Below are positions 1-36,252 of a DNA stretch of 36,252 bases, piece by piece. The notes beneath the pieces are model-generated. The model saw only the letters and a program-made list of their open reading frames with translations. It was not told the origin of the DNA and made no database searches. The position numbers were made by a program, and so were the translations under genes. This stretch comes from Bacillota bacterium (lineage in GTDB: Bacteria > Bacillota > Clostridia > Oscillospirales > CAG-272): NCBI GenBank assembly GCA_029219205.1, contig JAQXSY010000133.1, forward strand, positions 1 through 36,252. The letters run 5' to 3'. How positions within the stretch are numbered: position 1 is the first letter of the stretch; every line of letters begins with the position of its first letter.

Positions 1-2
1 TG

Positions 3-1481
3 TGGGTGATGCTGTCCTACAACCTGTTTTACTCCTTCGCCTACATCATTTACAACATGAGCCACAACCTGATGGTGCCCTTGTCCACCCGGAATATCCA
101 GCAGCGCGGCGGGCTGTCTGTATTCAATCAGATCGCAACCATAATGATCTCCGGTATTCTCGTTGCAATGCTGTTTCCGATGCTGATTATGCCGATAATC
201 GGCGTGGACGGTTCCAAGTGGATCACACTGATGAGCGGGCTGTCCATTCTGGCGCTGCCGCTGACGCTGATGGAATATTATTTCACCAAAGAACGTGTCA
301 CGGAAGAAACTTCCGGTGACGAATTGAAAAAGATTCCTTTCCTAATGCAGCTTCGGATTGTGATGACAGACAAATACACGCTGATTACGTTTATCTATTT
401 TCTGATTTTTACTGTCGGCACGAGCTTGAAGAACCTGGGCCTTGTATATTTCTGCAACTATGTGCTGGGCAGCTATAACGACGGAATCACACAGACCATG
501 GTGTCCGTGATCGGCGGCATCCCCATGGGTATCGGCATTTTCGCCGTATGGCCGCTGGCAAAAAGGTTCGGCAAGCGGAACGTGACACAATGGGGCTTCG
601 TGCTTTATGCTGTCGGCAGCGCTGTCTGCTGTATCATGCCCACAAACATGGCTGTCGTTCTGACCGGACAGTTCATCAAAAATATCGGCGGTCTGCCCTG
701 CGCATATGTGTTCATGGCGCTGTTTGCTGACACGCTGGATCATGTGGAATGGAAAAGCGGCATCCGCTGCGACGGTACGGCAATGTCTATCTACAATATT
801 ATCGCCGTAGCGTCTGTCGGCATCTGTACCGGTATTTTCAACTGGATGCTGGCCTCCGCCGGGTATATTGCACCCGCCATTGACGCAGCAGGGAAAACCG
901 TCGCCGCGGCACAGCCGGACAGAGTACTGAACGTAATCACCTTTGCATTTGTCGGGCTGGAAATCATCACAGGTATTGCTCTGGCAGTGCTTCTGGCGTT
1001 CCTGAATGTTGAAATGACCATTACCCGCAAGCAGGAGGCAATTCTGGCTTGCCGCAAGGCGGAGTGCGAGGCGGCCGGAAAGGTTTGGGTAGATCCCGAT
1101 ACCGCCGCCGCGCAGGAACAGACCCGCGACGAGCAGGAGAGCGAAGCGGCCGCTCTTGCGGAGCTGAAAGCAAAATGCGAAAAAAACGGCCAAAACTATG
1201 AACAGAAGGCGGCGGAATATCGCGAAAGAACTGCCGCCGCCAAAGCCAAGGCCAAAGAAAAACGTATTGCAAATGAGCAAAAGGCAGCGCAAAAGGAAGA
1301 AAAAGCCATGGCGAAACGTGCCGAAAAGCTGGCGAAGCTCAGCCCGGAAAAACTGGCTGCCAGACAGGCAAAGGATGCAAAAAAATCTGCCGCTGTCGAC
1401 CGCCTTTGGGAAAAGGAAAGAAAAACAGGAGAGGCATATCGGGCAAAAATCAAGGCAAAGCTGTCCTTGTGCCTTAAGTGA
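3..1481 (+). CDS. GPH/MFS-type sugar:cation symporter (5' partial) with a long charged C-terminal tail
   Basis: Open from the window edge; multi-TM protein with GPH-like 'YNMSHNLMVPLSTRNIQQRGGLS' segment; C-terminal ~140 aa is Lys/Ala/Glu-rich. Confidence 0.8.
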   Translation, partial: WVMLSYNLFYSFAYIIYNMSHNLMVPLSTRNIQQRGGLSVFNQIATIMISGILVAMLFPMLIMPIIGVDGSKWITLMSGLSILALPLTLMEYYFTKERVTEETSGDELKKIPFLMQLRIVMTDKYTLITFIYFLIFTVGTSLKNLGLVYFCNYVLGSYNDGITQTMVSVIGGIPMGIGIFAVWPLAKRFGKRNVTQWGFVLYAVGSAVCCIMPTNMAVVLTGQFIKNIGGLPCAYVFMALFADTLDHVEWKSGIRCDGTAMSIYNIIAVASVGICTGIFNWMLASAGYIAPAIDAAGKTVAAAQPDRVLNVITFAFVGLEIITGIALAVLLAFLNVEMTITRKQEAILACRKAECEAAGKVWVDPDTAAAQEQTRDEQESEAAALAELKAKCEKNGQNYEQKAAEYRERTAAAKAKAKEKRIANEQKAAQKEEKAMAKRAEKLAKLSPEKLAARQAKDAKKSAAVDRLWEKERKTGEAYRAKIKAKLSLCLK

Positions 1482-1492
1482 GGCGACCTTAT

Positions 1493-4141
1493 ATGAAAGC
1501 TGTAAATCTTAAAACGGAATATTTAAAAAACCCTATGGGGATAGACATAATGAATCCGCGGCTACTTTGGAACTGTGAAGGCGGCGTAACACAAACGGCA
1601 TATCAAATTCTGTGCCGTGATGCTTCCGGGGGAACGCTGTGGGACAGCGGAAAAATAGCCGAAAGCACTATGTGCGTAAAATATGCCGGGGCGAAACTCA
1701 AAAGCCGGAGCAAGGTGCTTTGGCAAGTGCGGCTGTGGGATGAAAATGAGCAGGCGGATGACTGGTCGGAGGAGGCGTCTTTCGAGCTGGGACTTTCGGA
1801 AAAAGCAGACTGGAAGGCCGAGTGGATCGCCGGGAATTACCGTGTCAACACCAAATATCGCTATCCCGCCGACCACTTCCGGAAGAAATTTGCTGCCGGA
1901 GCGGTTGTCAAAGCCCGGCTGTACGCATCGGCCTGCGGGATTTATGCTCTCCGTCTGAACGGACAGCGCGTCGGGGATTTTGTATGTGCGCCCGGTCACA
2001 CGGACTACCGCAGACGTATTCAGTACCAGACCTATGATGTAACGGAACTGCTCCGCGCAGGGGAAAACACCCTGACCGCCGAACTGGCGGACGGATGGTA
2101 CCGGGGCGCACAGGGCGCATGGGGACATACTTACATTTATGGCAAACAAACAAAGCTGCTGTGCCAGCTGGAGCTGACCGATACAAACGGGAACGTAACA
2201 ACGGTTTGTACAGACGGCTCCTGGGACTGGAGCAATGACGGTCCCAGGAGGTTCGCAGATCTGAAGGAGGGCGAATATGTGGATGCCCGGATGTCCCCCT
2301 CCTACTCCGGGCGTGCGAAGGCAGTTTCCTTTTGCGCAAATTTAAGCTGTTCAGACAATTACCCGGTTACAAAGCATGAAACGTTTGTTCCGACGCTGGT
2401 GACGACGCCCTCCGGAAAAAAAGTGCTGGACTTCGGACAGAATCTCTCCGGCTATGTGGGCTTCCGTCTGAACGCGAAAACGGGACAGAAGCTGTTTTTG
2501 AGAATGGGAGAGATACTGGACCAGGACGGCGAATTTACCCAGAGCAACATACAGCTTTCCATGGACAAAAGCGGCCGTCGGATGGAACATATCCTGTGGA
2601 AAAACGGAAAAGTCCGCAATGTGTCCCAGTTTGAAAAGGGAAAGACAACGCCGCTGCAGATGCTTGAATACACGGCAAAGGACGGCGTAAACCGGTATGA
2701 GACGGAATTTGCCCTCTATGGCTTTCGATACGCCCTGGTAGAGACCGACATTCCCTTCGACCCGGAGGACTTTTATTCCGTGGCAGTCTATTCCGATTTC
2801 GCGCAGACCGGCAGTTTCGATTGCTCAAACGAGCTTTTAAACCGGTTTGTGGACTGCACCATTTGGTCGGAGAAGAGCAATTCTGCCGACGTTCCCACCG
2901 ACTGCCCCACGCGGGAGCGTTCCGGCTGGACCGGGGACGCACAGATTTTCTTTGATACGGCAAGTTACCTGACGGACTACCAGCCCTTTGCCCGGAAGTT
3001 TATCCGGGATATGACCGACCGTCAGACAAAAAGCGGAAAATTCCATCAGATTGTACCCAAGGGCGGGGAAGACTTATGGATGGCCACCATGAACGGAAGC
3101 GTGGGCTGGGCGGATGCCGGCGTGCTGATTCCCTACCGGATGTGGAAAAAGTACGGCGACGAACAGATTCTCCGGGACAATTACAACGCCATGAAGCGCT
3201 ATGCAGAATTTATGATGCGCCGCTGCGGCGGCTGGTCGCCCCTGCAGAAGCCTGTGAAGCTGGATAAGCAAAACGGAAAATATCTGGTCAACCGGGGACA
3301 GAGCTACGGCGAATGGGCAGAGCCGGACGATGTGTGCGCCTATGATACAAAGGATTTCATCTTCCCCCACCCTGAGGAGTCCACGGCCTATACCTGCTTT
3401 ACAATGGAGCATATGGCGGAAATTGCGGAGCATCTGGGCAAGCCGGAGGACGCGGCGAAGTACCGCAGGTATGCCGAAGGCTGCCGCAGCGCCTATCAGG
3501 CATTGGTGAAAAAGCCGGAATTCTCTTTGGACACCGACCGTCAGGCAAAGCTGGTTCGGCCCCTCTACATGAACCTGCTGGATGAAAAGCAGACCTCCTA
3601 CGCAAAAGAGCGGCTTGTAAAAGCGATGGAAAACTACGGTTGGCGGCTGGGAACGGGATTTCTGTCCACTCCCTTTATTTTGGATGTGCTGGCGGACATC
3701 GACCTCAAATCCGCCTACCGGCTGCTGGAAAACGAGAACTGTCCCGGATGGCTGTTCATGCCTAAACACGGCGCAACCACCGTCTGGGAAGCATGGGAAG
3801 GAAACTCCACCGTTTCCAAGGGAATCGCGTCCCTGAACCACTATTCCAAGGGCGCCGCGGTGAGCTGGCTGTTTGATACGGTCTGCGGCATCCGTGTGAA
3901 TGGGGAGAACCGTTTTGTGATAGCTCCCAGACCGGGCGGCACCCTTACCTTTGCAAAAGCCGGCTATGACAGCGTCTACGGTCGGGTGGAAAGCGCCTGG
4001 CGCCGGGACGGGGACAAAGTCCAATTTAACATAACGGTTCCGTCAAACTGCATCGCAGAGATTCTGCTGCCCGGCCGGGAAAGACAGACGGTTATTTCCG
4101 GAAACTATCATTTTGATCTCACTTTTTCTGAGAAAGGATGA
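1493..4141 (+). CDS. alpha-L-rhamnosidase, GH78 family
   Basis: 887-aa ORF (listed start 1478 is GTG; ATG at 1493 has GAGG upstream). Contains 'DCPTRERSGWTGDAQIFFD', typical of the GH78 catalytic region, and C-terminal 'GATTVWEAWEG'. Confidence 0.9.
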   Translation: MKAVNLKTEYLKNPMGIDIMNPRLLWNCEGGVTQTAYQILCRDASGGTLWDSGKIAESTMCVKYAGAKLKSRSKVLWQVRLWDENEQADDWSEEASFELGLSEKADWKAEWIAGNYRVNTKYRYPADHFRKKFAAGAVVKARLYASACGIYALRLNGQRVGDFVCAPGHTDYRRRIQYQTYDVTELLRAGENTLTAELADGWYRGAQGAWGHTYIYGKQTKLLCQLELTDTNGNVTTVCTDGSWDWSNDGPRRFADLKEGEYVDARMSPSYSGRAKAVSFCANLSCSDNYPVTKHETFVPTLVTTPSGKKVLDFGQNLSGYVGFRLNAKTGQKLFLRMGEILDQDGEFTQSNIQLSMDKSGRRMEHILWKNGKVRNVSQFEKGKTTPLQMLEYTAKDGVNRYETEFALYGFRYALVETDIPFDPEDFYSVAVYSDFAQTGSFDCSNELLNRFVDCTIWSEKSNSADVPTDCPTRERSGWTGDAQIFFDTASYLTDYQPFARKFIRDMTDRQTKSGKFHQIVPKGGEDLWMATMNGSVGWADAGVLIPYRMWKKYGDEQILRDNYNAMKRYAEFMMRRCGGWSPLQKPVKLDKQNGKYLVNRGQSYGEWAEPDDVCAYDTKDFIFPHPEESTAYTCFTMEHMAEIAEHLGKPEDAAKYRRYAEGCRSAYQALVKKPEFSLDTDRQAKLVRPLYMNLLDEKQTSYAKERLVKAMENYGWRLGTGFLSTPFILDVLADIDLKSAYRLLENENCPGWLFMPKHGATTVWEAWEGNSTVSKGIASLNHYSKGAAVSWLFDTVCGIRVNGENRFVIAPRPGGTLTFAKAGYDSVYGRVESAWRRDGDKVQFNITVPSNCIAEILLPGRERQTVISGNYHFDLTFSEKG

Positions 4142-4146
4142 ATTCT

Positions 4147-5160
4147 ATGAAGGTATTTATGATCGGCGGCACGGGCTTGCTTGGCAGCGAGGCCGCAAAG
4201 GTATTGATTGAGCGAGGACATGAAGTAACTTCCGTTGCCCTGCCTCCCCTGCCGGAGGGCGCAGTGCTTTTGCCGGAAATGAAAATCGAATACGGCAATT
4301 ATCTGGAAATGAGCGACGACGCCCTGCGCGGCTTCCTCACCGGCTGTGAGGGCTTCGTGTTTGCCGCCGGCGTCGACGAGCGTGTGGAAGGCCCCGCTCC
4401 CATCTACGACCTGTACAAAAAGTACAATATCGACCCAATCAACCGCCTGCTGAAGCTGGCAAAGGAATGCGGCGTAAAACACGTTTCAATCTGCGGCTCC
4501 TACTTCTCCCACTTTGCCAAAACCATGCCGGAACTGGAGCTGACCAAGTGGCATCCCTATATCCGCTCCCGGATCGATCAGGAAAATGCCGCCATGGCCT
4601 TTGCCGACGAGAATTTCAGCGTGGGCATACTGGAGCTGCCATACATTTTCGGTACCCAGCCGGGACGCAGACCGGTGTGGATGTTCATTGCCGAACAGAT
4701 CCGCGGCTCAAAGGGAAATGTACTGTACCCCAAGGGCGGCTCCACGATGGTAACGGTGCATCAGGTGGGTCAGGCGATGGCAGGCGCGCTTGAGTATACC
4801 AAGGGCGGCAAGTGTTGGCCCATCGGATACTACAACCTGACCTGGAAGGAAATGCTGGCCGTTATGTGCAAACACATGGGCTGCCCGGAGAAAAAAGTCA
4901 CTACCATTCCCAACTGGATGTTCACAATCGGCTGCAAGAGTATGCTCAAAAAGCAGGAAAAACAAGGTATCCAGGGCGGTCTGTATCTCCCCAGACTGTC
5001 GGATATTCAGTGCAATGAGCTGTTCATCGACAAGAGCCTTGGCTGTGAGCCTCTTGGAGTGGAGCCGGACGATATTGATGAGGCCATCGGAGATTCCATG
5101 CGTCTGTGCGCCGCCATTCTTGACGGAAAGGCAAAGACTATCGGCATGAAGGGAGAATAA
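4147..5160 (+). CDS. NAD-dependent epimerase/dehydratase (extended SDR-like)
   Basis: N-terminal 'MKVFMIGGTGLLGSEAAKVL' Rossmann motif; ATG at 4138 overlaps the GH78 stop (ATGA), ATG at 4147 has AAAGGA at good spacing. Confidence 0.82.
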   Translation: MKVFMIGGTGLLGSEAAKVLIERGHEVTSVALPPLPEGAVLLPEMKIEYGNYLEMSDDALRGFLTGCEGFVFAAGVDERVEGPAPIYDLYKKYNIDPINRLLKLAKECGVKHVSICGSYFSHFAKTMPELELTKWHPYIRSRIDQENAAMAFADENFSVGILELPYIFGTQPGRRPVWMFIAEQIRGSKGNVLYPKGGSTMVTVHQVGQAMAGALEYTKGGKCWPIGYYNLTWKEMLAVMCKHMGCPEKKVTTIPNWMFTIGCKSMLKKQEKQGIQGGLYLPRLSDIQCNELFIDKSLGCEPLGVEPDDIDEAIGDSMRLCAAILDGKAKTIGMKGE

Positions 5161-5439
5161 TCCATAATAAAGCGGCGCGTTTCCCTCACCTTTGCCGACG
5201 GAGGTATGGTCCTTTGCCGGTCTGAAGGAGATGCTGTCGTGTTCGGCAGATATCTTGACAATGTGCCGGAACACTGCTCTGACCGAGATTCTGCCCGGGT
5301 AAAGAAGAACCTCCGTGCTTTCTTACAATCGGAGTACAAAGCCGGGACCTGAAGAACCGGCAAAAAGCAAAACTGACTGATCCAAATCCGCCGGTCCGGT
5401 TTGTTTTTGAAAATGCTGCGTAATCATATTATAATTTAT

Positions 5440-5484
5440 ACGTTGCGTATTTATTTGCAGTATGATATAATAAATACGCAACGT
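5440..5484. promoter_or_regulatory. Perfect 16-bp inverted repeat enclosing a sigma-A promoter
   Basis: ACGTTGCGTATTTATT (5440-5455) / AATAAATACGCAACGT (5469-5484), 13-nt loop; contains TTGCGT (5443-5448)-17 bp-TATAAT (5466-5471). Confidence 0.75.
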
Positions 5485-5746
5485 TTTTTGTTTATGGATA
5501 AAAGAAAAATAAAATCCCTTTGGAAAATGAAAAAATGCCCGAGCGGGCGGTTCTTTTGTCAAAACTCAATACAAGTCAACATATAAATCAGGGATTATGC
5601 GCCGGAGCACAGCGGATATAAGTCAGGCTCCGTCTCTCACTTTAAAAATCGCAAATCATTTCAATTAACAGTCAGAGTGACTGAAATATCATATACATAG
5701 CACCGGCGGCTGCGGAGTTTTCGCCCGTTTGGTTTGGAATAAAATT

Positions 5747-7081
5747 ATGCACATTCAGCTTTCAGATCATTTTACCTATGGTAAACTCATAAAATTTACG
5801 ATGCCGTCTATCGCAATGATGATTTTTACATCGATTTACAGCGTTGTAGACGGTTTCTTTGTTTCAAATTTTACAGGGAAAACCCCTTTTGCCGCTGTCA
5901 ACTTAATTATGCCGGTTCTTATGATTCTCGGCACAGTCGGCTTTATGTTCGGCACCGGCGGCACGGCCATTGTTGCGAAAACATACGGCGAGGGAGATAA
6001 AGAGAAGGCAAACAGCTATTTTTCTTTTTTTGTCTACACTGCCTTTGCATTGGGAATCGCACTGGCGGCTCTTGGCATTGCATTTATTAGGCCTATATCC
6101 GCGCGGCTCGGCGCAGAGGGTGAACTGCTGGAAAACTGCGTTTTATATGCGCGGATCACGCTTTTGTCATTGCCGTTCTTTGTACTGCAGGTTATGTTTC
6201 AAAGCTTCTTTGTGGCTGCTGAGAAACCGCACCTCGGCCTTATCGTAACGCTTTCCTCCGGCGCGGCAAATATGATACTGGATGCCGTTTTGGTAATCCT
6301 TCTGCCGCAGGACTACAAGCTGGCGGGCGCCGCCGCTGCCACAGCAATTAGCCAAATGGTCGGCGGTGTGATCCCTCTTTTCTACTTTTTCAGACAAAAC
6401 AGCAGTATTCTCCGGCTCGGGAAGACAAAATTTGACGGCAGTGCCATTTTAAAAGCCTGTATCAACGGTTCGTCGGAATTCATGAGCAATATTTCCATGA
6501 GCATTGTCGGCATCCTTTATAACATGCAGCTTATGAAATACGCCGGAGAGAACGGAGTTGCGGCTTATGGCGTAATGATGTACGTCAGCATGATTTTCTC
6601 CGCCGCCTTTATCGGATACTCCATCGGCACCGCGCCTATCATCGGCTATCACGACGGCGCCCGGAACTACACTGAGCTCAAAGGCCTGCTTCGCAAAAGC
6701 CTGATTATGATCGGCATTTTTGGCGCCGGCATGGTGGTATCCGCTGAATTGCTTGCAGTTCCTCTGTCAAAAATCTTTGTCGGATATGATGCGGAGCTGA
6801 CGGAAATGACTGTTTCCGGTTTTTGCATTTTTGCTCTGTCCTTTGCCTTTATGGGCTTTGGTATTTTTGCATCCGGCTTCTTTACCGCCCTAAATGATGG
6901 TGTGACATCTGCAATTATTTCTTTCCTGCGCACCCTTGTGTTCCAAAGCGCCGCAGTTATGCTCCTGCCTTTGATTTGGAAGATTAACGGCGTCTGGATT
7001 TCTATAGTTGTCGCTGAATTTATGGCAGTTGTACTCGGCGCAATATTTCTTAAAGCAAAAAAGAAGAAGTATCATTATTGA
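5747..7081 (+). CDS. MATE family efflux transporter
   Basis: ~445-aa polytopic protein; 'FTMPSIAMMIFTSIYSVVDGFFVSNFTGKTPFAAVNL' is typical of MatE N-termini. Listed start 5729 is TTG; ATG at 5747. Confidence 0.92.
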   Translation: MHIQLSDHFTYGKLIKFTMPSIAMMIFTSIYSVVDGFFVSNFTGKTPFAAVNLIMPVLMILGTVGFMFGTGGTAIVAKTYGEGDKEKANSYFSFFVYTAFALGIALAALGIAFIRPISARLGAEGELLENCVLYARITLLSLPFFVLQVMFQSFFVAAEKPHLGLIVTLSSGAANMILDAVLVILLPQDYKLAGAAAATAISQMVGGVIPLFYFFRQNSSILRLGKTKFDGSAILKACINGSSEFMSNISMSIVGILYNMQLMKYAGENGVAAYGVMMYVSMIFSAAFIGYSIGTAPIIGYHDGARNYTELKGLLRKSLIMIGIFGAGMVVSAELLAVPLSKIFVGYDAELTEMTVSGFCIFALSFAFMGFGIFASGFFTALNDGVTSAIISFLRTLVFQSAAVMLLPLIWKINGVWISIVVAEFMAVVLGAIFLKAKKKKYHY

Positions 7082-7177
7082 TACGTAACGGAGATGCAGC
7101 GCTATATAGCTCCGGAGACCCGTCATATGAATACAGAATTGAAAGAACGAAACGAACCGAAATTTGCGGAGGATTGA

Positions 7178-7588
7178 ATGAAAAGGTATGAAATAAACGA
7201 TAAAGACAAAGAGCTGATTGAAATCGGTCTTGGCGTATTGAAAAAGAATTTTGACGACGGCATTTATAACCATACCGTTGGATGCGCCGTTTTATGTAAA
7301 AACGGTAATATCTACAAAGGAGTAAATTGCGACAGAATACACGGTTCATGCGCGGAATACATCACAATAGGAATGGCAATTTCAGCCGGAGAGAGGGAAT
7401 TTGACACCATAGTGGCAGTTCACGACAAACACTTAAATTTTGTTGTCCCACCGTGCGGTAATTGCCGCCAAATGCTGTTTGAATACTGTCCCGACATAAA
7501 AGTTATTGTCAATGACGAAAACGGAAAGCTTATCAAAGTCAAAGCGCGGGATTTGCTGCCGTTTGCCTGGCAGCCTGTAATTTGTTAA
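7178..7588 (+). CDS. cytidine deaminase / blasticidin-S-deaminase-like zinc deaminase
   Basis: 'GSCAEYITIGMAISAGE' plus 'PPCGNCRQML' zinc motifs; C-terminal 'RDLLPFAW'. Confidence 0.88.
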   Translation: MKRYEINDKDKELIEIGLGVLKKNFDDGIYNHTVGCAVLCKNGNIYKGVNCDRIHGSCAEYITIGMAISAGEREFDTIVAVHDKHLNFVVPPCGNCRQMLFEYCPDIKVIVNDENGKLIKVKARDLLPFAWQPVIC

Positions 7589-7854
7589 CTTCCGGCTTAT
7601 CGGACTGTCAATATCCTTTTGGGGACAAAAGGGCGCTCTCGTACCTGACTGTCGGAAGTATCGTGCGTCACGCGGAGCTTCATTCGGACTAAAAAAATAT
7701 TTGAGTCGCTTTGTTCAGTCAGGGCGGTTTCACCCCCCTTTTGAACCTATCCTCCAGTATAAAGTATTTAGAGAGAAATTCGGAATATTTGAAATTCATG
7801 TTCCATCCGTCAATTCAAGCTCGCAGCACCAAATTTTCGTTTTAAAAATAATCT

Positions 7855-7912
7855 GAAAATTAAAAGAGAAAACACAGAATCATGCAGATTTCTGTGCTTT
7901 TTCTTTTAATTT
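7855..7912. terminator. Bidirectional rho-independent terminator
   Basis: AATTAAAAGAGAAAACACAGAA..TTCTGTGCTTTTTCTTTTAATTT hairpin with A- and T-rich flanks, between convergent genes. Confidence 0.75.
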
Positions 7913-9787
7913 TTATTTTTCATAATACTGCGCCTGCGCATACCAGAGCCGGCTGTACTCTCCGTCCGTATCTTCCAAAAGCGTGTCATGCGAGCCGAGC
8001 TGTACGAGCTGACCGTGATCGAACACGGCAATTTCGTCGCAGAATCGGCAGGATGACAGTCTGTGGCTGATGAACACGGCGGTTTTGTTTTCCACAAATA
8101 CGTTGAAATTCTCGTAGACTGCCGCTTCGGCGATCGGATCAAGCGCGGCTGTGGGTTCATCAAGCACTACAAACGGCGCATCCTTGTACAGCGCACGTGC
8201 AAGTGCAATCTTCTGACGTTCGCCGCCCGAGAATTCGATGCCTTCGGAGTCGTATTCACGTCCGATTGCGCGCTTCAGAGGATCTTTTTCCTTTGCATCG
8301 GGGTCATTTTCAAGACTTTCGAGCTTGTCTCCGAGGCCCACGCGGATGAGGCAGTCACGCACTTTTTTGTCGTCATAAGTGCAGTCTGCGGCGACGTTTT
8401 CGCCGAGCGGGAAGCCGAACAGGGTGTAATCCTGAAACACCACCGAGAACAGCGCCATGTATTCGTCATACCTGTACCGAGTTATGTCGATGCCGTTTAG
8501 GAGAATTTTGCCCTCTGTCGGGTCGTACAGGCGGCACAGAAGCTTGATGAACGTAGTCTTGCCGGAGCCGTTTTCACCGACAATCGCCAGCTTGTCGCCG
8601 ATTTTGAACTTCATGCCGACATGACGGAGAGCCCATGTATCGGTACGCGGGTATTTGAAGCTGACGTCGCGAAACTCGATTTCGTAATCGATATCGTCAC
8701 GCTTTTCCACGGCGAGGGTGCCGCGATACATATCGTTGGGCAGGTCAAGGAATTCATAGAATTGGATGAGGTATACATTGTTGTGACGCAGTCTGCCGAA
8801 TTCGGATGCGAAGTTTGAAACAGCATTTAAAAACCGCATTGTCGTACCCTGATAAAGCAGGAAATTACCGATTCCGAACACACCGATGAAAGCCTTTGCC
8901 GCCACAAACAGGAACAGTGCGATATTCAGCACGGCGTTCAGAATCATCGACAGTACGCCGAATTTGATCTGCACCTGCTCCATTTTTTTGATCCACACGG
9001 GACTAAGCTGATATCTGCGGTATTCTTCCATCACGATTCGGTTGAGATTGAATATTATCATATCCGATCCTTTTGCGCGTGAGTATACTCCCAAGATTGT
9101 ATTACTCTGCGCCAAATCAGCGACAACTTCGTTTATTTTCACGGTTGAATCATTTGACATTCTTATGGACAGGACTGTGTTCACCACGATCAGCGCGATA
9201 ATTATGACAGCGGAAAATGGCGAATTGATGAATGCGAAAATGCCTGTAAATTCTCCTTCGGCGGCCATTGAAAACATGGATACCGTTAGAGAAACCGAGA
9301 AAACTATATTCAGAATATTCCCGACCAGTCCCTGGACAGCCCATTTTACCGTATTGATACCGCCGCCGGTTGCAGCCATTGCCGCAAATATCTTCGAGCG
9401 CAGCAGTACCACATCGGGATTTTCAAGATGCTCATACTGCAGATTGTTCTGTACATCGATCATGTAGGCTTCGTGCTTCTGAAACATGAGATAATCCTTC
9501 ATAGTCCGCCTGCTCTGGATAAATCTCGTCACAACGGAGATCACAAACCCGACGACTACCGTAATTCCTGCGAGGATAAGCATTTTTTTCGGGTTACAGT
9601 CTCCCGCCAGTTCGTTTACCATCTGTGCGGACATATACAGCCCGAAATAAGGGGTGAAGGTCTCGAGCAAAGTACAGACCGCCTGCCAGAACCAGAATCC
9701 CGGCATGATCTCGTTCAATATACCTATCGCGCGCCGGATGAGCGCCCAGTCTTCGCGGAGCGTGCGTTTGTTTTCGTTATTCTTCAT
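7913..9787 (-). CDS. ABC exporter, fused permease-ATPase (half-transporter 1)
   Basis: TM region plus Walker A 'GENGSGKTT', signature 'FSGGERQ', Walker B 'FVVLDEPTA'. Start chosen at MKNNENKR (listed ORF start 9817). Confidence 0.93.
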   Translation of the reverse strand: MKNNENKRTLREDWALIRRAIGILNEIMPGFWFWQAVCTLLETFTPYFGLYMSAQMVNELAGDCNPKKMLILAGITVVVGFVISVVTRFIQSRRTMKDYLMFQKHEAYMIDVQNNLQYEHLENPDVVLLRSKIFAAMAATGGGINTVKWAVQGLVGNILNIVFSVSLTVSMFSMAAEGEFTGIFAFINSPFSAVIIIALIVVNTVLSIRMSNDSTVKINEVVADLAQSNTILGVYSRAKGSDMIIFNLNRIVMEEYRRYQLSPVWIKKMEQVQIKFGVLSMILNAVLNIALFLFVAAKAFIGVFGIGNFLLYQGTTMRFLNAVSNFASEFGRLRHNNVYLIQFYEFLDLPNDMYRGTLAVEKRDDIDYEIEFRDVSFKYPRTDTWALRHVGMKFKIGDKLAIVGENGSGKTTFIKLLCRLYDPTEGKILLNGIDITRYRYDEYMALFSVVFQDYTLFGFPLGENVAADCTYDDKKVRDCLIRVGLGDKLESLENDPDAKEKDPLKRAIGREYDSEGIEFSGGERQKIALARALYKDAPFVVLDEPTAALDPIAEAAVYENFNVFVENKTAVFISHRLSSCRFCDEIAVFDHGQLVQLGSHDTLLEDTDGEYSRLWYAQAQYYEK

Positions 9788-11636
9788 CGTTGACATCCCC
9801 TTTCTGTGAATCCTCACGGTAATATTTCGACTGAATATCGAACAGCTCCCGATATTTGCCGCCGCGTGCCATCAGCTCGTCATGTGTGCCGACTTCCGAA
9901 AAATTTGCGCCGTCGAGCAGAAAAATTCTGTCGCAGAAGCGTGTGGATGCAAGTCTGTGCGAGATGAACACGGACGTTGCGTGCGCGGCAATTTCGTTGT
10001 AACGGCGGTACATTCTGTCCTCTGCAATCGGGTCGAGAGCCGCCGTCGGCTCGTCGAGGATGATGCACGGCGGATTCTTGTACAGCAGCCGTGCCAGCAG
10101 GAGCTTCTGTGTTTCTCCGCCTGACAGCTCAATGCCGTCCCTGTTCACCTCACGGTTGAGCGTAGTTTCCGCACCGTTCGGCAGAGACTCGATTTTCTCG
10201 GCAAGTCCCGCCGTTTCGATGCAGTATCCGAGCTTTTCGCGGTCGATTTCGTCGTCGGTCATGGCGGAAGCAATATTCTGTGCAATCGACACGGGCAGGA
10301 GGTGGTAATCCTGCGGCACAAAACCGAACAGCGAATACATTTCGTCCCTGTTGTAGTCGCTCAGCGGATGTCCGTCGAGCAGAACTTCACCTTCGTCGGG
10401 AATGAGCAGTCCGCACATCAGCATCGTCAGCGTCGTTTTGCCTGCGCCGTTCAGACCGACGAGAGCGATTTTCTCACCCGCTTCGATTCTGAACGACACG
10501 TTGTCAAGCACCTTTTTCTCACCCTGCGGGTATTTGAAGGAGACGTTTTTGAATTCGATGGAAAACGGTCCTTTCGGCACGGGAATACCCTCGCCGCGGT
10601 TGAGTCTGTCGGGCACCTCCATCGCCTCGCGGAAATCGGAAATCTGCATCGCGCCGTTATGCACGCGGTTGATCGTGCCGAGGATACCGTCCATCAGTCC
10701 CGACATTGACGTAATAGCGGAGAAGTACAGCACGAACAAGGACGCGTCCACGTCGCCCTCTACGGCTTTGTAAATGAGGAACGCATACGACGCGCCGTCG
10801 CGGATGAGGACAACGAGGAAATTTCCGATTGCATTAAGAATACTGCGCATTTCCAGCTTCTTCTGCTCGTTCAGGCGCAGGTCAAAGAGATTCGCAAGCC
10901 GGTTGCGGATAGGTTCCTGCATGGTGTAAAGCCGCACGTCCTTGGCGTACTTGAAATCCCGGGACATTCCGAATGTGGAATAGCCGATTTTCTTGTCGAG
11001 ATCATTGCGCACGTCCCTGTCTTTCCAGTTCTGCGTCCGTTCCCACTTGCTCATAAAGTAGTTCAGCATGCATCCCACGGCAAGCAGAAGGATAATGACG
11101 GGATGCAGGAGCGAGATGACCGAGCCGAACAGCAGAAAATTGAGTATCTGCGAGAGCATATTCGAAAAATCCATCGGAAAATGCACACCCGCAGTGTGGT
11201 TGTCCCGCACAGCATTGTTGGCGCGCTCGTTCATTTTCTGTATTTCAGGATCGAAATCGAGATACCAGTCGCGGTCACGCTTTCTGTAATCCCACATATA
11301 AATCATGCGCTGGAGAATGTAATACTCGGAGTTTGCGATTTTGGTGTTCAGAATAATGCTCGACAGCTCAAACAGAAGTTTTGCAATAAGCAGACCAACG
11401 ATCACCAGTGCGATATACGAAAATCTGTCCGAAGCTTCAAGCACCGACAAAATGGCGGACGGCGTGTACAGTGAGAGTGCGGACAGGATCAGCGAAACCG
11501 GCACGGTGAAAATCCCCACAAACGCAAGTCCGCGATCGTATTTCCAGAGCAGGCGGTATATGTATCCCACGCAGGAGCACATGCCGTATTTCGGCTTGTG
11601 CTTGGGCTCTTTATTATTTTTGTCTTTCTTGGCCAT
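9777..11636 (-). CDS. ABC exporter, fused permease-ATPase (half-transporter 2)
   Basis: Walker A 'GLNGAGKTT', signature 'LSGGETQ', Walker B 'IILDEPTA'; overlaps the next ABC gene, suggesting a heterodimer. Confidence 0.93.
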   Translation of the reverse strand: MAKKDKNNKEPKHKPKYGMCSCVGYIYRLLWKYDRGLAFVGIFTVPVSLILSALSLYTPSAILSVLEASDRFSYIALVIVGLLIAKLLFELSSIILNTKIANSEYYILQRMIYMWDYRKRDRDWYLDFDPEIQKMNERANNAVRDNHTAGVHFPMDFSNMLSQILNFLLFGSVISLLHPVIILLLAVGCMLNYFMSKWERTQNWKDRDVRNDLDKKIGYSTFGMSRDFKYAKDVRLYTMQEPIRNRLANLFDLRLNEQKKLEMRSILNAIGNFLVVLIRDGASYAFLIYKAVEGDVDASLFVLYFSAITSMSGLMDGILGTINRVHNGAMQISDFREAMEVPDRLNRGEGIPVPKGPFSIEFKNVSFKYPQGEKKVLDNVSFRIEAGEKIALVGLNGAGKTTLTMLMCGLLIPDEGEVLLDGHPLSDYNRDEMYSLFGFVPQDYHLLPVSIAQNIASAMTDDEIDREKLGYCIETAGLAEKIESLPNGAETTLNREVNRDGIELSGGETQKLLLARLLYKNPPCIILDEPTAALDPIAEDRMYRRYNEIAAHATSVFISHRLASTRFCDRIFLLDGANFSEVGTHDELMARGGKYRELFDIQSKYYREDSQKGDVNDEE

Positions 11637-11691
11637 GTGTAATTCCTCCCTTCGGCTATACTTACATTAATAGCATACAAAAACGAAAAAG

Positions 11692-11738
11692 AGTGCATTC
11701 CGTGAACCAAATGTCGTTTTCGGTGAACGAAATGCACT
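11692..11738 (-). promoter_or_regulatory. LytTR-type tandem operator upstream of the ABC exporter genes, nested in an inverted repeat
   Basis: On the minus strand TTCGTTCAC-12 bp-TTGGTTCAC (plus-strand GTGAACGAA 11723-11731 and GTGAACCAA 11702-11710, 21-bp period), flanked by AGTGCATT (11692-11699)/AATGCACT (11731-11738). Confidence 0.7.
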
Positions 11739-11742
11739 TTCA

Positions 11743-12399
11743 TCAATCGAGAGGGATCAGAATCTCAGCGGTAAACCCGCCGTCCTCGCTGTCCGCCGAG
11801 AAAAGACCGCCGTATTTATTCACGACGCTCTCAACACGCGACAAACCGAAGCCATGATCGACGCCTTTCTGCGACGCAAAAAGGCGTCCGCGCTTGTTCA
11901 GTTTCCTGCCCGCGGCGTTGGTGAATGCAAGGTAGAACTGCGTGTTTTTCTGCCCGATGTAGATGCGGATGAAACGGTCGTCGGCAGGCAGTTTTTTGTT
12001 TTCCTCCACGGCGTTGTCCAACAGATTTCCGATTATGACGCACAAATCAACATCCGTAACAGGCGTGCCGTCGGGTATCTTCGCTTTTGCGTTGACCCGG
12101 ATATCATTCTGCGCGGCTATGTTCATCTTTCCGTTGAGAATGGCGTCTACCATAACGCGCCCTGTTTTGATAACGTTGTCCACATTTGTGAGATCATCGT
12201 TCAGCGAGCGCAGGTAGTCATTGACTTCATCGTACTTGCCGAGCGCCATACTTGCCTGCAAAGCCTGAATGTGGTTGTGGTAGTCGTGCCGCCATCCGCG
12301 CATTTTGGTATACATCGACTCCACTTCGTCGCAGTATTTTTTAAGCAGATCGCTCTGATAAGCCTCGATCCGCTTGTCTATCCATTTTTGAAACAGCAT
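11743..12399 (-). CDS. soluble GHKL-family sensor histidine kinase (AgrC/NatK-like, no TM sensor)
   Basis: H-box 'RHDYHNHIQAL', N-box 'GNLLDNAVEEN', G-box 'GFGLSRVESVVNKYGG'; begins directly with a short coiled coil; RBS AGAGGT. Confidence 0.88.
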   Translation of the reverse strand: MLFQKWIDKRIEAYQSDLLKKYCDEVESMYTKMRGWRHDYHNHIQALQASMALGKYDEVNDYLRSLNDDLTNVDNVIKTGRVMVDAILNGKMNIAAQNDIRVNAKAKIPDGTPVTDVDLCVIIGNLLDNAVEENKKLPADDRFIRIYIGQKNTQFYLAFTNAAGRKLNKRGRLFASQKGVDHGFGLSRVESVVNKYGGLFSADSEDGGFTAEILIPLD

Positions 12400-12424
12400 A
12401 TTTTACCTCTTTAGAATAAGCGGC

Positions 12425-13126
12425 TTAGAATAAGCGAATTATCTCTTTCCCGATCTTCTCTGCCATGCCGCGGCTGATGGGAACTTCTTCTTCATTTTTC
12501 AGCACCACGCAGTCGCCCTTTATCCGCTTTACATACCTCAGATTCACGATAAACGACCGCTGACACTTGAAGAAATACTCGTCGAGCAGTTTTTCCGCCT
12601 CCGCGAGCGAGGATTTCATGCGGTAAGTTTCAGCTTCTGTGTAAATGACGACATACTGCTTCTGCGCTTCGACGTGAGTGATCCTGCTCAGCGGAACGTA
12701 GTCCACCTGCCTGTCGAAAGCGACGCGCAGACGTTTTTCGGCTTTGTTTAAGTTTGCTGCCGCTTTGTCGAGAATGGCGTGCAGTTTTTCCTCGGAGACA
12801 GGTTTCATGAGATAGTGGAGCGCGGAGACCTCGTACCCTTCAGCTATGAAATCCGGAAAGCCGGTGATGAAGACGATCTGAACGGCATCATTGGTTTGTC
12901 GGATGGTTTTGGCAAGTTCCACACCGTTCATTGCCCCCATTTCGATATCGAGAAGGAGGATGTCGCGGTTCTGATCTTCGGCATAGTCAAACAGAAACGC
13001 TTCGGCGGATGGGAACGAATCTATCGTAATGGTATGACCGTTCTGGCTCCCCCATGAAGAAACCAACACGGTAAGGTATTCGATTTGTTTCTGTTCATCG
13101 TCGCAGATTGCAATTCTCAAGGTCAT
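12425..13126 (-). CDS. LytTR family response regulator
   Basis: 'MTLRIAICDDEQKQIEYL...DILLLDIEMGAMNG' receiver, C-terminal LytTR domain ('YVPLSRITHVEAQKQYVVIYT...FFKCQRSFIVNLRYVKRI'). Listed start 13177 overlaps the promoter; MTLRIAI at 13126 has AGGTGA. Confidence 0.92.
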   Translation of the reverse strand: MTLRIAICDDEQKQIEYLTVLVSSWGSQNGHTITIDSFPSAEAFLFDYAEDQNRDILLLDIEMGAMNGVELAKTIRQTNDAVQIVFITGFPDFIAEGYEVSALHYLMKPVSEEKLHAILDKAAANLNKAEKRLRVAFDRQVDYVPLSRITHVEAQKQYVVIYTEAETYRMKSSLAEAEKLLDEYFFKCQRSFIVNLRYVKRIKGDCVVLKNEEEVPISRGMAEKIGKEIIRLF

Positions 13127-13165
13127 GTTGTCACCTGCATTTTTATGAGCGTGATTTATGGATAT

Positions 13166-13194
13166 AGTATAACACAAATTATCGTTTTAGTAAA
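13166..13194 (-). promoter_or_regulatory. sigma-A promoter for the regulator/kinase genes
   Basis: Minus strand TTTACT (13194-13189)-17 bp-TATACT (13171-13166). Confidence 0.6.
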
Positions 13195-13366
13195 GAAACT
13201 GAGCGCTGTGCGGCAGTAAAGATTATCGTTCATGTGTTTATAATGTCCGAACTTCTGCAAAAGCCGCGGTATGCCGTGCGCCCGGACGCGCATACGGATT
13301 GTCGGAGAACGGAATCCGCATTACAAGTCTGTTTTTTGACAATTCTTGCTGCAGATAAGGCGGTTA

Positions 13367-13390
13367 AGCGCAGGAGTGCCTAACCGCCTT
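13367..13390. terminator. Terminator-like hairpin downstream of the lipoprotein gene
   Basis: 10-bp perfect stem AAGGCGGTTA/TAACCGCCTT; weak T-tract. Confidence 0.45.
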
Positions 13391-13410
13391 TGTGAACAGA
13401 AAACTTCTGG

Positions 13411-13905
13411 TCATTTATCTAACTCAAATACGTGCTTAAATTCTTTTACCGTTTCTCCAAAACTGCAAATCAAGGAATAACTTCCAAGTTCAGCGTCAGC
13501 AGGAATATTGAAATAATAACTAAATGAACGTTTTTCTCCTGGGGCAATCTCATGTTTTCCGAAATCATCAGTATCCGCAGTAGGTTCTGGCGACAATGTG
13601 AAACTATTATCACTATCAACACAAACCAACTTTACGTTTGCTCGAAAGAAACTATATGGTCCTTCCCACGCATAACTCACATTTTGTTGGTTTGTTAAAT
13701 CAACAGAAATTCGCACCCGTTCGCCTCTCTCAACAGAGTCGCTCATAACTTGATATGAAAATCCAAAGTCTGCATCATCAATCTGCTGTATTCCCATATC
13801 TGTTGTGTCGTCATATGAACTATCAGATTCTTTTTCCGAGGGCAGTACAGTACACCCTGTTAAAAGAAATGTCAAAATCAAAAGTATCGAAAATATTCGT
13901 TTCAT
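13411..13905 (-). CDS. small lipoprotein
   Basis: 'MKRIFSILLILTFLLTGC' signal peptide with lipobox; no recognised domain. Confidence 0.8.
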   Translation of the reverse strand: MKRIFSILLILTFLLTGCTVLPSEKESDSSYDDTTDMGIQQIDDADFGFSYQVMSDSVERGERVRISVDLTNQQNVSYAWEGPYSFFRANVKLVCVDSDNSFTLSPEPTADTDDFGKHEIAPGEKRSFSYYFNIPADAELGSYSLICSFGETVKEFKHVFELDK

Positions 13906-13916
13906 ACAGATTCCTC

Positions 13917-14503
13917 AAGTCATTCCACTAAATTATACGTCAATGAAAGCCAGTCTCCTTCGTTTCCATTGGCTATAGAACCATACTGATATAAAACAAT
14001 CGAGTAATTTCCACTCTCACCAGCAACCACGCGAAGCATTTCAACTATTCGATACCCCCGGGCTTGCTGCTTTATTACCGGTATTATACGAGGAATAAAT
14101 CGGATTATCATTATAGTTACCAGCAGATTTAACAACCGTAATAAAGTGAGCGAGAATCTGATAATCATACACCCCGTCTATATCGTTCCGATATTGTTTA
14201 ACGCCGTCAGAATAACTACCGTCCGCATCCGGTGTTCCATTGTTATAATATCCAAAACTACAATTTACAATATCACAAGCGTTATCAATAAACCACTGTA
14301 TTCCAATTCTATCCACATCGCTGACATATTATTCTGCATCGGGAGCAATAGCAGTTAAAATTGATGCTACATTTGTTGCGTGGGGCGTCACATCTACCTA
14401 ACTATCCCTATAAGTAATATTTTTGTCGGCAAGATTGACATGAGTTTCATCACAGATTCCCTTTCTATAAGCAATATTCAATTTATTCAATAAACGAAGA
14501 CTG
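13917..14503 (-). pseudogene. decayed S8 (subtilisin-like) peptidase
   Basis: Minus-strand reading gives 'DVTPHATNVASILTAIAPDA*YVSDVDRIGIQWFIDNACDIVNCSFGYYNNG...VVKSAGNYNDNP': subtilase-like order, with in-frame TAG and TAA stops and a later frame change to '...VAGESGNYSIVLYQYGSIANGNEGDWLSLTYNLVE*'. Confidence 0.72.
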
Positions 14504-14537
14504 TTTCACGGTTATTTGGGTTCTAACTTAATAACAT

Positions 14538-14580
14538 AAAAAGCGCACAAGCTGATACTTCAAAGTCCAACTCATGCGCT
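14538..14580 (-). terminator. Rho-independent terminator of the 34-aa small ORF
   Basis: Minus strand AGCGCATGAGTTG-13 nt-CAGCTTGTGCGCT (13 pairs including G-U) followed by TTTT; the stem contains the sORF stop codon. Confidence 0.7.
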
Positions 14581-14676
14581 CATGTTGATACGTTTACTTT
14601 GTCCTCCACGTAATTGGCAACAATACAAGATATAATTTCGCACGGGTGCAGACCTTTTGCAATAACGAATGTTCAT
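14572..14676 (-). CDS. 34-aa Cys-containing basic peptide MNIRYCKRSAPVRNYILYCCQLRGGQSKRINMSA
   Basis: ATG-to-TGA small ORF absent from the supplied track; SD GGAGGT 7 nt upstream, promoter and terminator both present. Confidence 0.6.
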   Translation of the reverse strand: MNIRYCKRSAPVRNYILYCCQLRGGQSKRINMSA

Positions 14677-14732
14677 GATGTTACCTCCAATTACAGAATG
14701 CTGGCTCACTTCACACAGCTAACCGTATTGGT

Positions 14733-14761
14733 ATTTTATCATATAATTTTAGAAAATGCAA
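14733..14761 (-). promoter_or_regulatory. sigma-A promoter for the 34-aa peptide unit
   Basis: Minus strand TTGCAT (14761-14756)-17 bp-TAAAAT (14738-14733). Confidence 0.65.
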
Positions 14762-14822
14762 TAGTTTTTACGAAAAAGGTTTGAATTTTGACGAACTTTT
14801 TTCGGACAAGCCGAGTGCACTA

Positions 14823-14851
14823 TTGAAAAAGCAAAAACGGCATGATATAAT
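14823..14851 (+). promoter_or_regulatory. sigma-A promoter for the FAD oxidoreductase
   Basis: TTGAAA-17 bp-TATAAT with extended -10 (TGATATAAT). Confidence 0.7.
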
Positions 14852-14942
14852 AAAAGTGTGATATGTGCCGGAACCTTTCTTTTACCTGTTTTGAGCAAGG
14901 ATTTATCATAGTTGATGTAAATAAGCATTACGGAGATTAAAA

Positions 14943-16118
14943 ATGAAACCGATTACAAATTCTGAATATGAAATTGCCGTGTGCGGCGGCGGATTTGCGG
15001 GAATCTCTGCGGCTTTGGCGGCGGCAAGGCTCGGGAAAAAAGTCATTTTATTTGAAAAGCAGTATATGCTCGGAGGACTTGGCACGGCAGGATTGGTTAC
15101 AATTTATCTTCCGCTTTGCGACGGATACGGCCATCAGGTTTCCTTCGGCATTGCGGAAGAACTGTTAAAACTCTCAGTTACTTACGGCGCAGAGGCGCTC
15201 TACCCGGGCAACTGGCTTGACGGACAGGGATCGCGGACCGAAAACGACAGCCGTTATATGGTGCAGTATAACGCTCAGCTTTTTGCAATTCTGGCAGAAA
15301 AACTGCTTATGGAAAACGGCGTTGACATTCTTTACGGAAGCTATGTCGTCGGCGCAGAAACCGAAGACAAAAAAATAAAGTCGCTCTATGTTGAAAACAA
15401 ATCGGGCAGAACGAAATACATTATTAACTCCGCAGTTGACGCAACAGGCGATTGCGACATTGCAAAATTTGCCGGCGCGCCAACCGAAACCTTAAAGCGC
15501 GGCAATGTATTGGCCGCCTGGTATTATTATTCGGGCGAAAACGGATACAGACTTCAGCAGCTCGGTGCGTCCGACAATCCGGAGAGAGCGGAAAACTCGC
15601 CAAAACCCTTAGTTGCGCGCCGTTTTACCGGGCTTGACGGAAAAGAAATCTCGGAAATGGTCTGCCTTTCTCATCAAACAGTATTGCAGGACTGGCTCAA
15701 AAAACGTGAAAAAAATCAAAATGCCGCAATAGCGACGCTCGCATCCATTCCGCAGATACGCATGACCCGCAGACTCATCGGAGAATATGAGCTTTCGCAC
15801 ACGGAAGAACACACTTTTTTCGCAGACTCCATAGGCATGGTCTCCAACTGGAAGAAGCGAGGCCCCGTATACGAAGTGCCTTTCGGAACGCTGTATAATA
15901 AATCGGTAAAAAATCTGATCGTCGCCGGCAGGTGCACGTCTGTCAGCGAGACGCTGTGGGACGTTATGCGTGTTATCCCGTGCTGTGCCGTTACGGGCGA
16001 GGCGGCGGGCACTGCGGCAGCTATGACTGACGATTTTTCCGCGTTAAAAATAACCGAGCTGCAGGAAGTATTGCAAAAAAACGGCGTTGTACTTCACGAA
16101 AATGACCTGCGTAAATAA
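14943..16118 (+). CDS. FAD-dependent oxidoreductase
   Basis: 'EIAVCGGGFAGISAALAAARLGKKVILFEKQYMLGGLGTAG' dinucleotide-binding motif; 'DATGDCDIAKFAGAP'. Confidence 0.9.
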   Translation: MKPITNSEYEIAVCGGGFAGISAALAAARLGKKVILFEKQYMLGGLGTAGLVTIYLPLCDGYGHQVSFGIAEELLKLSVTYGAEALYPGNWLDGQGSRTENDSRYMVQYNAQLFAILAEKLLMENGVDILYGSYVVGAETEDKKIKSLYVENKSGRTKYIINSAVDATGDCDIAKFAGAPTETLKRGNVLAAWYYYSGENGYRLQQLGASDNPERAENSPKPLVARRFTGLDGKEISEMVCLSHQTVLQDWLKKREKNQNAAIATLASIPQIRMTRRLIGEYELSHTEEHTFFADSIGMVSNWKKRGPVYEVPFGTLYNKSVKNLIVAGRCTSVSETLWDVMRVIPCCAVTGEAAGTAAAMTDDFSALKITELQEVLQKNGVVLHENDLRK

Positions 16119-16234
16119 AACAATCGGTTTTGCGTAAAATATTCTGACAAATAAAAAAAACAAAACAAAATTTTTGTTTCGGAATTACTTCAGTGATTAA
16201 AAACCGGCGCCAAAACGCCTGCGGAGAACTTACA

Positions 16235-16873
16235 ATGAAAACAAACGACTTCAGAATTCGTCCGGAGAAAAAAGAAGATTATTTTGAAACGGAAAATCTT
16301 ACCCGCGAAGCATTCTGGAATGTGTATTGTCCCGGATGCACCGAGCATTTTGTGCTTCACAAATTCCGCGATGATAAGGACTTTGTGCCCGAACTTGATT
16401 TTGTTATGGAAAAGGATAATAAAATCATCGGACACATTATGTATGCAAAAGCAAAAATACAAACCGGCGGAAAAAGCGCTGTTCCCGTGCTGACGTTCGG
16501 CCCGCTGAGTATTCTTCCTCGGTTCCAACGTCTGGGATATGGGAAAGCATTGCTTGATTTTTCTCTAAATGAAGCCGAAAAAACCGGACTGTGCGCGGTG
16601 GCAATCACCGGAAATATAAATTTTTACGGCAAAAGCGGATTTGTTCTTGCAAGCTCAAAAGGCATCCGCTGCGCCGAAGCCGCGCCCGGCGACAGCATTG
16701 TTCCGTATTTTCTGATACGCGAGCTGAAAATAGACTCTCTCAAAGGGATCACCGGAACATTCAAAACGCCCGAAGGATATTATGTCTGTGAAAAATTTCC
16801 GGAAGAATTTCAAAAGTATGAAGCTCAGTTTCCTAATAAAGAAAAACTAAAATTGCCGGGACAGCTGAGTTAA
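16235..16873 (+). CDS. GNAT family N-acetyltransferase
   Basis: 'FRIRPEKKEDYFETENLTREAFWNVY...LTFGPLSILPRFQRLGYGKALLDFSLNEAEKTG' acetyl-CoA motif; RBS GGAG before ATG 16235. Confidence 0.9.
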   Translation: MKTNDFRIRPEKKEDYFETENLTREAFWNVYCPGCTEHFVLHKFRDDKDFVPELDFVMEKDNKIIGHIMYAKAKIQTGGKSAVPVLTFGPLSILPRFQRLGYGKALLDFSLNEAEKTGLCAVAITGNINFYGKSGFVLASSKGIRCAEAAPGDSIVPYFLIRELKIDSLKGITGTFKTPEGYYVCEKFPEEFQKYEAQFPNKEKLKLPGQLS

Positions 16874-17009
16874 TCCGAAAAACCAAAAAAACGGCAGATT
16901 ATGATATTTTTGAAATCCGACGGCAAGGATTTACGGGAAAAAGCGGAACTGTTTTTTGCCCGAAATGCGCTTGGAATTACAAATGAACACTATTTTGGAG
17001 AAATAATTC

Positions 17010-17429
17010 ATGAACATACTTATAATTGATGCCCAGGGAGGCGGGATCGGAAAACAAGTCGTAACTGCAATCAAGCGTGAAATTCCGCAGATAGAAATTA
17101 CGGCTGTGGGAACGAACAGCACCGCAACGGCTGCCATGCTGAAAGCCGGAGCCGACCATGCCGCAACCGGAGAAAACGCGGTAGTAGTCGGATGCCGCAA
17201 AGCGGATGTTATCGTCGGCCCCATTGGCATTGTTATTGCGGACGCAATGTTCGGCGAAGTAACTCCGGTTATGGCGCTTGCTGTCGGACAAAGCAACGCA
17301 AAACGGCTTCTAATTCCCGTAAATCATTGCGATAATTTTATTGTCGGAATCTCTGATCTGTCTGTCGGACGGTTAATAGACGAAGTTTTGAAAGAAATCA
17401 AAGAAATTATGGAACACACCGCAAAATAA
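17010..17429 (+). CDS. DUF3842 family protein
   Basis: 'MNILIIDAQGGGIGKQVVTAIK...ADVIVGPIGIVIADAMFGEVTPVMALAVGQSNAKRLLIP' recognised as the DUF3842 pattern. Confidence 0.8.
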   Translation: MNILIIDAQGGGIGKQVVTAIKREIPQIEITAVGTNSTATAAMLKAGADHAATGENAVVVGCRKADVIVGPIGIVIADAMFGEVTPVMALAVGQSNAKRLLIPVNHCDNFIVGISDLSVGRLIDEVLKEIKEIMEHTAK

Positions 17430-17442
17430 TTTCCGACGGCAC

Positions 17443-17471
17443 TTGCCTTTTTTTCGGCGTTATGATATAAT
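17443..17471 (+). promoter_or_regulatory. sigma-A promoter for the small membrane-protein pair
   Basis: TTGCCT-17 bp-TATAAT, extended -10 TGATATAAT. Confidence 0.65.
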
Positions 17472-17546
17472 TTATCTGTTCATGCAGGAAGCTGAACGGC
17501 GATGCCGAAGCATTGATTTAAATAATAAATCAAACAAATGAAGAAT

Positions 17547-17603
17547 GTATACGCAAGAAGGTATACGGTTCCTCCGAAAAGGGACGGTACGCCTTCTTTT
17601 TTT
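17547..17603 (+). promoter_or_regulatory. Candidate leader attenuator (alternative hairpins with U7 tract)
   Basis: AAGAAGG(17555-17561)...CCTTCTT(17592-17598) running into T7; competing hairpin GTATAC(17547-17552)/GTATAC(17561-17566). Confidence 0.4.
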
Positions 17604-17642
17604 GGCGTAAAAACATTTGAAAAATTTTGGAGGTACAAAATC

Positions 17643-18065
17643 ATGGCATGTTTTCTCATTCCGGCCGCAGAAGCGGTTCTCACTACGATTGCCGCAAAGG
17701 TCATTAAATCAAAGGAAAAGGACGAAAACGTAAAGCTTTCCCTTTCGGACGGATCTGTCAAAGAAGCATCAAAAATCAAATTTTCAACAAAGCTCGGCTG
17801 GCTGAATAAGCTTTTATGGGGAGGTTCCGCGCTTTTGGCGTATGAACATCTGTGGCACGGCGAAATTGTTCCGTTCTTCCCGTTTCTCACGGCGGTTGAA
17901 AACGGAGAAACCGCTGAAATGCTGGTGGAAATGGGCAGTGCCGGTGTTGCAATGGCTGTTATTGTTACTGCCGTATGGGGCGGTATGCTTGCAGTCTCTT
18001 ATGCTGTTGAAAAGAGAGCGCTTCGCGCTCCCGATCCCGCGCAGGAGAACGCGCAGCAAGTATGA
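17643..18065 (+). CDS. small membrane protein, conserved-looking, unknown function
   Basis: 'MACFLIPAAEAVLTTIAAKVIKSKEKDENV...LWGGSALLAYEHLWHGEIVPFFPFL'; GGAGG at 17629-17633; longer in-frame start at 17538. Confidence 0.75.
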   Translation: MACFLIPAAEAVLTTIAAKVIKSKEKDENVKLSLSDGSVKEASKIKFSTKLGWLNKLLWGGSALLAYEHLWHGEIVPFFPFLTAVENGETAEMLVEMGSAGVAMAVIVTAVWGGMLAVSYAVEKRALRAPDPAQENAQQV

Positions 18066-18376
18066 CTTTACTGACAACGGTTTTTGCGGCAATTATTTCT
18101 ACCGTCATCTGGTATATACATGCGCCGAAAAGCGTAATGAAAGTCGGCATTCTTTGCTGGATGTACTGGGGCGCGTCTTTGATGTGGCTTGTTGACGCGA
18201 TCTTCGAGTATGCAGAAATCGGAGCGGAATTCTTTACTCCCGCTCCCATTGATATGCTCAACGATTTATATCTCGGCTTGTCGGTTGTCGCCCTCGGTTT
18301 AATTATCTGGCTTGTAATTCTGCTGATTAAGGATCCGAAGGGCGTTGTAAGGGAAGCGTTGTTTAAGAAAAAATAA
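18062..18376 (+). CDS. small membrane protein, unknown function
   Basis: 104 aa, three hydrophobic segments; start overlaps the preceding stop. Confidence 0.75.
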   Translation: MTLLTTVFAAIISTVIWYIHAPKSVMKVGILCWMYWGASLMWLVDAIFEYAEIGAEFFTPAPIDMLNDLYLGLSVVALGLIIWLVILLIKDPKGVVREALFKKK

Positions 18377-18490
18377 CCGGCATTGCCGAAAGGTTAATTA
18401 AAAACTTCCCGCATCGCTATTGTCCGGGATATGATACGAGGACGGGACGCAAATCCATAGTGCTTTTATTAATATTCCGGCAGATTTGAA

Positions 18491-18537
18491 AACAGGGACT
18501 GCGCGACACACTTATGTCGCGCAGTCCCTGTTTTTTT
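18491..18537. terminator. Strong bidirectional terminator
   Basis: Perfect 18-bp stem AACAGGGACTGCGCGACA-CACTTA-TGTCGCGCAGTCCCTGTT + T-tract, between convergent genes. Confidence 0.92.
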
Positions 18538-18545
18538 ATGCTTTC

Positions 18546-19205
18546 TTACAGCAGCTGCTGGCCGTTTATAATAATTCTGAATTTCATTCCAAGCTTTTCG
18601 GACGCCTTTCTGCAAAGAATCATTCGTCCGAGAAATATTTCAAAATAATCCATAACCGAACAGTAGGCCGTATCTATGTCGAGCTTCAGCTCAATCACTT
18701 TTTTGTCTTCCGTAATCTTCGTTTCGGAACTTCTGACCGAATAGTTGACTCTGTCGTGAATGTCAAAATTCAGTACGTCGCTGTTGCGGACGCGCGTTGA
18801 ACGAACGTCGGTCTTGTCCGCGATTATCAGCGCCGCGGCGATGTGGTTAACGGCAACCGCCGTTCCCTCGTCGTGGTTGCCTATCGCCGTCGTGATTGTT
18901 GCAATTTCTTCCGCCGACGCTCCGAGATTGTCCAGTATGCGAAACGCCATAACTGCGCCGCTTTGAGCGTGTTCATCTCGGTTAACCAAATTTCCGATAT
19001 CGTGCAGATGCGCCGCAATCTGTACCATTTCGATATCTTCCTTCGGATATCCGAGCGTTTCAAGTATGTAACGCGCCATATACGCGACCTTCGTTACGTG
19101 CGCGAAGCTGTGCTCCGTATATCCGAGCGCAATCAGCGATTCGTCCGCCTTTTTTATATAGGTTTTAATCTGTTCGTTGTTTTTGACCTGCTCGTAAGTT
19201 ATCAT
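18546..19205 (-). CDS. HD-domain phosphohydrolase
   Basis: '[16 protein letters not shown]...[11 protein letters not shown]' and 'IADKTDVR' HD-family motifs; overlaps the upstream gene by 4 nt (ATGA). Confidence 0.85.
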
Positions 19206-20980
19206 GCCATCACTCCGCTTTCCTTCAGATGACCGATAATTGTTTCGGCGGCCGCCTTTTTATCCGTTCCCGCCGAAATAACAAGCTCGGGCTGAAGATC
19301 TGTCGTAATACTGTCTCCGAGCCATACGGTGCAGACTCTCGCGCCGTCCAGAGCCAGACTTATTGAACGGAATTCTTCGTCTTCGAGCTCTGTCGCAGAT
19401 ATAACAAGTATAAGACCTGCGTCGGTAAACAGCTTTGCAACCTCGCCCAGCCTTCGTATGTGCTCGCCTCGCTCCGGAATCTCTCCCGCCGCCTTAATTT
19501 CCGCGGCAACTCCATAGAGGAGGTTTGCCATTCCGAGGAAATATGCGTGCGCGCCTGCGTCAAACAACCCGCGCTCAACCAACCGGGCCAGCTCTTTTTT
19601 TCCGGTCCCGCGGTTTCCGGTAATTATTACCGCAGCGGCTTTGTGTCCGTAGGAAGCTGCTCTGTCTTCCGCAGAAATTTCGCTGTACACCCAGTTCTGG
19701 TTGCGTCTCATTACAAGCCCGCGCTGCGAAGAAAGATCGTCGGAAAGCGCTTCGGTTATAATGCCTCCGGTACATATTTCGTAATTGTCAACCATTACGA
19801 ATCTGCCGGTCGTAAGCGCGCCTCGCTCCGGCGTGTCAAACGCAATGGGAGCGCCGCAGGAAATTATGCATTCCGCTATCTCGTAACGATCCACCGTCTG
19901 CTTATCCATGGCGTGATCGAGTTCCGCCGCGTCAAGCACCCTCACTATGCGTTCGATACGCGCCGGGACAGCGGCTGTTCCGGCCTTAAGTGTGTACGTT
20001 TTTAACGTTGTAAGCGGCTCGCGTCCAAGGTGGAACAGACTTGCACGAAATCTTGTCCCAACCTCCGGCGGAAGCTCTCCGTCCTTTGCCGCAAGCTCTC
20101 CCCGTTTTACGTATATCTGACGGTCAAGCGTAAAGCCCGCCGCCTCTCCGGATTCGATAAAGCCCTTTTCCGGCGCGTTCCAGCGTTCTGTTGTTACGAC
20201 AGTCGAACGCTTGCCCGACGGATAAAACACAACCGTGTCTCCAACCCGCAGCGTGCCGGATTCAACGCTTCCCGCGACAATTCTGCGGCTGTCTCCCGAT
20301 GACGTAAATTTGTAGACGTCCTGGACCGGCATACGGAAGGGAAGCGAACCGTCCTCGCCAGCCTCATCGAACGAATCAAGCGTCTCAAGCACGGTCATGC
20401 CGCTGTACCACGGCATATTATCGCTTTTTGACGCAATATTGTCTCCGAGCACCGCAGAAACAGGAACATACGAACGCGGTTCAACCGATATTGTCTTAAG
20501 AAACGCTCCGTATTCCGCTTTTATACTCTCAAAAGCCGCTCTGTCCCAGTTTACAAGATCCATTTTGTTTATGAGAACAACGACCTGCCTGATTCCGAGC
20601 ATGGAAAGCATATATCCGTGGCGGCGTGAATTTTCGCGCACGCCCTCCTTTGCGTCGATGACAAGAAGAGCCGCTTCGGCACGCGACGCCCCGGTTATCA
20701 TGTTTTTGAGAAATTCAACGTGTCCCGGCGCGTCGATAATTATGTATCGGCGCTTATCCGTCTTGAAAAAGCAGCGCGCCGTGTCGATGGTTATTCCCTG
20801 AGAACGCTCGTCTTTGAGAGCATCGAGCAAAAAAGCGTATTCAAACGGCTTTGACGTCCTGCGGCAAAGCTCGCGTACCTGTTCGAGCTTTCCTTCCGGA
20901 AGCGACCCCGTGTCTGCGAGCAGTCTTCCGATAACCGTACTTTTTCCATGGTCAACGTGACCTACGATAACAATATTCAA
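19202..20980 (-). CDS. CysN-like translation-factor GTPase with degenerate APS-kinase-like C-terminal domain
   Basis: '[25 protein letters not shown]', '[16 protein letters not shown]', '[28 protein letters not shown]', 'NKMDL' match CysN; C-terminus '[12 protein letters not shown]...[23 protein letters not shown]' resembles CysC. Confidence 0.88.
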
Positions 20981-20986
20981 GCCTGA

Positions 20987-21616
20987 TCACTCTCCGTCAA
21001 CAATTTTTACGAATCTGACGCTTTCCATAACCTGAGGAACGGTGGGCTTGTCGTTTGAATCTGTCTTGACAGCCGCAATCGCGTCCACAGTATCCATTCC
21101 GGCGATAACTTCGCCGAACGCGGCGTACCCTCCGTCGAGCGACGAACAGTAAGACGAGCTCAGGCAGATAAAGAACTGCGACGTCGCAGAGTCATAATAA
21201 GGATCGCCCAGCCGGGCCATTGAAATAACTCCGCGCTCGTGCTTGAGCTTGTTGTCAAAGCCGTTTTTTTCAAACTCTCCTTTAATTGTCTCCGAGGAGC
21301 CGCCCCTGCCGGTTCCGTCGGGGTCTCCGCCCTGTATAACAAAGCCGGGAACTACTCTGTGAAATATAATGCCGTCGTAGAATTTTTCCGAAACCAGCTT
21401 TTTGAAATTGGCTACGGTCTCCGGAGCGATTTCCGGATAAAGCTCTATCAGAATTTTCGAACCGTCTTTCATTTTTATAAGAACAAAATCGGTCGGCTCG
21501 TCGGACAGTTCATATGAAACATCTCCCACCTTCGGTTCATCGTTCTTCTGAGACTCCGCGCCGCATCCGGAAAAGAGCAGAAGCGCCGCGATAAAAAATA
21601 TTATTATCTTTTTCAT
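20987..21616 (-). CDS. cyclophilin-type peptidyl-prolyl isomerase, lipoprotein
   Basis: Lipobox 'LLLFSGCG'; cyclophilin 'FHRVVPGFVIQGGDPDGTGRGG' and 'SQFFICLSSSYCSSLDGGYAAFGEV'. Confidence 0.92.
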   Translation of the reverse strand: MKKIIIFFIAALLLFSGCGAESQKNDEPKVGDVSYELSDEPTDFVLIKMKDGSKILIELYPEIAPETVANFKKLVSEKFYDGIIFHRVVPGFVIQGGDPDGTGRGGSSETIKGEFEKNGFDNKLKHERGVISMARLGDPYYDSATSQFFICLSSSYCSSLDGGYAAFGEVIAGMDTVDAIAAVKTDSNDKPTVPQVMESVRFVKIVDGE

Positions 21617-21716
21617 TTCATTTTTTCGGCTCGGCATATTCGCGCTTCTTTGGCGCTGACAGCCGGAACCGGCGTCCTTTCTTTATTTTGATTACTTTTT
21701 TATTTTTATTTTCAGC

Positions 21717-21769
21717 GTCTGTGAATCGGTCGCGTTAAATCCGCGTATAATTAAACGTATTTCACAGAC
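21717..21769. repeat. 9-bp inverted repeat between divergent genes
   Basis: GTCTGTGAA (21717-21725) / TTCACAGAC (21761-21769), 35-bp spacer. Confidence 0.55.
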
Positions 21770-21797
21770 TCAAATTTCAAGCGGAGGGAGTTTTTTC

Positions 21798-22886
21798 ATG
21801 CCGTTTCTGCCGGAGAATGGCTATAAGCGCGTGCTTGTCATCGCCGCGTATGCCGCCATCGCGTTCGCATCGGGAGTCATATTCTTCCGATATCTTCTCG
21901 TACCGCTGCTTCCGTTTATCGCGGCATGGTGCGCGGCGACGTTCCTTCGCCCCATGATATACTGGCTTCACCGCAAGACAAAACTTCCCGTAAAGGTGCT
22001 TGGTACGTTTTTGGCCCTGCTCTTCATAAGCTCGGCGGTTTGCGGACTTTTTCTGATCTGCAGTTTTGCGGTTTCCGAGCTGAAAGAGCTTACAGACGAC
22101 GCCGGAAACTCGGCGGAATCGGTCATCGGCGAGATATTTGACTTTGTCGAAAATCTCGGCGACAAACTGCCGCTGCTGAATAATCTCGGAGACGGAGAAG
22201 CGGTAACAAGACTTCGCGAGGCGGTGTCCTCACTTGCAAAAGCCGGTATAGCCTCACTTTCCGCGAGTATCCCGGGCAAGGCGTTTGAATTTGTCAGCGG
22301 CCTGCCGGACATACTGTTGTTCCTGCTTGTCCTGATTATCGCGGCGGTATATATGTGCGCCGGACTTGGAACGTTCAATTCATTTATCACGTCGCTCTTC
22401 CCTCAATCAGTCACGTCAAAGCTCAAAGCCCTGCGCGACCGGGTGTTCGACGTCACCGGACGGTACATCAGAGCGTACACGCTCATACTGCTCATGACCT
22501 TTGCGGAGCTTTCGGCAGGCCTCCTGATCATAGGAGTAGAGCATGCAATCGTCATTGCGGCGGTCATAGCCGCCGTCGATATTCTGCCCATAATCGGCGC
22601 CGGAAGCATACTTGTTCCCTGGGCGTTAATCGCTCTGATACGCGGAGACGGCAGGCTTTGCGCCGGACTGTTTATAATTTATATTGTTATATCGATCATA
22701 CGGCAACTTACGGAGCCGAAAATTATCGGAAAATCGCTCGGACTGCCGCCGATCATCACGCTTATGGCCGCTTACGCCGGTTACGAGGTCATGGGCTTCG
22801 CCGGTCTGCTCGCAGCCCCTCTTTGCGTTCTCCTTATAAGAGAATCGGCCAGATCGGCTCCGAAAATCAGCGGATCCGGATCATAG
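21798..22886 (+). CDS. ytvI: AI-2E family / sporulation membrane protein YtvI-like
   Basis: 362-aa polytopic protein; 'LLPFIAAWCAATFLRPMIYWLHRKTKLP...GRYIRAYTLILLMTFAELSAGLLIIGV...LPIIGAGSILVPWALIALIRGD' typical of this family. Confidence 0.75.
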   Translation: MPFLPENGYKRVLVIAAYAAIAFASGVIFFRYLLVPLLPFIAAWCAATFLRPMIYWLHRKTKLPVKVLGTFLALLFISSAVCGLFLICSFAVSELKELTDDAGNSAESVIGEIFDFVENLGDKLPLLNNLGDGEAVTRLREAVSSLAKAGIASLSASIPGKAFEFVSGLPDILLFLLVLIIAAVYMCAGLGTFNSFITSLFPQSVTSKLKALRDRVFDVTGRYIRAYTLILLMTFAELSAGLLIIGVEHAIVIAAVIAAVDILPIIGAGSILVPWALIALIRGDGRLCAGLFIIYIVISIIRQLTEPKIIGKSLGLPPIITLMAAYAGYEVMGFAGLLAAPLCVLLIRESARSAPKISGSGS

Positions 22887-22889
22887 CCC

Positions 22890-22922
22890 GCCGCATATGC
22901 CGTAAACCATATGCGGCTTTTT
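22890..22922 (+). terminator. Rho-independent terminator of ytvI-like gene
   Basis: GCCGCATATG-CCGTAAAC-CATATGCGGC then TTTTT. Confidence 0.9.
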
Positions 22923-23036
22923 CACATGATGCGCTCTTTCGGAAGAATTAAGCGCAATTTTGCCCTCGGCGCTGAAACTTTCTTCAAAAGCGGCCTTGAA
23001 AAACCATTTAAAAATAAATCGTGATTTTATTATGTT

Positions 23037-23762
23037 TTATTCGAACTCATAGCCGAATTCGCGCATATCTTCCGCAAAGAAGTCAAACATATGCTCGCCG
23101 TCGTCCGTTTTATAACGTCCGACCGAGCCGGGACGCATTTCTATCTTTGCCATCGGTATTCCGAGATACTCTTCAAGACGGCGAAGCGTTTCGTCCTGAG
23201 AGAACACCATATCCTCAAACCGAATGCTGATCGAATGTTTAGGCGTCGGCTGAGCGCGCACTATCTCGCGCTGATACTTCCAGCTGACCGCGCGGTCGTA
23301 ACGTATGTTACCGGAATTTTTATCTCTGATTTTGAATCTTACAAGATCGTCGGTGATATGTCCGTTTATTATGCAGTCGCGTGGATCGCGCACCCACTGA
23401 ATGTAGTAGGCGTCCGGAAACATTTTGACTATCCATGGGTAGCAAAGAGTCGTTTCCGGAATTTTCCATCCCTTAACTTCGGCTTTGCTTTCAAGAACGG
23501 TGCGCAGGTAGCTGTTTATAAGCGATTTAAAGCGTTCGGTAGGCTCCATTGCCAGCACGCGGCTGAAATCCCATTTCATATTGCCTTCATATGTAACGTA
23601 TTGCGCAAATTCATTGCACGCCTCGTACATATCCTGCGGAGGAAGAAGATCGCCCGACTCGTTAAGCGGCTCTCCCATGTAAACGCCGCTTGCAGAAAGC
23701 GTATGAGAAATTGAACGCGTTCCCGAATGTCCGCGTCCGATAATCGTTATAAGCATTTTCAA
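23037..23762 (-). CDS. sulfotransferase family protein
   Basis: 'MLITIIGRGHSGTRSISHTLSASGVYMGE' PAPS-loop-like P-loop; 'VRDPRDCI' and 'IRFEDMV' resemble 3'-PB/PAPS motifs. Confidence 0.8.
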   Translation of the reverse strand: MKMLITIIGRGHSGTRSISHTLSASGVYMGEPLNESGDLLPPQDMYEACNEFAQYVTYEGNMKWDFSRVLAMEPTERFKSLINSYLRTVLESKAEVKGWKIPETTLCYPWIVKMFPDAYYIQWVRDPRDCIINGHITDDLVRFKIRDKNSGNIRYDRAVSWKYQREIVRAQPTPKHSISIRFEDMVFSQDETLRRLEEYLGIPMAKIEMRPGSVGRYKTDDGEHMFDFFAEDMREFGYEFE

Positions 23763-23819
23763 AGTTCCTTTTCTGTAATATCAGTTTAATGCCCTTGCTT
23801 AAGAGCTTTATATGTAATC

Positions 23820-23848
23820 ATTATACCACATTTTTTCGTATCTGTCTA
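23820..23848 (-). promoter_or_regulatory. sigma-A promoter for the sulfotransferase
   Basis: Minus strand TAGACA (23848-23843)-17 bp-TATAAT (23825-23820). Confidence 0.65.
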
Positions 23849-23919
23849 TCGAATATCCATACTTTTAGTTTTTTTGACATCACGTTTACAATTATTTTAC
23901 AGATACTTTCGGCGGAGAC

Positions 23920-23948
23920 TTGAAAATATCCGGATTATGCGTTATCAT
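23920..23948 (+). promoter_or_regulatory. sigma-A promoter for the ABC transporter operon
   Basis: TTGAAA-17 bp-TATCAT. Confidence 0.5.
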
Positions 23949-23994
23949 ATTGTTATTGAATAATTAACCGTTATAAATAGAAAAGAGTGATAAA

Positions 23995-24729
23995 ATGAAC
24001 GGACAGACTCCGACGGCGGCGGTATACAGCCCGCCCATTCTTGAATGCCGGGATCTAAGCAAATCGTATTCCGGCGCAAAACCTGCCCTAAGCCATATAG
24101 ACTTGAAGATCTACGGGGGACGGATTATCGGACTGCTCGGACCGAACGGCAGCGGCAAAACGACTCTTATAAAACTCGCCGCAGGTTTGCTCACGCCTTC
24201 TTTCGGAAAAATTCTGATAAACGGAGAGCTCCCTGGCGTCGAAACCAAAAAACACGTCTCCTACCTTCCCGAGCGCACATATCTGAACAGTTGGATGCGC
24301 GTCGGTCAGATAATCGAATATTTCTGCGACTTCTACGACGATTTTAATCCGGACAAAGCTTACGAAATGCTTTCCCGACTCAAAATCAGTCCCGACGCAA
24401 AGCTGAAAACGCTTTCCAAAGGCACAAAAGAAAAGGTTCAGCTCATTCTTGTCATGAGCCGGGAAGCGGATTTGTATCTGCTCGACGAGCCTATCGGCGG
24501 AGTTGATCCCGCGGCGCGCGACTATATTCTTCAGACGATAATCTCAAACTACAATAAATCTGCGAGCGTCATTATATCGACGCATCTTATCGCGGACGTT
24601 GAAAACATTCTTGACGATATTATTTTTATTTCGCAGGGCGAGATCGTGCTTGCGGGCGACGCCGATTCAATCAGAAGCGAGCGCGGCAAGTCGATCGACG
24701 AGCTGTTCCGCGAAATGTATCGCTGCTGA
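23995..24729 (+). CDS. ABC transporter ATP-binding protein
   Basis: Walker A 'GPNGSGKTT', 'LSKGTKEKVQL', Walker B 'LYLLDEPIGG'. Confidence 0.92.
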   Translation: MNGQTPTAAVYSPPILECRDLSKSYSGAKPALSHIDLKIYGGRIIGLLGPNGSGKTTLIKLAAGLLTPSFGKILINGELPGVETKKHVSYLPERTYLNSWMRVGQIIEYFCDFYDDFNPDKAYEMLSRLKISPDAKLKTLSKGTKEKVQLILVMSREADLYLLDEPIGGVDPAARDYILQTIISNYNKSASVIISTHLIADVENILDDIIFISQGEIVLAGDADSIRSERGKSIDELFREMYRC

Positions 24730-24745
24730 AGGAGGTGAACCGAAT

Positions 24746-25543
24746 ATGTTCGGAAAATTATTCGGCTATGAATTCAGATACTCGGCACGCGTGGTTCCGT
24801 TTATTTATATCGGTCTTGTCGCATCCGCGGCGGTCTGCCGGCTTATGCTCGAGCTTATCGGACTCAGCAGGTATTTCATGATACCGTTCGTACTCACGCT
24901 GCTGTTTTACATTCTCGTATTCTGCGCCGCGCTTCTTGTGCCGTATGTTATGTCGGTAGTCCGCTTCTATAAAAACATGGTCGGAGACGAGGGCTATCTT
25001 ACATTTACTTTGCCCGTTAAAACTTCGGTTCAGATCGCCGCAAAAATGATCTGCGCCGTTGTCTGGATGCTTATGAGCATTATTGTCGCAGTAGGATCGA
25101 CGGCAATTATTTGGCTGAGCGAAGATTCTCTGAGTAATCTAAACTCCCTGATCTCGCAAATTGTTAAAGCTTATCAAAGCGAGGGCGTATATGCGCAGTT
25201 CGTTACTATGATAATCGAATACGCCGTTGTAATAATACTTAATCTTGCGGCGGGAATAGGAATGATCTATGCGGCAATGGCTCTCGGTCAGCTTGTCCGC
25301 GGACATAAAGTCCTTGGGGCGATCGGATTTTATTTTGCGCTCAGCATAGCCTCGTCCACTGTATCCGGAATTGTCGGCGCAGTAACAATGCTTGCATTCG
25401 GCACCGGAAACAGCGCCCTGATGAGCTTTTTCAGCTCCATGAATATAAATCTCGGCGTCATGATTCTTGTGTATATCCTGTTCGGAGCGGCCTATTTCAT
25501 CCTGACCGAGCGCATCATGACAAAAAAGCTCAATCTTGACTGA
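24746..25543 (+). CDS. ABC transporter permease
   Basis: Start ATG 24746 behind GGAGGTGA (listed start 24599 overlaps the ATPase); six hydrophobic segments. Confidence 0.85.
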   Translation: MFGKLFGYEFRYSARVVPFIYIGLVASAAVCRLMLELIGLSRYFMIPFVLTLLFYILVFCAALLVPYVMSVVRFYKNMVGDEGYLTFTLPVKTSVQIAAKMICAVVWMLMSIIVAVGSTAIIWLSEDSLSNLNSLISQIVKAYQSEGVYAQFVTMIIEYAVVIILNLAAGIGMIYAAMALGQLVRGHKVLGAIGFYFALSIASSTVSGIVGAVTMLAFGTGNSALMSFFSSMNINLGVMILVYILFGAAYFILTERIMTKKLNLD

Positions 25544-25544
25544 T

Positions 25545-26285
25545 ATGGCGGATATAATCAAAGCTCACAACCTGAAGCTCCCGCACGGTTTCGGGACACG
25601 TACCGGCGGAGTCAGCACGGGATACACCGAATCTCTCAACACAGGATACGGTCTCGGGGACAGCGACTCAAACGTTGCCGAAAACCGCCGCAGATTTGCC
25701 ATTGCCTGCGGCTTTGACCCGAGCCGTACCGTCTGGATGAAACAGATACACTCGGCAAAAGTCGTTTATACAGACAAAGTTCCGGATGAAGCGCCCGAAT
25801 GCGACGGTCTGGTTACGGACATTCCCGGGCTTGCGCTCTGCGTAAAAACTGCAGACTGCGCTCCCGTTCTGCTTTTCGACGCAGAAGCTGGAGTTATCGG
25901 AGCCGTACATGCGGGATGGCGCGGCACAGTCGCGGGCGTGTGCGCGGAATGCATAAGGCTTATGGTTGAAACCGGCGCCGCAGCACGTAGGATTTCCGCG
26001 GCGATCGGCCCGTGTATAAGAAGCTGCTGCTACGAAATAGACGAACCGTTTGAGGAAGCGGTCCGCGCGGCAGTCGGATCCGAGCTATGCGGCAGATTTG
26101 TAAAAAACGGACGCGCAGATATTGCCGGGCTCAACGCAGAGCTTATGAGGCTCGCCGGAGTAAACGACATAGAAATCCTGCCGCACTGCACCTGCTGTGA
26201 GCCGGACCGTTTCTTTTCGCACCGTTTTTCAAAAGGGAAACGCGGCGTAATGGGCTCGGGTATTTGTCTTATGAAAACAAACTGA
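25545..26285 (+). CDS. pgeF: laccase-domain (YfiH/PgeF) purine nucleoside phosphorylase family
   Basis: 'GFGTRTGGVSTG', 'QIHSAKVV', 'ADCAPVLLFD', 'GAVHAGWRGT', 'IGPCIRSCCYEI' family motifs. Confidence 0.93.
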   Translation: MADIIKAHNLKLPHGFGTRTGGVSTGYTESLNTGYGLGDSDSNVAENRRRFAIACGFDPSRTVWMKQIHSAKVVYTDKVPDEAPECDGLVTDIPGLALCVKTADCAPVLLFDAEAGVIGAVHAGWRGTVAGVCAECIRLMVETGAAARRISAAIGPCIRSCCYEIDEPFEEAVRAAVGSELCGRFVKNGRADIAGLNAELMRLAGVNDIEILPHCTCCEPDRFFSHRFSKGKRGVMGSGICLMKTN

Positions 26286-26288
26286 ATA

Positions 26289-26337
26289 AAAAAGTCGCCG
26301 GACAAGACCGAAGAGTCTTAATCCGGCGATATTTTTT
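26289..26337. terminator. Bidirectional rho-independent terminator
   Basis: TCGCCGGA..AAGAC/GTCTT..TCCGGCGA with A6/T6 flanks, convergent genes. Confidence 0.88.
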
Positions 26338-27235
26338 ATATCTGTTCGCTCTTTTGTCCGCTCTTTTTTTCACGGATCACGGCGACGCACTGAGAAGCAA
26401 TATAAAGCAGTATGCACGCCTCCGTCATGGTATAAACGGTAATAACCGACGCTCCGGGATTTTTTGCGAGAATATAAACAAGCTTGGGTATAACCGACGA
26501 GGACGAAACCACAATCGCCGCAAACGCCGCTCCGAGCAGTGCGCGCGGCTTCGGAACGCTTACGTTCATGCGAAGTTCAAACAGCAGGTACGCCATAGTA
26601 ATCAGCAGAGAAAGCTGAGTCATCACGCGCAGAGGATCGTTAAGCAGGGACGAACGGTCAAAATATACGGTCATAAGGAAAGCCGCCGTCCAAATCACCG
26701 CGAAAAATCCGAACGCAGACGAAATCTTTCCGAACGGTTCGCGTCCGAGGGCAATCATAAAAAATCTCATCGCGGCAGGCACGGCAAATACCGCCGCAAG
26801 TATGACAACAATCTGCGCCGCCAAGCTCATGTTCCCCGTATATTGGGTCACCTCTCCGCCCGAACAGTAAATATAGCACAAAACCGGCAGGGCAATTACC
26901 GTAAATCCGCAGAGCATAGCCGCAAAAGAAGTAAACCGTCCGGTTTTGCCCGGCAATTTGATATTTGAACCGTCTTTTCGAATAACCGCCGCCGGCAGAC
27001 ACGCCGCCGCCAAGGCAGCCGCCAAAGTAATTACATTCAAAACTGCGGGAAGAACCGTTCCCGCTTCCCAAATCGTGCTTGCGCCGTCATAATACGCGAG
27101 CATAAGCCAGCTTCTCGCCGCAGCGAGCACAACCGCCGCCGCGCATACCGCAATAAAGCACGTCACTATTTTCTTGTCCGCATTACATGCTTCGTCTCCG
27201 CCAACGTCCGTTCTGATTTCATTTTCACCGTTCAT
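26336..27235 (-). CDS. polytopic membrane protein, unknown function
   Basis: ~300 aa, multiple hydrophobic helices; start chosen at MNGENEIRTD. Confidence 0.75.
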   Translation of the reverse strand: MNGENEIRTDVGGDEACNADKKIVTCFIAVCAAAVVLAAARSWLMLAYYDGASTIWEAGTVLPAVLNVITLAAALAAACLPAAVIRKDGSNIKLPGKTGRFTSFAAMLCGFTVIALPVLCYIYCSGGEVTQYTGNMSLAAQIVVILAAVFAVPAAMRFFMIALGREPFGKISSAFGFFAVIWTAAFLMTVYFDRSSLLNDPLRVMTQLSLLITMAYLLFELRMNVSVPKPRALLGAAFAAIVVSSSSVIPKLVYILAKNPGASVITVYTMTEACILLYIASQCVAVIREKKSGQKSEQI

Positions 27236-27251
27236 AAAATCAAGCCTCTCT

Positions 27252-27695
27252 TTAAAGCGCGGCGGCGGCGTCGCGGGCTTCAACCGCGAGCCGGTCGCAT
27301 CTCTCGTTATAAGGATGTCCCTCATGACCTTTTATCCATGCAAACGTCACGTCGTGAACCTCAAGCAATTCAAGCAGTCTGCCCCACAGATCCGCGTTGA
27401 GCGCAGGTTTTTTATCCGATTTGACCCAGTTGTGAAGCCTCCACGATCTTGCCCAACCGAGATTTATTCCGTCGACAAGGTATTTTGAATCGGATGTCAG
27501 AATAACCTTACACGGTTCCTTCAGCGCTTCAAGCCCGACTATCGCCGCCATAAGTTCCATGCGGTTATTTGTCGTTGATTTCTCGCCGCCCGACATTTCC
27601 TTTTCCAGCCCTCTGAACACCAGTATCGTTCCGTAACCGCCGGGTCCCGGATTTCCGCTGCATGCCCCGTCCGTGTATATTTCAACAAATTTCAA
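27252..27695 (-). CDS. rnhA: ribonuclease HI
   Basis: '[18 protein letters not shown]', '[10 protein letters not shown]', '[12 protein letters not shown]', '[18 protein letters not shown]'. Confidence 0.96.
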
Positions 27696-27864
27696 CTGCA
27701 GTCTCCGTTTTAAATTTTCCTTTATTTTTTTAAAGGTCTGATTTCAATTATAATATATTCCGGTTCTTTTTTCAATACATAAAATTATTTTTTTTGACTG
27801 CCGCGTATTTATGCGACGATTAATTTAAGGCGCGTTCATTTCAGCCTGTTTTATATCGTCGTTA

Positions 27865-27893
27865 TTGACTTTTTTCGGGTATTATGATATCAT
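27865..27893 (+). promoter_or_regulatory. sigma-A promoter for the hydrolase pair
   Basis: TTGACT-17 bp-TATCAT with TATGATAT context. Confidence 0.6.
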
Positions 27894-27997
27894 CTTCTGT
27901 AATAACGGCTGCAATAGACGGCGCCTGCCGGACCTGCCGCCTATATACGAATATACAGAAAGGCGCTTCCGTTTGAGCGGGAGCGGTGGTTGTTGTC

Positions 27998-28612
27998 ATG
28001 AATTATCCCGTAATAGAGTATGATGTCATACTCCCGGAGAACTTCAGAAGGGAAGAGAAGCTTCCGCTCATAGCCTACCTTTGCGATGTACCGGACGGAA
28101 AAGTCCCGGCTGTATTTGAGCTCGGCTGCAGGGAAGCCGGAGTACGGGCAATAGTCGTTGCGGCAAAATGCCCAAAAGGGCTGCATTGGGAAAACATGCT
28201 TTATGAGATAGGCGATATGCTCGCAAAAGCTGCCTCGGACTATAACGCCGATCCCGACCGTATTTCGCTTACCGGAATGGGCGACGGAGCATACGGCGTT
28301 TGGTATTTTGCTTGTTTAAACAATAATATCATATCGGCAGCGGCTCCGGTCTGCGGAGGCGGCATGAGCTGGTACGCCGGAAGCATCGGAAAAACTCCCG
28401 TATGGGCGTTTCACGGCTCCGCAGACGACATTATCGATCGTATAAACTCGATGGAAATGGTCGATAAAGTCAATCTTTCCGGAGGAACGGCAAAAATCTC
28501 GATTTTCCCCGGCTTGGGACACGATATCATGAACGAAGCTTACACCGCGGAGCTTGTAAAGTGGCTTACGTCAAAAGTACGCGGCGTTTATGAAGACGAG
28601 GAGGATGCATAA
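27998..28612 (+). CDS. alpha/beta-hydrolase fold protein lacking the catalytic Ser (pseudo-esterase)
   Basis: Collinear with the next gene ('ISLTGMGDGAYGVWYFACL...APVCGGG...PVWAFHGSADD...GLGHDIM'); GLSMGG replaced by GMGDGA. Listed start 27986 is GTG. Confidence 0.82.
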   Translation: MNYPVIEYDVILPENFRREEKLPLIAYLCDVPDGKVPAVFELGCREAGVRAIVVAAKCPKGLHWENMLYEIGDMLAKAASDYNADPDRISLTGMGDGAYGVWYFACLNNNIISAAAPVCGGGMSWYAGSIGKTPVWAFHGSADDIIDRINSMEMVDKVNLSGGTAKISIFPGLGHDIMNEAYTAELVKWLTSKVRGVYEDEEDA

Positions 28613-29238
28613 TGAGACCCGATATAAAACTTAATTATATACTGACAACGCCTACCGGTTTTGATCCGGCAAAGGAATCGCTTCCGATGATCGTTTTTCT
28701 TCACGGCGCCGGAGAACGCGGTAACAATATCGACTCGGTCAAAGCTCACGGAGTTCCGAAACACTTTTCGGCCGACCCGGACTACCGCGGACTGCGCGTT
28801 ATAACGCTTTCTCCCCAGTGCCCGGACAACGTCGTCTGGACATGCCTTCCGCTCGAGGTTATGTCTCTTGTCAAAGAAAAGGCGGCGGAGCTTAATGCGG
28901 ATCCGGCGCGTATATCACTTACCGGATTGAGCATGGGCGGCTTCGGAACCTGGGAGCTCGGCTCTCTTTATCCGGACTTTTTCTGTGCGCTCGGACCGGT
29001 GTGCGGAAGCGGCTCGCCTCTGAACGCGCATAAACTCGTGAAGCTTCCCATATGGGCTTTCCACGGCGACCTTGACGACTGTGTTCCCTGCTGGCGTTCG
29101 TCGGAAATGGTTAATGCGGTAAACAAGCTCGGAGGAAACGCTCAGCTGACAATCTGTGAAGGCGTTTGGCACAACTCCTGGGAAAACGCATACGACAAAG
29201 ACGATCTGATTCCGTGGCTTGCCGCGCAAAGCCGGTAA
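28612..29238 (+). CDS. alpha/beta-hydrolase (phospholipase/esterase family)
   Basis: 'VFLHGAGERGNN', 'ISLTGLSMGGFGTWEL', 'IWAFHGDLDDCVP', 'GVWHNSWE'; start overlaps preceding stop (TAATG). Confidence 0.9.
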   Translation: MRPDIKLNYILTTPTGFDPAKESLPMIVFLHGAGERGNNIDSVKAHGVPKHFSADPDYRGLRVITLSPQCPDNVVWTCLPLEVMSLVKEKAAELNADPARISLTGLSMGGFGTWELGSLYPDFFCALGPVCGSGSPLNAHKLVKLPIWAFHGDLDDCVPCWRSSEMVNAVNKLGGNAQLTICEGVWHNSWENAYDKDDLIPWLAAQSR

Positions 29239-29244
29239 ACGAAT

Positions 29245-30921
29245 ATGAAAGCCGGCCCGAACGAATCTTCAAATGAAAACGTCCTCGGCAAACGCCGGGG
29301 CTTTTCGGATTTTTTCACCGGATTTATTCTTATATTCACGCTGACAGCCGCGCGCTTTACCGCCTACGGATTCACATACTTCAAACAGCTCGACGACTAC
29401 ATACAGTATGGAATATATCCAACCTTTACGTTTTCCGAAGCGCAACAAAAATTCGGCCTTCTCGCCGCGCGTCCGCTTTCAAATTCCGCCGACATTGTTT
29501 TCTGGGGAAAATTCTGGGGCTGCCTTGCCGCGGCTCTCCTGATTATTGCCGCGCTTTTCTCGCTTGCCGCAGTTATTCTGAAAACCGTTTTTTCCCGTTT
29601 TTTCGGAACCGGTCCGCTTTTCGCCGTTATACTCGCGCTGATCCCTCTTAATTTCGAAGGAACTTACTGGCTCTCGGCTTCAACCCGTATTGTCTGCGGA
29701 ATGTTTTGGGCGGCGCTCTCGGCATGGCTGCTTCTCCGCTTTGCGGAAACCGAAAAAATAAGGTTTGCGCTGCTTTTTCCCGCGGCTCAGCTCGCGGCGA
29801 TGTTTTCATACGAGCAGGCGTTTCTGTTTTCGGCGGCGCTGAACGCCATTGTCGCCTTTTTATGCATAAAAAAATGCCGTAAAGCGCTGCTGTCGCTCCC
29901 CGCAACGCTGCTCAGCGGCTTGCTTTACTTTATCTTCATTAAAATTTTTTCCGGCGGGCCGCTCTATTCCGGCGCATACGCAATGCCGGATTTTTTCTCC
30001 GCGGATTATTATGAAAAGCTGCTTCCGAAAACCGCAGAAATCATCTCCGAAACATTCAGCCTCGGCATTTACGGCACAGTTGTGCGCGGCGCCGCGCGGG
30101 GAATTCGATTTATTGTTTCTGACAGGCTTTGGATTTTCGCGTCGGTTTCCGTGGTTCTGTGTGCAGTATATTTTATAGTAAATATGCGTAGGAAAAACGA
30201 AACCGGCATCAGGAAAACAAAAACCCTCTTTGCGACAGCCGGTGCGTTCTTCGCCGCAGCCTGGCTCTGCGCTGCTCCGCTCGACGTATTTTTTATAATG
30301 GCAGAGCCTTATTTTTCAATGCGGAACACGGTTATGTGTCTTCCCGGAATTGCGCTTGCCGCCGATTCTGCCCTGCGCGCAGTCTTCAGAAAACCTCTTG
30401 TTCCCGCCGCCGTTTCGGCAGCGGCGGCACTTGTATTCTCAGCGGCGTCGGTGTCCGAGCTGCATGATTACAGAGAAACCGCCGCAAACGACAGCCATGT
30501 TATAAACGCGGTGATCTCCGACATCGGCGAGGACTCTCTATACGGTAAAATAGGAATTCTCAACGTCGAAATGTCTTATCTGACAGATTCAAACTGCCTG
30601 ATAAACGAACACATAACCGGCGTCACATCGTCATACTGGGCGCTGACCGGCGCAGTTAACGCCACTCTCGGCGCAAGACTGACCGGGAAAGTCACCATCG
30701 TTCCCCTGCCGTCAAAAACGCCGATGTGTTACCGCTGGAATTACGATATGAACCGCATAGACGGCTTTGACCGAGTCTATTTTTATATTCCCGATGAAAG
30801 CCGAATTATCCCTGTCGTTGCAAAAGAGGCGGATGGAGGCTTCATTTTCGCCGACGAAAACGGAAAAACCGTCGCAAAGGCTTTTCCGGACGGCGATGTC
30901 TGGCTGTTAAAAGCCGGATGA
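29245..30921 (+). CDS. polytopic membrane protein, GT-C glycosyltransferase-like
   Basis: 558 aa, about ten hydrophobic helices, 'KQLDDYIQYG' acidic loop after the first TM segment, extracytoplasmic C-terminal domain. Confidence 0.65.
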   Translation: MKAGPNESSNENVLGKRRGFSDFFTGFILIFTLTAARFTAYGFTYFKQLDDYIQYGIYPTFTFSEAQQKFGLLAARPLSNSADIVFWGKFWGCLAAALLIIAALFSLAAVILKTVFSRFFGTGPLFAVILALIPLNFEGTYWLSASTRIVCGMFWAALSAWLLLRFAETEKIRFALLFPAAQLAAMFSYEQAFLFSAALNAIVAFLCIKKCRKALLSLPATLLSGLLYFIFIKIFSGGPLYSGAYAMPDFFSADYYEKLLPKTAEIISETFSLGIYGTVVRGAARGIRFIVSDRLWIFASVSVVLCAVYFIVNMRRKNETGIRKTKTLFATAGAFFAAAWLCAAPLDVFFIMAEPYFSMRNTVMCLPGIALAADSALRAVFRKPLVPAAVSAAAALVFSAASVSELHDYRETAANDSHVINAVISDIGEDSLYGKIGILNVEMSYLTDSNCLINEHITGVTSSYWALTGAVNATLGARLTGKVTIVPLPSKTPMCYRWNYDMNRIDGFDRVYFYIPDESRIIPVVAKEADGGFIFADENGKTVAKAFPDGDVWLLKAG

Positions 30922-30965
30922 ATTATTCTCTGAATCAGTCAAGGAAAGGATTTTAAATTCGTTTT

Positions 30966-31817
30966 ATGAAAGCATTGTTCGGTCCCGGCGGAAACTCCGA
31001 GAGTTTTTATGCAGAAGGAAAAAAGCACACGTTTCAGGCGCCGGCCTGGCTCAGGGAAAAAGGGCTGGGCGCGTATGAATACCAGGCGGGCAACGGTATC
31101 ACCGGCAGCGCGGATACGTTCCGTAAAATCGGCGAAGAGGCAAAACTCAACGGTATAGCGCTTTCTTTTCACGCGCCGTATTTTATCTCTCTTTCGGGCG
31201 CTGTAACCGAAACCCGGCTTAAAAGCATCGGCTATATAAAAAAATCGCTTGAAGCGGCGGATCTTATGGAAGCGGGAATTATTGTCGTGCACGCCGGATC
31301 CGCGGGCAAACTTGAACGCGGCGAGGCTATGGAACTTGCCAAAGACACGCTATACAAAGCGCTCGAAGAAACAGACGGAGCCTCTGCCTACATAGGCGTT
31401 GAAACTATGGGAAAGCAGAATCAGCTCGGAACGCTTGAAGAAGTCGTTGAGCTCTGCAAGCTTGATAAAAGGCTCAGACCCGTCGTTGATTTCGGTCATC
31501 TCAACGCGCGAAATCTGGGCGGACTCTATACCTGTCCCGACGATTACAGAGCCGTGTTCGACTATGTCGGATGCAGGCTCGGAGCGGAATATGCAAACTC
31601 GCTTCACTGCCATTTTTCAAAAATCGAATACACAAAAGGCGGAGAAAAAAAGCATCTGACCTTTTTGGACAACATTTTCGGACCGGATTTCGAACCGCTT
31701 TGCGAAGCTATAGCCAAAGACGGACTTGCTCCGAGAATCATATGCGAATCGTCGGGCACAATGGCCGAGGACGCGCTTGCAATGCAGACGGCTTATGAAT
31801 ATTATGCGGGAGCTTGA
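30966..31817 (+). CDS. endonuclease IV-like TIM-barrel (AP endonuclease 2 family)
   Basis: Order of metal-ligand motifs 'FHAPY', 'VVHAG', 'GVETMGK', 'VVDFGHLNA', 'HCHFSK', 'KKHLTF', 'IICES' fits Nfo. Confidence 0.85.
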   Translation: MKALFGPGGNSESFYAEGKKHTFQAPAWLREKGLGAYEYQAGNGITGSADTFRKIGEEAKLNGIALSFHAPYFISLSGAVTETRLKSIGYIKKSLEAADLMEAGIIVVHAGSAGKLERGEAMELAKDTLYKALEETDGASAYIGVETMGKQNQLGTLEEVVELCKLDKRLRPVVDFGHLNARNLGGLYTCPDDYRAVFDYVGCRLGAEYANSLHCHFSKIEYTKGGEKKHLTFLDNIFGPDFEPLCEAIAKDGLAPRIICESSGTMAEDALAMQTAYEYYAGA

Positions 31818-32256
31818 CGAAAAAATGATGGCTCTCGCGTTAGACGAGGCGAAAAAAGCGTTTCTGTGCGACGAAACTCCGATTGGCGCGATTATCTCGC
31901 GAAACGGAGAGGTCGTTGCCGCCGCTCATAACCGGCGGGAAACCGACAAAAACGCGCTTGCGCACGCCGAAATTATCTGTATAAACGAGGCCTGCCGCAA
32001 ACTCGGCGGCTGGCGGCTTCCCGGATGTACGCTTTACGTTACGCTCGAGCCTTGCCCCATGTGCGCCGGAGCGATAATTAACGCGCGCATTGAACGCGTT
32101 GTATACGCGCTCAAAGATTTTAAATCCGGATCTCTCGGCAGCATCGTAAATCTTGCCGCCTACCCCTACAACCATAGGCCAAAAGTCGAATCCGGAGTAT
32201 TTTCGGAAGAATCCCGCGAATTGCTCAGATCTTTTTTTCGTAAAAAACGAAGCTGA
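31804..32256 (+). CDS. tadA: tRNA-specific adenosine-34 deaminase
   Basis: 'ALAHAEIICINEACRKLGGWRLPGCTLYVTLEPCPMCAGAI' canonical; start uncertain (31795, 31804 or 31825). Confidence 0.93.
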   Translation: MRELDEKMMALALDEAKKAFLCDETPIGAIISRNGEVVAAAHNRRETDKNALAHAEIICINEACRKLGGWRLPGCTLYVTLEPCPMCAGAIINARIERVVYALKDFKSGSLGSIVNLAAYPYNHRPKVESGVFSEESRELLRSFFRKKRS

Positions 32257-32259
32257 TTA

Positions 32260-32288
32260 TTGCAATCTTTTCAATAATATTGTATAAT
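32260..32288 (+). promoter_or_regulatory. sigma-A promoter for the isomerase / AlkP-superfamily / oxidoreductase operon
   Basis: TTGCAA-17 bp-TATAAT. Confidence 0.68.
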
Positions 32289-32371
32289 TTATTTACCGCA
32301 TAATTTGAAAAATTAATATCCCCAAATTACGGCTGAATACAAAACAAACTTCCATGAAAGGATATAAACAA

Positions 32372-33172
32372 ATGATTAAACTCGGTGTTAACAGCGTGCT
32401 TTTCAAAACAGTCGATTTTCCGACCGCCGCTGTGCAGATTGCAAGATGCGGCTACGACGGCATTGAGATTTCTGCGATCGAAGGAATGTGCGAGCATCTT
32501 GACGTTTACCACTGGCGTGAGCAAAAGGAGACTCTGCTCAGCGCGGTCAAAGACAACGGTCTAAGTTTTCTTTCAACCGAAATGGCCACGCACAACCGCG
32601 ACAGACTGCTCCACGGTTTTGAAGCCTGCGCGGAGCTCGGAATTCCGGTAGTAAACATCGGTCCCGGAGGAGCAATGAACGATGAAGAATCGTTTAAGCA
32701 GATTTCCGAAGAAATTCAGCAGATATCCGAAGACGCCGAAAAATTCGGCATCACGCTCTGCGTGAAGGCTCATGTCGGCGGCGCTGTCTGGAACACGCCT
32801 ACAACGCTCAGACTTATGGAAACAGTAACTTCGCCTGCTTTCGGAGTAGATATGGATCCCAGCCACATCCACCGTTCCGGTGAAAATCCCGTTGAAGCCA
32901 TACGTGAAGTTCTGCCCAAAATGAAGCATATTCATATCCGCGACTGCACCGGAGCGGGACCGGCTCCCGGAACTCCATTGCTTCAGATATGCGGAACAGG
33001 TGAAATTGACCTTTTCGGTTACTTCCGTGAAATGATCAATGCAGGTTACGACGGTCCGGTTTCCCTTGAAGTCATCGGCTCCATCGAAGATATAACCGAA
33101 GCAACGCTCATCGCCGCCGAATCCTATGGCTATATGAACGCAATTCTTCGTAGCCTAGGCGCAAGGAAATAA
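32372..33172 (+). CDS. sugar phosphate isomerase/epimerase (TIM barrel)
   Basis: 'KLGVNSVLFKTVDFPTAAVQIARCGYDGIEISAIEG...GVDMDPSHIHRSGENPVEAIREVLPKMKHIHIRDCTG'. Confidence 0.88.
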   Translation: MIKLGVNSVLFKTVDFPTAAVQIARCGYDGIEISAIEGMCEHLDVYHWREQKETLLSAVKDNGLSFLSTEMATHNRDRLLHGFEACAELGIPVVNIGPGGAMNDEESFKQISEEIQQISEDAEKFGITLCVKAHVGGAVWNTPTTLRLMETVTSPAFGVDMDPSHIHRSGENPVEAIREVLPKMKHIHIRDCTGAGPAPGTPLLQICGTGEIDLFGYFREMINAGYDGPVSLEVIGSIEDITEATLIAAESYGYMNAILRSLGARK

Positions 33173-33199
33173 TTGAAAAGTTTATAAAGGAGCAAAAAA

Positions 33200-34582
33200 A
33201 TGAATAAGAAACCGAATATTCTCTTTTTTGGAATAGACAGCCTTCGTTCTGACCATATGAGCCTCTACGGATACAACAGACTGACAACCCCCAATATAGA
33301 CAAATACCTTGAGGACAACTCCGTTGTTTTTGACAATATGTTCTCGCCGTCGATTCCCACTACGCCGGGATACGCTTCGATGCTTACCGGTATGGACTGC
33401 TTCGGAACAGACTGCGTCGCGCTCCGCCACGATGGTCCGCTTACTTCGGAGGTAAAAACACTTCCCGAGGTTCTCGGTGAAAACGGCTACGAGACCACCA
33501 TGATAGGTTTCAGAGGCAATGCCGCGTCCAGAGGATTTCAGAATTACATTGAATACGCAAACTGGAACCCCACAAAGGCAAAATTCTGCAACGAAGTGAC
33601 GATTCCCGAACTTGACCGTCTTGCAAAAGGCGACAAACCCTTCTTCCTCATGATCCGTCACATGGACCCGCATTCTCCGTATTACGCTCCGAAACCTTAC
33701 GACCGCCTTTTCTACAACGGAAACGAATTTGACCCCAATAACAAATCGCTTAAGCCCGTTTATGAATTCAAACCCTTCCGCGACTATTTCCTGACCTGGT
33801 TCCCGGAGGGCTGCACCGACGCCGAATACATTATCGCACAGTACGACGGCTCCGTTGCATATATGGACGCATGCATCAATCAGATTCTGCTCCGTCTTAA
33901 GTATCTCGGAATCGAAGACGATACAATCGTTGTCTTTACATCCGACCACGGCGAAACGCTTTATGATCACGACTGCTATTTCGATCATCACAGCACCTAC
34001 GACAATGTCCTTAATGTTCCGCTTGCAATAAAATGGAGCGGCCTCGAATACACGGGACGCGTACAGGACTATACGCAGGTCAAGGACATAATGCCGACTC
34101 TGCTTTCGCTTATCGGAATCGACTCCGGCATAGACTTCAACGGACGCGATATGACTCCTGCAATGCGCGGTGAATACGTTCCCGCAGAGTCAGAGTTCTA
34201 TATAACCGAGGCAACCTGGATGCGTAAGCACGGCTGGCGTACGCCTGAATGGAAGCTTATCGTCGCTCTTGAGCCGGACTTCCATTACAAGCCCGAAATT
34301 GAGCTCTACAATCTTATCGACGATCCCGGAGAAAATAAAAACGTCGCCGACGAGAATCCCGACGTTGTTGAATTCCTCAAGGCGCGTATGGAAGCACATA
34401 TTGCAAAACGCGAGGCTGAAACGGGCCGAAAGAACCCCATGTACACAAATCTGAACTGGAACCATTTCGGAAGACCGTTTGAATCCTCCGACGAGGCTTA
34501 CAACTCTCTGCACATCGGCGATCCCGAAGCTGCAAAACGGCTTCAGGCAAAGCTCTCCGAGCAGGGCGTCGACCTGAAATAA
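33200..34582 (+). CDS. alkaline-phosphatase-superfamily ('sulfatase-like') hydrolase without FGly motif
   Basis: 'ILFFGIDSLRSDHMSLYGYNRLTTPNID', 'SIPTTPGYASMLTG', 'VVFTSDHGETLYDH'; RBS AAAGGAG. Confidence 0.88.
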   Translation: MNKKPNILFFGIDSLRSDHMSLYGYNRLTTPNIDKYLEDNSVVFDNMFSPSIPTTPGYASMLTGMDCFGTDCVALRHDGPLTSEVKTLPEVLGENGYETTMIGFRGNAASRGFQNYIEYANWNPTKAKFCNEVTIPELDRLAKGDKPFFLMIRHMDPHSPYYAPKPYDRLFYNGNEFDPNNKSLKPVYEFKPFRDYFLTWFPEGCTDAEYIIAQYDGSVAYMDACINQILLRLKYLGIEDDTIVVFTSDHGETLYDHDCYFDHHSTYDNVLNVPLAIKWSGLEYTGRVQDYTQVKDIMPTLLSLIGIDSGIDFNGRDMTPAMRGEYVPAESEFYITEATWMRKHGWRTPEWKLIVALEPDFHYKPEIELYNLIDDPGENKNVADENPDVVEFLKARMEAHIAKREAETGRKNPMYTNLNWNHFGRPFESSDEAYNSLHIGDPEAAKRLQAKLSEQGVDLK

Positions 34583-34633
34583 GTTATTACAACAATATCA
34601 TCCGATTTTTTAATTCAAAGGAGTTACATCAAG

Positions 34634-35722
34634 ATGAACAGTCCGATTAAAGTTGCAATTGTCGGTATGGGCGGCATCGGTCATACACATGCAAGATGCT
34701 ACAAAAACGATTCTCTTGCCGAACTTGTTGCGGTTTGCGATTTAATTAAGGAAAAGGCAGACAGCGCTGCGGAAGAATTCGGCTGCAAAGCGTTTTACAG
34801 CCTTAAGGAAATGCTTTCCGCCATGCCGGAAATCGACGTTGTAGACGTAACAACCTCCGGTTACGAAAACGGTTCGCTCCATTTTGAACCTGCTATGCAG
34901 GCGCTCGACGCAGGCAAGAACGTTCTTGTTGAAAAACCGATCTGTGCCGACATCAGAGACGCGCGCGAGCTTGTAAAATTTGCCGCCGATAAGGACCTTT
35001 ATCTCGGCTGCAACCTCAACCACTATTTTTCGGAGCCCGCCTTCAAGGCAGACCAGATTATCAAGGACGGCGGCGTCGGAGAACAGATCTACTGTATGCA
35101 TAAAGTCGGCTTCAACGGCTGCGCAGCAAACTACGGCGGAGCGCCGGACCCCAGATCAAGATGGCAGAAGCCCTACTCGCACGCAAAAGCGTTCCTGACT
35201 CATCCCTTCTCGGTAATGCGTCACTTCTGCGGCGACGTTACACACATACAGGCGTTTATGGACAAGCCCGGTTTCCGCCGTTCCTCGGGAGACCTTATGC
35301 TTTCCATTCAGTCAATTCATATGAAGTTTGAAAACGGCTGCGTCGGATACCTGCTCAGTCAGCGCGGAGACGCTATGTTCGGTCTCGGCGGCTGGTGGTC
35401 GTTTGAGCTTGCCGGCGCAAACGGCACATTTGTCATCGAAAACTGCGTCGAAAAGCTTACCTATTACAAAAACGGCGCGGAGCCTGAGGTCACAAACACC
35501 GGCGTTAAAGAATTCGGCGCAACTTTCCCGCTCCGTATACACGCATTCCTCGAAGACCTCACAAATAATGTTCCGAAGGAATATCTGCGTTCTTCCGGAC
35601 GTGATGCGCTTGCAACTCTCGAATACATCTTCGCGGCTATCGATTCCTTTGAAAGCGGCGGAGAAATCGTCCGTCCGCACGCTCTGCCTCCGTTCCACGG
35701 CAGCGTAGGATACGTTTATTAA
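34634..35722 (+). CDS. Gfo/Idh/MocA family oxidoreductase
   Basis: 'KVAIVGMGGIGHTHARCYKND', 'AGKNVLVEKPICADIRDARELV'. Confidence 0.93.
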   Translation: MNSPIKVAIVGMGGIGHTHARCYKNDSLAELVAVCDLIKEKADSAAEEFGCKAFYSLKEMLSAMPEIDVVDVTTSGYENGSLHFEPAMQALDAGKNVLVEKPICADIRDARELVKFAADKDLYLGCNLNHYFSEPAFKADQIIKDGGVGEQIYCMHKVGFNGCAANYGGAPDPRSRWQKPYSHAKAFLTHPFSVMRHFCGDVTHIQAFMDKPGFRRSSGDLMLSIQSIHMKFENGCVGYLLSQRGDAMFGLGGWWSFELAGANGTFVIENCVEKLTYYKNGAEPEVTNTGVKEFGATFPLRIHAFLEDLTNNVPKEYLRSSGRDALATLEYIFAAIDSFESGGEIVRPHALPPFHGSVGYVY

Positions 35723-35858
35723 TTCGTCGGTTTTACATCGGTTTTGCGGTTCATTCGTTTTTTCGGAATGTGTAATCTTCCGCGGTAATTTAAAACAGAA
35801 TGAACTCAGACGGTAAAAAAGACGGTCGGGCAAAGTGCGGTAATTAAAAAACACAAAT

Positions 35859-35905
35859 AAAAAGACGGTTCGGCTTTACGGCTGCGCCGTCTTTTGCCTT
35901 TTTTT
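35859..35905 (+). terminator. Rho-independent terminator
   Basis: AAAAGACGG (35860-35868)/CCGTCTTTT (35887-35895) followed by a T7 run. Confidence 0.75.
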
Positions 35906-36008
35906 GCTGTATTGCGGACTTTTTCGGTGCTGTGAAACGGAAAGAGCCCCGCGCGGGATTACAACTGCGGACGGGCATAAACCGATGAAATATGGGCTTT
36001 CATGAGGA

Positions 36009-36037
36009 TTGACAGACTCGTTCTAAAAGGTTATAAT
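36009..36037 (+). promoter_or_regulatory. Consensus sigma-A promoter
   Basis: TTGACA (36009-36014)-17 bp-TATAAT (36032-36037): both hexamers perfect. Confidence 0.85.
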
Positions 36038-36228
36038 TAAAAACAGTAAATTCGCGGCAACCGAACGCGTTCCTGCCTGTGCGGCAGAGACCTGAATAAG
36101 TAAGATTTCCGGTACACGGCATGACTCATCTGATTTTCTCTGTTTCTGTTACAAAAAAAAGCGCCGCTGCGCGCGCTGAAAAAGGCGCAGTAAATCAGCC
36201 TCCCCTTTTTGGGCGAAAGGAGAACAAA

Positions 36229-36252
36229 ATGAATCAAAAGCAGTACACAAGA
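36229..36252 (+). CDS. start of an unidentified gene (3' truncated by window), MNQKQYTR...
   Basis: ATG preceded by AAAGGAG; downstream of the 36009 promoter. Confidence 0.5.

What the first reader, a model, noticed from the sequence alone, without database searches (positions are those of the whole stretch)
14533..14761. Complete small gene for a 34-aa Cys-containing basic peptide, missing from the ORF track
On the minus strand, about 230 bp holds every element of a gene in order: promoter TTGCAT-17-TAAAAT, SD GGAGGT 7 nt before ATG, ORF MNIRYCKRSAPVRNYILYCCQLRGGQSKRINMSA*, and a 13-pair hairpin with a U-tract whose stem includes the last codons and the stop. It has three Cys (one CC pair) and many Arg/Lys. 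It sits upstream of a decayed S8 protease and a lipoprotein, about 1.5 kb from a LytTR/GHKL/ABC-exporter locus. A signal peptide, an RNA-peptide regulator or a short toxin are all possible; none is shown.
Basis: partly seen in the sequence, partly recalled or inferred. Interest (0 to 1): 0.72.

Follow-up and report, generated by a model that had tools for sequence, protein, structure and literature searches.

The report
Leader-peptide transcription attenuator before protease remnant
The small "gene" is most likely not a stand-alone peptide but a ribosome-sensing on/off switch (a leader peptide plus competing RNA hairpins) in front of a now broken secreted-protease gene; a clear relative lies in front of an intact secreted protease in a different bacterial family.

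Summary
In detail: promoter, SD, 34-codon ORF and an overlapping terminator lie at 14538-14763 (-). No match in up to 395 family genomes, phages or plasmids, but another family of the order (L068/L072) has a full-length relative: same promoter type, SD-ATG, 34 codons, terminator (62% aa). A diverged, probable relative (L077/L080) lies in another order. The three Cys are not conserved and substitutions show no clear peptide-level selection, so a cysteine peptide, pheromone or toxin is unlikely.

What is conserved builds a switch. In all three copies codons 7-14 pair with the terminator's 5' arm (antiterminator), and the SD pairs with about codons 18-24 (anti-antiterminator). Between window and L068 both helices carry a compensatory change. 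In modelling, a ribosome at codons 1-3 keeps the antiterminator; one at codons 5-16 mostly removes it. This is the logic of vmlR and bmrB: early ribosome arrest turns the downstream gene on. Downstream: S8 protease pseudogene plus lipoprotein (window), intact secreted metalloprotease-like gene (L072), membrane protein plus broken blasticidin-deaminase-like gene (L080). New member of a known kind, absent from Rfam; mechanism inferred, inducer unknown.

The parts
14733..14763 (-). Promoter TATTGCAT..TGATAAAAT of the lineage's strong type; predicted start of transcription near 14726
   Evidence: conserved in L068
14683..14688 (-). Shine-Dalgarno GGAGGT of the leader ORF
   Evidence: kept in L068 and L077
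14572..14676 (-). Leader ORF, 34 codons plus TGA: MNIRYCKRSAPVRNYILYCCQLRGGQSKRINMSA
   Evidence: translation itself inferred
14687..14694 (-). 5' strand of the anti-antiterminator (GUAAUUGG, overlaps the SD); pairs with 14610-14617
14610..14617 (-). 3' strand of the anti-antiterminator (CCAAUUAC, about codons 20-23)
14638..14658 (-). 5' strand of the antiterminator (codons 7-13); pairs with the terminator 5' arm, 14565-14578
14565..14581 (-). Terminator 5' arm, shared with the antiterminator; holds the stop codon of the ORF
14538..14558 (-). Terminator 3' arm and T run
13929..14484 (-). S8 (subtilase) pseudogene: lacks about 235 N-terminal and about 240 internal residues, has in-frame stops
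13411..13905 (-). Open lipoprotein gene; lipoprotein genes adjoin several intact S8 relatives too

Best explanation
A ribosome-responsive transcription attenuator. RNA polymerase starts near 14726. With no ribosome, the SD pairs with codons 18-24 (anti-antiterminator), which leaves the terminator free to form: off. A ribosome that translates normally passes codons 7-14 and destroys the antiterminator: off. A ribosome arrested on the first codons blocks the SD helix and leaves codons 7-14 free to hold the terminator's 5' arm: read-through, on. The client was probably the downstream secreted-protease/lipoprotein operon, whose protease is now a pseudogene here; the inducer is likely something that slows or stalls early translation, for example a ribosome-targeting antibiotic. 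Shown: anatomy, a relative with compensatory changes, alternative pairings in three copies. Inferred: translation, switching, inducer, client.
For: (1) L068 keeps promoter, SD-ATG, 34 codons and terminator. (2) A blind listing of helices that both sequences can form ranks terminator (12 bp), SD helix (8 bp) and antiterminator (6 bp, plus 5 bp) at or near the top; 3 helices of 6 bp or more with a double compensatory change against about 0.4 expected, reached in 0-0.5% of column shuffles; sliding the partners by 1-3 columns drops pairing from 100% to 24-42%. (3) RNA up to the 5' arm folds into the antiterminator in window, L068 and the diverged L077, each time at codons 7-14; 60, 20 and 11 of 1000 shuffles do as well. 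(4) A modelled ribosome at codons 1-3 keeps it, at codons 5-16 it mostly goes. (5) In L072 an intact secreted-protein gene with an HEYLH motif starts about 60 nt after the terminator and no promoter is evident between. (6) The conserved blocks GTCTG and TGCG inside the ORF are explained by this pairing.
Against: Only two secure copies and one probable one; L077 scored E 2.6e-4 per genome in 216 genomes, about 0.06 expected overall. Real hairpin-T-run sites in the same loci give antiterminator-like pairing as good as p<=0.06 in 14%, <=0.02 in 7% and <=0.011 in 3.5% of 114 cases, so one copy alone would prove little. The SD helix is not significant in the window (p 0.12) or L077 (0.24) by itself. 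The pair-shuffle control on two sequences has little power (124 of 500 reach the observed value). In the window the client is broken, and intact S8 relatives elsewhere lack this leader. No expression data.
Confidence: 0.72

Rival explanations
1. Stand-alone small mRNA for a functional basic peptide (signal, toxin or RNA-binding peptide) with its own promoter and terminator.
For: Full gene anatomy; equal length and open frame in L068, 62% identity; dN 0.25, dS 0.72.
Against: Differences fall about evenly on codon positions (9/8/11), 13 of 17 changed codons change the residue, all Cys lost, frame would stay open by chance in 26% of simulations; no Pfam or NCBIfam match; conserved runs in the ORF are explained by RNA pairing.
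Confidence: 0.1
2. Non-coding small RNA that acts in trans, the ORF being incidental.
For: Discrete unit of about 190 nt between promoter and terminator; L068 folds better than all 200 shuffles (z -4.0).
Against: SD, spacing and ATG are among the best conserved nucleotides; the structured parts are competing helices around the terminator; no Rfam family; the window fold is only z -1.8.
Confidence: 0.08
3. Amino-acid-starvation attenuator of the classical trp/his type, sensing a charged tRNA through the early codons.
For: Same general anatomy; MNIR is identical in the two close copies.
Against: No run of one kind of codon before or in the antiterminator; the early residues differ beyond MNIR (YCK against INK) and in L077; the genes behind it are not biosynthetic.
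Confidence: 0.06
4. The same kind of attenuator, but a dead relic that no longer regulates anything in this genome (not exclusive of the best explanation, which concerns the kind of element).
For: The protease next to it is a pseudogene; patchy spread, and mobile-element genes near L072 and L080.
Against: All parts of the leader are intact in the window, and the lipoprotein gene behind it is still open.
Confidence: 0.3

Closest known systems
vmlR leader of Bacillus subtilis (PMC9226507)
   Same: Short upstream ORF whose early-arrested ribosome blocks an anti-antiterminator, lets an antiterminator form and prevents intrinsic termination; arrested initiating ribosomes are the trigger
   Different: The vmlR uORF has 3 codons in the first stem-loop; here 34 codons, the antiterminator is inside the ORF and the stop codon is in the terminator; client is not an ABC-F gene; no sequence relation seen
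bmrB leader of bmrCD, B. subtilis (PMC4191407)
   Same: Long leader peptide (53 aa) with terminator, antiterminator and anti-antiterminator encoded in its reading frame, induced by ribosome-targeting antibiotics
   Different: Client is a multidrug ABC exporter; sequence relation not tested directly
Mobile attenuators (PMC2965389)
   Same: Related terminators in front of unrelated genes in scattered genomes, tied to mobile DNA
   Different: Those derive from IS terminators; here a complete leader-peptide switch with its own promoter recurs

Membership tests
Leader-peptide (ribosome-mediated) transcription attenuator | Promoter, short ORF with SD, then intrinsic terminator before the client gene | tested here: met
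Leader-peptide (ribosome-mediated) transcription attenuator | Antiterminator that shares an arm with the terminator and overlaps the ORF | tested here: met
   with the caveat
Leader-peptide (ribosome-mediated) transcription attenuator | Intact client gene directly downstream without its own promoter | tested here: inconclusive
   by eye met in L072; in the window the first gene is a pseudogene
Leader-peptide (ribosome-mediated) transcription attenuator | Ribosome position on the ORF changes read-through | not testable with these tools
   only modelled
Amino-acid attenuator (trp/his type) | Run of codons for the sensed amino acid | tested here: not met
Type I toxin or other hydrophobic small protein | Hydrophobic membrane segment | tested here: not met
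   sequence itself: Arg/Lys scattered throughout, no hydrophobic stretch of membrane length
Any described RNA family (Rfam 15) | Covariance-model score at or above gathering | tested here: not met

The most novel reading that the evidence does not exclude
A hitherto undescribed, horizontally spread attenuator family that couples ribosome stalling (for example by antibiotics) to the production of secreted proteases rather than of resistance proteins.
Probability: 0.2. Interest if true: 0.62.

Novelty: new member of a known kind. Interest (0 to 1): 0.45.

Why it matters
Leader-peptide attenuators are hard to find because their sequence and peptide change fast. This one was visible in raw sequence, has a relative in another family and probably in another order, matches no Rfam, Pfam or NCBIfam model, and sits before secreted proteases, a client class not met for such switches in the papers searched here. 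If translation arrest really turns it on, it would link ribosome stress to secreted proteolysis. It also shows that an isolated 'small gene' with a terminator over its stop codon should be read first as a leader.

Tried and rejected
Family-wide tblastn hits at E 0.006-0.05 (L029-L033) were aligned and rejected as chance. L069, L070, viral hits L071 and L073, L078 and L079 were not accepted: no shared anatomy where inspected. Viral degenerate-pattern scans, phage and plasmid searches by DNA and peptide gave nothing. R1 in the 63 genomes of L068's family found only that genome; R2 in the 30 genomes of L077's order only that genome. Idea that the ORF is the frameshifted signal peptide of the S8 gene: no frame fits. 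Idea that S8 genes in general carry this leader: not so.

Full report
What is there. On the minus strand, 14763-14538 holds a promoter, an SD, a 34-codon ORF and a strong terminator whose 5' arm contains the ORF's stop codon. The promoter belongs to a type used throughout this lineage: the pattern occurs six times in the own genome (reversed control none), and the other five precede plausible units: a 482-aa protein, a T-box-like leader, an IS110-type transposase, a 236-aa protein and a RimP-like gene (names by eye). So transcription of this stretch is likely.

Relatives. In the family of the window (295-395 genomes searched) no other copy was found. In the order, one genome of another family carries a full-length relative (L068): promoter, SD, start, 34 codons and terminator align, with 77 of 105 ORF nucleotides identical. 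A covariance model from these two found a third, much more diverged copy in another order (L077). It has a promoter-like sequence, an SD, a 37-codon ORF and a terminator over the end of the ORF. Its homology is probable rather than certain.

Coding or not. Between window and L068, 28 nucleotides of the ORF differ, spread 9/8/11 over codon positions; 13 of 17 changed codons change the residue; none of the three cysteines survives. The longest conserved runs (TAATTGGAGGT, CATCATGAA, GTCTG, TGCGAAAT, GGAGGACAAAGTAAACGT, ATGAGCGCAT) are conserved as nucleotides. This does not look like a peptide under strong selection for its own function, though the ORF and SD are kept.

The switch. Listing every helix that both sequences can form, without a prior structure, gives at the top the terminator (12 bp), a helix between the SD and codons 20-23 (8 bp, one double compensatory change) and a helix between codons 11-13 and the terminator's 5' arm (6 bp, one double compensatory change), which a further 5 bp (codons 8-10) extends. 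Three helices of at least 6 bp with a double compensatory change are seen against about 0.4 expected; 0-0.5% of column-shuffled alignments reach that (pair table). The third of them (codons 20-22 with 14572-14567) is a further way to hold the same terminator arm. When RNA is folded up to the end of the 5' arm, codons 7-14 pair with that arm in window, L068 and, with quite different letters, in L077. Duplexes at least as good arise in 60, 20 and 11 of 1000 shuffles. In 114 hairpin-T-run sites of the same loci such values occur in 14%, 7% and 3.5%, so the strength lies in the agreement of three copies in place, and in the compensatory changes, not in one copy.

How it works. In the model, a ribosome with its P site at codon 1-3 leaves the antiterminator formed (mean arm pairing 0.58-0.77); at codons 5-16 it is mostly lost (0-0.44). 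The SD helix, which a ribosome at the start would open, crosses the antiterminator and should compete with it. This is the logic published for vmlR, where arrested initiating ribosomes prevent an anti-antiterminator (PMC9226507), and for bmrB (PMC4191407). The inducer here is not known. A hint, no more: in L080 the leader is followed by a 59-aa membrane protein and a broken gene close to a 'putative blasticidin S deaminase' (E 1.6e-38), on a contig with ArdA and IS21-type genes (IS21 by eye); blasticidin S acts on the ribosome (own knowledge).

Clients. In the window the leader stands about 55 nt before an S8 subtilase remnant without its N-terminal 235 residues and an internal block, followed by an open lipoprotein gene; lipoprotein genes adjoin several intact S8 relatives too. 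In L072 an intact 635-aa secreted protein with an HEYLH motif (weak DUF6055 match below the Pfam cut-off) starts about 60 nt after the terminator and no promoter is evident between. Intact S8 genes in relatives lack this leader, so the link to proteases rests on two cases, one of them broken.

Verdict. The mechanism is inferred from anatomy, covariation and folding only.

Noticed in passing
L051, L052, L053, L054 (upstream of S8 genes): Several S8 relatives have other tiny upstream ORFs with SD-like sequences between promoter and protease gene (MNEETFC, MYLLTQLKNKNTIGTK, MESEIFS, MESDIFS), with no terminator seen.
   Followed up: partly
window 7178-7588 (+) and 5729-7081 (+): Cytidine-deaminase-like protein whose best solved relative is blasticidin-S deaminase (E 3.4e-16), next to a MATE efflux pump.
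   Followed up: partly
L080 1543-1959 (-): Broken putative blasticidin-S-deaminase gene behind the L077 leader, then a CPBP (Rce1-like) protease; ArdA and IS21-type genes on the same contig.
   Followed up: partly
L072 12850-17286: MobA/MobL relaxase and other mobile-element-like genes start about 4 kb after the L068 leader.
   Followed up: no
window 14823-14851 (+): Divergent promoter TTGAAA-17-TATAAT (11 of 12) facing the FAD-dependent oxidoreductase gene at 14943.
   Followed up: no
L064 1501 onward: The same promoter type lies before an IS110-type transposase with a long 5' leader in the own genome (possibly the bridge-RNA region).
   Followed up: no
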